NCBI GenBank assembly: GCA_947624355.1
Contig: CANQKI010000001.1
Location: 1 to 64,000, forward strand
Source: an uncultured Clostridia bacterium
GTDB taxonomy: Bacteria > Bacillota > Clostridia > Christensenellales > Aristaeellaceae
Direction: 5' to 3'
DNA: 64,000 nt
Shown here: positions 1 through 64,000 of the stretch, piece after piece
How positions within the stretch are numbered: the first letter of the stretch is position 1
Layout of the letters: each line of letters starts with the position of its first letter
The notes under the pieces: generated by a model
Seen by the model: only the letters and a program-made list of their open reading frames with translations
Told to the model about the DNA's origin: nothing
Databases searched by the model: none
Made by a program: the position numbers and the translations under genes

Positions 1-1175
1 AAGCAGGTGGAGAAGGTGGGCACGGGCTCCTTCACGCCGATTTCGGTGCCGGCTACCTTGCTGGTAAAGCCGGAAACAAAGTAGTACATGGCCTGGTTCT
101 TATCCAGCTTGCTGATGGGGGGCAGCACGCCGTAAGCGTCGGCAGTCAGGAAAATCACCGTCTTGGGCACGGAGGGGCTCATGCCGGAAAGCTCCGCATT
201 GGGAATGTATTCCACGGGATAGCCCACGCGGGAGTTTACGGCCAGGGAATCGTCGTCAAAGTCGAATTCGCGGGTGTCGGGGTCCATCACCACGTTTTCC
301 ACCAGCGCGCCGAACTTGATGGCGTTGTAGATTTCAGGCTCGCCTTCGGGGCTCAGATTGATGCACTTGGCATAGCAGCCGCCCTCGAAATTGAACACGG
401 AATCGTCGGCCCAGCCGTGCTCGTCATCACCAATCAGCATACGGTTGGGGTCCGCGGACAGGGTGGTTTTGCCCGTGCCGGAGAGGCCGAAGAACACGGC
501 GCTGTCCCCATCCTTGCCGATGTTGGCGGAGCAGTGCATGGGGAACACGCCCATCTTGGGCAGCACGTAGTTCATCACCGAGAACACGCTCTTCTTGATT
601 TCGCCCGCATACTGGGTGCCGCAGATGACGACCATCTTTTCTTCGTAATTGACCAGGATAGCGGCCTCGCTGCGGGTGCCGTCGATTTCGGGCACGCACT
701 TGAAGCCGGGGGCGGCGATGATGGTAAAGTCCGGCGCGAAGGAATCCAGCTGTTCCTTGGTGGGACGGCGGAGCAGCTGATGAATGAACAGGTTCTGGCT
801 GGCCAGCTCGTTTACGATGCGGAAAGCCTGGGTGTACTTGCTGTCCGCCCCGGCAAAGCCGTCGAACACATAAACGTCGCGGTTCTGAAGGTACGCCACT
901 ACCTTGCTGTAAATGGCGTCAAACTTCGCCTTTTCGATGGGACGGTTCACCTTGCCCCAGGCGATTTCGTCGTGCACCTTGGGAGTGTCCACGATGAATT
1001 TATCGTTGGCGCTGCGGCCGGTGTATTTCCCGGTCTTCACCACCAGCGCGCCTGTGTTGCTCAGGGTGCCTTCGCCCCGGCAGAGGGCGTGCTCGGTCAG
1101 CTGCGCGGGCGTTAAGTTGCGGTACACATGCGTGGGATTGACAATACCCAGGTAATCCAGCTTCAGTTCACTCAT
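1..1175 (-). CDS. pckA: Phosphoenolpyruvate carboxykinase (ATP), C-terminus beyond window
   Basis: Frame absent from ORF track because its stop is outside the window; reads MSELKLDYLGIVNPTHVYRNLTPAQLTEHAL... with FFGLSGTGKTTLSADPNRMLIGDDEHGW. Confidence 0.96.
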   Translation of the reverse strand, partial: MSELKLDYLGIVNPTHVYRNLTPAQLTEHALCRGEGTLSNTGALVVKTGKYTGRSANDKFIVDTPKVHDEIAWGKVNRPIEKAKFDAIYSKVVAYLQNRDVYVFDGFAGADSKYTQAFRIVNELASQNLFIHQLLRRPTKEQLDSFAPDFTIIAAPGFKCVPEIDGTRSEAAILVNYEEKMVVICGTQYAGEIKKSVFSVMNYVLPKMGVFPMHCSANIGKDGDSAVFFGLSGTGKTTLSADPNRMLIGDDEHGWADDSVFNFEGGCYAKCINLSPEGEPEIYNAIKFGALVENVVMDPDTREFDFDDDSLAVNSRVGYPVEYIPNAELSGMSPSVPKTVIFLTADAYGVLPPISKLDKNQAMYYFVSGFTSKVAGTEIGVKEPVPTFSTC

Positions 1176-1308
1176 GGGAAATGCCTCCTGTTATGAATCA
1201 ATGAAATGATCCGATGATTGGGCGAAGCATCCCCATAAAGAGGATAACCAACTTCACCCTTATTCTAAATACTCCGTTTGCTTTCTTTTTCCTGCCGCTG
1301 TGTCAAAA

Positions 1309-2127
1309 TTATTTTTGCTCCGGCCATGTGTTGACCAGATTGGCAAAATCCTGCATGGACAGCGTTTCCCCCCGGGCCGAAAGGGAAATGTCGCAGGCGG
1401 CAAGCCAGCCTTCCGCCTTTTCCCGGGACAAACGGAACGCCGCAATCAGGTTATTGGCCATGGTCTTGCGCCGCATGGCAAAGGCGCAGGAGGCAATTCG
1501 GAAAAAGAGCGCCTCATCCTTTACCTGCACTTTGGGCATCGCACGTTTGGGCATCGTCACAAAAACGCTGTCCACCTTGGGCGGCGGGGTGAACATGCAA
1601 GAGGGCACATCCAGCGCAATGGCGGGATCATAAAAATACTGGCTCTTTACCGCCAGCATACCATATCCGCTCTCCCCCGGCCGCGCTACGATTCTTTCCG
1701 CCGCTTCCTTCTGTACCATCAAATTAATGGATAAAATGGGCATGCCGGAGGAAAGCAACAGGTTCATCAGGTCGGTGGTAATGTAATAGGGAATATTGGC
1801 CACCACATGAAAAGGCCCCATTTCCTGCGTGAGCTCGGGCAGGTTCAGCCGCATCACATCCCCGTGTACCAGCTGCACATTGGGATAATGAATCATGGCG
1901 ACCCGGAGAATGTGCATCAGCGCCTCGTCGATTTCAATGGAAAGCACTTTTTCGCAGCGCCGGGCCAGCACTTTGGTCATGGCTCCGTCCCCCGCGCCGA
2001 TTTCCAGCACCCGGTCACTTGTCCCGACATTGGACAAATCGGCCAAACGTTCCAGCAGGCCCACATCCGTCAGGAAATTCTGGCCCAGGCTGTGCTTATG
2101 GGTAAACCCGTTTTTCTCCCGCTTCAT
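1309..2127 (-). CDS. rsmA: 16S rRNA dimethyladenosine transferase
   Basis: HSLGQNFLTD, VLEIGAGDGAMT, VANIPYYIT motifs. Confidence 0.95.
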   Translation of the reverse strand: MKREKNGFTHKHSLGQNFLTDVGLLERLADLSNVGTSDRVLEIGAGDGAMTKVLARRCEKVLSIEIDEALMHILRVAMIHYPNVQLVHGDVMRLNLPELTQEMGPFHVVANIPYYITTDLMNLLLSSGMPILSINLMVQKEAAERIVARPGESGYGMLAVKSQYFYDPAIALDVPSCMFTPPPKVDSVFVTMPKRAMPKVQVKDEALFFRIASCAFAMRRKTMANNLIAAFRLSREKAEGWLAACDISLSARGETLSMQDFANLVNTWPEQK

Positions 2128-2768
2128 TTTGAAAGTTCCTTTACCGTTTGTACGACTTGGGCGGAATTCTCCGCATGGAAATACGCCGTACCCATCACCA
2201 GCACACTGGCCCCGGCTTCCGCCAGCAGCGCAGCATTTTTCATGTTCACACCGCCGTCCGCGGCGATATCCCCACGAAAACCATTTGCCCGGAGGAAACG
2301 GATTTTATCCAGTTGCTCCGGCATCAGTTTCTGTCCGCCGAACCCCGGCTCCACCGTCATAATCAGAATATGTTCCAGGCAATCAAGGTAAGGCAGCAGC
2401 AGCCGGACGTCAGTGTGGGGACGAACGGACAGCCCCCGGCGCACGTTCCGCGCTTTGATTCTGCCCAATGCGGCTGCTGGATCGTCGAGCGCCTCCAGAT
2501 GCAGCGTTAATGTATGGGCCCCGGCGTCGGCAAACCGGTCGATATAATCGACGGGATTATCCATCATCAAATGCACGTCCAGATGACAATTCGGAAAGCG
2601 CCGATGCACCGCCTCGCACAGGGCGGGCCCAAAGGAAAGATTGGGGACGAAATGGGCGTCCATAATGTCAAAATGCAGCAGTTCCACACCGTCCTGCTCC
2701 ATTTTTGTGATTTCCCGCTCCAGATTGAGCAGATCGGCCGCCAGCAGCGAAGGGGCCAGCTTAATCAT
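2124..2768 (-). CDS. rpe: Ribulose-phosphate 3-epimerase
   Basis: MIKLAPSLLAADLLNLEREI, HFDIMDAHFVPNLSFGP, VEPGFGGQKL; ORF-track start at 3020 is too far upstream. Confidence 0.95.
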   Translation of the reverse strand: MIKLAPSLLAADLLNLEREITKMEQDGVELLHFDIMDAHFVPNLSFGPALCEAVHRRFPNCHLDVHLMMDNPVDYIDRFADAGAHTLTLHLEALDDPAAALGRIKARNVRRGLSVRPHTDVRLLLPYLDCLEHILIMTVEPGFGGQKLMPEQLDKIRFLRANGFRGDIAADGGVNMKNAALLAEAGASVLVMGTAYFHAENSAQVVQTVKELSK

Positions 2769-3648
2769 ATCTTTCCCTCCATAGTTTCCGGCAGTCATCC
2801 AGCAGAATGTGATACCTTTCCAGCCTGTCCGCATGGATTTTTCCGTCCTGGACCGCCTGCAGAACCGCACAGCCAGGCTCTCTTCCATGATAGCAGGGAG
2901 AAAATTTGCAGGCGCCCTCATAGGCGGAAAATTCCGGATAGCTGTCCTTGAGTTCCACAGGATCAAATACTTCGTCCATTTCAAGCAGACTGAACCCGGG
3001 CGTATCAATGACGCACACACCCTGCACCCGGAAGAGCTCCGTATGCCGGGTGGTATTCCTGCCTCGCTGGATTTTCCGGCTGATATCCCCCGTTTCCAGT
3101 GTCAGGCCGAAAAGCGCGTTAAGAAGCGACGATTTTCCGACTCCGGATTGGCCCGAAAAGCAGCAGATTTCCCCCTGCAAGCGGTCTGTCAGTTCGGAAA
3201 GGCCGGTTTGCCGCATAGCGCTTGCCCGGAAAATCTCCAGCTTTGCGCCCCTGTACACGCCTTCGGCATAGGCGGCCGTTTCGTCCGCGCCGGGCAGATC
3301 GTCCTTGCCGATAATGAGCAGCGGTTTCAAATGCTGACGCGCCGCAAAAACCATCAGTTTGTCTACAAGCAGCCAATCCGGGGCGGGCTGCGGGCACACA
3401 ACAATGCACAGCAGCGTTACGTTGGCTACTGCCGGGCGCATACATTGGGATTTCCTCGGCAGAATTTCGTCAATCCATCCATGCTCGTCGCTGATTTCAC
3501 CGGGAGTGAACAGAATCCTGTCCCCCACCAGCGGGCTCATTCCTTGGCGGCGAAACTTCTTCTTGGCGCGCAATACGTACTCACAGTTTTGTTCATCCAG
3601 CGCGGTATACAGCCCGCCGCGGCCGCGAATAATGGTTCCTTCCATCAC
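2761..3648 (-). CDS. rsgA: Ribosome small subunit-dependent GTPase A
   Basis: GQSGVGKSSLLNAL, DTPGFS, circularly permuted GTPase order, CKFSPCYH zinc motif. Confidence 0.95.
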   Translation of the reverse strand: MMEGTIIRGRGGLYTALDEQNCEYVLRAKKKFRRQGMSPLVGDRILFTPGEISDEHGWIDEILPRKSQCMRPAVANVTLLCIVVCPQPAPDWLLVDKLMVFAARQHLKPLLIIGKDDLPGADETAAYAEGVYRGAKLEIFRASAMRQTGLSELTDRLQGEICCFSGQSGVGKSSLLNALFGLTLETGDISRKIQRGRNTTRHTELFRVQGVCVIDTPGFSLLEMDEVFDPVELKDSYPEFSAYEGACKFSPCYHGREPGCAVLQAVQDGKIHADRLERYHILLDDCRKLWRERYD

Positions 3649-5351
3649 GTCGCCTCATCGGCCGGCGGTTCGGTGTCCGTCGGCGCTTCGCTGGATTGCT
3701 CGAGATTTCCGGGAACGTAAACGGCCAGCATTACTTCCGAATTCTCCATTACCTGATCCCCCACATTGTAGATCGTGAGGTTTCCGTCCGTAAACTGCTG
3801 GGCGGCCACATGCCCCACCAGTGCCGGATCATCACACGGAATCTCCCGGACCTCATTCAAATGCAGACGCAATTGATTGATCAATGCCCTCGCATCTTCC
3901 AAAAGCATTCCGTTCATGTCCGGCAGCGTCACCATGCCGCCGCTGAGCTGTACCTGAACCACATTACCGCTGGACAGGATTTCCCCTTCCTCCGGGCTCT
4001 GGGTCACCACGGTATCCCACGTCTGTTCGGACAGTACCCGGTTTGGAAGCACAAGCAGCAGAAAACCGCAGCGTTCCAGCGTATCTCTTGCTTCTTCCAT
4101 TTTCATTCCGCGGCAGTCAGGCACAGGCTGCTCGACAGGGCCGGTGGAAACGGTCAGGAAAACCGTTTCATTCTTACGCATAGAGGTTCCGTATTCCGGC
4201 GATTGGAGAATAACAGAACCTTGCGGCTTAACTTCGTCGCTAACCCGCGAAATCTTTGCCTGCAGGCCGGCTCTTTCGATGATGCGTAAGGCACTTTGCT
4301 CCGATTCATCCAACAGGTAGGGAGCCTCAGTCGTATTAACGATCCTGTCATATATCAGGACCGACGCCCAAGCCATGCCGGCCACGACAACCAGGGACAG
4401 CGCCACGACGCCGGCAATTGACAGAGCCGAATGATGAAGCCGGATTTTTTTGTGTTGGCCGGTCGGCGGGTTTATGGGTTGTTCCACCGGAGGGCTCACT
4501 TTATCCGGCAGTCTGCCCATCCAGGTACCGTCAGGCTCCTGCATGGCGTGCTGAAGATCCTGCGCCATTTCCCGGGCGCTTTGATAGCGCTTTTCGGGAT
4601 TTTTCTCCATTGCCTTTTCCACAACGCGTTCCAGCGCCGGCGGTACGGCTGGATTAAGCTGTGCAATCGGCGTCGGCGTACCGTTAATATGCAGCAAGGC
4701 AATTGCCACAGGCGTATCGCCGTCGAAAGGAGGCACGCCTGTCAACATTTCGTATAGCACGACGCCCACGCTGTACAAATCGCTGGAAAACGTGACCTCT
4801 TCGCCCTTAGCCTGTTCCGGTGAAAAATAATGCACTGAGCCCATGACACTGTCAGCCTTGCTGATGGTATTGCTTCCCGCGACACGGGCAATGCCGAAGT
4901 CCGCCACTTTTATATGGCCGTCCGCGTGCACCAGAATATTCTGGGGCTTAATATCCCGGTGAATGATCCCGTTCTTGTGCGCGTGCTGCAGCGCGGAAAG
5001 GATACGGATGCCAATCTGTGCAGCCACAGTTGGCGGCAGGGCGCCTTTTTGCTGAATAACTTCCTTCAGCGTGCGTCCCTGGACGTATTCCATTACAATA
5101 TATCTTAGATCACCCTCCTGCCCCACGTCCAGAAGATTGACGATATTATGATGGCTCATTTTACTGGCCGTCATGGCCTCCCGCTCAAACCTGGCAAGAA
5201 ACTCTTTGTCCTTACTGAACTCGGGCTGCAGTATTTTTACGGCTACGGAATGTTTTGTCCTGCGGTCAATGGCACGGTAAACCAAGGCCATGCCGCCTTT
5301 ACCGATAAACTCAACCAGCTCATACCGATCATCGAGCACTTTTCCGATCAT
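3645..5351 (-). CDS. prkC: Ser/Thr protein kinase with three PASTA domains (PrkC/Stk1)
   Basis: Hanks kinase motifs (HRDIKPQNIL, DFGIAR), single TM, PASTA-type repeats. Confidence 0.93.
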   Translation of the reverse strand: MIGKVLDDRYELVEFIGKGGMALVYRAIDRRTKHSVAVKILQPEFSKDKEFLARFEREAMTASKMSHHNIVNLLDVGQEGDLRYIVMEYVQGRTLKEVIQQKGALPPTVAAQIGIRILSALQHAHKNGIIHRDIKPQNILVHADGHIKVADFGIARVAGSNTISKADSVMGSVHYFSPEQAKGEEVTFSSDLYSVGVVLYEMLTGVPPFDGDTPVAIALLHINGTPTPIAQLNPAVPPALERVVEKAMEKNPEKRYQSAREMAQDLQHAMQEPDGTWMGRLPDKVSPPVEQPINPPTGQHKKIRLHHSALSIAGVVALSLVVVAGMAWASVLIYDRIVNTTEAPYLLDESEQSALRIIERAGLQAKISRVSDEVKPQGSVILQSPEYGTSMRKNETVFLTVSTGPVEQPVPDCRGMKMEEARDTLERCGFLLLVLPNRVLSEQTWDTVVTQSPEEGEILSSGNVVQVQLSGGMVTLPDMNGMLLEDARALINQLRLHLNEVREIPCDDPALVGHVAAQQFTDGNLTIYNVGDQVMENSEVMLAVYVPGNLEQSSEAPTDTEPPADEAT

Positions 5352-6055
5352 GCCGTAACCTCCGCAATAAGGAGGGTAATGTTATCCAGTCCTCCGCCGT
5401 CCAGCGCCATTTGCAGCATTTCGTCCGCCGCATCCTCCATCGGTTTGTTTGTCAGAATTTCCAGCATTTCTTCCGGACGGATATATTCCGAAAGCCCGTC
5501 TGAGCAGAGCAGAAATTTGTCGCCTTCCTGCCTTTCAATTTCAAGCACGTCCACCTCGATGGTATCCGCCGTACCCAAAGCACGGGTAATAATATTGCGG
5601 TAGGGATGAACACGGGCCTGTTCCTCAGTCAGCACGCCGTCCCGAACCAATTCCGCCACCATGGAATGATCCTGACTAACCTGATGGATTTCTCCACCCC
5701 GGATATGATACGCACGGCTGTCCCCCACATGGCCGAGCAGCAGCCGATTGCTGTCTTCCCAAAGCACGGTCAGCGTGGTGCCCATGCCGCTCAAATCCGT
5801 GTTATGCAGCTGCTCTGTGAAAATCAGTTGATTGACTTCTTCAATGCCGGCGCGGAGAACTTTTTCGGAGGGACTTTTGTCTTCCAATACTCGGCCCAGC
5901 ATCACAACCGCCATTTTGCTGGCCACATCGCCGCCCTTATGTCCGCCCATACCGTCGGCCACGCCATATAGCCCGTGCGCGCCATCCTGCAGAAGCAGCG
6001 CATCCTGATTCGAGGAACGTACTTTGCCGATGTGCGTTCTGGATACAATCTTCAT
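5348..6055 (-). CDS. stp: PP2C-family protein phosphatase (Stp/PrpC)
   Basis: GVADGMGGHKGGDVAS, GHVGDSRAY, LLCSDGLSEY; ATGA overlap with prkC. Confidence 0.93.
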   Translation of the reverse strand: MKIVSRTHIGKVRSSNQDALLLQDGAHGLYGVADGMGGHKGGDVASKMAVVMLGRVLEDKSPSEKVLRAGIEEVNQLIFTEQLHNTDLSGMGTTLTVLWEDSNRLLLGHVGDSRAYHIRGGEIHQVSQDHSMVAELVRDGVLTEEQARVHPYRNIITRALGTADTIEVDVLEIERQEGDKFLLCSDGLSEYIRPEEMLEILTNKPMEDAADEMLQMALDGGGLDNITLLIAEVTA

Positions 6056-7086
6056 GCTTTTCCCTCCTGCATCACTTTTTTTCGAAGCTGCCCGCAGGCG
6101 CCTTCAATATCGTCCCCCATCTCCCGCCGCCTGGTAGCCGAAATATGTCGCTTTTCAAGCACATTCAGAAATGCCTGTACCTGTTTTTCGCTGACGCCAT
6201 ACAGATTTCGTTCCCGAACCGTATTAAGCGGAATCAGGTTTACGTGGCACTGCATCCCACGAAGAATCGCTGAAAGTTCTTCGGCACACGCTTCATCCGC
6301 ATTCACCTGATCCACCAGCGCGTACTCCAGCACCACCCGCCGTCCGGTTTTTTCGATATAATACCGGCAGGCATCCAGGGTTTCCGAAATGGTGTAGCGG
6401 TCGGCAATGGGCATGAGCCGGCGGCGGATCGCGTCGTTTGGCGCATGAAGGGACAGGGACAGGGTAACCGGCAGGCCCTCTTCCGCAAACCTGCGCATTT
6501 GCGGCACCAGGCCGCAGGTGCTCAGTGAAATGTGCCGAAGGCCGATGTTCAGCCCATCCGGATGGGATACCAGCCGCAGGAAGCGAACCACCTGATCGTA
6601 ATTGTCCAAAGGTTCGCCGCTGCCCATGAGCACAATGTTGTGCACCCGTTCATCCCCCAGCACACGGTTCGCGCACTGCACCTGCCCCAGCATTTCGGCC
6701 GCGGTCAGGTTCCGCACACAGCCGTCCAACGTGCTGGCACAGAAACGGCAGCCCATCCGGCAGCCTACCTGAGTAGACAAGCACAGGGTGCAGCCGTAAT
6801 GATACCGCATCAGCACGCCTTCCACGCAGTTGCCATCCTCTAAAGCATACAGGAATTTCCGGGTGCCGTCCAGCCGGGAAACGTGTTCTTCCTGAATAAC
6901 AACCGGCTGATCCACTCCCTCCTGCCGAAGCTTTTCCCGAAGGGCCAGGGGCAGATTGGTCATTTCGTCAAAGTGCGCGCCTTTATGCAGCCAGGAAAAA
7001 ATCTGCCCGGCGCGAAAGGGCTTTTCATTCATCTCCGCGAGCTTTTCCTTCAGCTCGTCGGGATACAGTCCCATCCATTCCGTCAT
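6052..7086 (-). CDS. rlmN: 23S rRNA (adenine2503-C2)-methyltransferase
   Basis: CxxxCxxC radical SAM motif GCRMGCRFCAST, LMGSGEPLDNYD. Confidence 0.95.
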   Translation of the reverse strand: MTEWMGLYPDELKEKLAEMNEKPFRAGQIFSWLHKGAHFDEMTNLPLALREKLRQEGVDQPVVIQEEHVSRLDGTRKFLYALEDGNCVEGVLMRYHYGCTLCLSTQVGCRMGCRFCASTLDGCVRNLTAAEMLGQVQCANRVLGDERVHNIVLMGSGEPLDNYDQVVRFLRLVSHPDGLNIGLRHISLSTCGLVPQMRRFAEEGLPVTLSLSLHAPNDAIRRRLMPIADRYTISETLDACRYYIEKTGRRVVLEYALVDQVNADEACAEELSAILRGMQCHVNLIPLNTVRERNLYGVSEKQVQAFLNVLEKRHISATRRREMGDDIEGACGQLRKKVMQEGKA

Positions 7087-7087
7087 A

Positions 7088-8578
7088 TTACCTGCACCGC
7101 CGCATCCTGGCAATAAAGAATCCTTCCACCCCGTCCCGGTGAGGCAGCAGCTGGAGCCCGTTCGCGCCGTACAGTGCCCTGAATTTTTCCGGAATGATTT
7201 CCGGCAGGGGCGCTATCTCGAATTCCGGGTGATTTTTCAGAAACTTTTCAACCTGCACGGTGTTTTCCTCGGGCAGCAGACTGCATGTGGAATATACCAT
7301 CGTTCCACCACGCTTCACATAACGGCAGCACGTATCCAGCAGCTTTTCCTGCAGGCGTGCCAATTCCTGCACGGATTCACGGGTGGCACGCAGCTTGATA
7401 TCCGGTTTGTTGTCCATGACACCCAGGCCGGAGCAGGGCGCATCCAGCAGTACGGCGTCCATGGCGCCGAGCATATCCTCCTTGAGCACGGCGGCGTCGC
7501 GCACGGCCGGGCGCACATTTTCCAAATGCAGCCTTTTCATCATAGCCCGGATCAGCGCCACACGATGTTCATGCACATCCCACGCATATACGCGGCCCGC
7601 CCCGCCCATGATTTCGGAGATGTAGGCCGTCTTTCCCCCGGGCGCAGCGCAGCAATCCAGAATCTGCATTCCGGGTTTTGCGTCCACAGCCTGAGCCGCC
7701 AGCATGCTGCTTTCCCCCTGAATGGAAAAAGCGCCCTTCAGATAGTCCGCATCCCGGGCGATTTCGGAAGCCTGGCGCACACGAAAGCTATGTGTCACAG
7801 AACCGTTCTCCACCTGCCAAACCTTTTTCTTCAGGATTTCCGTAAACTGTGTATCCGTGTAAAGAGACAGGTTGGGCCGAACGGAAATGAAGTGCGCTGC
7901 ATTCCGATAAGCACAGATTTCGCGGGCAGTTTCAGGGCCGTACGCTTCCGTCAGCGTTTCCGCCAGCCAAAGGGGAACGGAAAACATCACGGAAAGGTAC
8001 CGCGGGCCTTCCTCTGGGCGCGGCCATTTAATTTTGTCTTTTTCCCGGGCCATATTGCGCAGTACGCCGTTGACCAGGCCTGTCAGCCCTTCAAAGCCCA
8101 TGGCACGGGTCAGCTTCACGGCCTCGTCCACAATGGCATTATCCGGAATCCGGTCGTGAAAAAGCATCTGGCAGACGCTGATGCGCAGAATATCCATCAC
8201 TGTGGATTCCACTTTATCCGCATCCTTAAGAAAAAAGTCCAATGCGTAATCGATGCGGATCAGATTCTCGATGGTTTTGTATACAATGCTGGCGCAAAAA
8301 CATTTGTCAATCTGGGGAAGATTTACCTGGCTCAGCCGCTCATCCAGAGAAAGGGACGCATAGGCATCCCCCCGAACCACATCCCGGAATACCTGCAGGG
8401 CCACCTTCCGGGAATTGATGGAAGGAACGGGATGACCATTTGCAACGCCAGTATTTCCGCGAGGCCTGGTTTGCCCGTTCGGCCGCGTGTTCCGGGGAGA
8501 ACCATTTTGCGGCTTCGGCCGTTGATTCTTAAAATTGCCGCGATTCTCCGGACGGGCAGACAGACGTTTTTCACTCAT
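7088..8578 (-). CDS. rsmB: 16S rRNA (cytosine967-C5)-methyltransferase
   Basis: NusB-like N-terminus; LDCCAAPGGKTAYI, LLDAPCSGLG motifs; start chosen at MSEKRLS. Confidence 0.92.
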   Translation of the reverse strand: MSEKRLSARPENRGNFKNQRPKPQNGSPRNTRPNGQTRPRGNTGVANGHPVPSINSRKVALQVFRDVVRGDAYASLSLDERLSQVNLPQIDKCFCASIVYKTIENLIRIDYALDFFLKDADKVESTVMDILRISVCQMLFHDRIPDNAIVDEAVKLTRAMGFEGLTGLVNGVLRNMAREKDKIKWPRPEEGPRYLSVMFSVPLWLAETLTEAYGPETAREICAYRNAAHFISVRPNLSLYTDTQFTEILKKKVWQVENGSVTHSFRVRQASEIARDADYLKGAFSIQGESSMLAAQAVDAKPGMQILDCCAAPGGKTAYISEIMGGAGRVYAWDVHEHRVALIRAMMKRLHLENVRPAVRDAAVLKEDMLGAMDAVLLDAPCSGLGVMDNKPDIKLRATRESVQELARLQEKLLDTCCRYVKRGGTMVYSTCSLLPEENTVQVEKFLKNHPEFEIAPLPEIIPEKFRALYGANGLQLLPHRDGVEGFFIARMRRCR

Positions 8579-9521
8579 GCGCTTTTTCCTCCGGATTATC
8601 ACAACGGGAGACAGTGATCGGGTGGCCGCGCAGATAATCCGCCGCCGCCATCCGCTTGCCTCCCGGACCCTGTAATTCAAGAATTTTCAATGCGTTTCCC
8701 CCCGCCTGGATCACAAGTCCACGTTTCGGATCGGCGCACAGAATCGTGCCGGGGACGGCGTCCTGCCCATTTGCTGCTTCCTGTACCTTCCAGATTTTGA
8801 GCGTTTCGCCGCCCATGACCGTATAGCACCCTGGCCAGGGAGACAATCCCCGCACCCGGCAGGAGAGCTGATGCGCCGTCATGCGCCAATCCATCAGCCC
8901 CATTTCTTTTTTGAGCATGGGAAAATAGCTCATTTGGCTTTCGTCCTGCTTTTTGCGGGGGCAGTTTCCCTCTTCCAGGCGGCGGATGGTTTCGATCAGC
9001 AGTTCCGCCCCGATAGGAGCCATGCGTTCGGTCAGTTCCCCCGCCGTTTCATCGGGCAGAATATCCATTTCATGGTTCAGCAGGATATCCCCCGTATCCA
9101 TTCCCTTGTCGGTCATCATGGTGGTGATGCCGGTATGGGTTTCCCCCTGGATAATGGCCCAGTTGATGGGCGCGGAACCGCGGTATTTAGGAAGAAGGGA
9201 AGAATGCACGTTCACTGTGCCGATTTTGGGAATATCCAGAATCTCCTGGGAAAGGATCTGACCGAAAGCGGCGGTGACGCAAAGATCAGGGGCAAGGCTC
9301 CGGAGATCCTCCACCCCGTCCACCCGGATTTTAACCGGCTGGTAAACCGGAATGTCGAGTTCGATCGCGCATTCCTTCACCGGGCAGGGCAGCATTTTAT
9401 TGCCCCGCCCCTTGGGCTTGTCCGGCTGGCAGAATACACCGACGACATCGTGCCCGGCCTCTGCCAGTGCCCGCAGGGACGGCACGCCGAACGCAGGCGT
9501 ACCAAGGAATACAATGCGCAT
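8571..9521 (-). CDS. fmt: Methionyl-tRNA formyltransferase
   Basis: MRIVFLGTPAFGVPSL, VHSSLLPKYRGSAPINWAI. Confidence 0.96.
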   Translation of the reverse strand: MRIVFLGTPAFGVPSLRALAEAGHDVVGVFCQPDKPKGRGNKMLPCPVKECAIELDIPVYQPVKIRVDGVEDLRSLAPDLCVTAAFGQILSQEILDIPKIGTVNVHSSLLPKYRGSAPINWAIIQGETHTGITTMMTDKGMDTGDILLNHEMDILPDETAGELTERMAPIGAELLIETIRRLEEGNCPRKKQDESQMSYFPMLKKEMGLMDWRMTAHQLSCRVRGLSPWPGCYTVMGGETLKIWKVQEAANGQDAVPGTILCADPKRGLVIQAGGNALKILELQGPGGKRMAAADYLRGHPITVSRCDNPEEKAHE

Positions 9522-10001
9522 TTACCCTTTGTCCTCCTCGTCCTCTTCCTCGTCCTCAAAAATCTCATGATCCATCTTATCCACGTACATGACTCCATCC
9601 AGGTGGTCAATTTCATGGCAAAGTGCCCGGGCCTTCAGCCCTTCGCCTGTTACGGTGAATTCCTTGCCCTTCCTGTCCCGGGCACGGACGGTCACCTTAT
9701 TGGGCCGCACAACAAATCCCCGCCTGCCGGGCACGCTCAGGCAGCCTTCCGCGCCGCCCTGTTCGCCTTCCGTTTCGATAATCTCGGGGTTCACCAGCTC
9801 CAGCAGACCGTCCCCAACATCGATGACGACCACTCTGCGAAGAATGCCCACCTGCGGCGCCGCCAGGCCCACACCGTCCGCATTGTACATGGTATCCGCC
9901 ATATCCCGCAGCAGCAGCCACAGCCGCAAGTCAAATTTCTGCATGGGCTTGCTGATTTTGCGCAGCGTTTCATCGCCCAGTTTCACGATTTTCCTTACCA
10001 T
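9522..10001 (-). CDS. def: Peptide deformylase
   Basis: [26 protein letters not shown]. Confidence 0.96.
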
Positions 10002-10013
10002 GCTTTTTCCTCC

Positions 10014-12236
10014 TCAGGCCAGCGAAGCCGGATTGATTTCAAGCTGCACGCGGGCCGGATACTCTCCCCGCGTCATTTCCTGAAACCGTTCCAATATTTT
10101 TTCGGTATCCGGGTGATTCAGCAGTTTCATCAGCACATGGGCCCGGGCCCGGTCCTGCAGCTTGGCAATGGGCGCTTCATCCGCACGAATGAACAGGATG
10201 CGCCGCCCAAGGCCGGTGCCCGAAAATTCCTTCATAATCTGCGTTCGGATCGCTTGAGCCGCCGCCATTGCGTTCTCCATAGCCTTGTCCTCGCAAAGAA
10301 AGCGGACCATCATCGTAAACGGCGGGTAAAGCCCGGCTTTTCGGCGTTCAAATTCGTTACCAAAAAAAGCGCGGTAATCCTGGTGGGCAGCTTCGGCAAT
10401 AGCATAATGATCGGGCTTGTAGGTCTGAATAACCACTTCGCCGGGTTTTTCACCTCTGCCCGCCCGGCCGGCCACTTGCACCAGCAGCTGATAGGTGCGT
10501 TCCGGGGCACGGTAATCGGGAAAATCCAGCGTGAGATCAGCCAGCACCGCGCCCACCAGCGTGACGGACGGAAAATCCAGTCCTTTGGCAATCATCTGCG
10601 TGCCCAGCAGAATCTTCGCCTGACCGGCGCGAAACCGGTCGATCAACTCAAAATGCGCGTTCCGGCCCGCGGTTGTATCCACGTCCATGCGGATCACCCC
10701 TGCCCCCGGAAAGCGGCGGTTCAGTTCCTCTTCTACCTTCTGGGTGCCTGTACCAAGTGGCTTCAGGTATGTGCTGCCGCAGGAGGGGCAAACGGATGGC
10801 AGCGGCTGCACTGCCCCGCAGTAATGGCACCGCAGGGTACGGTCCACGCTGTGATAGGTCATGGATACGTCGCATCGGCTGCAGCGGATGGTTTCGCCGC
10901 ATTTCCGGCAGCTGACGGCGCTGGCGTATCCCCGGCGGTTAATAAACAGCATGGCCTGATGGCCGTTTCGGATGCAGTCATCCAGTTTTTCTTCCAGCAG
11001 CCGGGAAAACATGCCGCGGTTGCCCAGGCGCAGTTCTTCCCGCATGTCCACAATGTGAACGTCCGGCATGGGCCTGTTCAGCACCCGATGAGGCATTTCC
11101 AACAGGGAATAATCTCCCCGTCGGGTCATGGCATAGGAATAAATGCTGGGGGTCGCGCTGGCAAGGACCACCACCGCCTTTTCCCGTTTTCCGCGGGAAA
11201 CGGCAATTTCCCGGGCGTCGTACTGGGGAAAACGTTCGGACAGGTAGGTCTGCTCGTGTTCCTCATCCACAATGATGGCCCCCAGGTTCTCCACCGGCGC
11301 GAACACCGCCGACCGTGCACCGATAACGATGCGGGCCTGTCCCAGCCGGATGCGCCGCCACTCGTCAAAACGCTCGCCGGGCGTCAGGCGGGAATGCAGC
11401 ACTGCCATGGCATCCCCGAAACGGGAGCGGAAAAAGCCGATCATCTGCGGGGTCAGCACAATTTCGGGCACCAGAATAATCGCGCCTTTTTTGCGCCGCA
11501 GGGCCTCCTGCACCAGCCGGATATAAACCTCCGTTTTGCCCGAACCCGTGACCCCATGCAGCAAAAACGGCTTTGCCCTGCCGTTCAAAGCGGGCAGCAG
11601 CTCGGACAATGCTTCCTGCTGCTCTTCCGTCAATTCAAAGTCCGGTGCCCGCTCCGGCCGGCCGTAATAGGGCGCACGCAGGGCTTCCTTTTCAAAAACG
11701 CGGATCAGTTCCTGCTTTTCAAGGGCGTCCAGGGCGGGCTTCACATCCCGCACCATTGCCCGCAGTTCCGCCAGAAGATGCGGTTCGCCATCTGCCAGAA
11801 GGGTCAGCACCAATTTTCGCTTGGGTGCTCTGCTTTGTTTATGAATCGCCTCGTCCACATCATCCGGCGGTATAGTTATCTGTGCGTAGGCCTCGGTTTT
11901 CACTTTGACGCGCCCGCCGCGCATTTCGGATGGCAGCATCAGCCGCAGCGCCTCGCACAGGGAGCAATGATACCGATCCCGGATTTCTTCGGCTAAAGCC
12001 ATCAGCGGCGGCAAAAGGACCGGGTAATCTTCAAGCGGCGCAATAACGGGCTTGATTTTCTTTTCATCATAATCCGCCTGCTCCTTGAGCCGAATTACAA
12101 ACCCCTCTTTTTCCCGGAGTCCGAAGGGAACGCGCACCCGCATCCCGCTTTGCAGCCGCATGCCTTCCGGCACACGATAGGTAAATACGCGGTCCACCTG
12201 TTCGGACGCGATGTCCACGATGATTTCCGCGTACAC
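10014..12236 (-). CDS. priA: Primosomal protein N' (PriA helicase)
   Basis: GVTGSGKTEVYI, DEEHEQTY, paired CxxC zinc motifs, VAGRAGRG. Confidence 0.95.
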   Translation of the reverse strand: MYAEIIVDIASEQVDRVFTYRVPEGMRLQSGMRVRVPFGLREKEGFVIRLKEQADYDEKKIKPVIAPLEDYPVLLPPLMALAEEIRDRYHCSLCEALRLMLPSEMRGGRVKVKTEAYAQITIPPDDVDEAIHKQSRAPKRKLVLTLLADGEPHLLAELRAMVRDVKPALDALEKQELIRVFEKEALRAPYYGRPERAPDFELTEEQQEALSELLPALNGRAKPFLLHGVTGSGKTEVYIRLVQEALRRKKGAIILVPEIVLTPQMIGFFRSRFGDAMAVLHSRLTPGERFDEWRRIRLGQARIVIGARSAVFAPVENLGAIIVDEEHEQTYLSERFPQYDAREIAVSRGKREKAVVVLASATPSIYSYAMTRRGDYSLLEMPHRVLNRPMPDVHIVDMREELRLGNRGMFSRLLEEKLDDCIRNGHQAMLFINRRGYASAVSCRKCGETIRCSRCDVSMTYHSVDRTLRCHYCGAVQPLPSVCPSCGSTYLKPLGTGTQKVEEELNRRFPGAGVIRMDVDTTAGRNAHFELIDRFRAGQAKILLGTQMIAKGLDFPSVTLVGAVLADLTLDFPDYRAPERTYQLLVQVAGRAGRGEKPGEVVIQTYKPDHYAIAEAAHQDYRAFFGNEFERRKAGLYPPFTMMVRFLCEDKAMENAMAAAQAIRTQIMKEFSGTGLGRRILFIRADEAPIAKLQDRARAHVLMKLLNHPDTEKILERFQEMTRGEYPARVQLEINPASLA

Positions 12237-12248
12237 CCCTCTCCCTCC

Positions 12249-13454
12249 TTACCGAAGCCGCAGCGCAAGGGCACGGTCCAGAAGCGCCTCCGCCACCTGG
12301 CTCTTTTGCATCATGGGCAGGGCTTCCATGCCGTCCTTTGTTATAAAAGTAACGATATTGGTATCCACGTCAAAGCCCGCGCCGGGCATCATCACATCGT
12401 TTGCCGCAATCATATCCAGATTCTTCTTCGCAAGCTTCGCACGGGCATTTTCCACGGTATTTTCCGTTTCGGCAGCAAAACCAACCAGAATCTGCCCCGG
12501 CATTTTCTGTGCACCAAGCGCCGCGGCAATATCGGGGTTTTCACGCAGTACCAGCGTCAACATGCCGTTCCCCTGTTTTTTGATTTTTTCCTCGGCAACA
12601 TGAACAGGGGTGAAATCAGCAGGAGCCGCGGAGAGGACGATAATATCCGCCTGAGAAAATTTTTCCAGCATGGCCTGATAAAGCTCTTCCGTGGACGAGA
12701 CGGAAACAGCGGTCTTTACCCCATACGGCACGGCCAAATTTACCGGGCCGGACACCAGGGTAACATCCGCCCCCCGTTCCGCCGCCGCTTCGGCAATGGC
12801 ATAGCCCATTTTGCCACTGGAAAAATTGCTGATGTAGCGGACGGGATCAATGCGCTCCCGTGTGGGGCCTGCGTTGACCAGCACGCGCAGCCCCGCCATG
12901 TCCCGTTTTGCGGACAGAATCTTTTCCGCCGCTGCAAGGATATCGGCGGGCTCGCTCATGCGCCCCGCACCACTGTCGCCGCAGGCAAGATGCCCGTCGT
13001 CCGGCCCGACAAACCGGATGCCGCGGGCGCGAAGCGATGCGGCGTTTGTTTGGGTCGCAGGGTTTTCCCACATGCCCGTATTCATGGCAGGCGCCATCAG
13101 AACCGGACACCGGGCTGCCAGAAGCGTGGTGGAAAGCATATCGTCCGCAATGCCGCAGGCAAGCTTTGCCATGATATTGGCCGTAGCAGGCGCTATCGCA
13201 AACAAATCGGCCCACTTGGCCAGGGCGATGTGCTCCACTTCCCAGGTTTCGGGCCGGGCGAAGGTATCGCACACCACCGGGTAATTGGCCAGGGTCTCAA
13301 AGGTCAAAGGAGCAACGAACTGACACGCGTTTTTTGTCATGATTACGCGCACTTCTGCCCCCGCCTTGCGCAGACGCGAACAAAGGTCGCAGGCTTTATA
13401 GGCCGCGATCCCTCCCGTAACCCCCAAGACCACATGCTTTCCCGTAAGGCTCAT
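12249..13454 (-). CDS. coaBC: Bifunctional phosphopantothenoylcysteine decarboxylase/phosphopantothenate-cysteine ligase
   Basis: VLGVTGGIAAYKA, APAMNTGMW, NAGPTRERIDPVRYISNFSSGKMG. Confidence 0.95.
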   Translation of the reverse strand: MSLTGKHVVLGVTGGIAAYKACDLCSRLRKAGAEVRVIMTKNACQFVAPLTFETLANYPVVCDTFARPETWEVEHIALAKWADLFAIAPATANIMAKLACGIADDMLSTTLLAARCPVLMAPAMNTGMWENPATQTNAASLRARGIRFVGPDDGHLACGDSGAGRMSEPADILAAAEKILSAKRDMAGLRVLVNAGPTRERIDPVRYISNFSSGKMGYAIAEAAAERGADVTLVSGPVNLAVPYGVKTAVSVSSTEELYQAMLEKFSQADIIVLSAAPADFTPVHVAEEKIKKQGNGMLTLVLRENPDIAAALGAQKMPGQILVGFAAETENTVENARAKLAKKNLDMIAANDVMMPGAGFDVDTNIVTFITKDGMEALPMMQKSQVAEALLDRALALRLR

Positions 13455-13458
13455 AAGG

Positions 13459-13674
13459 TCAGCCTTCTTCGTCTTCCAGGTTGCGGTGATAGGTAAGCAG
13501 GCCGCGGTTAATCTCATCCACGGCGATGGAGACAGGCTTTTTGTCCTTCGGGTCGATCAGGGGCTGCGCACCTGCCACCAGTTCCCGGGCGCGCTTGGCC
13601 GATTCCACCACCAGCGTGTAGCGGCAATCTACCTTTTCGCACAGTTCGTCAATTGCAGGCTTATTGATAGGCAT
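13459..13674 (-). CDS. rpoZ: RNA polymerase omega subunit
   Basis: 71 aa, KVDCRYTLVVESAKRARELV, position between gmk and coaBC. Confidence 0.9.
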   Translation of the reverse strand: MPINKPAIDELCEKVDCRYTLVVESAKRARELVAGAQPLIDPKDKKPVSIAVDEINRGLLTYHRNLEDEEG

Positions 13675-13691
13675 AATCCGTTCCTCCTTTA

Positions 13692-14291
13692 TTATTCAAC
13701 CACGGGGAAATACCGGGTCGTTCTCTGCTTTTCGGCGGTCACGATGGCGCGCACGGCGTTCACCGCCGTATCAAGATCGTCGTTGACCACATTGTACTGG
13801 TACAGGTGCTTAAGGGCAATTTCGCCATAAGCGTTGTGCATCCGGCGTTCGATCTCATCAGGATCCTCCGTATTGCGCTTTTCCAGCCTGTCACGAAGGG
13901 CCTGATAAGACGGCGGCAGAATGAAAATGGACACGCAGTCAGGGCGCTGACGGATTACTTCCTTTGCCCCTTGGGAATCAATATCCAGCAGCACATTGAA
14001 CCCATTTTCAATCAGCGAATCCACTTCGGATTTCAATGTGCCATACCGATGGCCATGGACGGTGGCGTGTTCCACAAAAGCGTCCTGGGCCAGAAGCTCG
14101 TCATATCGTTCCTCAGTGATGAAATAATAGTGGACGCCCTCCACTTCCTGTGGTCTGGGTTTCCGGGTAGTGACGCTGACGGAAAAACGGATCGTCTGAT
14201 CCCAGGTCAGCAATTCATGGCAGATGGTGCCTTTGCCTGTGCCAGCTGCGCCGGACACCACGATCAGCATCCCCTTGCGTTCCTCTCTCAT
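13692..14291 (-). CDS. gmk: Guanylate kinase
   Basis: [32 protein letters not shown]. Confidence 0.96.
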
Positions 14292-14545
14292 TGGGCGTTT
14301 TCCTCCTGCATATCGCTGTGCATCCGCGTGCTGATGGTTTCAGGCTGCAGTGCGGACAGGATTACGTGGCCGCTGTCCAGGGTGATGACGGCGCGGGTTT
14401 TGCGCCCGGCAGTGGCATCCAGAAGCATTCCGGCCTCCCTGGCCTCCTGCACAAAACGCTTAACCGGCGCAGAGTCAGGTGAAATGACGGCGATTACGCG
14501 GTTGGCCGCCACCATGTTTTTGAACCCTACGTTCAGCAGCCGCAT
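14288..14545 (-). CDS. remA: Extracellular matrix regulatory protein RemA family (DUF370)
   Basis: [28 protein letters not shown]; adjacent to gmk. Confidence 0.9.
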
Positions 14546-14551
14546 TCTTCC

Positions 14552-15424
14552 TCACTCCACATTCTGCACCTGTTCCCGCAGCTTTTCAATTTCGCTTTTG
14601 GCCGCCACCACAAGCTTAGTGATGGCGGCGTCCGATGCTTTGGAACCGATAGTGTTGACCTCGCGGTTCATTTCCTGGGTCAGAAAATCCAGCCTTCTTC
14701 CTGCTTCGCTGTTCGATTCGAGAGTTTCCCGCATCTGCCCGATATGGGATTCGAGGCGGGCAAGTTCCTCATCAATAGCGCACCGATCGGCCATCAGCGC
14801 AACTTCCTGAGCCAGCCGCTGTGGATCAATTTCCTGCGTGCCAAGCTCCCGAAGCCGTGTCTGCAGCCTTTCCTGATAGGCCTTCGGAACGCCTGGCGCA
14901 AGAATGGCGATTTGCCGCCTGTGTTCCGCCAACGTTTCCAAGTGAACGATCAAATCGCTTTTCAGGGCTGCTCCTTCTTTTTCCCGCATGGCGATCACCT
15001 GTGCGAGGGCCGTTGACGCGGCTTTTTCAAGCAGCGTCAGCACGGCTTCTTCGTCTTCTTCGCAAACCGTCAGCCGCAGCACATCCGGCTGCGAAGCAAT
15101 GAAAACTGTCTCTCCATCACAATCGCCGTTTGTCATCTGCCGAAGCTTGTTCAGCACATCCCTGTACTGGCAGGCAAGCGCTTCATCCACCCGCACTTCC
15201 CTGGCATCGGCCCGGCTGTTTAGATAGCTCGCGCTGATTTCGACGTGCCCCCGGGAAAACGCTGCAGATACCTGGCGGCGCAAAGAATCCTCCGCAAAAG
15301 ACAGGGCTTTGGGCAGCCGGAACGCGATATCCAGGAAACGATGGTTGACCGTTTTTATCTCAATTGTGATTTCGCGGCCGTCCGCTTCCATTCTGCATCT
15401 GCCATAGCCCGTCATGCTCCGCAT
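14552..15424 (-). CDS. yicC: YicC family protein (YicC-like endoribonuclease)
   Basis: MRSMTGYGR, EIKTVNHRFLDIAFRLP, C-terminal REQVQNVE. Confidence 0.94.
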   Translation of the reverse strand: MRSMTGYGRCRMEADGREITIEIKTVNHRFLDIAFRLPKALSFAEDSLRRQVSAAFSRGHVEISASYLNSRADAREVRVDEALACQYRDVLNKLRQMTNGDCDGETVFIASQPDVLRLTVCEEDEEAVLTLLEKAASTALAQVIAMREKEGAALKSDLIVHLETLAEHRRQIAILAPGVPKAYQERLQTRLRELGTQEIDPQRLAQEVALMADRCAIDEELARLESHIGQMRETLESNSEAGRRLDFLTQEMNREVNTIGSKASDAAITKLVVAAKSEIEKLREQVQNVE

Positions 15425-15452
15425 GGGTGCACCTCCCCTTCTAAGCTTCATG

Positions 15453-15482
15453 ATTATACCACAATTCAACACCCAATGAAAA
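15453..15482 (-). promoter_or_regulatory. Putative promoter of the yicC-led operon (extended -10 TGGTATAAT)
   Basis: TATAAT at 15453-15458 on minus strand preceded by TGG, about 30 nt upstream of yicC start. Confidence 0.6.
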
Positions 15483-15502
15483 GCCTAAATTTATAATCGT
15501 GC

Positions 15503-15544
15503 AAAAAATTACGGGGAGTCTGCCTCTTAAGGCATACGCTCCCC
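15503..15544 (-). terminator. Rho-independent terminator downstream of 46-aa ORF
   Basis: Minus strand GGGGAGcgtaTGCCttaagaGGCAgaCTCCCC followed by TAATTTTTT. Confidence 0.8.
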
Positions 15545-15564
15545 GCAGCCAATCCTTAATAACG

Positions 15565-15705
15565 CTATTTCTTCAGTACCTCCCAGGCAGAATTGCGCCG
15601 CATCCACGGGCTTTCCCAGCCGTTGCGGGCATATTCCCGAAACGCTTTGCAAGCGCTTCGCCTGGCACTCAGCCGTTCTCTCAGATCATATACCGAAAAT
15701 CGCAT
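15565..15705 (-). CDS. Unlisted 46-aa small protein, Arg/Trp-rich
   Basis: ATG preceded by AGGGGGGAAGGCAAA; MRFSVYDLRERLSARRSACKAFREYARNGWESPWMRRNSAWEVLKK; terminator directly downstream; below ORF-track length cutoff. Confidence 0.6.
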   Translation of the reverse strand: MRFSVYDLRERLSARRSACKAFREYARNGWESPWMRRNSAWEVLKK

Positions 15706-15750
15706 TTTGCCTTCCCCCCTCAGGCGTAGGATGCAGCGATACCCAAAGTT

Positions 15751-17211
15751 TTATACCGTTTTATCCTTCCATTTGCCGCTGGCGAAGCGGGGATAAAAGC
15801 AAAGAAACCGGACAATCAGTTCCGACATGCCGAACATCCATGCCCCCGTCAGTTTGAGCCCCAGTACGTTTACAGCCAGCACGGCCATGGCGGGCCGGAA
15901 CGCACTGACGCTGAACGTGGAGCAGATTGCCACGTACAGGTTGTCTCCAGCTCCCCGGAGTGAGCCGGACAATACAACAGCGCTGGTCTGAAATATCTGC
16001 ACGGCGGCCAGCACCAGCAGCGTTTCCCCTGCATACTGAACCACCAGGTCGGCATTGGGCGTATTTGCACCGATAAACAATGCCGCCAGCCGGTATCGGC
16101 TCAGGGCAATCACCAGCCCCAGTACAATGGATATAATCACGGCAAACCGTTGGCAGACCTTGCCGTACAGCATGGAAAGATCGGGCCGCTTCCGCCCCAG
16201 GTTCTGCCCCACCAGCGCCGTGGCCGCAACGCCCAGGCCGTCGCCGAAGGTGAACGTCAGGTTGAGCAGCTGCATGCAAATTTGATTGGCCGCGTACATG
16301 GCCGTGCCAAGGGAAAACATAATGCGGGCATACACGAAAAAGCCGAAGCGCATACCCACTTGCTCAATGGCCGCGTTGCCGCCAACCCTAACAATGGAAC
16401 GCATGCTTTCTTTATCGAATTTCCAGGAATCGTGAATGGAAAAATGAAGATAGCCTTTGTATTTTCCGCCCAGCATCACCGTGCCGAGGGCCAGCAGCAG
16501 GCCCACGCACATGCCAATTACGGAAGCAATGGCCGCGCCCCGCACCTCAAGCCGCGGGAAGCCCAGATTGCCGCCGATAAAGCAGTAATTGAAAAAAACG
16601 TTGGTCAGATTGCTCAGGATGTTGACCCACATGGTGATCCGCGTTTTTCCGACGCCCCGCTGAGCCGCGCAGATGCACATGGAAAGGGCGTTGATGGGCA
16701 GCGAATAATTCATGATGCGGAAATAATCCATGGCGTCCAGCAGTACTTTTTCGCTCTCTGCCTGGTCGCCGCCCGCCAGCAGCATGAGGGGCCTGTCAAA
16801 GACTGTGGCCAGCACCATCAGCACAACGGAAAGTCCCAGGGCCAGCATCAGCGCGTTTCGCAGCGTCATGTTGGCGGCCCCCTGCCTTTCTTCGCCGCGC
16901 CGCCTGGCCACAATGGCCGTGACGCCCACGTTCAGCGCGAAGAACAGGCACAAAAGCACCATTCTGGGCTGCGTGGGCAGGCCGACGGAAGAAAGGGCCT
17001 CGGCCCCCAGCATATTGCCCACCATCATTGTATCCACCGAGCCGATCAGGCTGACCAGCACCATTTCGATCACGGAGGGAAGCGCGATATGCCATACATC
17101 CTTATACGCCGTCTTGGCGTCCGGCAGTTCCCCCAAACGGTGTTCCGGCTTCACCATATATTCGGGAGAAAAGAAGCGGTTGAGCCAATTTAATTTCACT
17201 TCTTTCGACAC
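15751..17211 (-). CDS. MATE family efflux transporter
   Basis: 12 TM pattern, ALPSVIEMVLVSLIGSVDTMMVGNMLGAEALSSVGL. Confidence 0.9.
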   Translation of the reverse strand: MSKEVKLNWLNRFFSPEYMVKPEHRLGELPDAKTAYKDVWHIALPSVIEMVLVSLIGSVDTMMVGNMLGAEALSSVGLPTQPRMVLLCLFFALNVGVTAIVARRRGEERQGAANMTLRNALMLALGLSVVLMVLATVFDRPLMLLAGGDQAESEKVLLDAMDYFRIMNYSLPINALSMCICAAQRGVGKTRITMWVNILSNLTNVFFNYCFIGGNLGFPRLEVRGAAIASVIGMCVGLLLALGTVMLGGKYKGYLHFSIHDSWKFDKESMRSIVRVGGNAAIEQVGMRFGFFVYARIMFSLGTAMYAANQICMQLLNLTFTFGDGLGVAATALVGQNLGRKRPDLSMLYGKVCQRFAVIISIVLGLVIALSRYRLAALFIGANTPNADLVVQYAGETLLVLAAVQIFQTSAVVLSGSLRGAGDNLYVAICSTFSVSAFRPAMAVLAVNVLGLKLTGAWMFGMSELIVRFLCFYPRFASGKWKDKTV

Positions 17212-17292
17212 TCCTTTCCAAAAAAGCGGATCATTCGCATTGTATCACAAGATATTTTTAAAGTAAATCTCAGGAACGGAAAAAGTTTGCGT

Positions 17293-17320
17293 TTGCTTTT
17301 GGCCGATTATTCGGTATAAT
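17293..17320 (+). promoter_or_regulatory. Putative sigma-A promoter
   Basis: TTGCTT - 16 nt - TATAAT upstream of the C39-like gene. Confidence 0.55.
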
Positions 17321-17348
17321 GTTGAGCGTAGAAAAAACACAGGAAAGG

Positions 17349-18011
17349 ATGCGTATATTCATGAAGGCAACCGGAAAATATATTGATGCAGCCTGGATGG
17401 GAAAGCCGCTGATTCTGTGCAATCAGCGCTGCCGGGAATGGACGCACCCCTACGAATATCAGGGCAACGGTTCCATGCTGTGCAACGCGGGCTGCGGCAT
17501 CTTTTCGGTCATCCACGCGGCGCACTTCTTTGGCAAAGATCCCTGTACGCCGGAAGAGCTGGCGGATTTTTCCTGCAAATATGGCGGCCGCGGCGACGAT
17601 GGCACCGACCGCCCCGCTCTCCTCGCCGCAATGGAAGCGCACGGTCTGGCCAAAGACTGCGGTTTCTCCTATCACGGAGACGGCCTGCGGAACGATCTTC
17701 CCGTTCTGGCACATCATCTGGAAGGCGGCAATGCCGCGCTCTGTAATCTTCGGGTTGGTCACATTGTGACGCTGATTGGATACCGGGTGCATGACGGCGA
17801 AGAACAGGTATTGGCGGCCGATCCTTACAGCGAAAGCATCGACAGCCGCGTTTTGCCCGCCGTACGGGAGGTGATTCCGGGAAGCGAGGTTGTTTCTCCG
17901 ATCCGTAATGCAGATAACCTCATCTGCGGTTGGCAGACAAGCTATGCCCTGTACTGGTGTGCCCTTGCCACCGTCCGGGATTTCAATCTGCTGCACAAAA
18001 TTTCTGCCTGA
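17349..18011 (+). CDS. C39/papain-like cysteine peptidase-fold protein
   Basis: Cys motif SMLCNAGCGIFSVIHAAHFFG, His motif VGHIVTLIGY, AADPYS; alternative start 17361. Confidence 0.7.
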   Translation: MRIFMKATGKYIDAAWMGKPLILCNQRCREWTHPYEYQGNGSMLCNAGCGIFSVIHAAHFFGKDPCTPEELADFSCKYGGRGDDGTDRPALLAAMEAHGLAKDCGFSYHGDGLRNDLPVLAHHLEGGNAALCNLRVGHIVTLIGYRVHDGEEQVLAADPYSESIDSRVLPAVREVIPGSEVVSPIRNADNLICGWQTSYALYWCALATVRDFNLLHKISA

Positions 18012-18077
18012 CGGCACAAAAAATGGACTTCCGTTCGTTCTATTGGCAAAACATTTCCTTCTGAAAGGAGACTTCCT

Positions 18078-19781
18078 TTGAACCGAGCCAAACGCTTCCT
18101 GATGCTGCTGCTTGCGCTGCTCCTGTTTCTGCCGTCCACTGCGGGACGGGCCGAAACAAAAAGCGGCGTGGTGCGGGTGCTGCTGACCAAGCAGAACCTG
18201 AACGACCGCGCCGAAATTGCCCTGGACGGCAGCTATACGCTGAACGGCATTTCCTTCCAACGGGGCAGCCACCTGACTGTATCCTGCCAGACAGGCACCC
18301 TGATGGTTTATTACGAAGGCATGGCCATGGATGCCGGCAAAAGCCTGACGTTCGTCCGGCACGCCCTTCGGGACAGCCAGGAAAACGGCGTGCGTATCAA
18401 CGGGCAATATGAGCTGCATCCGGGCGATCTGGAAATCACCGTGCAGGCAGGTAAACTCCAGGCAATACTGCACGCGCCCATCGAGGAATACCTGCTGGGC
18501 GTAGTGCCCTATGAAATGAGCGATTCTTTCCCGCTGGAAGCCCTTAAGGCCCAGGCCATTGCCGCCCGCACCTACGCCCTGCGGAAGGCCGGCAATCAGA
18601 AGCAGGCCTGGGATGTGGTGGACAATACCAACGATCAGGCCTATTACGGCGTCAAAGCCGAACAGAAAAACGCAGCGATGGCCGTCCGCGAAACGGCCGG
18701 GATCTGTGGCATATACAACGGCCAGTTGGCGGAATGCTTCTATTCTGCCAGCAACGGGGGTCAGACCGAATTGGCCTCCCACGTCTGGGGCGGCGGGGAT
18801 TTGGGCTATCTGATCATGACGGACGATCCGTATGACCTGGAAAACCCGGACAGCACCGTGCGCACATTTACATTGAAAAAACATCTTGACAGCAACGGCG
18901 ACCTGGGTCCCATCCGGGATCTTGTGCTGGGCGCTCTCAGCGAAACCCTGGAATCCATGGGCTATGATGGGGACACGGAGCATATCCGGGTAACGGATAT
19001 TGTAAAGGCAGAAACAGCCCTGCCCATGTATCATGATTCGCCAAGCCGTATCATGACAAAGCTGATCCTGACCCTTTCCGTGCAGGGAAGAAAGCTGATT
19101 GCGGAGGACGAAGAGGAGGAAATCTCCATCTTCGCCATGGCAACCAATACGCCGGCCCCGGCTGGAAGCGGCGAAACCTGGTCCGGTATGCAGAGCATTC
19201 CGCAAAGCATATCGGTTACACTGGATCTTTTTCCCACCGTCCGCAATCTTCTGAACCTGACAATCAACGGCGGCACACAAAACGAGTTGATATCCATCCG
19301 GGAGACGGATGCCGCTTTCGTTCTTGAAAGCCGCCGCTATGGTCACGGTGTGGGCATGAGCCAACGTGGCGCCCAGTGTATGGCAGGCAATTACGGATGG
19401 ACCTATGAGCAGATTCTGCGTTTCTACTATCCCGGCATGACGCTGAAGAAAATGACGTACGATTTCGCCCTTCCATCCCCTGTCAACGATACCTTCCTTG
19501 CCACCCCCGGCCCAGCCGCCACGCCCACGCCCCGGCCCACGCTGATGCCCCTGTCCGCCACGCCCGGGCCCAATCAGCACACGGTGCACGTCACCAACAT
19601 CGGCGTCAATTCCTACCTGAACCTGCGCGCCGAGCCAAATACCCAGGCTGCCGTACTGTGCCAGCTTTATTACGGCCAGCCGCTGCTCGTGCTGGAGGAC
19701 CTGGGCGACTGGATCAAGGTGCGCACCGATCAGCTGACCGGTTATGTGATGGTGCAATATGTAAATGACGCGCAGGAATAA
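18078..19781 (+). CDS. SpoIID/LytB domain protein with C-terminal SH3b domain, secreted
   Basis: Signal peptide; EEYLLGVVPYEMSDSFPLEALKAQAIAARTYAL; YGHGVGMSQRGAQCMA; Pro/Thr linker; LNLRAEPNTQAAVLCQL. Confidence 0.92.
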   Translation: MNRAKRFLMLLLALLLFLPSTAGRAETKSGVVRVLLTKQNLNDRAEIALDGSYTLNGISFQRGSHLTVSCQTGTLMVYYEGMAMDAGKSLTFVRHALRDSQENGVRINGQYELHPGDLEITVQAGKLQAILHAPIEEYLLGVVPYEMSDSFPLEALKAQAIAARTYALRKAGNQKQAWDVVDNTNDQAYYGVKAEQKNAAMAVRETAGICGIYNGQLAECFYSASNGGQTELASHVWGGGDLGYLIMTDDPYDLENPDSTVRTFTLKKHLDSNGDLGPIRDLVLGALSETLESMGYDGDTEHIRVTDIVKAETALPMYHDSPSRIMTKLILTLSVQGRKLIAEDEEEEISIFAMATNTPAPAGSGETWSGMQSIPQSISVTLDLFPTVRNLLNLTINGGTQNELISIRETDAAFVLESRRYGHGVGMSQRGAQCMAGNYGWTYEQILRFYYPGMTLKKMTYDFALPSPVNDTFLATPGPAATPTPRPTLMPLSATPGPNQHTVHVTNIGVNSYLNLRAEPNTQAAVLCQLYYGQPLLVLEDLGDWIKVRTDQLTGYVMVQYVNDAQE

Positions 19782-19813
19782 AGCCGAGGCGTTCTGAGAT
19801 AAGTTCAGATAAC

Positions 19814-19852
19814 ATGGGATGGTATGATTGACGCATATCATCCCATATTTTT
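19814..19852 (+). terminator. Rho-independent terminator after SpoIID/SH3 gene
   Basis: ATGGGATG...CATCCCAT stem followed by ATTTTT. Confidence 0.7.
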
Positions 19853-19932
19853 GCTGCAAATACGATCGATATTGATTCTTTCTTCTATAACTTACCAGGT
19901 TTGACCAAAGGTCGAAAAAGCATCGTCATTCA

Positions 19933-21309
19933 TCACACCGGTATTTTACCTTGATTTTGTGCCTGACCAAGTTTACGATATGCTGTGAGCAGCATGGTCA
20001 AAAAGCAGGCCATACCGCCAACCAAATTGGAAATCGGCTCGGCGGCAAATACGCCGTTAACCCCCATTCCCATCCGAGGCAAAAGCAACGTCAACGGTGT
20101 GACAATAATAACTTTCCTGAAAAGCGAAAAGAAGATCGCATGCTTCGCATCGCCCAAGGACTGGAAGGTTGCCTGGCCGGACGTCTGGAACGCCATGAAG
20201 AAGAAGCCGAAGAAATAGATTTTGAGGGCGTCCTGTCCGGCAGCCAGGAGAGATTCATCCGGCGAAAAAATTGATACAAAGAAACGAGGTACGGCAAGCA
20301 CAAGGAGCCATACGGCGGTTGTATAAAGCGTAGCAATAACCGTCATAAACCGGACGCCCTGGCGTACGCGTTGATATTCTCCTGCCCCGTAGTTATAGCC
20401 GAGAACAGGCTGTGCGCCGCTGGTGATGCCCGAAACAGGCAGATACAGCATGTCCCGCACCGAATTGACCACCGTCATGACGCCGACATACAGGTCGCCG
20501 CCGAAATGCTGCAAGGTGGCATTACAGGCAACCTGAACCACCGAATTGGTACCCTTCATAATAAATCCAACCACACCCAGAGCCATAATTTCCCGAACCA
20601 ATGGCAGCCGAATTCCCATATCCGTCCGTCGAAGCGGCAGAATGGCTTTTTTGCCAAACAGGAAAAGCAGCACCACGGCACAGGAAGCTGCCTGGCTGAT
20701 GATGGTGGCCAAAGCAGCGCCCTGCACCCCCATGTGCATTGCAAAAATAAACAGCGGATCCAACACCAGGTTCAGCGCCGCTCCCAGCGCCGTAGTCAGC
20801 ATGCCTATTTGGGGAAACCCCTGGGCGTTGATAAAGCCGTTCATACCGGTGGCCAGCATGGTAAAGGGTGTGCCGATCAGATAGATGGCAAGATACGCAT
20901 CGGCATATGGATAGGACGCGTCGCTTGCACCAAAGAGATAAAGAATTGGCCGTTTGAAAAGATAACAGACAGCCATCAGCACCACGGAGCAATAAATCAG
21001 CAGGACGAATACATTGCCCTGAATCCTGCCGGCCCTCTCCTCCTGCTTTGCTCCCCGGGCAATGGCAAAAAGCGGCGCGCCGCCCGTGCCGAACAGGCTG
21101 GTAAACGCGGCAATCAGCGATACGATGGGAAACACCAGCCCGACGCCCGTCAGGGCCATGCTGTCCGCCGCCGGCAGGTGCCCAATATAAATCCTGTCCA
21201 CAACATTGTAGAGCAGGTGTACGATTTCGGCTATCGTCAGCGGTACCGCCTGGGCCATGATTTGCCGCCATACCTTACCCTGGGAAAAATCGTGCTTTCT
21301 TTCCGCCAC
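19933..21309 (-). CDS. MATE family efflux transporter
   Basis: MAQAVPLTIAEIVHLLYNVVDRIYIGHLPAADSMALTGVGL; likely GTG start at 21309, just after upstream hydrolase stop. Confidence 0.9.
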   Translation of the reverse strand: MAERKHDFSQGKVWRQIMAQAVPLTIAEIVHLLYNVVDRIYIGHLPAADSMALTGVGLVFPIVSLIAAFTSLFGTGGAPLFAIARGAKQEERAGRIQGNVFVLLIYCSVVLMAVCYLFKRPILYLFGASDASYPYADAYLAIYLIGTPFTMLATGMNGFINAQGFPQIGMLTTALGAALNLVLDPLFIFAMHMGVQGAALATIISQAASCAVVLLFLFGKKAILPLRRTDMGIRLPLVREIMALGVVGFIMKGTNSVVQVACNATLQHFGGDLYVGVMTVVNSVRDMLYLPVSGITSGAQPVLGYNYGAGEYQRVRQGVRFMTVIATLYTTAVWLLVLAVPRFFVSIFSPDESLLAAGQDALKIYFFGFFFMAFQTSGQATFQSLGDAKHAIFFSLFRKVIIVTPLTLLLPRMGMGVNGVFAAEPISNLVGGMACFLTMLLTAYRKLGQAQNQGKIPV

Positions 21310-21328
21310 TGTCAGATCCTTCTTTTCA

Positions 21329-22108
21329 TCATTCTTTTTCAGCTTGCCGGAGGAATTTGTCCATCGCATCCACGATTTGCATATATTCGGGAGAAATCGT
21401 ACAGACATGCGGCGCGTCCTGCAGCCACAGCATGGCCTTTTTTCTGCTTGATATGCCGTTCAGGATGATATCCGGGCTGTCAGCCGTCACTGTCTTATCC
21501 TGATGCGACTGCACCGCGAGCAGCGGGCAGCGGATCAGGGAAAGATGCGTTTTCGCCCGGTGCATGAGAACGTTCAGATCATGAGTGCTGCGGGTCGGGA
21601 AGCCGTCGTAGCCGATGTCATAGGCAGCGTCCAGTGTCGCCCGCGCACCGTCTGCCCGCTTATGAACCATGGGATAAAAGCAGGAACCGATCAAGGCAAA
21701 ATGACGGAAACGGTTCGTGGTGTTCATAGGGGCGGCAATTGCCACACAGGCCGTAAGTTCTGCTTCTTCCGCCAGCATGAGGGCCAATACGCCGCCCATA
21801 CTGAGCCCCGCTACGGTAAAATGCCGGTACTGCTTCTTCATTTCCTGCGCCGCCGTTCGCGCTGCCTGCAAATAATCCTGCCAGGAAGCGTTCAGCATAT
21901 CCTCAGGTTTTGTACCATGACCAGGCAGCAGGATGCCGCACACGGCAAACCCGCGTTCATGCAGGGCATCGCCGATTTTCCGCATATGGGACGGCGACCC
22001 CGTGAATCCATGAATCAGCAAGATTCCGTGTTCTCCCTCCGGATAGTTGAAGGGCCGGGCAAGCGGCGATGAAAAATTCTCCATCAAAATCCATTCCTTC
22101 CATAGCAA
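21329..22108 (-). CDS. Alpha/beta hydrolase (carboxylesterase/monoglyceride lipase-like)
   Basis: ILLIHGFTGSPSHMR, GLSMGG, GHGTKPEDM; C-terminal Asp/His positions plausible. Confidence 0.88.
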   Translation of the reverse strand: MLWKEWILMENFSSPLARPFNYPEGEHGILLIHGFTGSPSHMRKIGDALHERGFAVCGILLPGHGTKPEDMLNASWQDYLQAARTAAQEMKKQYRHFTVAGLSMGGVLALMLAEEAELTACVAIAAPMNTTNRFRHFALIGSCFYPMVHKRADGARATLDAAYDIGYDGFPTRSTHDLNVLMHRAKTHLSLIRCPLLAVQSHQDKTVTADSPDIILNGISSRKKAMLWLQDAPHVCTISPEYMQIVDAMDKFLRQAEKE

Positions 22109-22114
22109 GCGAAG

Positions 22115-22136
22115 CGCCGCCCGAAACCGGGCGGCG
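22115..22136 (-). terminator. Strong hairpin, possible terminator without good U-tract
   Basis: CGCCGCCCG-aaac-CGGGCGGCG, perfect 9-bp stem between two minus-strand genes. Confidence 0.45.
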
Positions 22137-22156
22137 TAGAAAACGAATCGAAACAG

Positions 22157-23542
22157 TTACGCGGCGGGCTCCTCCATATTCAGAGCCATGAAAGCGTTGT
22201 AGAGCTCCACAAGCGACGCGTATTCATCCGGCATAACCGCCTGAACCTTAGTCTTCAGGCCAGCGACGCCGCTTTGCACCACATCAGCGGAGAAAGCGTT
22301 CAGCGCCTCGGCGTCAGTGCCGCTCGAAAGGGCGGTAAAAGAAACGGCCGTCTTCCCTTCAATGGAAGCGGGCATCGTGATTTCGCCGCCTTCTTCGAAC
22401 ACTACATTGGTAACCAGGAGCTGCAGCCCGGGCACGGGAAAATTCAGCGCCATATTCATCCATGGGGTCGGCGTCTGCCCGCAGTCCACGCCAAGGCCAA
22501 TGTAAAAGCCTCCGCTGTACAGGCCGGTCATGGTAACATAGGCGCCTTCATCCGCGCCGGGCATCATCATCACATCCAGCACCGTAGCAATGGAGCCCTG
22601 CCCAGCCTGGGCAGCGGACATCACAGCATCTGCATCCGTCAGCTCCGCTTCGCCAACGGCAACATTCAGGTGAACCTTTTCATTTGTAATTAGGGCGGAA
22701 GAGAAAAGAGCGCCGTCGTTTATCGTCATGGAAAAGGTCAGGTAATAATTTTCTTCGGAATTGCCCTCCGCATCTACAGCACTGTATACCTTGATGTCCA
22801 TGGGAATCGCCAGCGTTTCGGCAGGGGTTTCGGCAATCGTGTCGCTCAGACTCTTCGTAATCTCGGAATCGGGCGCAGCATCCTTTAGAATCGTCAGCAT
22901 GCCGTTCATTACATCACCTACCGTCATGTTGACGGGCGTCATGACCTGGAACGCCGTCTCTTCAAAGGTATATTCGCCCGGAACAGCCTCCCCCTGACTG
23001 GCCTCCAGTTTGGTCAAAAGGCTGTCAACATAAGCGTTGATCTGTTCTTCAGTAACCGTCTGCCCGTTCATCTGCAGGACCGGGCCGCTGGCAGTGGCGG
23101 TGTAAATATTCGTTGGGCCGTCCGCACCGCCAATCGTGACGATAACGGCAGTACCCGCAGTAGAAATTCCGGCGGACTGGGCAATCGCCTGCAGTTCTTC
23201 CTGCGTCACCGTGATGGCATAATTGGGGAACATGTCACTGACGATCACCAGATGATCATCCTGGGCCGCGACGGACACGGTTGCCACGGTCTGCCCTTTC
23301 AACTGAATATCAGCCTGCGCGCCGGCATCCTGCGCTGTAACAATCTTGAAGGACAAAGCATCCATAAAGGCCGTCACAGTGTTCATCAGGGCATCGCTCT
23401 GTTCGGGAGGAACAGCGCCGACCAGCCCGTTTGCAAGCATATTTTCGTTCATTTGCACCGTAACGGTAGCCGTTTCAGCAGAAGCGCCAATGCAGTACAC
23501 AGCCAGGAGCAATGCCATGATAAGCGAACAAATCTTCTTCAT
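22157..23542 (-). CDS. Secreted protein of unknown function with IGGADGPT motif
   Basis: Signal peptide MKKICSLIMALLLAVYCIGASAET; no recognisable enzymatic domain; VIVTIGGADGPTNIYTA. Confidence 0.8.
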   Translation of the reverse strand: MKKICSLIMALLLAVYCIGASAETATVTVQMNENMLANGLVGAVPPEQSDALMNTVTAFMDALSFKIVTAQDAGAQADIQLKGQTVATVSVAAQDDHLVIVSDMFPNYAITVTQEELQAIAQSAGISTAGTAVIVTIGGADGPTNIYTATASGPVLQMNGQTVTEEQINAYVDSLLTKLEASQGEAVPGEYTFEETAFQVMTPVNMTVGDVMNGMLTILKDAAPDSEITKSLSDTIAETPAETLAIPMDIKVYSAVDAEGNSEENYYLTFSMTINDGALFSSALITNEKVHLNVAVGEAELTDADAVMSAAQAGQGSIATVLDVMMMPGADEGAYVTMTGLYSGGFYIGLGVDCGQTPTPWMNMALNFPVPGLQLLVTNVVFEEGGEITMPASIEGKTAVSFTALSSGTDAEALNAFSADVVQSGVAGLKTKVQAVMPDEYASLVELYNAFMALNMEEPAA

Positions 23543-23682
23543 TCTGAATAAACCTCCTGATAGATTTTTACAAATGATGTGCAGCCGTTTTCAGCGGCTC
23601 GCAGGGGTATTATAACACAGTTTCTCCATTCAATCAATGTCTTTCAGGTGCGTTTTCAGGCACATCCGGCACATTTACACTG

Positions 23683-25197
23683 TCAGCCTTGCGGCAGTGC
23701 AGTAGGGAGCGACGGAGCAATTTGGGATACAAGCTGCTGCAGCCAATTCCGGGCGTTCTGCAGCCAGCGCTGCGTCAGCGCAGCCCATCCATCTCCATTC
23801 AATTGATCAATCCGCATGGCGCCCGTTAAAGAATCCACCGAATCGACCGCCCAGGTTACGGCAGTCCGGGCCGAAAGATTGGCCGTTATAGAAGCGCTGG
23901 TATTCATGTCGGTCCATGTGAGCGTCGCTTTCAGCGCAGTGGCGGCCCGGACATTGCTCTTGGAAGAGAACATGGCATTCAGGGTCAGGGACTGCGGCGG
24001 CATATCGCTGTCCTCTTCAGGCTTGAGCAAAAGGGTGTAGCGGAAGGCGCGGCTGTATGTGTCCGACGCCAGGTCAAACTCATCCTCGCCGATTTCAACA
24101 TCCAGATTGTAATCAAAATGAATCGGGTTCACGTCCGCAGCAGCCGCATCATCGCCCATAGGGAAGTCCGAAACATCAGCAGGAGCGAAATCTATCGCAC
24201 CGGTATAAATGCCCGGTTCAATTTCGGCACCGGTAACGGAAAAATCGCCATACTGGGTCACGGCAGCAACATTCCACTGCTGGCCTTCGTTGGTCGTGTT
24301 GTTTTCAATTTTCAGTTCGGAAAGCTGGCCGCCCTCGGCAAAAGGCAGCGTTATGCTGTCCATCAGAAGATTTCCCTGGGTATCATACCTGCGCGTGATC
24401 TGTACGTCGCCCGTGATTTTCGTCTGATCAATGACGGTGAAAAAGGTATCCCGCATGCCGGGCTGCAGGTAGGCAGCGGCTTCCTCTGCCGTCAACACTT
24501 CACGAAGCAGCGCCAGCAGCCCCTCATCGGCGTACAGGTCAATGAGCAGCTGCTTAATCTCCGCCTTAACCGCCTGCGCGGGAATGGTGCAGGAAAGCTC
24601 GGTATACATCGTTCCGTTTTCCGTATTTCCCGTTGTGGAAGCGTAGCTGTTGATCCATGCGCCCATTTTGGTATCATACAGGCTGCGGTATTCCGCCGCG
24701 CGTTCCTGCCAGGTTTGGGGCGCAGTTTCGACAGCAAGCAGGACATGCCAAAGCGGCGGCCATGCCTCGTCCTGTTGGGCGGCAGCCTGCATAATCCTGG
24801 AAAAGTCCCAGGAAACAGGTGCGGTATAATATACATTCTTTCCGGCCAGCAGATCGCTTGCAAAGCCGACCAATGCATCGTCGTACAGCACATCCGTTAC
24901 CGCCGCCGTTTCACCGTTCATTTTGATCTGCACGGTCGCCTGGCCTTCGCCGCGTGTGATGCTATGCTCCGCTTCCAGGGAAAGGGCGGGAAGCAGTGTG
25001 CGCAGGGTCGCCCATACCTCAGGCTCCACCGCAGCCGTTTCCATCCCGGTGATGGCAAAAGTCATTTCTCCGCGCACAGCATTGTTCTGCATTTGGCCGA
25101 CAAATTTTTCGTCTACCGTGTAATCCTCGGCCAATACGCCGGTGCAGCTCAGTGCAAGCACCACCGTCAGCACAACAGCAGCAATCTTCTTCCTCAT
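23683..25197 (-). CDS. Secreted protein of unknown function
   Basis: Signal peptide MRKKIAAVVLTVVLALSCTGVLAED; beta-rich body; ATGA overlap with upstream gene. Confidence 0.8.
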   Translation of the reverse strand: MRKKIAAVVLTVVLALSCTGVLAEDYTVDEKFVGQMQNNAVRGEMTFAITGMETAAVEPEVWATLRTLLPALSLEAEHSITRGEGQATVQIKMNGETAAVTDVLYDDALVGFASDLLAGKNVYYTAPVSWDFSRIMQAAAQQDEAWPPLWHVLLAVETAPQTWQERAAEYRSLYDTKMGAWINSYASTTGNTENGTMYTELSCTIPAQAVKAEIKQLLIDLYADEGLLALLREVLTAEEAAAYLQPGMRDTFFTVIDQTKITGDVQITRRYDTQGNLLMDSITLPFAEGGQLSELKIENNTTNEGQQWNVAAVTQYGDFSVTGAEIEPGIYTGAIDFAPADVSDFPMGDDAAAADVNPIHFDYNLDVEIGEDEFDLASDTYSRAFRYTLLLKPEEDSDMPPQSLTLNAMFSSKSNVRAATALKATLTWTDMNTSASITANLSARTAVTWAVDSVDSLTGAMRIDQLNGDGWAALTQRWLQNARNWLQQLVSQIAPSLPTALPQG

Positions 25198-26672
25198 GGT
25201 TCTTCAACCTCCTCGCTTACGAGCCATTGATTTTCTTCGTTCTGTAATATACTTTCTTCGTTTCCATTCAAAGGCAAGACAGCAGGCGCGTTCATCCAGT
25301 CGTCATTGCGTAAGGCATGGGTGAGTTTTGCTCTGGCATCCTCCGGCATTTCCGCCAGCAGACGCAGGAGCATTCCCGTCATTGGCGCGAGCTCCTGCTG
25401 TACGGCGGCCTTGGCCTCCCCGGGCGTTTTCCCCCGCAGATCCAGTGCCGAATCGGCCGCAAACGGGGGTGATTCCGCAATGGATGCCGCGTTCACGGTC
25501 ATTGTCCCCTTTGCCGTTACCCGGCTGCCGGATTTTTTCTGAAGAGCAATTTCACCATGCAGCCCGCCGCTATCCAGCGTCAGTGCAGGTTTCCAAACCC
25601 AGTTGGCCTTATTGCCCCCGATTTTCGTATCAAGTTCCGCTTTTCCGCTCCAGGTTTCGGCATCGCCTGAAATTGCGTTATTCAGCGTCGCTTCCAGGGT
25701 GGCGGTATCCTTTTGTCCATCCAGTGTTCGGGCATATGTGCCGGACAGCGACAGCACATTCTTCCTGTCCTGAACGCTCAGTTTCCCTGTAAATGTTACT
25801 TTCAGCAGGTTTCCACCCTTGACAGCGGGCAGCGACAGGGAAAGATAGCCTCCCCTGCCAGGGGTAAACCCGCCGAACAGCGTTACCTTACGCACATCCT
25901 CTCCCAAGCCAGCGTTGCCTGTGAACTGAAGGCCCATGTCGACGCCTCCCTTATCCAGAAAGCGTTTGAACCGGCACTGGCCCGTAAAGCGGAGTCCCTG
26001 CAGCAGCGTTTGAACTGCCAGGTATTGTTCGGGCGTATTGGCCAGCACGGCCTGGATTTCGGGAAGAAGAATCTTCGCTATTTGCGGCCACACCGCATTC
26101 ATTTCCTCTTCGGTCAACGTGTAGGTATCGTAAGCGTCCGACGCCGCAGCGTTTTTGATGGACGTGTTCTCGTCCGAATGCTTGGGCTCCTTGACCGTCC
26201 CCAGTAAAGCGTACAGGGTCGGCGCAAGGCGGAAATAGGCAGCCGGAATCAATGAAAAATCCGGAATGCCTTCCACACCGGAAAGCAGCGAAAGGGCATC
26301 CGCCTGGTCAGTTATATACGCGTTGCCGGTGGAAAATGCAGTCAGGGTTTCCGCCGTTTCCCGCTGAATTATGGCGGAAAACATTTCGCTGCCGTCCAGG
26401 AGCATTGCGCAGCCGCTTAGCTCCCGGCTACCTGACTGCATCGCGGAAACCCGAAGACGCACGCGGTTCAGCCAGCCATTAAGCGCCGCCAGGGCGTCGT
26501 CTGAAAATGAATCCAGTTCGGAAAACTGCAACCCCATTTCCACTTGCAATACGCCCTGATCTGCCATGAGCGAAAGGCCGGGAGAGAATTCCGCCCGGGC
26601 GGAACCGCAAAAAAACAGCATGACCGCCAGAAACAGGCTCAGCATTCCGTTTGCCATCCTTTGCATCCGCAT
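25194..26672 (-). CDS. Secreted protein of unknown function
   Basis: Signal peptide MANGMLSLFLAVMLFFCGSARAEF; beta-strand-rich alternating pattern. Confidence 0.8.
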   Translation of the reverse strand: MRMQRMANGMLSLFLAVMLFFCGSARAEFSPGLSLMADQGVLQVEMGLQFSELDSFSDDALAALNGWLNRVRLRVSAMQSGSRELSGCAMLLDGSEMFSAIIQRETAETLTAFSTGNAYITDQADALSLLSGVEGIPDFSLIPAAYFRLAPTLYALLGTVKEPKHSDENTSIKNAAASDAYDTYTLTEEEMNAVWPQIAKILLPEIQAVLANTPEQYLAVQTLLQGLRFTGQCRFKRFLDKGGVDMGLQFTGNAGLGEDVRKVTLFGGFTPGRGGYLSLSLPAVKGGNLLKVTFTGKLSVQDRKNVLSLSGTYARTLDGQKDTATLEATLNNAISGDAETWSGKAELDTKIGGNKANWVWKPALTLDSGGLHGEIALQKKSGSRVTAKGTMTVNAASIAESPPFAADSALDLRGKTPGEAKAAVQQELAPMTGMLLRLLAEMPEDARAKLTHALRNDDWMNAPAVLPLNGNEESILQNEENQWLVSEEVEEP

Positions 26673-26766
26673 CTCTCCTTCCGCATGGCAGTGTTTTCAT
26701 TCATTGAACGGATTTCAGCGCAGATTTCTTGCATATGCCATGGAAAAATTTTTCCGGAACGGGCTT

Positions 26767-26795
26767 ATTATAACGCACAATGTCCAAAATGAAAA
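26767..26795 (-). promoter_or_regulatory. Putative sigma-A promoter of secreted-protein cluster
   Basis: Minus strand TTTTCA - 17 nt - TATAAT. Confidence 0.55.
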
Positions 26796-26827
26796 GAGCG
26801 TACTTGTAAATTTCACGCATCCTGTGT

Positions 26828-26857
26828 TTGACAAAATATGCCCGTTCATTCTATAAT
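26828..26857 (+). promoter_or_regulatory. Putative sigma-A promoter of ruvC operon
   Basis: TTGACA - 18 nt - TATAAT. Confidence 0.75.
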
Positions 26858-26887
26858 AATGTTGAAATTATCAGGCGGAGGCGTCGT

Positions 26888-27382
26888 ATGCGCATTCTGG
26901 GGATCGATCCCGGGCTTGCCACCATGGGGTGGGGTATTCTGGATACCGACGGGCGCAAAAATGCGCTGGTGCAGTGCGGTGCGGTCATCACGCCCCCCGA
27001 TATGCCCATGCACGAGCGGCTGCACAAGATTTTTGTGGATGTGAGCGCCCTGTGCAATACCTACGCTCCCGACGAAATCGTATTTGAGGAACTGTTTTTT
27101 GCCAAGAACGTGACCACGGCACTAAGCGTTGGCGCCGCCCGGGGGTGCGCCCTGTGCGCCTGCTCGGAATATGGAAAACCCATGTATGAATATACGCCCA
27201 TGCAGATCAAGCAGGCAGTGACCGGCTATGGAAAGGCCGACAAGCACCAGGTGCAGCAGATGGTGAAAATGATGCTGAACCTGCCTGACATCATCCGGCC
27301 GGACGACGCCGCCGACGCTGTGGCTGCCGCACTGACCCATGCGGCCTCGGGCCGGATGAAAACGCAATTCCTGATGAAATAA
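26888..27382 (+). CDS. ruvC: Crossover junction endodeoxyribonuclease RuvC
   Basis: MRILGIDPGLATMGWGIL, FEELFFAKNVTTALSVGAARG, DDAADAVAAALTH. Confidence 0.96.
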   Translation: MRILGIDPGLATMGWGILDTDGRKNALVQCGAVITPPDMPMHERLHKIFVDVSALCNTYAPDEIVFEELFFAKNVTTALSVGAARGCALCACSEYGKPMYEYTPMQIKQAVTGYGKADKHQVQQMVKMMLNLPDIIRPDDAADAVAAALTHAASGRMKTQFLMK

Positions 27383-27393
27383 GAGGGATTACA

Positions 27394-27996
27394 ATGTATG
27401 CATATTTAAAAGGCGTCGTGGCTGACAAGGGCCAGAACGAATTGGTGCTGGACGTGAACGGAGTAGGCTATCTGCTTTCCGTCAGCATGAACACCCTTCA
27501 GGAAACGCCGCCGCAGGGTGAAACCATGAAGGTGTACACCTATCTTTCCGTCCGGGAGGATGCCATGGAGCTTTTCGGCTTTGCCACCCGGGAAGAACGC
27601 TCCATGTATCTGAAACTGCTGTCCGTCAGCGGCATCGGGCCCAAGCTGGCCCTGGCGATTTTAAGCGCCATGCCCCTGCGGGATCTTACGTTGGCCATCG
27701 TAACCGGCGACGCGACCGCCCTTTCCCGGGCCCCCGGCGTCGGTAAAAAGACGGCCCAGCGGCTGGCGCTTGAACTCAAGGAAAAGGTGTCGCAAAGCGA
27801 CCTGGAATCGGCTCCAACGCCGTCCGGCGCTGTTTTCCCCATTCAGGAGGATGCCGCCGTGGAAGCCCTGGCGGCCCTGCAGGCCCTGGGCTATACGCCG
27901 GCCGAGGCCGCCCGGGCCATCGGCCAGGTACGCGGGCAGAGCGATTCTGCCAACGAACTGGTGCGGCTGGCCCTTCGGGGCATGGCAGGCATGTGA
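27394..27996 (+). CDS. ruvA: Holliday junction branch migration protein RuvA
   Basis: MYAYLKGVVADK, SGIGPKLALAILS, PGVGKKTAQRL. Confidence 0.96.
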   Translation: MYAYLKGVVADKGQNELVLDVNGVGYLLSVSMNTLQETPPQGETMKVYTYLSVREDAMELFGFATREERSMYLKLLSVSGIGPKLALAILSAMPLRDLTLAIVTGDATALSRAPGVGKKTAQRLALELKEKVSQSDLESAPTPSGAVFPIQEDAAVEALAALQALGYTPAEAARAIGQVRGQSDSANELVRLALRGMAGM

Positions 27997-28029
27997 TGAT
28001 AGGGTAAGAATACGGGAGGCACATTGATA

Positions 28030-29079
28030 ATGGATGATCGGTTGGTTATGGCGGGAATGCGGCAGGAGGACGCCGATATTGAGGCTTCTCTGCGACCCCA
28101 TCACCTGCGGGAATATATCGGCCAGAACAAAGTAAAGAACAGCCTGAGCATTTATATCAACGCGGCGCTCAAGCGCCACGATGCGCTGGATCATATGCTG
28201 CTCTACGGCCCGCCGGGCCTTGGCAAAACCACCCTGGCCTGCATTGTGGCCGCCGAAATGGGGCAGAACATTCGGGTCACGTCGGGTCCTGCCATCGAAC
28301 GTCCCGGCGACCTTGCCTCCATCCTGACCAATCTGAATGCGGGGGATGTGCTCTTTATCGACGAAATCCACCGCCTGTCCCGGGCTGTTGAGGAGGTTCT
28401 CTACCCCGCTATGGAGGATTACGCCCTGGACATTATGATCGGCAAGGGCCCTACTGCCCGTTCCATGCGCCTGGACCTTCCCAAATTTACTTTGATCGGC
28501 GCCACCACCCGGGCGGGCCGCCTGTCCGCGCCGCTCCGGGATCGGTTTGGCATTGTGTTCAGGCTTGAGATTTATACGCCGGAGGAGCTCGCCCGGATCG
28601 TGGCCCGTTCCGCCGGGATTCTGGGAATGCCTTATGATGAAGACGGTATTCTAGAAATCGCCCGACGCAGCCGGGGCACGCCCCGCATTGCCAACCGTCT
28701 GCTCAAGCGCGTCCGGGACTTTGCCCAGGTGCGCAGCGACGGGCATATCACCGCGGAGGTAGCCCGCGACAGCCTGAACATGCAGGATGTGGATGATTTG
28801 GGCCTTGACCGGGTAGACCGCGCCGTGCTGACCGCCATGATCGATAAATTCGGCGGCGGGCCCGTGGGGCTGGATACCCTGGCCGCCGTCACGGGCGAGG
28901 ACGCCGTAACCATTGAAGATGTGTACGAGCCTTACCTCATGCAGCTGGGCTTTCTCATGCGCACGCCCCGGGGCCGTGTCTGCACCCCTGCGGCCTATGA
29001 ACACCTGGGCAAAACGCCGCCCCCACCCAAGCCGGACGCCCCTGCTTCCGACAATGAACAAATGCAGTTTTTTGACTGA
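28030..29079 (+). CDS. ruvB: Holliday junction helicase RuvB
   Basis: [34 protein letters not shown]; upstream TTG at 28024 possible. Confidence 0.96.
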
Positions 29080-29096
29080 TTTCCGGAGGCAGCCAT

Positions 29097-29585
29097 ATGC
29101 GGATTCGCCCCGCCTCGTTCAATGATCTTTCTGAATTTGCCCGCATTTACGACGCCGCCAAGGCGTACATGCGGGCGTCCGGAAATCCCAATCAATGGGC
29201 CACAGCTTATCCGAATCCCGAAACCCTGAAGAAGGATATTGCCGCCAGGCAGCTTTACGCCATGGAGGAAAACGAAAAGGTGCACGGCGTGTTCGCCCTG
29301 ATTCCGGGTCCGGAGCCCTCCTATGCCGTTATTGATGGTGCCTGGCCCAATGATCTGCCTTATGTCACCATTCACCGCATCGCGTCCGACGGCCGGATAC
29401 ACGGCGTGTTTGCCGCCTGTGCCGATTTTGCCAAAGCGCGATACCGGGCCGTACGCATCGACACCCATGCGGACAACAAAACCATGCAGCATTTAGCCGA
29501 TAAAAACGGTTTTGTCCGCTGCGGCATTGTGCAGTTGAAACGCGGCGGAGCAAGAATCGCCTATCAGTGGACAAAGGAAGAATGA
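29097..29585 (+). CDS. GNAT family N-acetyltransferase
   Basis: [45 protein letters not shown]. Confidence 0.85.
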
Positions 29586-29592
29586 CAGCCTT

Positions 29593-30618
29593 ATGAAAAC
29601 ATCGGATTTTTATTATGACCTGCCGGAGCGACTCATTGCCCAAACCCCTATGGAACCCCGGGACGCTGCCCGCATGATGGTGATTCACCGGGATACCGGT
29701 CTGCGGGAAGACAGAATTTTCCGGGATATTATCGATTACCTGAATCCCGGCGACGTAATGGTGATCAACCAGACGAAGGTCATCCCCGCCCGTTTGCTGG
29801 GTGAAAAAGAGGATACAAAGGTCCCTGTTGAAATCCTGCTGCTCAAGCGGGTTGACAAGGATCACTGGGAAACGCTGGTGCGCCCGGGCCGCCGGCTCAA
29901 AAAAGGTGTGACGGTTTCTTTTGGTGACGGCGTTCTTCGCGCCAGGATCGGCGAAACTACTGACGCCGGCGGCCGCGTGGTGGAATTTCTGTACGAGGGC
30001 GTCTTTGAAGAATTGCTGGATCGTTTGGGTGAAATGCCCCTGCCCCCTTATATCCACGAAAAACTGGATGACCCCGACCAGTACCAGACCGTCTATGCCA
30101 AGCAATCCGGCAGCGCCGCCGCCCCCACTGCAGGGCTGCATTTCACCCCCGAACTGCTGGAACGGGTGCGGCAGAAGGGCGTTCACATTGTGCCGGTGCT
30201 ATTGCATGTGGGCCTCGGCACCTTCCGCCCCGTCAAGGTGGAGGATGTGAGCCAGCACCAGATGCATTCGGAATATTATGAGGTTACACCCGAAGCAGCA
30301 GACGCAATCAACTCAGCCCGGCAGAAGGGCGGCCGTATTGTCTGCATCGGCACCACTTCCGTGCGTACCCTGGAAACAGTGGCGGACGAAAACGGCGTCA
30401 TCCACCCCGGCATGGGCGAAACCAGCATCTTCATTACGCCCGGCGTCCGCCTCAAGGCCACCGACGTGCTGCTTACCAATTTCCATCTGCCGGAAAGCAC
30501 CCTGCTCATGTTGATTTCCGCCATGATGGGCCGGGAAGAGGCCCTGGATGCTTATCGGGAGGCCGTGGAAAAGGAGTACCGGTTCTTTTCCTTCGGGGAC
30601 TGCATGCTGATTTTGTAA
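29593..30618 (+). CDS. queA: tRNA preQ1(34) S-adenosylmethionine ribosyltransferase-isomerase
   Basis: [46 protein letters not shown]. Confidence 0.96.
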
Positions 30619-30701
30619 AAAACGCTGTAAAATCCGCTGCCAACGGATAAACGGCGCGGTGTCAATACCAATATTTTGATATTTTTCCGGGTTTCAATGA
30701 G

Positions 30702-31151
30702 TCATAAAGATTTCAGAAAAATATATACTTCATTTCCTTTTCTGTTGACGTACCCATACCCATCCGTTTCAAAGCCCAGGCTTTTGTGCAGGGCAATGCT
30801 TGCGTGATTGTCGGCTTGCACCTGTTGCAACGCAATTCTGTATCCCTTGCCCTTGGCAATATCCAGCGCAATGCGCATGGCTTCCGCGCCAAATCCGCGG
30901 CGACGGAAAACCGGAAAAATTTCCGGGCCAACGGAAATCACGCTGTCAGAAAGCTGATACAAAGAAATCATACCGACAATTTGATTGCCGTCAATGACGG
31001 CAAACATTTCATAATACTTTCCATGAAAAATAAGCCTATTCCAATTACAGATTGTGTCCCGAATCTCTTCGACAGACGTGCAGATGTTTCCGTTTTCCAG
31101 CAAAACTGCGGCGTCCGATTCCCGAAAGTGCCTTAAGGATACCATCTTCAT
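30702..31151 (-). CDS. GNAT family N-acetyltransferase
   Basis: RRRGFGAEAMRIALDIAKGKGY, NHASIALHKSLGFE. Confidence 0.88.
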   Translation of the reverse strand: MKMVSLRHFRESDAAVLLENGNICTSVEEIRDTICNWNRLIFHGKYYEMFAVIDGNQIVGMISLYQLSDSVISVGPEIFPVFRRRGFGAEAMRIALDIAKGKGYRIALQQVQADNHASIALHKSLGFETDGYGYVNRKGNEVYIFLKSL

Positions 31152-32263
31152 TCTTCCATTTCTGCAGTAATAGCGGCGATTTTTCCCTGTCGCAGGTAAA
31201 TGCGCGGAACCCTGCGCCCGATCATGGCCAGGGATTCGTTGCGGTTGAGGTTTCCCAGCGCCGCGTATTCACGAAGGGAAATGCCGCCGCCAAGCAGTGT
31301 AGCCGTATCCCCCGGTTTTACTCCCGGAATATCCGTCACATCCACCATCATCTGATCCATGCAGACCAGGCCCAGCACCGGAGCCTTTTGCCCGTGAATC
31401 ATTACATAGCCCTTTTTTGAAAGCGCTCTGGAATACCCATCCACGTATCCCGCCGCCAGCGTGGCGACAAGCGTATCCCGTTCCAGCGGCGTATCGTCAT
31501 ACCCCACGCCCTCGCCCTTTGCCGCGACGGCGACCCGGGTCACCCGCGCCTTCAGCGCGGCGACGGCCCTGCCTTCGTCATACCGTTCCCAGGAGACCGG
31601 CACGTTGCCGTACAGAAATGCTCCCACCCGCACAGCGTCCAATTGCCACTCGGGGTAGCGGGTCAGGCCGATAGAATCGAGAAGATGCAGCATTTGCGGC
31701 CGGGCTCCGGCATTTTTTAGTTGCTTAACAGCGTCCATAAACAGCGTGAACTGCGCCTTGCTCTGCTCCCGGGAACGCAGGGCAAGATGGCTGTATATTC
31801 CTTCAATGAAAAAGCCGGGCAAGCCGATCATCGGCAGCGCTTCTTCCGCGCTGCAAAAACCCAGGCGGTGCAAACCGGTATCCAGCTTGATATGTACTTT
31901 TGCCGGTTTTCCGCACGCCTCCGCCGCCTTTGACACCGCCCTGCCTTCTTCCACCGTATTGACCGTTACGGAAATATCCTCTGCAATCAGGCGGCCCAGA
32001 TAGGCGCTTTCCGCAGCGCCCATCACCAGAATATGCGCATCCGGCAGTGCCCGGCGCACAGCCAGCGCCTCCTCCGCGGTGGCCGTTGCAAACCAATCGG
32101 CCCCCGCTTCATAAAGCGTTTTTACAGTGCGTGAAAGGCCAAGCCCATAGGCATTAGCCTTTACGACGCAGATGAACGCCGTTTCCGGCTTGCACAAAGA
32201 CTTTGCCAGCCGATAATTGTAAATCAGCGCGTCCTCGTCCACTTCCAGCCATACCCGGGACAT
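31148..32263 (-). CDS. alr: Alanine racemase
   Basis: CVVKANAYGLG PLP-Lys motif, GVGYDDT, CMDQMMVDVT; start MSRVWLEVDEDAL. Confidence 0.95.
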   Translation of the reverse strand: MSRVWLEVDEDALIYNYRLAKSLCKPETAFICVVKANAYGLGLSRTVKTLYEAGADWFATATAEEALAVRRALPDAHILVMGAAESAYLGRLIAEDISVTVNTVEEGRAVSKAAEACGKPAKVHIKLDTGLHRLGFCSAEEALPMIGLPGFFIEGIYSHLALRSREQSKAQFTLFMDAVKQLKNAGARPQMLHLLDSIGLTRYPEWQLDAVRVGAFLYGNVPVSWERYDEGRAVAALKARVTRVAVAAKGEGVGYDDTPLERDTLVATLAAGYVDGYSRALSKKGYVMIHGQKAPVLGLVCMDQMMVDVTDIPGVKPGDTATLLGGGISLREYAALGNLNRNESLAMIGRRVPRIYLRQGKIAAITAEMEE

Positions 32264-32270
32264 GGCGCGG

Positions 32271-33224
32271 TCAGTTTCCATCGCTGTCCTCCGAAAGCAG
32301 CGCCCTGTATGCCGCCAATTCTTTCTGATTGCCAAGAATCATGTGTCCCGGCTCGATTTCAACCCAGACGGGCTGATCCACGCTGTAATCATGCACACTT
32401 TCATCGTAAATAACGGGCGGCCCCTCCTGCCGTTCATCCGGCGAGGGAACAGGCACGGCGGAGAGAAGGGCCTTCGTGTACGGATGCAGCGGATGGTGGA
32501 ACAGCGTTTCCGTTTCAGCCAGCTCCACCAGACGGCCTTTGTGAATCACGGCAATCCGGTCGCAAATGAACCGCATGACGGAAAGATCGTGGGAAATAAA
32601 CAGATAGGTAAAGCCCCGCTCCTTCTGCAGTTCTGCCAGCAGATTCAGCACCTGGGCACGGATGGACACATCCAAAGCGGAAATCGGCTCGTCCGCCACG
32701 ATGAACTCAGGCTGCATAACGAGCGCCCGGGCGATACCGATGCGCTGCCGCTGACCGCCCGAAAATTCATGGGGAAAGCGGCTGGCAAACTCGGGCAGCA
32801 GCCCCACGGCCATCAACGCCGCGTCTACCCGCTTCTTGCGTTCTTCCTTGCTCAGATGCTTTTCCACGTTATACAGGCCTTCGGATACAATGTAATCCAC
32901 CTTGGCCCGCTCGTTGAGGGAGGCCATAGGGTCCTGGAAAATCATCTGAATTTTCCGGGTCACTTCCCGATCCAGCTTTTTGCTGATTCTGCCATTGATT
33001 TTCTGCCCTTTAAAAAGGATTTCCCCCGCAGCGGCCTCATAGATCCGGATGATAGCCCGGCCGATGGTGGTTTTGCCCGACCCGGATTCGCCTACCAATC
33101 CAAAGGTTTCTCCCGGATAAATGTCAAAGCTGACCCCACGCACAGCGTAAAACGGATGCCGGCGGGGGCCGAACGCCACCTTCAGATCGCGCACGGAAAG
33201 CAGCGGTTCACGTTCCATCGTCAT
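32271..33224 (-). CDS. oppF: Oligopeptide ABC transporter ATPase (OppF-like)
   Basis: [35 protein letters not shown]-terminal Opp/Dpp extension. Confidence 0.9.
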
Positions 33225-34258
33225 TTCAGCGCCCCCGCTTTCTTCAGTCGTTTCAGAATTTCCGGCGGTTCCACATGCGGCGCGCGGGGATCGAGCAGCC
33301 AGGTGCGGGCCTTATGGGTGGGCGATACGTCAAAGAAGGGCGGCCGCTCTTCAAAATCGATCTTCAGGGCGTGAGGATTCCGGGGAGCAAAGGCGTCGCC
33401 TTTGATTTCGGCGTAAAGATTGGGCGGCGTTCCCTTGATGGAAAACAGCGCCTCGCCCTTTGCCCCCAGCTGCGGCAAGGAGGAAAGCAGCGCCCAGGTA
33501 TACGGGTGTCGGGCGTCGTAAAACACTTCCCGGCTGGAGCCGATTTCCACAATATCTCCCGCATACATCACGGCTACACGGTCGGCCACGTTGGCCACCA
33601 CTCCCAGGTCATGGGTAATATAAACGGTGGTCAGGTTGTATTTGCGCACCAGATCGCGGATCAGGTGCAGAATCTGGGCCTGGATGGTTACGTCCAAGGC
33701 GGTGGTAGGCTCGTCGCAAATAAGGATTTTGGGGCTGCAGGCAATGGCGATAGCAATAACGACCCGCTGCCGCATGCCGCCGGAAAACTCATGGGGATAC
33801 TGTTTGGCCCGGGCCTCCGGATGCGCGATGCCCACATCGTTGAGAATTTCGATCATTTTCCGGTAAGCTTCGGGGCCCGTCACCTGCCTGTGCAGCTTCA
33901 GCGCCTCGGTTATCTGGGCGCCAATGGTTTTCAGGGGATTCAGGCTGGTCATGGGATCTTGCAGCACCATGGCGATTTCCCCGCCGCGGATGGTAAGCCA
34001 CTGCTTTTCGGTGGTAAATGCGGCGAGGTCCTGACCCTTGTAGTAGATATGGCCGCTTTCAATCCAACCGTTGAGGTCGTTGAGGCCCATAAAGGCCTTC
34101 GTCAGCACTGATTTTCCCGAACCGGACTCCCCCACGATCGCCAGCGTTTCGCCCTCGTACAGGTCCAGCGACACATCCCGGATCGCATGCAGCTGCTTGC
34201 CCCGCAGGGAGAACTTGATATTCAGGTTCTGAACGGACAGGATAGGGGTCTGATCCAT
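33221..34258 (-). CDS. oppD: Oligopeptide ABC transporter ATPase (OppD-like)
   Basis: [40 protein letters not shown]. Confidence 0.9.
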
Positions 34259-34271
34259 CTGTTCTCCCTCC

Positions 34272-35633
34272 TCACGTATGGTTTTTGGGGTCGGCGGCGT
34301 CCGCAAAGGCATTGCCGATAATGTAGAACGAAATGGTGATAATGGAAAGCACAATGGTGGGGAACACCAATTGATAGCTGGCCGAAGTCGCAAGCAGCTT
34401 GCGGCCCACGTTAATCAGGTTTCCAAGCGACGGGATACTCACCGGCAATCCCAGGCCGATATAGGTAATGAACACCTCGCTGCCGATAGCTCCGGGAACG
34501 GACAGCGCCATACGCAGCGTAATCACCGATACCAGGTAAGGCAGCAGGTTCCGCATGATGATGCGGAAAGTGCCCGTGCCAAGGCACCTGGAAGCCAGGT
34601 TATAATCCCGGTCGCGGATGATGACGATCTGATTGCGCACGAACCGCGCCATGCCCACCCAGCCCGTCACGCTCATAGCCAGAATCAGCGTGCTCACACC
34701 GGGGCGCAGGATATAAGAAACCAGGATCAGTACAATGGTGGTGGGGATATTGTCAATCACGTTATACACTTCGGTCAGCAGCCTGTCCAGGGAACGAACA
34801 TAGCCCCACAATACGCCGATCAGAATACCGATGACAGCCTGAAAAACCGCCACCACCATGCCGATCATCAGGGACGTGCGGGTGCCGGACCAGACCATAG
34901 CCCATAGATCCTGTCCGGCGTTGTTTGTGCCGAAGAGGAAGGGACGCGTATCCGGAAGCAGCCGGATTTTTGCCGGTTCCTTCAGCACTGCCGTTCCGTC
35001 CTCCCGCATGGTCAGGGCACTTTTCTTCACAAACAGTTCGTCGCCCTTGTTTGTCAGATCGTTCGGTGAAGTAAAAAGCTTTACAGAGAAATTGGAACGC
35101 GCTTCGTAGGGCGTATTTTCGTAATCCTCCGGCAGCTTCAGCTTGGTGGTGAAATCATTCTTCACATAGCCCTGTTTCCCGTCATATTCGACGAAGCAGA
35201 ATTCGTCGCCGTATTCCAGCACGGTAAATTCCTTCCGGCTGGGAATGGTGGCCAGGGCGTTGCTGACGGCGGCCCATTCTTCATTTTCCCAGGGCGTCAC
35301 GGCGAGCACGGTGCCCGCCTCTGCTTCCGCAACCACGTTGGTGAACCCTGGCTGCACGTTCATCATCTGCATTTCGGTAATGGGATGATTGATCACCAGG
35401 TTGGCCTCGTACTGCCCGGGAAGATAGGGCTGGATAAAGGTAAACACCAGCAGCACAGCCAGAACCACGGTCAGCAGCATGGCGGTCTTGTTCTTCAGGA
35501 AGCAATGAAACGTGCTGCCCCAGTAGGAATAATCGGAATAGCCCGCCATTTCAGCAGCGGCACTGTCGTACTCGGCGAAGGAGAAGCCGCTGTTTTCAAG
35601 CGGAGCCACAATATGATCGCGGATTCCTTTCAT
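34272..35633 (-). CDS. oppC: Oligopeptide ABC transporter permease (OppC-like) with large extracytoplasmic insertion
   Basis: FGTNNAGQDLWAMVWSGTRTSLMIG, EAA-loop region SRCLGTGTFRIIMRNLLP; about 150-aa loop after TM1. Confidence 0.9.
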   Translation of the reverse strand: MKGIRDHIVAPLENSGFSFAEYDSAAAEMAGYSDYSYWGSTFHCFLKNKTAMLLTVVLAVLLVFTFIQPYLPGQYEANLVINHPITEMQMMNVQPGFTNVVAEAEAGTVLAVTPWENEEWAAVSNALATIPSRKEFTVLEYGDEFCFVEYDGKQGYVKNDFTTKLKLPEDYENTPYEARSNFSVKLFTSPNDLTNKGDELFVKKSALTMREDGTAVLKEPAKIRLLPDTRPFLFGTNNAGQDLWAMVWSGTRTSLMIGMVVAVFQAVIGILIGVLWGYVRSLDRLLTEVYNVIDNIPTTIVLILVSYILRPGVSTLILAMSVTGWVGMARFVRNQIVIIRDRDYNLASRCLGTGTFRIIMRNLLPYLVSVITLRMALSVPGAIGSEVFITYIGLGLPVSIPSLGNLINVGRKLLATSASYQLVFPTIVLSIITISFYIIGNAFADAADPKNHT

Positions 35634-36574
35634 CAGCGGGCACCTTCCTTCTTCTGCAGGCTGATGCGCGGGTCAATGACCGCCATCAGCAGATCGCCCA
35701 GCAGCATGCCCACAATGCCGATGCAGGAATAAATCATCACAAGGGCCTGAACCATGGGATTGTCCTGGCGGCTGATTACGTCCACCAGCAGCCCGCCCAT
35801 TCCGGGAATGGAGTACAGGGACTCAATGTAAATGGAGCCGCTTACCGTGTAAAGCAGCGAGGTGGGGATATACTGAATCATGGGCACGAACGCATTGCGA
35901 AACACATGCCGCATGGTGATTTTTCTGCTGTCAACGCCCTTGGCCCGGGCCAGGCGCACATAATCCTTGTTGAGTTCATCCACCATGTATCGCCTCAGCC
36001 ACATGGCGTAATAGGCGATGTTGCCCAGGGACATGGAAAACACCGGCAGAATCCAGGAAACCGGATTCTTTTCATCAAACAGCATGCTGACGCCAAACAG
36101 CGTAGAGCCAAAGGACTGAATGTAGATATAATACACCGCCGCCGGAACGGCATTCACCAGCACGATGAACACCGTGCCGAATTTATCCCAGAATTTGTTT
36201 TTGGAACGTGCCATCGCGGCGCCCAGCGGAATGCCAAGTACCAGGGAAACCGCCATGGAAAGCAGGCCCATTTTGATGGAGATCGGCGCTTTGCGTACCA
36301 CAATATCGGCGATGGGCACCCCCGCGCTGTAACGGGCCGACGTGCCCAAATCGCCGTGAAAAAGATTGACGAAGAAATTTTTGAGCTGCACAAGAAGCGG
36401 ATCGTTCAGACCCATTTTCTGCAGCGTCGCCTGAATTACCGCGTCGTCCAGTTTGTCGATATTGTCAAAATATCCGTCAATGGGCATCTGGCGCACCATG
36501 ATGAACACGACGGTCAGAATAATCGCCAGGGTGAACAGCGATTGCCCGATTCGCTTGAGTAAATACTTCGCCAA
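35633..36574 (-). CDS. oppB: Oligopeptide ABC transporter permease (OppB-like)
   Basis: LAKYLLKRIGQSLFTLAIILTVVFIMVRQMP; YVRLARAKGVDSRKI EAA loop; TTG start at 36574 preceded by AAAGGATG. Confidence 0.88.
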   Translation of the reverse strand: MAKYLLKRIGQSLFTLAIILTVVFIMVRQMPIDGYFDNIDKLDDAVIQATLQKMGLNDPLLVQLKNFFVNLFHGDLGTSARYSAGVPIADIVVRKAPISIKMGLLSMAVSLVLGIPLGAAMARSKNKFWDKFGTVFIVLVNAVPAAVYYIYIQSFGSTLFGVSMLFDEKNPVSWILPVFSMSLGNIAYYAMWLRRYMVDELNKDYVRLARAKGVDSRKITMRHVFRNAFVPMIQYIPTSLLYTVSGSIYIESLYSIPGMGGLLVDVISRQDNPMVQALVMIYSCIGIVGMLLGDLLMAVIDPRISLQKKEGAR

Positions 36575-36605
36575 CTCGGTAACATCCTTTTTCCATTTGT
36601 TCGCC

Positions 36606-36625
36606 GCGGGAAAATGCATTCCCGC
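36606..36625 (-). other. Intergenic hairpin between oppA and oppB
   Basis: GCGGGAA-aatgca-TTCCCGC. Confidence 0.6.
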
Positions 36626-36670
36626 AGCGACGGCGTCACGTCCGGTTGCGCCAAAACATGACGCAAACGA

Positions 36671-36696
36671 TGCAAGAGCGCCGGAGCGCTCTTGCA
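36671..36696 (-). other. Strong intergenic hairpin just after oppA
   Basis: TGCAAGAGCGC-cgga-GCGCTCTTGCA, perfect 11-bp stem, no U-tract. Confidence 0.75.
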
Positions 36697-36712
36697 CCGT
36701 CAGCAAATTTCA

Positions 36713-38572
36713 TTATTCCGCCGCGTTCCTGGCTTCCTCGTAAGCGTCCAGGGCGTCATAGTAAGCGTCGGTATCCATATAGGTATCCAGCTTATACTGA
36801 CCCTTGTAACGCTCTGTGGTGAGGCCGTAAGGTGCGATAGGCGAAGAGAAGGGATCAAGCAGGGAAGCGGTGTAGCCGCCGGAACCGTATCCGAAGGGAA
36901 TGACGCAGGCGTGATCGATCAGGTACGCTTCCGCTTTGGCAAAGGCAAGATAGCGCGCTTCCAAATCGTCTGTGATGGACTTAGCCGCGTCAACCAGCGC
37001 ATAATACTCGCTGATCATCTCAGTATCGGTTGCCTTATCCACATAGCAATAGTTGTTATCCACCGCGAAGGGCTCAGTATACGTCAGGGGATCGGCGTAG
37101 TCGGGGCCCCAGTTGCAGTTCATCATGCCGTACATACCGGTGCGGCGAGCCGACAAGTAAGAAGTGGAGGGGCCCGCTTCAATCACTACGTCGATGTAGT
37201 CGGTTCCCAGCACGTCTTCCAGCTGCTGTTCCACGATCTGCGCTTCCTCAGCAGAGTTGTTGTCCGACGAAGTAGGGTTGTAGAGCAGCAGCACCTTGAC
37301 CGGGAAAGAAGCGCCCGCGGCAGTCAGCTCCGGCATGGCCGCTTCCTTATACGCCAGGGCTGCTTCTTTGTCAAACGTATCCACGCTCTTGGCCGTAATC
37401 GCCGCCAGATCGCCCATGTTGATGTAGTCCGTGCCATTATAATCCACAAAGGCGGGAGGCGTAATGGTGTTATAGAGCAGATTCTCAGGATTTTCCGCAT
37501 CGATCAGCGTCTTCGCCTTGACGCGATTGAACGCGCTGACAATGGACTGGCGGAAATTCTCATTGTTGACGGCAATGCGCCAGTTGTCCGGTTCATAAGC
37601 GGCGTCAAACTGCGGATCAAAGTTGAAGGTGTAGAAGTAGCTGTAATAGCTGGTGAGGCGGGAAGGATGAATCATAGCCGCCTTTTCAGGATCGGAAAGC
37701 CAGTCGGCAATCAGTTCGGCGCTGAGGGAAGCGCTGTCCACTTCGCCGCGCAGGAACAGTTCGGGCGAAACCGTGGACGCTTCCTTGTTGTATTTGTCAA
37801 TGATCTGATCGATATGCACGTTGGCGGCGTCCCAGTTCTTTTCGTTCTTGGTGAGCACCCGGGTTTCCTGGGGCTTGAACTCGCTGATGTAATACGCGCC
37901 GCAGTAGAGCAGGGTATCGTTTCCGGTAGCAAGGCCAAACTGATCGCCCTTTTCCGTGAGGAACTGCTCGTTAACGGGCATGAAATTCACGTAGGTCAGC
38001 ATGGACAGGAAATAAGGAAGGGGCTGCTCGAGCGTATACTGAATCGTATGCTCATCCACCGCCTTGACGCCCACGGTGTCCCAATCCATTTTGGGCGCGG
38101 GTTCCTCGCCCTCCTCCGGGGTAGTTGTGCCCATGTAGTAAGCTTTTGCGCCCGCAATGCCGCAGGTATCATACAGCAGATTGGCGGTTGAGCTGGCATT
38201 CTGGGCGTCCAGAATGTACTTGGCGGCGGCGACAAAGTCGTTGGCCGTCACGTCGGCGTAGTATTCCCCGTTGCCGTCCACCCACACGGCGTCATCCCGC
38301 AGGTGGAACGTCCAGGTCAGGCCGTCTTCCGAGCTTTCCCAGCTTTCGGCCAGGGACGGGTGCATCCGGCCGTATTGATCGTATTCCACCAGCGTATCGA
38401 TTACATTGGCGGCAATGGCAAATTCGCTGGTAGTAGATGTGACCAGGTAATTCAGCGTGGTTACTTCGCTGGAATACAGCGTGGTATAGGTAACCGGGTC
38501 TTCTGCCTGAGCGAACGACGTCATCCCCATCAGCATAAGCACGCTCAGCAGCAAACATACGGTCCTTTTCAT
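36713..38572 (-). CDS. oppA: Peptide ABC transporter substrate-binding protein (SBP_bac_5)
   Basis: Signal peptide MKRTVCLLLSVLMLMGMTSFAQAED; LAESWESSEDGLTWTFHLRDDAVWVDG. Confidence 0.92.
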   Translation of the reverse strand: MKRTVCLLLSVLMLMGMTSFAQAEDPVTYTTLYSSEVTTLNYLVTSTTSEFAIAANVIDTLVEYDQYGRMHPSLAESWESSEDGLTWTFHLRDDAVWVDGNGEYYADVTANDFVAAAKYILDAQNASSTANLLYDTCGIAGAKAYYMGTTTPEEGEEPAPKMDWDTVGVKAVDEHTIQYTLEQPLPYFLSMLTYVNFMPVNEQFLTEKGDQFGLATGNDTLLYCGAYYISEFKPQETRVLTKNEKNWDAANVHIDQIIDKYNKEASTVSPELFLRGEVDSASLSAELIADWLSDPEKAAMIHPSRLTSYYSYFYTFNFDPQFDAAYEPDNWRIAVNNENFRQSIVSAFNRVKAKTLIDAENPENLLYNTITPPAFVDYNGTDYINMGDLAAITAKSVDTFDKEAALAYKEAAMPELTAAGASFPVKVLLLYNPTSSDNNSAEEAQIVEQQLEDVLGTDYIDVVIEAGPSTSYLSARRTGMYGMMNCNWGPDYADPLTYTEPFAVDNNYCYVDKATDTEMISEYYALVDAAKSITDDLEARYLAFAKAEAYLIDHACVIPFGYGSGGYTASLLDPFSSPIAPYGLTTERYKGQYKLDTYMDTDAYYDALDAYEEARNAAE

Positions 38573-38631
38573 GCCTGATTCCTCCCTTGATTGTAAAATG
38601 ATCTTCCATTGCTGAAAGATGTTCGGGACTA

Positions 38632-38660
38632 AGCATAACACAAAAATCCTGAAATTGCAA
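38632..38660 (-). promoter_or_regulatory. Putative sigma-A promoter of opp operon
   Basis: Minus strand TTGCAA - 17 nt - TATGCT. Confidence 0.7.
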
Positions 38661-38827
38661 TATCTGTTTTTTTACAATTCATACGCTTCTTGCGATGTCA
38701 GCTGTATTTTTCGTGTTCTTCATCGATTTGAAATTTTAGAAATCCAAAAATGCAAAAATCCGCCAGACACTGGAAACGTTCTTCCTGAAATCCAAATGTC
38801 GGCGGCGCTTTTTCTTTCTGAATCCGT

Positions 38828-39844
38828 TTACCACAGCTTCTCAATTGCAACATTCTGAAAGTAATACGCCACAATTTCCTCCGCAGTATGCCCCTCTTCC
38901 GCCATACCGTAAGCGCCCCATTGAGGCATGCCAACTCCGTGGCCATACCCTTTTCCTGCAATGAAAATGCTTCCATCCTGCATCCGAAAATTTTCAAGCA
39001 GCGTGGATCGCATTTTTGTAGAACCAAGCGCAAGACGTAATTCAGGTGCTGAAACGCTTTGCCCGTTGACCAAAAGCGTCACCGCCCGGCCGCTGTCACC
39101 TCTTTCCCCTACTGCCAGGGTCTCGACGCTGTCAATTCCGCCAAGTCCGGATTTTTTGAGGGCTTCAAGAAATTCTTCTTCCGAAAACACTGCTTCCCAA
39201 TGCCGGTCTTCCGCCGGGGCTTTGTCGCTTTCGTTGCCCTGGGTTATTTTCGTGTAACCTGGCTCGTCCTTTTCATAGGCGAGGCCCTCTTTGGCTTTGG
39301 CGGTCATGCCGCCTGAGTGCGCGTGAAACCAGGCATACGGCAGTTCGCCGTTATAAGAGAGCACCAGCCCTTTTGTTTCTGCCACAGCCTGTTCTACCCG
39401 TTCGTTGACGCCGGTGGCGTCATATGCCTGAGCTTCCTCAATATCGGTGGAAATATCGGCGTTCGGATATTTGCTTTTCTTTTCCTGGCAGAATTTGAGC
39501 ACGAAAGTGCGGGCGAGAATGGCCTGTGCTTTCAGGGCTTCCATGGGCCAGTCGTTTTTCATTTCTCCTGCCAGAACGCCCAGAAGATAGGTTTCGATGT
39601 CCATTTCATCCGTGCTCTCCTCATCTGTCTGATAGACACGGAGCAGCGGGACACCCTCATTGTTTCGTTCCAATTTTTCCGGAATCTGCGGCTTCTTTGC
39701 CTGCCCTGTTTCCCCCGTCTTCACCTCATCCGTACTTTCCGGTACGCTTTCCGCGCCGCCGTTGCAGCCGGTCAGCGCCGCACAAAGCAGGGTCAGCGTC
39801 AGGGCCAGGGCTGCAATTCTCACGATTTTTGTTTTTTTCGGCAT
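38828..39844 (-). CDS. spoIID: SpoIID-domain protein (stage II sporulation protein D-like)
   Basis: METYLLGVLAGEMKNDWPMEALKAQAILART-type motif; GKGYGHGVGMPQWGAYGMA. Confidence 0.85.
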   Translation of the reverse strand: MPKKTKIVRIAALALTLTLLCAALTGCNGGAESVPESTDEVKTGETGQAKKPQIPEKLERNNEGVPLLRVYQTDEESTDEMDIETYLLGVLAGEMKNDWPMEALKAQAILARTFVLKFCQEKKSKYPNADISTDIEEAQAYDATGVNERVEQAVAETKGLVLSYNGELPYAWFHAHSGGMTAKAKEGLAYEKDEPGYTKITQGNESDKAPAEDRHWEAVFSEEEFLEALKKSGLGGIDSVETLAVGERGDSGRAVTLLVNGQSVSAPELRLALGSTKMRSTLLENFRMQDGSIFIAGKGYGHGVGMPQWGAYGMAEEGHTAEEIVAYYFQNVAIEKLW

Positions 39845-39943
39845 AAAAATTCCCCCTTCACGGCTATCTTGCGCTGCCCGGCAGAAAACCATGCAGGGGG
39901 ATTTTTCAATATGATAAATTTAATTCATTGTTTCACGATGCGT

Positions 39944-41293
39944 TCAGCCGACGGGGTCATACGAATCAGTCTGCCACTGGGTGCCCAGACGTTCATTGAG
40001 GCGCACAAAGGTCTCCGGGCCCGCAATACCGTCCGTCTTGATCTTTTCATCTTTCTGGAATTTGCTGACTGCCAGAGCCGTCTTGGGACCGTACTTGCCG
40101 TCGTCCTCGCCGGCCGCAAGATACCCCAGTTGAATCAGTTGACGCTGCAGCTTCGTCACAGCCGCGCCCTTGCTGCCGCGGCGCAGGGTTGTGCTGCTTG
40201 CACCGACAGACGGCTGCGTGGGATCAACGACTTCCTGCTCAGCGTTGCTTACATTCAGGGTATTGATTACCGTCCAAGTGTCCGGACCGATCTTGCCGTC
40301 CTGCTTCAGATTATAGTCCTTCTGAAGCTTTATCACGGCCGCCTTGGTCTGAACGCCGAAGATGCCGTCGGCATTGCCCTGGAGATAACCTGCGGCCTTG
40401 AGCTTCATCTGAGCCCTTGCCACATCGCTGCCCGACATGCCGCTGCGAAGCACCCGATCGGTATAAGGATCATCCACGGTGCCCTTATCGGCGTTGGCTT
40501 CTTCTTCCTCTTTGTTCACCTCGGTAGGCCACAGATAACGGCGCAGGGTGCTTCCCGCCGTTCCGTCAGCCTTCAGGCCGTTTGCAGTCTGGAAAGCCTT
40601 CACGGCAGCCACTGTATCTGAATTATAGTAGCCATTAGGCGTAAAATTCAGGTAATTGAGGCTTGCCAGCTTCTGCTGCAATACATAAACGTCATATCCC
40701 CGGGCGCCCGACGACAGGCTGCGGCGGGGAATGCCGCCGTTGAAAATGGATGCCGTCCGGTTGTAGAGCGCGCTCTGGGTCTGCGGGCCGGCCTTGCCGT
40801 CCACTGTCAGGCCGGCGGATTCCTGAAACCATTTGACCGCACGGGTCACGTTGGCATCATATTCGCCCGTAATCTTGCCGGCGTAATAATAGGTTTCACG
40901 AAGCTGACGCTGCAGTTCTTTCACAGCCTCGCCCACAGCGCCGGATTGCAGCGTATTGCTGACCGCGGCATCTTCCTTGCCAAGCGCCGTGTCAGAATTA
41001 AGCAGCGCCCAGGTTGCCGGGCCAATCTTTCCGTCAACCGTCAGCCCGTTCTTCCGCTGAAACTGCTTTACGGCAGTCAGCACGCCGTTTCCGAAAACGC
41101 CGTCCAGCGTATTGTTATAAAAACCATAATAATTCAGGCGGGTCTGGGCTTCCAGCACATCGCCGCCCGTCATGCCGAATTCCAGCGTGCGGGACGCGGT
41201 AACTTCCTCAGCCATCGCGGCCGAAAGGCATACCGGCATCATCAGCGCCAGCGCCAATACCAATGCCAATAAGCATAAGCGTTTTCCCTTCAT
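39944..41293 (-). CDS. Secreted protein with five PG_binding_1 repeats
   Basis: Signal peptide plus five units of the type GxVxxLQxxL...G.FG..T..AV..FQ...GL..DG..GP.T. Confidence 0.92.
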   Translation of the reverse strand: MKGKRLCLLALVLALALMMPVCLSAAMAEEVTASRTLEFGMTGGDVLEAQTRLNYYGFYNNTLDGVFGNGVLTAVKQFQRKNGLTVDGKIGPATWALLNSDTALGKEDAAVSNTLQSGAVGEAVKELQRQLRETYYYAGKITGEYDANVTRAVKWFQESAGLTVDGKAGPQTQSALYNRTASIFNGGIPRRSLSSGARGYDVYVLQQKLASLNYLNFTPNGYYNSDTVAAVKAFQTANGLKADGTAGSTLRRYLWPTEVNKEEEEANADKGTVDDPYTDRVLRSGMSGSDVARAQMKLKAAGYLQGNADGIFGVQTKAAVIKLQKDYNLKQDGKIGPDTWTVINTLNVSNAEQEVVDPTQPSVGASSTTLRRGSKGAAVTKLQRQLIQLGYLAAGEDDGKYGPKTALAVSKFQKDEKIKTDGIAGPETFVRLNERLGTQWQTDSYDPVG

Positions 41294-41450
41294 CAAAAAT
41301 GCCTCCTTCATTCCTGTACGGAATATTCCATCCATAGTACATCCCTATTTTAACACAACAACCATGAAAATCCTATTACAGAAATGCTTCAAATTGCATA
41401 ATTTACATGTAACAACTGTAAAAATGAAAAGAAACGAATGGTCAAACCGC

Positions 41451-42305
41451 TTACACCGCACGGTCCTCTCCGGACTTAAGCCGACTGAAAATCATGCGGC
41501 CCGCGTTGGTCTGCAGCACCGTGGTCACAATCACATCCAGCGTCTCGCCGACCCGTCGGCGTCCGTTTTCCACAACAACCATGGTTCCGTCGTCCAGATA
41601 TGCGACGCCCTGTCCCGGTTCCTTTCCCTCCCGGACAAGATGCACCTGCATTTCTTCCCCGGGCAGCACCACCGGGCGGAGAGCTCCCGCCAGTTCATTG
41701 ATATTGAGCACCTGCACCCCGGTAACGCCGGCAACTTTATTCAGATTATAATCATTGGTCAGCACCGCGCCTCCCATTTCCCTGCACAGCCGCAGCAACT
41801 TCACATCCACTTCCTCCACATCGTTGTAATCCTGCTGCACGATGCGGACAGGACAGCCAACCTCATTTTGAAGTTTATTGAGCATATCCAGACCACGTCT
41901 GCCGCGGTTTCGCCGAAGGGGGTCGGCGCTGTCGGCAATATGGCGGAGTTCGTCAAGCACGAAAGCCGGGATGATAATCTCGCCTTCCAGAAAACCCGCT
42001 TTGCAGATATCCAGAATCCGGCCGTCTATAATCACCGATGTATCCAGAATTTTGCAGCAGGCGCTGTCGTTCGGGATATCCTGTGGTTCCATGTCAGCGC
42101 CCTGTCCTTCGTTCCAGCGGCAGCCCGCCAGCCAGCCTCCGGCCATCAGCAGCAGATAGATTCCGGACGCGGCCAGTACATTCAGGCCGCCTGGCGGCAG
42201 GAGCCTGAGCGGTTGAATCAAAAGCGCGGAAAGCACCGCGCCTGTCAGGACGCCGATGCAGCCGCTTTGTTTTTTCGACACGGATAACTTCCGAAAATGT
42301 TCCAT
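41451..42305 (-). CDS. PIN/TRAM domain membrane protein (YacL-like)
   Basis: N-terminal TMs, [38 protein letters not shown]-like C-terminus. Confidence 0.92.
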
Positions 42306-42401
42306 TCCTTTCGCTCCCCTCGTTCACACCAAATGTATTTATTCATAGCATGGACCTGTCCGGCAGATATCATGCATTCATCTTCGCGGGGGAGCGTTCG
42401 T

Positions 42402-43787
42402 TTACTGTCCTGCCGGCAGGATATCGAGCACCGCCATGGCCTGGGCCACCGTATCCACGCCGTGCAGAAACACGCCGTTCATTCCTTTGATATGTCCGGC
42501 GCTGTCCCGGGGACAGAGAATGTGCGTAAAACCCAGCCGCCTGCACTCCATCACCCGGCGTTCGAGCTGAGGAATAGCCCGCACCTCTCCCGCCAGGCCT
42601 ACTTCCCCCATCACGGCCCAGTCTGCCGGAATGGGACGATCTGTATAGGAGGAGGCCACTGCCATGCACAGCGCCAGGTCGGCCGCCGGTTCGTTGAGCG
42701 ACAATCCGCCCGCCACATTGATATATGCATCCCTGTTGTACATTTTGAGCCTTGCCCGCTTTTCCATTACAGCCAGCAGAAGCATGACCCGGGAAGAATC
42801 CATGCCGTCCACTGTGCGGCGGGGAACCGTGTAAAAGGACTGAGTTGCCAGCGCCTGAATATCCACCAGCATAGGCCGTGATCCTTCCAGACCGCAGAAC
42901 ACGCAGGAGCCGCTGGCCCCTTTTGCGCGCTGGGAAAGCAGCGTTTCGGACGGGTTTTCAACCGGCCGCATTCCTTCCCCCGTCATCTCGAAGATGCCCA
43001 GTTCGTTCACCGAGCCAAAGCGGTTCTTGGCCGCCCGGAGCAGACGGTACTCGTGCTGATGATCGCCTTCAAAATAAAGCACGACGTCCACCATGTGTTC
43101 CAGTACCCGGGGCCCGGCCAATGCGCCTTCTTTTGTGACATGCCCTACCAGTACAATGGCGCAGCCTTCCGTTTTTGCGTAGCGCATCAGCAGCGACGCG
43201 CTTTCCCGCACCTGGCTCACGCTGCCGGGTGCGCTGCCCATTTCGGGGCGGTACATGGTCTGGATGGAATCGATCACGCAAAAATCCGGCGCTGCCGCGC
43301 GCAGTTTTTCCTCCACCATATCCATGGCGTTTTCGGTGAGCACCTGCATTCCGCTGTCCTGCGCGCCCAAACGCCGGGCCCGCAGTTTAATCTGCCTGGC
43401 GCTTTCTTCTCCGCTTACATACAGCACACGTTTACCCGTTGCCGAAAGATGATTGCAAACCTGCAGAAGCAGCGTGGATTTTCCGATACCTGGGTCGCCG
43501 CCCACCAGAATCAGCGACCCTTCCACAATGCCGCCGCCAAGCACCCTGTCCAGTTCATCCAATCCGCTGGATATATACGTTTGGCTTCCCGTTTCGATAT
43601 CCCGCATGGTCATGACGTCGCTTCCCGCACCGCCGCGCTGTTTGTAGGGCTTGGCAGGCGCGGCTTCATCCTGGACGACGCTCTCTTCCATGGTATTCCA
43701 TCCGCCGCATTCGGGGCATCGGCCCATCCAGCGCGGATTTTCGTATCCGCAGGCGCTGCAGACAAAAGTACTTTTTTTCTTTGGCAT
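42402..43787 (-). CDS. radA: DNA repair protein RadA
   Basis: FVCSACGYENPRWMGRCPECGGW zinc motif, GGDPGIGKSTLLLQ, KNRFGS. Confidence 0.96.
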   Translation of the reverse strand: MPKKKSTFVCSACGYENPRWMGRCPECGGWNTMEESVVQDEAAPAKPYKQRGGAGSDVMTMRDIETGSQTYISSGLDELDRVLGGGIVEGSLILVGGDPGIGKSTLLLQVCNHLSATGKRVLYVSGEESARQIKLRARRLGAQDSGMQVLTENAMDMVEEKLRAAAPDFCVIDSIQTMYRPEMGSAPGSVSQVRESASLLMRYAKTEGCAIVLVGHVTKEGALAGPRVLEHMVDVVLYFEGDHQHEYRLLRAAKNRFGSVNELGIFEMTGEGMRPVENPSETLLSQRAKGASGSCVFCGLEGSRPMLVDIQALATQSFYTVPRRTVDGMDSSRVMLLLAVMEKRARLKMYNRDAYINVAGGLSLNEPAADLALCMAVASSYTDRPIPADWAVMGEVGLAGEVRAIPQLERRVMECRRLGFTHILCPRDSAGHIKGMNGVFLHGVDTVAQAMAVLDILPAGQ

Positions 43788-43941
43788 TAAAAGCCCTCCC
43801 GGTGAGGCGGGGACAAGCCCGCCTGAATCATACCACATTTCTCTCCATCAACGCCATGACTAATCCTGCCGCATTTTGTCGGAACACAAAAAACCGTTCG
43901 TCAAAAATATGCAAAATCCTGCAAACCGGTAAGATTTCGCA

Positions 43942-43970
43942 TTGCATGAACCGAAGTTTTCATATATAAT
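43942..43970 (+). promoter_or_regulatory. Putative sigma-A promoter
   Basis: TTGCAT - 17 nt - TATAAT upstream of metallophosphatase. Confidence 0.75.
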
Positions 43971-44005
43971 AGGGGACGAATTTTCGCAGGAAGAAGGAGC
44001 ACATC

Positions 44006-45085
44006 ATGAAGCGTTACCAGGATCCGCTTTTTGCCCCTGAAAAACGCCGGCACCCGGCGGTGGGCTTTTTTACGCTTCTGATAATCTTTCTGCTGGCGGT
44101 TATTCTTCTTTTCAATCATATTAACAATAACCGCGTCAATCTGATCAGGCAGAGCGTAACCATTACCAATCTTCCAAGCGCCATGGAAAACTACCGTATT
44201 TTGCACATCAGCGATCTTCATGGGCAGTTTTTCGGCCCCCAGCAGGAACGTTTGGCCGCTGCGCTGGACGGCGCTAGTTACCGTATGGTGTGTATTACGG
44301 GCGACGTATGCGCGCCGGACGGCAGCTGCGACGCTTTTCTCCGTCTCCTTTCCCTATTCGATGCGGAAATACCCATTTATTTTATTCCGGGCGACGAAGA
44401 TCCGCCGCCGATTCTCAGCGCACCGCATGAGGGGACCGAAGTTAAAGCGGATTATATTTTGGCTGCTGAAGCGCTGGGGGCTGTCTATCTTGACGCGCCA
44501 CAGAAAATCACTGTAGGCAGCGTCAACTGTTGGATTGAACCCGCATGGTGCTACGCACTGGACACGGCCTCCTCGGAGGCCGCGGCGGAGGACCGCATTG
44601 CAGCACTTGAAAAGGAAGACGCCTCTTCCGAACGTGATGCTTCCCTGGCTGCAGCACAATACCAGCTGGATCAGCTGCAGCGTATCCGGTCGGCCCGCAG
44701 GGAAACGCTGGAGACAGACCTCCATATCGCGCTGACCCATGTTCCGCTCAGTATTGAAACCCGCCAGGAACTGCGGGAATGGATCGGCACGGATAATGAC
44801 AGTTATGTGCGCCAAATATCCCTTGTCCTTTCCGGGCATTACAATGCCGGACAATGGCGTCTGCCGGGAATTGGGCCGATCTACATGTCTGCTGAAGTCA
44901 ACCCCGATCAGTCCGGCTGGTTTCCGGGAGATGAGAATATAGACGGCCTTTCCTACGCTTACAGCATTACGCAATATATATCCCCTGGACTCGGCGCATC
45001 GAAAGCGCTTAGCCTTCCGGATATCCGCTTTCTTAACACGCCGTCCGTCACGCAGATCACGCTGACGGGCAGAATGACGGATTAA
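44006..45085 (+). CDS. Membrane-anchored metallophosphoesterase
   Basis: RILHISDLHGQFFG, ITGDVCAPDGS, SGHYNAGQWRLPG. Confidence 0.85.
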   Translation: MKRYQDPLFAPEKRRHPAVGFFTLLIIFLLAVILLFNHINNNRVNLIRQSVTITNLPSAMENYRILHISDLHGQFFGPQQERLAAALDGASYRMVCITGDVCAPDGSCDAFLRLLSLFDAEIPIYFIPGDEDPPPILSAPHEGTEVKADYILAAEALGAVYLDAPQKITVGSVNCWIEPAWCYALDTASSEAAAEDRIAALEKEDASSERDASLAAAQYQLDQLQRIRSARRETLETDLHIALTHVPLSIETRQELREWIGTDNDSYVRQISLVLSGHYNAGQWRLPGIGPIYMSAEVNPDQSGWFPGDENIDGLSYAYSITQYISPGLGASKALSLPDIRFLNTPSVTQITLTGRMTD

Positions 45086-45106
45086 CAACTACTGAAGGTG
45101 GTTTTT

Positions 45107-47179
45107 ATGGGAAAAACATATGATGTATACAACCGCGAGCTGAGCCTGCTTCAATTCAACCGCAGAGTGCTGGAAGAGGCTTCCAATCCCGACAATCCGC
45201 TGCTGGAACGGGGCAAATTCCTTTCCATCTGTTCCTCCAACCTGGATGAATTCTTTATGGTACGGGTTGGCTCCCTGGTGCAAAGTCTGCTTGAAGGCAA
45301 AAATTCCAAGGATCCGGCGGGCATGACGGCCAGGCAGCAGTTGGAAAAAATCTATCCTGCCGTGCGTTCCCTGGTATCCCGGCAGTACGATCTGCTGCGT
45401 CATGAGTACCTGCCTGCGCTGGCCCAGGCGGGCATTCATCTGTTAGAGCCGCGGGCGCTGAACGGCGAGCAGAAAAAATGGCTTTCCAATTTCTTTAATG
45501 AACAGGTGCAGCCGCTGCTTACGCCGCGGGCTATCGATCACCGAAGTCCTTTCCCCTTGCTCGCGGCCAAATGCCTGCACCTGTCCCTTTTACTCCCGCC
45601 AGGCAACGGCCGTTCAGGCCCAACGCGCATGGCATTGATTCCGCTGCCCACTTCCCTGCCCCGGGTCACTATGCTGCCTATGGGTCAAGGCAAAGCACGG
45701 GGAATTTTGCTGGAGGACGTGGTGGCTCTCTTTGCGTCCCGTCTGTTCGGCGGCGTGAAGCCCCTTGCCATTCTTCCCTTCCGCATCACCCGCAACACCG
45801 ATTTTGTTTATAACGACAGCGACGCTGACGCACTGATTCTGGAAATGCGCAAGAACCTGAAAAAACGCAAGTGGGGGCAGGTGGTACGGCTGGAAGTTCC
45901 CATAGGAGCGGACGGCCGTCTGCTTGCCAGGCTGCGGCAATATCTGGATGTGTCGGCAGAAGCCGTTTTTTCTGTGCCTGGCCCATTGAACCTTGACTTT
46001 TTCATGAAGCAGCTTTCCTCTCTGCCCGGTTTTGACGAATTTCGTTTTGCTCCTTTCTCCCCCAGGCTGGACGAACGCTTCGGGGCGGAAGGATCGATTT
46101 TCAGCGCAATCCGCAGCGGTGATATTCTGCTCAATCATCCTTACGATTCCTTTGATCCCGTCGTGCGTTTCGTGTGCGAGGCGGCAGATGATCCGAATGT
46201 CATGGCCATTAAGCAGACGCTGTACCGCGTCAGTGGAAAAAGCCCTATTGTAGCCGCCCTTTCCCGGGCTGCCCAGCACGGCAAGCAGGTGACTGTGCTC
46301 ATTGAAGTCCGCGCCCGCTTCGACGAGGAAAACAACATCAACTGGTGCCTGGCGCTGGAAAAAGCGGGTTGTCACGTATTCTATGGAGTGGCAAAGCTGA
46401 AGACCCATTCCCAAATTACCCTGGTGGTGCGCAGGGAGCCCTCCGGTCTGCGCCGTTACGTCCACCTTGCCACCGGCAATTACAACGATGTTACGGCAAA
46501 GCTGTATACCGACATGGGGCTCTTTACCTGCGACGATGCCATCGGGCGGGATGCGGGCGCGTTCTTCAACATGGTCACGGGTTACGACGAAACCGCGCCG
46601 ATGGAAAAGCTTGTGGCCGCTCCGGCGCATCTTCGCAAAACCATCAAGTCTCTGATTAAACAGGAGACCAGAATTGCCGAAGAGGGCCGCCCAGCCCGGA
46701 TTATCGCAAAAATGAACTCCCTGGTGGACCCCAAAATTATCCAACAGCTTTACAGGGCTGCGGACGCGGGCGTGGAAATCGATCTAATTGTACGCGGTAT
46801 CTGCTGCCTGAAAACCGGCGGGCGGGATAACCTGCGGGTTCGTTCCATCGTGGGGCGCTTCCTGGAGCATACCCGCGCTTTTGTATTTGGCAACGATGGA
46901 GAGGCAAAAGTTTTCCTTTCCTCGGCCGACTGGATGCCCCGCAATCTGGATAAGCGCGTGGAATTGATGTTCCCCGTGGAAAAAAGCGAGCTTAAGGATC
47001 GTGTCATCGCATCACTGCTGGACGAATTAAAGGACAACCGCAAGGCCTGGGAAATGAAAAAGAGCGGAAAGTATCGCCGGGTCGCCCGGGAAATTCCTGC
47101 TCTGAACAGCCAGGAGGCGCGAATCCAGCGGCCTGCTGAGCTTATTCGCGTGGAGGGTGAGAATGGACTTTTCACATAA
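45107..47179 (+). CDS. ppk1: Polyphosphate kinase 1
   Basis: NRELSLLQFNRRVLEEA, SNLDEFFMVRVGSL, LKTHSQITLVVRRE, HLATGNYND. Confidence 0.96.
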   Translation: MGKTYDVYNRELSLLQFNRRVLEEASNPDNPLLERGKFLSICSSNLDEFFMVRVGSLVQSLLEGKNSKDPAGMTARQQLEKIYPAVRSLVSRQYDLLRHEYLPALAQAGIHLLEPRALNGEQKKWLSNFFNEQVQPLLTPRAIDHRSPFPLLAAKCLHLSLLLPPGNGRSGPTRMALIPLPTSLPRVTMLPMGQGKARGILLEDVVALFASRLFGGVKPLAILPFRITRNTDFVYNDSDADALILEMRKNLKKRKWGQVVRLEVPIGADGRLLARLRQYLDVSAEAVFSVPGPLNLDFFMKQLSSLPGFDEFRFAPFSPRLDERFGAEGSIFSAIRSGDILLNHPYDSFDPVVRFVCEAADDPNVMAIKQTLYRVSGKSPIVAALSRAAQHGKQVTVLIEVRARFDEENNINWCLALEKAGCHVFYGVAKLKTHSQITLVVRREPSGLRRYVHLATGNYNDVTAKLYTDMGLFTCDDAIGRDAGAFFNMVTGYDETAPMEKLVAAPAHLRKTIKSLIKQETRIAEEGRPARIIAKMNSLVDPKIIQQLYRAADAGVEIDLIVRGICCLKTGGRDNLRVRSIVGRFLEHTRAFVFGNDGEAKVFLSSADWMPRNLDKRVELMFPVEKSELKDRVIASLLDELKDNRKAWEMKKSGKYRRVAREIPALNSQEARIQRPAELIRVEGENGLFT

Positions 47180-48389
47180 TAACGATGCCCCGACACGAAA
47201 GGACATCCGATGCTTTGATTGGGTGCCGTTTCTTTTGATCGGGCTCATGGCAGCCTTGTGGACCGTGCTGCATTTTTTGACCGGCGCCGATCTTTTCGGT
47301 CCGACCGCCTATCCCACCTATACGCTTCAGGCGATGGCATGGCGCAGCGGAATGCTGCACCTGGATCATGATTATCCATGGCTGGAGCTTGCAGTTTTCG
47401 CGGGAGAATATTATGTTTCCTTTCCCCCGCTACCGTCCGTGGTTCTGCTGCCGCTCACATTCATTTTCGGTTTTGATACGCCGGATAATCTGTTGATCAA
47501 ACTTTACGCAGCCGGCGCATGCCTGATTCTGTATTTTGCCCTCAAGCGCCGGGAATACGGCAGTGCTTCGTCGGCCGCGCTTGCCTTTCTGATTGTGTTC
47601 GCTTCTTCCCTTCTGCCTGTCACCATGGATGGCGCTGTCTGGTATCACGCCCAGACGCTGGCCTTTCTTCTCGTTACCGCTGCCATTGCCTGCGTCCTTT
47701 CGGACCGCGTCACCCCTGGCTTGTTTTTCTATGCGCTGTCGGTAGGCTGCCGCCCGTTCGACGCCCTGTACGCACTGCCTCTGTTTTTCGTATATTGCTG
47801 CAATCAACGACGCAGCAGCATTCCATATAAGCAGATCATACGAAATCTTTTGCCCGGCGTTGGCCTTGGGCTCCTGGTAGCGTGTGCGCTTGGCGCTTAT
47901 AACTTTATCCGTTTCGGTAATCCTTTTGAGTTCGGCCATAACTATCTGCCTGAATTTTCCACGCAGGGGGGCGTGCAGTTTTCCCTTTCCCATTTGCCCG
48001 ATAACATCAAAACCTTCCTGTTTGGCCTGCCCCTTGAATCTGGCGCTGACGGCGTTCGTTTTGCAAGGTTTGGCTATTCCCTGCTGATTGCCTGCCCCAT
48101 TATTACGTTGACGCTGATTCGCGGCGTATGGGATTTAATTCAAAAAAGAATGACTCCCGAAAAGGCCGTTACGCTGTTCACCATGATCCTCCTGCTCTTT
48201 TTGCTGCTCCTGCACAGAACATTCGGCGGTTTTCAGCTGGGCGCACGCTATGCGGCGGACGCTATTCCCTGCTGTGCCCTGTATATGCTGCTGGATCAGC
48301 CTGGCAAACGGTGGACAGTTTTTCAAATCACCGTGCTCGTCTTCAGCCTCCTGTTTACCTGCTGGGGCTTTTGCCAGGTTCATCTGTGA
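47163..48389 (+). CDS. Multi-pass membrane protein, GT-C glycosyltransferase-like
   Basis: Multiple TMs, large first extracytoplasmic loop, overlaps ppk1 end. Confidence 0.6.
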   Translation: MDFSHNNDAPTRKDIRCFDWVPFLLIGLMAALWTVLHFLTGADLFGPTAYPTYTLQAMAWRSGMLHLDHDYPWLELAVFAGEYYVSFPPLPSVVLLPLTFIFGFDTPDNLLIKLYAAGACLILYFALKRREYGSASSAALAFLIVFASSLLPVTMDGAVWYHAQTLAFLLVTAAIACVLSDRVTPGLFFYALSVGCRPFDALYALPLFFVYCCNQRRSSIPYKQIIRNLLPGVGLGLLVACALGAYNFIRFGNPFEFGHNYLPEFSTQGGVQFSLSHLPDNIKTFLFGLPLESGADGVRFARFGYSLLIACPIITLTLIRGVWDLIQKRMTPEKAVTLFTMILLLFLLLLHRTFGGFQLGARYAADAIPCCALYMLLDQPGKRWTVFQITVLVFSLLFTCWGFCQVHL

Positions 48390-48416
48390 TTTCTAGGCAA
48401 AGGAGTTTCTGTTTTC

Positions 48417-49646
48417 ATGAAGCTTTCAGTCCGCTCAACTAAAGCCGCCTGCTATGTCGGTTACATCACGCAGGCTATCCTCAACAATCTGTCGCCGCTG
48501 CTTTTTCTGACTTTTCAGCGGGAATTTTCCGTATCGCTTTCACAGATCAGCTTGATTATCACGCTGAACTTTTTCATCCAGATGACAGTTGATCTTCTTT
48601 CTGCCAGATTCGTAGATAAGCTGGGGTATCGCCCCTGTGTCATCGCCGCCCATACTTTAAGTGTAGCGGGGCTTTGGTGCCTCTCTCTGCTTCCGGGACC
48701 TGTTTCCCCCTACTTTGCGCTGCTGCTCGCCACGGCCCTGTGCGCAATCGGCGGCGGGCTGCTGGAAGTGCTGGTAAGCCCGATCATTGAAGCGCTTCCG
48801 GTGGAGCGGAAGGAAAGCGAAATGAGCCTGCTTCATTCCTTTTACTGCTGGGGCCAGGTAAGCGTTGTGCTGTTGTCCACGGGATACTTTCTTCTGTTCG
48901 GCACGGTAAACTGGCGGATTCTGCCCCTGATATGGGCCCTGATTCCATTGGCAAACGCGTTTCTTTTTGCCCGTGTACCCCTTTGGAAACTGACGGTGGA
49001 AGGCGAAGGAATGCGGATTTTTCAGTTATGCCGCCTGCCGGTTTTCTGGCTGATGATGCTGATGATGCTCTGCGCCGGCGCATGTGAAATGGCTATGAGC
49101 CAATGGGCGTCGCTCTTTGCGGAAATGGGCCTTCAGGTATCCAAGACCGCGGGCGACCTTCTCGGCCCCTGCGCCTTTGCGGCACTGATGGGATTAGCCC
49201 GACTGCTGTTTGGCCGTGCAAAGAAAATCCGAACGGAAACTGCCCTCATGGGCAGCGGGCTGTTGTGCATATGCTGTTATCTGGTTACGGTGCTGTCTCC
49301 CTGGCCGCTGCTGTCACTTCTTGGATGCGCTGTGTGCGGTTTCTCTGTTGGCATCATGTGGCCCGGAACTTTTTCCGTTGCCGCTGCAAGTATTCCAAAA
49401 GGCGGCACAGCGCTTTTTGCCTTACTGGCTCTCGCAGGTGATATCGGCTGCTGCAGCGGGCCTACCGTAGTAGGGTTGATTAGCGACAGTGTTATCGCCA
49501 AAGGCTCTTCTTTTCTGAATACCTTGCTGCCGGAAACTACTTTGTCCCTTGCAGCGCTTAAATCGGGCTTTCTGTTGGCGCTTATATTTCCTGTTTTGCT
49601 GTGCGGCGGCATCCTTCTGCTGCAAAAGAGAAAGAATAGGTTATAA
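48417..49646 (+). CDS. MFS transporter
   Basis: 12 TM pattern; QREFSVSLSQISLIITLNFFIQMTVDLLSARFVDKLGYR. Confidence 0.88.
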   Translation: MKLSVRSTKAACYVGYITQAILNNLSPLLFLTFQREFSVSLSQISLIITLNFFIQMTVDLLSARFVDKLGYRPCVIAAHTLSVAGLWCLSLLPGPVSPYFALLLATALCAIGGGLLEVLVSPIIEALPVERKESEMSLLHSFYCWGQVSVVLLSTGYFLLFGTVNWRILPLIWALIPLANAFLFARVPLWKLTVEGEGMRIFQLCRLPVFWLMMLMMLCAGACEMAMSQWASLFAEMGLQVSKTAGDLLGPCAFAALMGLARLLFGRAKKIRTETALMGSGLLCICCYLVTVLSPWPLLSLLGCAVCGFSVGIMWPGTFSVAAASIPKGGTALFALLALAGDIGCCSGPTVVGLISDSVIAKGSSFLNTLLPETTLSLAALKSGFLLALIFPVLLCGGILLLQKRKNRL

Positions 49647-49715
49647 CTGCTCACACTTTTCTATCCAATTTGCATATCCGGAAACCAAAAAATTTCGAAA
49701 AATTCTTTCCGGAAC

Positions 49716-49745
49716 TTGACACATTCCTTCATTTGATTATATTAT
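49716..49745 (+). promoter_or_regulatory. Putative sigma-A promoter of GntR-pepF operon
   Basis: TTGACA - 18 nt - TATTAT. Confidence 0.75.
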
Positions 49746-49803
49746 TATTATGTATATCCTGTATAAGGACGTATCGCCACGACGTACTGAAAGGGGATTC
49801 CCA

Positions 49804-50481
49804 ATGAGCAATGAAGCATTTCCCATCGGAAATGAAAACCGGCCCATCCGCGATATTGCCTATGAGCAATTGAAGCACGCCATTATTACCGGTCAGATTC
49901 CCGCCGGTTCCCGCATTGTGGAAACCGCCTATGCAGACAAACTGCATATCAGCCGCACGCCCCTCCGGGAAGCCTTGCGCAAACTGGAAAAGGACGGCCT
50001 GGTAGAATACGTTTTGCACCGCGGTGTGGTCGTGCGAGCTTTCACGATTGAGGATATTGATGAAATTTTCACCATCCGCAACGCAATGATGATGCTGCTT
50101 CTTCCCTCCATTGTAGAAAACGTAACAGAAGAATCCCTGAATCGCCTGCAGGATATCCTCAAGGAAATGGATATTGCTCAGGAACAGGCAGACGCAGAAA
50201 AACTGGCCATCCTCAACCGTGCGTTTCACGGAACCATCGAGCACCTCTCCCCCAAGCTGCGCATTTTGCGGGTGATTGACAGCCAGGAGGAATATGTAAA
50301 CCGTTTTTCTGCCCTGACAATTGCCAGCATTGTCCGCCGTTCCACTGCCCATCAGGAACATCATAAGATGGTAGAATTGCTGGAAAAGCACGACCTGGAA
50401 GGGCTGAAAAAGCTGATGGAACACCACCTGGACGAAAGCAAGCAGACCTGCCTGCAGGCTGTGCAGCATAAACGGGGATAA
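49804..50481 (+). CDS. GntR family transcriptional regulator (FCD/FadR type)
   Basis: IAYEQLKHAIITGQIPAGSRIVE wHTH, TPLREALRKLEKDGLVEY, FCD His-rich C-terminus. Confidence 0.94.
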   Translation: MSNEAFPIGNENRPIRDIAYEQLKHAIITGQIPAGSRIVETAYADKLHISRTPLREALRKLEKDGLVEYVLHRGVVVRAFTIEDIDEIFTIRNAMMMLLLPSIVENVTEESLNRLQDILKEMDIAQEQADAEKLAILNRAFHGTIEHLSPKLRILRVIDSQEEYVNRFSALTIASIVRRSTAHQEHHKMVELLEKHDLEGLKKLMEHHLDESKQTCLQAVQHKRG

Positions 50482-50516
50482 CTGCAAATTAAAACAAATA
50501 AAAGGAGGAACAAATC

Positions 50517-52292
50517 ATGTGTAAAGATTGGACCTGGGATTTATCCGTACTCTATCGGGGGTTTGACGATCCGCAAATCGAAAAAGACTTTGCCGCGTTG
50601 CAAAACCTGGTGGCCGATGCAAAGACACAGCTGAACGCCGGTAAAGACGCCCTCGAAACGCTGGAAGCGGTAACAGATGCGTTTGAAAATATCAGGAAGC
50701 TGAGCAGCGCGCTGGGGTCGTTTGCCAGCCTGACTTTGGCTGCAGACGCTTCCAATGAAGCCGCCCAGCAACTGATGGACAGGCTGATGAATTTTTCTGT
50801 GCAGTCTTCCGTTTTGTATGCTGCACTTTCGCGCTATATCGGTGAACTGCCTGACCTGGATTCCCTCATCGAAAAAAGCGAAAAATTGAAGAAAATCGCT
50901 TTTTATCTGCGCCGGAAAAAAGCGGATGCTGCTCACGAGATGGCTCCGGAAATCGAAGAATGGATGATGCGGATGTCTCTTTCCGGCGGCGAAGCGTTCG
51001 CCAATCTCCGGGACAAGCTGGATGCCACATTGACTGTGGACTACCGTGGCACTCAGATTCCCCTGGCGGCCGCCCGGGCAAAAGCCTATGATCCCGATCC
51101 TCAGGTGCGGAAAGACGCATACGAAGCGGAACTTGCTTCGTATGCCAAAATCGAAATTCCTATGGCCGCCTGCCTGAACGGCATCAAGGGTGAATCGCTC
51201 ACCCTGATCGAGGCTGAACATTTTGACTCCATTTTGGATCAATCCCTTTTCAATTCCAATATGGACAGGGCAACCCTGGACGCCATGTGGACGGCAATCC
51301 GGGAGGCTCTTCCGGAATTCCGCAAGTATCTGCGCAAGAAGGGTGAAATCCTGGGGCACAAAAACGGGCTGCCGTTCTATGACCTTTTCGCGCCCATTGC
51401 TGCGCCCGGTTATGTGCCGCCCTCTTTCACCATTGAGGAAGCACGTCAAAAGCTGATTGCTGAAATGAGCAAATTTACCCCTGATATGGGCAAATTTATC
51501 GATCACGCTTTTGAAGACCGTTGGATCGACGTATTCCCCCGGGAAGGCAAGGGAGGCGGCGCATTTTGCGCTGAGCTTCACGCCCTGGATCAAAGCAGGG
51601 TGCTCACCAATTTCGCAGGGTCTTTCTCCGATGTCAGCACCCTGGCCCACGAGCTCGGCCATGCCTGGCATAACCGCTGCATGGCCGGGCTGCCCGCCTG
51701 CATGACGAACGCGCCCATGCCCCTGGCCGAAACCGCCTCTATTTTCAATGAAACCCTGCTTGCCAACGCTGCCATGAGCGCCGCCGATAAAAAGGAACGC
51801 CTTACCCTGCTGGAAGGCAACCTGATGGAAACCACTCAGACCATTGTGGATATTTACAGCCGTTTCCTCTTTGAATCCTGGGTGATCGAAACCCGCAAGG
51901 ATCACACCCTGTCTGTAGCCGAACTCAAGGAATTAATGCTGAAAGCCCAGGAAGAAAGCTACGGCAACGGGCTTGATCCCGATATCCGTCATCCCTACAT
52001 GTGGGCCTGCAAGAGTCATTATTACAGTGTAGGCTTCGCTTTCTACAACTTCCCCTATGCCTTCGGCCAGCTTTTCGGTGTAGGCGTATATGCCCAGTAC
52101 AAAGCGCAAGGCGCTTCTTTCGTGCCCAAATACAATCAGCTGCTCCGCTCCTGCGGCTCGGGCATGGTAGCCGATGTGGCCGCCAGCGTGGGCATTGATG
52201 TAAGAAGCGTGGATTTCTGGCGTTCTTCGCTGGATGTATACAAAAAGCAGATTGAAGAATTCATTGCGCTGGCTGATGAACTGATGGCCTGA
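50517..52292 (+). CDS. pepF: Oligoendopeptidase F family M3 peptidase
   Basis: LAHELGHAWHNR (HExxH), SIFNETLL, PYMWACKSHYYSVGFAFYNFPYAFG. Confidence 0.96.
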   Translation: MCKDWTWDLSVLYRGFDDPQIEKDFAALQNLVADAKTQLNAGKDALETLEAVTDAFENIRKLSSALGSFASLTLAADASNEAAQQLMDRLMNFSVQSSVLYAALSRYIGELPDLDSLIEKSEKLKKIAFYLRRKKADAAHEMAPEIEEWMMRMSLSGGEAFANLRDKLDATLTVDYRGTQIPLAAARAKAYDPDPQVRKDAYEAELASYAKIEIPMAACLNGIKGESLTLIEAEHFDSILDQSLFNSNMDRATLDAMWTAIREALPEFRKYLRKKGEILGHKNGLPFYDLFAPIAAPGYVPPSFTIEEARQKLIAEMSKFTPDMGKFIDHAFEDRWIDVFPREGKGGGAFCAELHALDQSRVLTNFAGSFSDVSTLAHELGHAWHNRCMAGLPACMTNAPMPLAETASIFNETLLANAAMSAADKKERLTLLEGNLMETTQTIVDIYSRFLFESWVIETRKDHTLSVAELKELMLKAQEESYGNGLDPDIRHPYMWACKSHYYSVGFAFYNFPYAFGQLFGVGVYAQYKAQGASFVPKYNQLLRSCGSGMVADVAASVGIDVRSVDFWRSSLDVYKKQIEEFIALADELMA

Positions 52293-52308
52293 AAAGGAGA
52301 TTTTATTC

Positions 52309-52800
52309 ATGCAATCGCTGAATATGCAGATCCTGGAAATCCTGAACGAAGACTGCCGCACACCCCTGGAACGGATCGCCGTCATGACCGGCGCAACCCT
52401 TACGGACGTCGCTCAGGCAATCGACGATATGGAAAAGCAGCACGTTATCCTGCACTATGCTCCGGTCATTAACTGGGATAAGACCGACCGGGAGCGGGTG
52501 GAAGCCATGATCGAGGTCAAGGTGACGCCCCAGCGGGATATGGGCTTTGACGCGCTGGCCGGGCGGATTTACCGTTTTGACGAGGTAAAAAGCGTATATC
52601 TCATGAGCGGCAGTTATGATTTACTGGTTCTGGTGGAGGCAAGAACGCTGAAGGAACTGGCCTTGTTTGTCAGCGAGAAGCTGAGTCCCCTGGAAAACGT
52701 CACCGGAACAGCCACCAGCTTTGTCCTCAAGCGGTATAAGCAGGACGGCATCATTTTCGTGGGCGAGACCACCGATAAACGGTTGGCGGTGTCGCCATGA
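52309..52800 (+). CDS. Lrp/AsnC family transcriptional regulator
   Basis: LNEDCRTPLERIAVMTG HTH, AsnC ligand domain (LMSGSYDLLVLVEA). Confidence 0.92.
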   Translation: MQSLNMQILEILNEDCRTPLERIAVMTGATLTDVAQAIDDMEKQHVILHYAPVINWDKTDRERVEAMIEVKVTPQRDMGFDALAGRIYRFDEVKSVYLMSGSYDLLVLVEARTLKELALFVSEKLSPLENVTGTATSFVLKRYKQDGIIFVGETTDKRLAVSP

Positions 52801-53972
52801 TGAGCAGTTTCATATCACCACGGGTAGCGCAAGTGCCGCCTTCAGGCATCCGAAGATTTTTCGATATCGCCGGCACCATGAAGGACGCCATTTCCCTTGG
52901 GGTAGGCGAACCGGATTTTATAACACCCTACCATATCCGCAATGCCGCCATTGACAGCCTTCTGGACGGTGAAACCCAGTATACGCCCAATCGCGGGCTT
53001 CTCGCTCTGCGTCAGGAAATCGCCCGCTATCTGGAAGGGAATTTTGGGGTATCCTATGATCCGGAACAGGAAATCCTGGTGACGGTCGGCGCCAGCGAGG
53101 CCATTGACCTGGCGCTGCGCGTATGCACCCGTCCCGACGACGAAGTCATTCTGCCCGATCCCGGCTATGTGAGTTATGCGCCCTGTGTCACTTTCGCAGG
53201 CGGTGTTCCCGTACCCGTTCCTACCCTTGCAAAAGACGACTTCCGCATGACAGCTGAGAGCATTGAAGCTGCGGTCACAGCGAAAACCCGTGCCTTGATT
53301 CTGCCCTACCCCAACAATCCAACCGGGGCGGTCATGACTATGGACGAGCTGCTCAAAATCGCCCAGGTCGCGGAAAAGCACGATTTATTGGTTATCAGCG
53401 ATGAAATTTATATGGAGCTCACCTATTCGGACGGTGAGAAAATCTGCTTTGCATCTCTGCCCGGCATGAAAGAAAGAACCGTTACTATCAACGGTTTTTC
53501 AAAGGCATTTGCCATGACGGGCTGGCGGCTGGGGTATGCCTGCGGCCCCAGGGATTTTCTGTATGAAATGAATAAAATTCATCAATACGCTATTATGTGC
53601 GCCTCCCGTCAGGCCCAGGTGGGGGCTCTGCAGGCGCTTCGGCGTGGCCGTGAAAACGGATACGAGGATGTGGCTGCCATGCGGCAAAGCTATGACCGCC
53701 GCCGCCGCGTGATGCTGGATGCATTTCAAAAAATGGGGCTTCCGTGCTTTGAGCCCAAGGGGGCATTCTACTGCTTCCCGTCCATTGAAAAAACCGGTCT
53801 TACAAGCGAAGAATTCTGCACAAGGCTGCTTCGGGAAAAAAAGGTGGTCTGTGTCCCGGGAGATGCGTTCGGCAAAAGCGGCGAAGGGCATATCCGCTGC
53901 TGCTACGCTACTGATCTCAATCGGATGCTGGAAGCCTTTGAACGGATGGATGCTTTCATCCATTCCCTTTGA
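52797..53972 (+). CDS. Class I/II PLP-dependent aminotransferase
   Basis: LGVGEPDF, PNRGLLALRQEIA, PYPNNPTGAVM, NGFSKAFAMTGWRLGY. Confidence 0.94.
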   Translation: MMSSFISPRVAQVPPSGIRRFFDIAGTMKDAISLGVGEPDFITPYHIRNAAIDSLLDGETQYTPNRGLLALRQEIARYLEGNFGVSYDPEQEILVTVGASEAIDLALRVCTRPDDEVILPDPGYVSYAPCVTFAGGVPVPVPTLAKDDFRMTAESIEAAVTAKTRALILPYPNNPTGAVMTMDELLKIAQVAEKHDLLVISDEIYMELTYSDGEKICFASLPGMKERTVTINGFSKAFAMTGWRLGYACGPRDFLYEMNKIHQYAIMCASRQAQVGALQALRRGRENGYEDVAAMRQSYDRRRRVMLDAFQKMGLPCFEPKGAFYCFPSIEKTGLTSEEFCTRLLREKKVVCVPGDAFGKSGEGHIRCCYATDLNRMLEAFERMDAFIHSL

Positions 53973-53995
53973 CCGAAATGAAAAAGGAGGAAACC

Positions 53996-55718
<1,723 letters not shown>

Positions 55719-55748
55719 GAATTCACTGTACAAAGGACGGAAACTGCA

Positions 55749-56705
55749 TTGCACGGAAAAATCATGCTGCTGCCGGGCACGGAAGCCGGAAAAAAGCTCT
55801 GCGCCATCGCCGAAAAACTATTGACCGAAATTTTCGGTTCCTTTCATCACAGCCTGAGCCTGATGCGGGAAAAAATCGGCGAAAAGTCCATGGCCGCATA
55901 TGGAAGTCCTCTGACAGAAGAAACGGTGGATGCCTGCCTTGAATGCCAGGCCATCTATTTGGGCGACGGCGCGTGTAAAGGAGCCGATGAATTATTCGAC
56001 GCGCTTGAAATGCCTGTGCGGATCCGTTCCTATTGTATTCCGGATTCGCTGTGCGGGCGGCATGAATCTCCTGTGAATTTATGGGTAGCCAGAGCGCTGG
56101 CCCTGGATGCCGAAACGACTTCCGCAGCTTTCCGGAGTGCGTTTGCATTCGCGCGGGAAGAAAACGCCCCGCTTCACATGATTTTGCCCACTGGCAGCGC
56201 TTCCAAAGCGCTTTGGGAAGAGCAAATGAAGATTTGCCAAGCGAGTTTTTCATCTGTTCAGGCAGATACTTTTGAAGCGGACAAAACCGTCGCCCAGCTG
56301 ATCACCATGCCTGAATCGCTTGGGATGCTGCTTTGTCCGCCCTATGTGGGTGGTATTCTTCTTTCCGCCGCTGACGCCCTCTGCCCACACCCCGGATTGA
56401 TCTATGACCACGCGCGCACCGAAAACATTGCTTTGTATGCGTCCCATATTGTCACAGACGATCCGTATGAAATGATTCTCAATCCTGTTTCCGCAGCGCG
56501 TGCCGTGGCGCATCTGCTGCGTGTTTCCCTGCGTTTGCGTCAGGAAGCGGACTGCCTCGACGCTGCCGTCAATAATGTGCTGTTCACTGGCTGGCGCGGC
56601 GACGAAATCGACGTTTTCCGGGAAGATCCCGATCAACTGGTGGAGCGCATATGCGAACAGATTGCCGTGGCAGGCGAGCTGGTCACCAAAGGAGGATTTT
56701 CGTAA
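55749..56705 (+). CDS. Isocitrate/isopropylmalate dehydrogenase-fold protein, apparent pseudoenzyme
   Basis: TTG start with AAGGACGG RBS; collinear similarity by eye to LeuB/Icd (LLPGTEAG, ECQAIYLGDGACKG, AFAFAREENAPLHMI, AQLITMPESL, VGGILLSAAD, LNPVSAARAVAHLLR), catalytic residues missing. Confidence 0.7.
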   Translation: MHGKIMLLPGTEAGKKLCAIAEKLLTEIFGSFHHSLSLMREKIGEKSMAAYGSPLTEETVDACLECQAIYLGDGACKGADELFDALEMPVRIRSYCIPDSLCGRHESPVNLWVARALALDAETTSAAFRSAFAFAREENAPLHMILPTGSASKALWEEQMKICQASFSSVQADTFEADKTVAQLITMPESLGMLLCPPYVGGILLSAADALCPHPGLIYDHARTENIALYASHIVTDDPYEMILNPVSAARAVAHLLRVSLRLRQEADCLDAAVNNVLFTGWRGDEIDVFREDPDQLVERICEQIAVAGELVTKGGFS

Positions 56706-57802
56706 TGCGTTACGTGAAACCCGATTACCGGAACTGCGGCCTGAATGTCATTTCATCCATTGCAGAATACTTCGGTCTGCCGCTTGGACATCCTTCCCTG
56801 CCCTTGCTGGATAAATACCTTGCGAACAAAAATTATCAAAATGTTATTCTGATGCTCTTTGACGGCATGGGAATGGATCTTTTGGCCCATGCGCTTCCGG
56901 AAGATTCTTTTCTGCGGCGCCATGTCGCTTCGTCCATTTCTGCGGTATATCCTTCCACCACGACCTGCGCCACAACCGCCATCGAATGCGGATTAAGCCC
57001 GCGGGAGCATGCGTGGCTTGGCTGGACGCTGTATTTTCCTCAAATTCAAAAGCCTGTGGATATCTTCATCAATCTCTCCGATGGAGAGCCTGCCGCCGAT
57101 TACCATGTCGCCAATCGTTTTATTCCACGCGATTTTATTTTTCACCGTATCACGGAAGCGGGTCGTGCCGAGGCGTGCAGCGTTTCGCCCTTTGGCGACG
57201 TCCGTGTGGAATCCCTGGATGATCTTTTCAGCACGACCCTTAACCTTGCTCAGGATGAAAAGCGCCGATATATCTATACCTATTGGGGCAATCCTGATCA
57301 TACCATGCACGCAAAAGGCTGCTATCATGAAAATGTTCTGGAAACAGTACAAGATATCAATGACAGATTGGAACGCTTTTACGCCCAGCTCCCGCCCGAT
57401 ACCCTGCTGCTGCTCACAGCAGATCACGGCCTCATCGACGGCGATTTCAAATATCTGGAAGATACGCCTGAGCTTTACCAAATGCTGCTCCATGATGCAA
57501 CCATTGAAACCCGCGCCGTATCCTTCCACGTAAAACCCGAATACAAAGCCGCGTTTCCGGCTGCATTTGAAAAGGTGTTCGGCGGCCATTTCCTGCTGAT
57601 GACCCGGGATGAATTTATCCGGGATTATCTGGGCGACGGGGAAATCCGCCCCCAGGTTTATGATTTTGTCGGCGACTACATGGCCCTTGCCATTGATGCT
57701 GTCTGTATCGGCAACCATCGGAGCGAACATGAATTAAAGGGCGTCCACGCGGGGCTGACGCCTCAGGAAATGCTGGTACCCCTGATGATTGCGGAGAAAT
57801 AA
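56705..57802 (+). CDS. Alkaline phosphatase superfamily / nucleotide pyrophosphatase-type phosphodiesterase, cytoplasmic
   Basis: MLFDGMGMDLL, YPSTTTCATTAIECGLSPREHAWLGW, PDHTMHAKG, LTADHG, HAGLTPQEMLVPL. Confidence 0.9.
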   Translation: MRYVKPDYRNCGLNVISSIAEYFGLPLGHPSLPLLDKYLANKNYQNVILMLFDGMGMDLLAHALPEDSFLRRHVASSISAVYPSTTTCATTAIECGLSPREHAWLGWTLYFPQIQKPVDIFINLSDGEPAADYHVANRFIPRDFIFHRITEAGRAEACSVSPFGDVRVESLDDLFSTTLNLAQDEKRRYIYTYWGNPDHTMHAKGCYHENVLETVQDINDRLERFYAQLPPDTLLLLTADHGLIDGDFKYLEDTPELYQMLLHDATIETRAVSFHVKPEYKAAFPAAFEKVFGGHFLLMTRDEFIRDYLGDGEIRPQVYDFVGDYMALAIDAVCIGNHRSEHELKGVHAGLTPQEMLVPLMIAEK

Positions 57803-57809
57803 AGTATGC

Positions 57810-57845
57810 CCCCGTCAGGCATCAGCCCGACGGGGAAATTTTTTA
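57810..57845 (+). terminator. Rho-independent terminator at end of eight-gene operon
   Basis: CCCCGTCaggcatcagccCGACGGGG-type stem followed by AAATTTTTT. Confidence 0.8.
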
Positions 57846-60209
57846 TGCGATTTCTTCCTGACGCCTGCGTTCCGGATACCGTTGCTGCACACGGACACAG
57901 AGCACTGTCATGTCATCTGACGGCAGGCCGTCCTGCTGAATGAGTGCTTCCTGCAAAAGCGCATCGGCAATGTGCTGCGGCGTATCATCGAAATTGCGGC
58001 GAATCACAGAAAGAATCTGTTCCTCCGTGGAAAAAGCATCCGTAATGCCGTCGCTCATAAGAAGCAGCACATCATTCTCCCCCATCTGAAACGTGTGTTC
58101 CATGGGCACCACATGTTCAATAATACCAAGGGGAAGCGCCTCCCCTTCAATCACCCTGATTTTCTGTCCCTGCACTAAGATGGAAGCGCAGGCCCCCAGT
58201 TTGTTAAGCGCCGCTTGTCCTGTCCACAAATCGATAATGCAAATGTCTACCGTTGCGAACTGTTCACCGCCTGTGGCCGAAAGCATTGATCCGTTTACCG
58301 CCGTCATGGCTTGGCCGCGGGTATATCCTGCCTCCATACAAAGTGAAAGCAGCTCCAGCGTTTTTTTGCTTTCTTCCCTGGCTTCGGCTCCGTGGCCCAT
58401 GCCGTCACTGAGCGCAATCAGCGCCCGTCCCCCTGTCAGCTGCCGAACAAGCACTGCGTCCCCGTTGTCTGGACGTCTGCCCATCTGTGCTTTCCGCTCG
58501 GGCGTAACGGCACAGGCGGTTGACATGCCGGTCGTAATATACAGAACCGGTTCCGCTTCCAGCAAAACATAACCGGCACGTTGCTCCGTGACCTGCATCC
58601 GAACGCCGAGGCGCATCCCGATATGGCGAGCAAGCGTATCTTTTTCGGGCAAATGAACGGCCATTCCCTCATAGGCAAGACAAACGGTTAAGCGCCCGTC
58701 CACCTTCTTGACAAAGGATACATGTCCAGGAAAATGAAGGCCCTGCAGCGCTTCCTCCGCCTGATTGATCCATTCCTGTTCATCGTAGGTATCAGCCATT
58801 CCTTCCAGGCTGATCTGCTGGGCTGCCTGAGAAAGCGCTGTCAAGTGCGTTTGCAGCATGGCGCGTTCATAATCGGCACACAAAACGCGCTTGCTGCGTT
58901 CCTGCCTGGCATTATCCAGCTGATACAGGATCCCGGGAATTCTGGAAATCCGCGGACAAAAATCAAAGTGACTGTTAATCAGGCGATAGGTGTCCTCCTC
59001 ATTGTCGGGCCTTTGGGACAGCGCCTGCATGGCGGCTTTTGTCTGATCATAACGATCCCGCCAGCAAATGGGCAGCCTGTCACAGTCCTGACACAGCCGT
59101 TCCGTTATGGTTTCACTTTCTTCGTCGCAACCTGCAGAGGCAGCCCGCGCCTTCGGCAGGGCATCCGCCATCTGGTCAATCGCCTGCACCCATTGCTGCA
59201 TTCTCAAACGAAGATAAGCGTTTTCCTTGGGTTTTCCCCAATGTATTTTTTTCGCAAGTTTATTGATCCGACGTAAGAATTTGGATGGAAGCAATGAAAA
59301 AATCAACGCTCCCAAAAACGCGGCCGCAAGAAGCAAAGGATAAATTCCGTATACAGTCAGAAACATGGCAGCGCACTGAAACGCCAGAAAGAGCAGACCG
59401 GTCAGCAGCCTGTTTTTCCCTTGCAGAAGGCCGCTTGCCGGGGCGCCAATCGTCAGCAAAACCAGCGGAAGGCCTCCCTGCCCGCCCATCATCAATGCCA
59501 TGGCGCAGGACAATCCCACACAGATTCCCGGCATGCACCCCAGCATCCACCCGACTGTCAATGTAATCGTTTGCGCCGCTATCATGCCAAAATTCAGTTT
59601 GACGACAGTCAGTTTCGCAGCGCCGGACAGCATCAGCAGACACGGCAAAGCAAGACACAGCACATCGTCCGATCCCAATTCGCTTTTCCGGTCTTTGACA
59701 AGCCCTGCCGCTCTTAGCAAAGCAGGCATGGAAACAATCCCTAACAGGATGCCCATCCCAGACAGCAAGGCCGTTTGTACCGTTTCCGCTTCCAGAATTC
59801 CGGGCAGGGCCCGCAGAAGCAGCAGCAACGCAACAAATATGAACATGGGTACTTTTTTATGACGAAGCATAGGCAGCATTCCCCTGCAAAGGCAGCAGGC
59901 AAGCAGCTGTGCCAAATCCGGCTCAATCCCCCACGCGCATCGGAAAAGTGTGCCAAGGCAGATTCCCAGCATTGCAGCGCCCGTTTTACCGTTCATACTT
60001 ATCAGCGCTGCCAGGCAGCATACCGCATACGGCGAAGGCACAAAGAAACAATCGGCAATGCTCAGCAGAAAAAAGGCCCCGGCCATGGGCAGCTGTTTCA
60101 TTGCCCTTTTCATGGCCTGGCCCGTCAACGGCCGTATTCTGCGTAAGGTGCCTCTCAGCGTACGACGCCGTTTTGCCTGCGTGAAGGTTTGTGCGCCCTG
60201 CATCCGCAT
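57843..60209 (-). CDS. spoIIE: Stage II sporulation protein E (membrane PP2C phosphatase)
   Basis: N-terminal multi-TM, C-terminal PP2C (LSDGMGHGAEAREESKKTLELL, LLLMSDGITDAF). Confidence 0.93.
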   Translation of the reverse strand: MRMQGAQTFTQAKRRRTLRGTLRRIRPLTGQAMKRAMKQLPMAGAFFLLSIADCFFVPSPYAVCCLAALISMNGKTGAAMLGICLGTLFRCAWGIEPDLAQLLACCLCRGMLPMLRHKKVPMFIFVALLLLLRALPGILEAETVQTALLSGMGILLGIVSMPALLRAAGLVKDRKSELGSDDVLCLALPCLLMLSGAAKLTVVKLNFGMIAAQTITLTVGWMLGCMPGICVGLSCAMALMMGGQGGLPLVLLTIGAPASGLLQGKNRLLTGLLFLAFQCAAMFLTVYGIYPLLLAAAFLGALIFSLLPSKFLRRINKLAKKIHWGKPKENAYLRLRMQQWVQAIDQMADALPKARAASAGCDEESETITERLCQDCDRLPICWRDRYDQTKAAMQALSQRPDNEEDTYRLINSHFDFCPRISRIPGILYQLDNARQERSKRVLCADYERAMLQTHLTALSQAAQQISLEGMADTYDEQEWINQAEEALQGLHFPGHVSFVKKVDGRLTVCLAYEGMAVHLPEKDTLARHIGMRLGVRMQVTEQRAGYVLLEAEPVLYITTGMSTACAVTPERKAQMGRRPDNGDAVLVRQLTGGRALIALSDGMGHGAEAREESKKTLELLSLCMEAGYTRGQAMTAVNGSMLSATGGEQFATVDICIIDLWTGQAALNKLGACASILVQGQKIRVIEGEALPLGIIEHVVPMEHTFQMGENDVLLLMSDGITDAFSTEEQILSVIRRNFDDTPQHIADALLQEALIQQDGLPSDDMTVLCVRVQQRYPERRRQEEIA

Positions 60210-60284
60210 CCCTCCATCCGGTTCAGCCGGAACCGGACCGTTTTCATTTCCATCGGTGTATGCACATTCGCATCCGATTGCATG

Positions 60285-60319
60285 ATTATATACCGTATTT
60301 GTACAAGACATCTGTCGAA
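60285..60319 (-). promoter_or_regulatory. Putative Spo0A-dependent spoIIE promoter with 0A box
   Basis: TGTCGAA (plus strand 60313-60319) located 22 bp upstream of TATAAT (minus, 60285-60290). Confidence 0.65.
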
Positions 60320-60349
60320 TCAGTGTGCAGAATTTATCAATGAATATCG

Positions 60350-60380
60350 AAAAACCGGACGGGAAGAATTCCCGCCCGGT
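60350..60380 (-). terminator. Rho-independent terminator of SH3 gene
   Basis: Minus strand ACCGGgCGGGAAttcTTCCCGtCCGGTTTTT. Confidence 0.85.
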
Positions 60381-60415
60381 CTTCGTTCATTTGATGGAAT
60401 GTTCTTGCAATCGGA

Positions 60416-61120
60416 TTACTTCTTGACCAGGAAGTAAGTGCTTACGTACCCCTTCGCACCGTCATCCAGCTGCACCAGGCACCAATTCACACCCTTTTCC
60501 AGCACGGTCACTTCGGTACCGACAGGCAGCTGCCGAAGAACCTTGGTTTTCATACCGGGATAAAGGCGGAAATTGACAATGGAACCGCCGTTGATGTTTT
60601 TAAGCACAGCTTTATAAGGGGTATCCAGCTTGGTGGTGTAGGAAGGCGCCTTGGAAGCGAAGAGGTACTGGCTCGCCATGTAGCCCTCATTTTCCCCGAC
60701 CTTAACCTGATACCAGCCGGTGCCCTTTTTCACCACCTGAACCGCCGTATCAATGGGATAGGAAGTGATAATGTCAAAGGACGTACCGGGGCCTTTGCGC
60801 AGATTCAGGCCGATGCCCGTATTGGTACGCACGTAAAGAGTGGTGCCGCCACCATTGGCGTTGAGGAACTTGGTCATCATGTAGCCGGTTTTGCCCGCCA
60901 CTTTCACCTTGCACCAGGTATCGCCTTTTTCAAGGATCTCAACCCAAGTGCCCGTCCAGTACTGACCCAGCACTTTGGCGTTCAGGTTGGGCTGTTCGCG
61001 CAGATTCAGCCCGCCGCCCTTGACCGTGGCGTATTCGCTCGCCATTGCCAGGGCAGGAACCAGCATTAGCGCAAGTGCCGCCAGGAGGGAAAGGAGCCGT
61101 TTCATCATTGGGGTTTTCAT
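60416..61120 (-). CDS. Secreted SH3b-repeat protein (three SH3b domains)
   Basis: Signal peptide; GGLNLREQPNLNAKVLGQY, IGLNLRKGPGTSFDIITSY, GSIVNFRLYPGMKTKVLRQL repeats. Confidence 0.92.
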   Translation of the reverse strand: MKTPMMKRLLSLLAALALMLVPALAMASEYATVKGGGLNLREQPNLNAKVLGQYWTGTWVEILEKGDTWCKVKVAGKTGYMMTKFLNANGGGTTLYVRTNTGIGLNLRKGPGTSFDIITSYPIDTAVQVVKKGTGWYQVKVGENEGYMASQYLFASKAPSYTTKLDTPYKAVLKNINGGSIVNFRLYPGMKTKVLRQLPVGTEVTVLEKGVNWCLVQLDDGAKGYVSTYFLVKK

Positions 61121-61344
61121 GGGGATTCCTCCTTTGAAATATGTGTTCCGGCCGTTGCCGTACACTGATGAAACGACATAATTCTCCAAATCATTCCTGA
61201 TTTAATTTCCAATATTTGGATAGGAAATGACTGTTTGCACGATTTTTCCAGCCGGTTTCATCCTGTCAGCGTCTTAAGGCGTTATTTTCCTGATTTTTGC
61301 AGAATAAAGAACATGATTCAAATCCCAGAATATACCAATTGGCA

Positions 61345-61755
61345 TTATGCATCGTTTTGCATCCGCTGCAGTGCTTTTTTCATAAAGGCCGGAATGGGCA
61401 CACCCAGGATCGCCGCATTTTTCAGTAAACTAATCCCCTCGCTGCACGTATAAAAGCCGATGGCAGCCGCCTGCAGCATGTTTTCTTTTCCCGCGATCTG
61501 GTCCAGTAATCGGCAGAGCACAATAATCAGCAGCATCATCATTTTCTTCGTAAATCCAAGCAGGCCTGCGCTGAAAGAAAGACGTCCGCTCTCCTCTTTT
61601 CTGCTCTTTCCCAATACGCCCATCAGCAGCCCGAGCGCATAATCCGATATCATCAACACAAACAGCGTGCTGAGGCTGGAGCCTGTCAGTGCTCCTGCTG
61701 CCGCGCCCGTCAGCCGGGCAGCCACATCCCATGTATTCTGAAAAAATTCCAGCAC
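61345..61755 (-). CDS. Phage holin family protein (TcdE/Cph1-type holin)
   Basis: About 137 aa, GTG start after GGAGGGAGG; LFVLMISDYALGLLMGVLGKSRKEESGRLSFSAGLLGFTKKMMMLLIIVLCRLLDQ; EGISLLKNAAILGVPIPAFMKKALQ. Confidence 0.85.
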   Translation of the reverse strand: MLEFFQNTWDVAARLTGAAAGALTGSSLSTLFVLMISDYALGLLMGVLGKSRKEESGRLSFSAGLLGFTKKMMMLLIIVLCRLLDQIAGKENMLQAAAIGFYTCSEGISLLKNAAILGVPIPAFMKKALQRMQNDA

Positions 61756-61812
61756 CGTACCTCCCTCCCCCTTCAACTTATGCAAAAGGCAGTTGCTTTA
61801 GGCAAATTTTTC

Positions 61813-61841
61813 TTGCCATATACGGCAAATTCATATATAAT
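61813..61841 (+). promoter_or_regulatory. Putative sigma-A promoter
   Basis: TTGCCA - 17 nt - TATAAT. Confidence 0.75.
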
Positions 61842-61877
61842 GGAAGCAGCTGAAAAATGAACAAGGAGGAATTCCGT

Positions 61878-63413
61878 ATGCGGGCAGCAAAGCAGGAGAA
61901 GAAGCGCCTCTTTTCCAAAAAAGAGTGGAGCTGGATCATGTACGACTGGGCCAATTCCGTCTATGCCACCAACATCATGGCCGCCATCTTCCCTACCATT
62001 TTCGTATCCGTCGCCGGCGCGGCGGGCGATATCTGGTGGGGATACGCCACATCCATTGCTACCTTCCTGGTCGCCATCCTGGCGCCGCTTCTGGGGGCCG
62101 TGGCTGATTACAAAGGCATGAAAAAGAAGCTGTTCACGGCATTCATGCTGGCTGGCGTTGTCTTCACGGCTCTCATCGCTGCCACAAACAACTGGAAAAT
62201 CATGCTGATCGGCTATATTGTAAGCCGTATTGGCTTTGCCGGTTCCAACCTGTTTTACGATTCCTTCCTGACAGACGTTACCGATAACGACCGGATGGAC
62301 AAGGTTTCCTCCTGGGGCTACGCCATGGGCTACATTGGCGGCAGCACGATTCCTTTCGTGCTCTCCATCGTGATGCTGTTGGTGCTCGGTTACGGCAGCC
62401 CTGTTGCGCAAAAGTTCTCTATTCTGATTACCAGCGTGTGGTGGCTGATTTTCACCGTTCCTTTCCTCAAGAATGTAGAGCAGACCCATTACATCGAGCG
62501 TTCTGCCGACCATACTGCCGCCGAAACCTTCCGCCATATCTGGCAAACGGCCAAGGATATTTTCCGGCAGAAGGGCCTGTTCCTCTTTGTGGTAGCTTAC
62601 TTTTTCTACATTGACGGTGTCGGTACCATCATCAGCATTTCCACCGCTTACGGCACGGTGCTGGGCCTGGGAACGGTGGGCATGATTCTGGCGCTGCTGG
62701 TCACGCAGATTGTGGCCATGCCCTGCTCTATCGTTTTTCCCAAGATTGCCGAAAAGCTGACAGCCCGCAGGGCGCTCATGAGCGCCATTCTGGTATATGT
62801 GCTTATTTGCGTCGTCGGGTTCTACATGGGCTTCTCCCTGGAGCCCCACCAGGAAGCTTATGAAACGGCACTGCAGACCGAGTTCACCGACGTAACCGCC
62901 GCAATCACATCCGATGGGGATCCGGAAGGCCTTGACGATCTCATTGCGGATTGCAAAACCGCTTTCCGGGAGAAAAATGCCGCCGAACTGCTGGCTTCCT
63001 ACCGGACAGAAGCAACTGATCCTGCTCAATTGCAGGTGCTGGATGCAGCCGATGCGTTCCTGGCAAAGAACAGCAGCTTGGCTGATGCCTTCAATCACGC
63101 CGTTTCCCGTTCCTCCATTCTGTTCTGGGCCATGGCCGTGCTGGTAGGCACCGTGCAGGGCGGCATCCAGGCCGTTTCCCGCTCTTACTTTGGAAAGCTG
63201 ATTCCCAAGGAACGCAGCAACGAATTCTTTGGATTCTTTGATATTTTCGGAAAATTCGCCTCCGTGCTGGGCCCCTTCCTCTATTCCCTCATCGGCGGCT
63301 GGACGGGCAGAAGCAGCTATGGCGTGCTCTGCCTGATGGCGCTGTTCCTGGTTGGGTTCTTCATCCTGGGCGGCAGCAAAAAGGAATTGGACGCCCTGGA
63401 AAGCGGCAAATAA
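61878..63413 (+). CDS. MFS transporter, UMF1/Atg22-like family
   Basis: WSWIMYDWANSVYATNIMAAIFPTIF, VQGGIQAVSRSYFGKLIPKERSNEFFGFFDIFGKFASVLGP; RBS AAGGAGGAATTCCGTATG. Confidence 0.92.
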   Translation: MRAAKQEKKRLFSKKEWSWIMYDWANSVYATNIMAAIFPTIFVSVAGAAGDIWWGYATSIATFLVAILAPLLGAVADYKGMKKKLFTAFMLAGVVFTALIAATNNWKIMLIGYIVSRIGFAGSNLFYDSFLTDVTDNDRMDKVSSWGYAMGYIGGSTIPFVLSIVMLLVLGYGSPVAQKFSILITSVWWLIFTVPFLKNVEQTHYIERSADHTAAETFRHIWQTAKDIFRQKGLFLFVVAYFFYIDGVGTIISISTAYGTVLGLGTVGMILALLVTQIVAMPCSIVFPKIAEKLTARRALMSAILVYVLICVVGFYMGFSLEPHQEAYETALQTEFTDVTAAITSDGDPEGLDDLIADCKTAFREKNAAELLASYRTEATDPAQLQVLDAADAFLAKNSSLADAFNHAVSRSSILFWAMAVLVGTVQGGIQAVSRSYFGKLIPKERSNEFFGFFDIFGKFASVLGPFLYSLIGGWTGRSSYGVLCLMALFLVGFFILGGSKKELDALESGK

Positions 63414-63430
63414 ATTCGAATGAAAAGAAT

Positions 63431-63461
63431 CGGCAGGAGCTCAAATGCTCCTGCCGTTTTT
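63431..63461 (+). terminator. Rho-independent terminator, possibly bidirectional
   Basis: CGGCAGGAGC-tcaaat-GCTCCTGCCG-TTTTT, perfect 10-bp stem; overlaps stop codon of convergent sigma gene. Confidence 0.9.
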
Positions 63462-64000
63462 ATTCGTTCCAGGCCGCGGCAAACCGTAAACGCGCTCTCT
63501 TTTCCAATCGTGACAGCGTATACTGCGGCAATTCCATTTGCTTTGCCAGTGCTGTCTGGCTGCAGCCCTGCCAGAAACGTGCAATCAGAATCCAGGCGTC
63601 CCGTTTCTCCATCCGTTCCAGAATATCGCGGATCAGCAGCCGTGTCATCCATTTTTCTTCCGCCGGATCGGGCAGAGATGCCAGTAATTCACCCGATTGA
63701 TCGGGCACCGGCGGCTGATCCCATTCAAGCAGAAGCATCAGTTCTTCGGGCCGCATCCCCGCCGCGTCGGCGGTTTCCCGGATGCCCGGTTCATGTCCGG
63801 AGGTCTGATAGACGTGTTCCCGGTATTCTTTGGCTCTCCGCAGCGACGCCCGTGTGCGCCACCCCAGGGAGGATTTGACCGTTTTCCGCATTTCTCCGAG
63901 AATCACGGGCACGGCATACGTGGAAAACTGCAGGCCCAGCTCCTCCCGGAAACGCCGGATCGCCGTCAAAAGCCCCATGCATCCTTGCTGAAAAGCATCT
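63460..64000 (-). CDS. Sigma-70 family sigma factor (SigF/SigG/SigB-like), N-terminus beyond window
   Basis: Open to window edge: DAFQQGCMGLLTAIRRFREELGLQFSTYAVPVILGEMRK (region 2) and region 4 HTH SQTALAKQMELPQYTLSRLEKRARL; ORF-track Met is internal. Confidence 0.85.
   Translation of the reverse strand, partial: DAFQQGCMGLLTAIRRFREELGLQFSTYAVPVILGEMRKTVKSSLGWRTRASLRRAKEYREHVYQTSGHEPGIRETADAAGMRPEELMLLLEWDQPPVPDQSGELLASLPDPAEEKWMTRLLIRDILERMEKRDAWILIARFWQGCSQTALAKQMELPQYTLSRLEKRARLRFAAAWNE

Follow-up and report, generated by a model that had tools for sequence, protein, structure and literature searches.

Between the gene for a MATE-family exporter and yicC, in a 64,000-nt stretch of an uncultured Clostridia genome (the whole stretch analysed, hereafter the window), lies a gap of 326 nt that contains an open reading frame (ORF) of 46 aa. 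Does this ORF encode a protein, and, if so, does that protein belong to the exporter beside it? A sequence-only reading had proposed an overlooked gene for a basic, Trp-rich small protein with its own ribosome-binding site and terminator, and had suggested a small regulator, a nucleic acid-binding peptide, or a peptide linked to the exporter. The ORF that we recovered is identical in sequence, length, and composition (12 Lys/Arg, 5 Asp/Glu, and 3 Trp); Pfam confirmed the neighbors on both sides, with the MATE stop codon 45 nt upstream of the small-gene start on the same strand, and a ribosome-binding site was indeed found in the purine-rich stretch at about 15710-15721 (Table 1). An ORF of 46 aa in such a gap is unremarkable alone, and it is its conservation that places it above chance.

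Table 1. Features of the small-gene locus, with coordinates given in the window.
Feature	Position	Strand	Basis and remarks
MATE-family exporter gene, upstream neighbor of the small gene	15751..17211	-	Pfam PF01554, E 1e-45
Sigma-70-like promoter upstream of MATE	17267-17239	-	Promoter scan
Shine-Dalgarno region AGGGGGGAAGG, purine-rich	about 15710..15721	-	Sequence and folds; accessible in the window species
46-aa small-protein gene	15565..15705	-	ATG at 15705-15703, TAG stop; conserved in two genera; pN/pS 0.37
Intrinsic terminator behind the small gene	about 15503..15546	-	G+C-rich stem, then T6
yicC promoter, beyond the terminator	15453..15482	-	TTTTCA-18-TATAAT with TG; promoter scan
yicC endoribonuclease gene, downstream, independently promoted	14552..15424	-	Pfam PF03755/PF08340

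Conservation and Selection Within the Genus

By comparative sequence evidence, the window ORF is a genuine, overlooked small-protein gene. The ORF recurs at the same place in nine further species of the genus, with matches at E 1e-10 to 8e-8 per genome and orthologue identities of 41-51% (10 copies in 29 genus genomes). These relatives are metagenome-assembled Clostridiales/Christensenellaceae genomes, several of them from rumen or omasum. A search of 100 related genomes gave clear matches in the same genus only, and a profile of the ten orthologues (A1), built from the same ten copies that it recovers, hit 10 of the 29 genus genomes at E 1e-19 or better and nothing else convincing there. The expected bias toward synonymous sites was strong: in the aligned core of the ten copies pN was smaller than pS in 45 of 45 pairs (pN 0.27, pS 0.73, ratio 0.37), and variability was highest at third codon positions. 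The copies keep the motif RRKARxAFREYARNGWxSPWxRKNxLW, with A21, Y25, N28, G29, W30, W34, and N38 invariant. All ten are open, free of frameshifts and internal stops, and the one that lacks an ATG, GTG, or TTG at the aligned start (G021) may use an internal start or a rare start codon.

Intergenic hairpins in several species could suggest that the ORF arose by chance inside a conserved RNA or DNA element and is not a gene. This explanation is barely credible, however, given the synonymous bias in every pair, the ten copies without stops, the lack of an Rfam match in the window, and a protein motif held in common with a second genus despite differing DNA.

Homologues in a Sister Genus and the Predicted Product

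That second genus, g12, was reached by a profile search of 308 family genomes, and 6 of its 11 genomes carry homologues (G039, G123, G277, G274, G206, and G170, the last at a contig end) that have ALREIRRNGWRSP in common and start with a short hydrophobic stretch (MFIFLVRVF). None of the six copies shows a MATE gene as neighbor; nearby lie a TraX-family gene, a divergent unassigned gene, and in some genomes an AAA ATPase gene, or in G123 a shikimate kinase gene. At five g12 loci (L122-L125, L130) a conserved TATGCC-N17/18-CATAAT-like arrangement occurs some 45-70 nt upstream of the small gene, between it and the divergent gene (MANSAKSPF...), and perhaps represents overlapping divergent promoters or an operator.

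Outside the two genera, no further convincing members were found in 396 order and 391 class genomes among the candidates scored per genome, whose limited number means that distant relatives may be missed. Phages and plasmids searched with a consensus-like query yielded no relative, and the small protein had no profile match in Pfam, NCBIfam, PHROGs, or the PDB. Weak family, order, and class matches (L059, L060, L062, L063, L064, L138, L143) were discarded as lying within or antisense to other genes or as containing stops. Also discarded were the g32 matches (L126, L127, L061), in which the reading ALRVYAANGW comes from conserved, apparently non-coding, riboswitch-like DNA upstream of oxidoreductase genes. 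In these three loci the riboswitch-like stretch is located near locus position 1500 (CTCCAAGCCGC...GGGTATATGCGGCCAATGGGTGGCGGGGGCAAC...GATGCGAAGGAG), and in two of the three a gene with a MSDKKRFL-like start, encoding a Tat-type, Fe-S-cluster protein, begins a short way downstream of the stretch; from its resemblance we take it to be a candidate molybdenum-cofactor RNA.

The AlphaFold2 model of the small protein, which is of moderate confidence only (mean pLDDT 72, pTM 0.40), contains a helix at residues 5-27 and two short helices. The main helix has a negative mean hydrophobicity and holds 7 basic residues, and no transmembrane helix or stretch was found in the genus copies. The protein is predicted to be soluble and basic, with one helix (5-27) followed by a Trp-rich NGW-x-SPW tail.

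Transcript Boundaries

The proposed terminator was borne out: a stem (GCGGGGAG...CUCCCCGU, -23.4 kcal/mol) followed by TTTTTT stands behind the small gene; an inner loop in its arms causes a simple consensus scan to miss it. Terminators of differing sequence occupy the equivalent position in 6 other species, which brings the total to 7 of the 10 genus copies. In species where MATE lies beside yicC and the small gene is absent, such as G004 and G007, a terminator-like hairpin is visible by eye directly 3' of MATE; in the seven species just counted the terminator comes after the small gene instead, which fits a small gene that is the last cistron. The promoter scan found no consensus promoter between MATE and the small gene in the window, and the promoter upstream of MATE suggests that the two genes are probably on one transcript. 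From this layout we infer co-transcription; the simplest map is probably a single MATE-small-gene mRNA that runs as far as the terminator, plus an independent yicC transcript.

Two further sequence elements were seen at these boundaries. The MATE stop (15751-15756) reads GTATAA in 9 of the 10 species that carry the small gene and in 1 of the 13 that lack it (Fisher p 1e-4, a count confounded by shared ancestry), and is a possible -10 box for the small gene, with no -35 match. Before yicC, a TGTGgTATAAT-like extended -10 box is kept across the genus regardless of the upstream context.

A small Trp-containing ORF that is followed by a terminator and lies upstream of another gene also has the outline of a leader peptide, whose own translation would control the terminator and thereby yicC. 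Yet yicC has its own promoter-like sequence beyond the terminator, the G012 and g12 copies are not upstream of yicC at all, selection acts on the whole protein core and not on a codon run, and no antiterminator was found. We give this explanation next to no weight.

A Hairpin at the Start Site

In most copies from both genera, predicted folds pair the Shine-Dalgarno sequence within the 3' side of a hairpin stem, as illustrated by CGGCGCAUCCUUUCCAUAGGAGGGAUGCGCUG in G001 and by AAAGCCCUUCUGCG...CGCAGGAGGGCUUU in G274. Five members of the genus gave hairpin z-scores of -3.3 to -5.5, four others -1.4 to -2.1, and five g12 copies -4.3 to -6.0, while the window's own copy has no start-site hairpin (z +1.5). 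Measured against a background of 38 window genes, the start regions were more structured both for all copies (p 1e-6) and for the genus alone (p 3e-4); Shine-Dalgarno accessibility differed from that of the 38 genes in the whole set (p 0.008) and showed no difference in the genus alone (p 0.16). Paired positions change on both sides between species, from G-C to A-U and from G-C to C-G, as read from hand-aligned stems and not from a formal covariation test, and these changes are evidence that the pairing has been maintained through sequence change in both genera. Runs of A and T border the g12 hairpins, which might thus double as terminators; a conserved GTGCATA motif precedes them, possibly as a -10 box or as a continuation of the stem.

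A hidden ribosome-binding site brings type I toxin-antitoxin modules to mind, in which a small hydrophobic toxin, usually a membrane peptide, is paired with an antisense RNA antitoxin. The small gene could likewise encode a small toxin or membrane-active peptide silenced by the hairpin over its ribosome-binding site: it is small, basic, and patchily distributed, its Shine-Dalgarno sequence lies within a very stable hairpin in many copies, and the start of the g12 proteins is hydrophobic. However, the genus copies lack a transmembrane helix, the gene is single-copy and stably inherited in synteny, no phage or plasmid relative was found, and the window copy has no hairpin. On balance we consider a toxin rather improbable.

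Linkage to the MATE Exporter

Within the genus the small gene is always found directly 3' of an orthologous MATE gene (10/10 copies), and yicC comes next in nine. In the remaining genome, G012, the MATE-small-gene pair precedes an acetyltransferase-like gene, with yicC at another location; by position, then, the small gene is partnered with MATE and not with yicC. A related arrangement was seen in G016, G024, G008, and G012 (L100, L104, L106, L109), where MATE is separated from yicC and a GNAT-like acetyltransferase gene comes after it; among these four, the small gene intervenes between the two in G012 only. The genus has 24 MATE orthologues: the small gene accompanies 10 of them and is missing beside 13, and the remaining one is truncated at a contig end. 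Mapped onto the MATE tree, the root of which is not fixed, this distribution needs three changes, and is best read as ancestral presence of the small gene with repeated loss; the poorly resolved yicC tree needs more.

The suggestion that the peptide is linked to the exporter therefore stands within the genus as far as position goes, but the 13 MATE orthologues without the small gene count against it, and farther afield the picture differs: the g12 homologues are elsewhere, and a MATE homologue at E 1e-60 was present in only two of the six g12 genomes with the small gene, on other contigs, and not found in the other four. Judged from gene order, the exporter link is positional, not obligatory. 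The same observations bear on the main rival to our own reading, namely that the MATE exporter has the peptide as an accessory subunit or modulator, which binds and tunes the pump as AcrZ does AcrB. The invariable adjacency within the genus, the pair kept together in G012 away from yicC, and a plausible co-transcription all speak for it; against it are the exporters that lack the small gene, the g12 copies, none of them seen beside MATE and four of the six in genomes with no MATE homologue at E 1e-60, and a small protein that, unlike AcrZ, has no transmembrane helix. We regard an exporter subunit as unlikely, though it is the alternative to be taken most seriously.

Proposed Role

Our preferred reading, put forward tentatively, is that of a last-cistron gene with hairpin-gated translation in most relatives, whose product is a small regulator that binds RNA or the ribosome and is not a fixed part of the exporter. 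The small gene would be transcribed as the last cistron of the MATE mRNA, which would end at the terminator at 15503-15546. In most relatives the hairpin would hide the Shine-Dalgarno sequence, and little protein would be made until the hairpin is opened; predicted folds suggest that the window species has no such gate on translation. The protein would then act by binding RNA or the ribosome. We prefer such binding to a fixed place in the exporter because of the charge of the protein, its lack of a membrane helix, and the homologues away from MATE. Judged by composition, RNA or ribosome binding is the most likely activity, a view that we take with moderate to low confidence; that the product is a controlled small regulatory protein is probable.

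What might open the hairpin is suggested by other genes. Translational coupling has been reported to fade beyond roughly 30 nt (PMC12548453), and the spacing of more than 40 nt between the MATE stop and the small-gene start exceeds this distance. We therefore set aside coupling to MATE as the probable opener, though some coupling may occur, and the hairpin might require a factor of its own to open it. In ugtL a sequestered Shine-Dalgarno sequence is opened by CspC (PMC8896665), which offers a precedent for an RNA chaperone in this role. A more speculative extension, and a distinct long shot, is a feedback loop in which a new family of RNA- or ribosome-binding regulators binds the hairpin over its own ribosome-binding site, a control that would have been lost in the window lineage.

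Comparison With Known Systems

The gene described here belongs to a well-supported small-protein family of uncultured gut bacteria that was previously unassigned and is new with respect to Pfam, NCBIfam, PHROGs, and the PDB. Its start-site hairpin appears to be kept through sequence change in two genera, and the tempting reading in which the peptide belongs to the exporter is made less likely. AcrZ, a small accessory protein of AcrB, is a transmembrane helix that serves an efflux pump of the RND type. Like AcrZ, the small protein is about 50 aa long, and within a single genus its gene is linked to that of a multidrug exporter; in contrast to AcrZ, it is basic, is probably a soluble helix, is encoded next to a MATE gene, and is found at loci without an adjacent MATE gene too. 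With genes that have a sequestered Shine-Dalgarno sequence, such as ugtL, it shares a hairpin over the ribosome-binding site and a translation that is expected to need opening; sequestration is strong in five genus copies and in g12, weaker in other genus copies, and not seen in the window copy. It is also alike in kind to the uncharacterized small-protein families of the global microbiome collected in the GMSC catalogue (PMC11364881) and sORFdb (PMC11796252). As in those families, a conserved ORF of fewer than 50 codons with no domain match was found by comparative genomics, whereas here the genomic context, the selection, and the start-site hairpin are documented as well.
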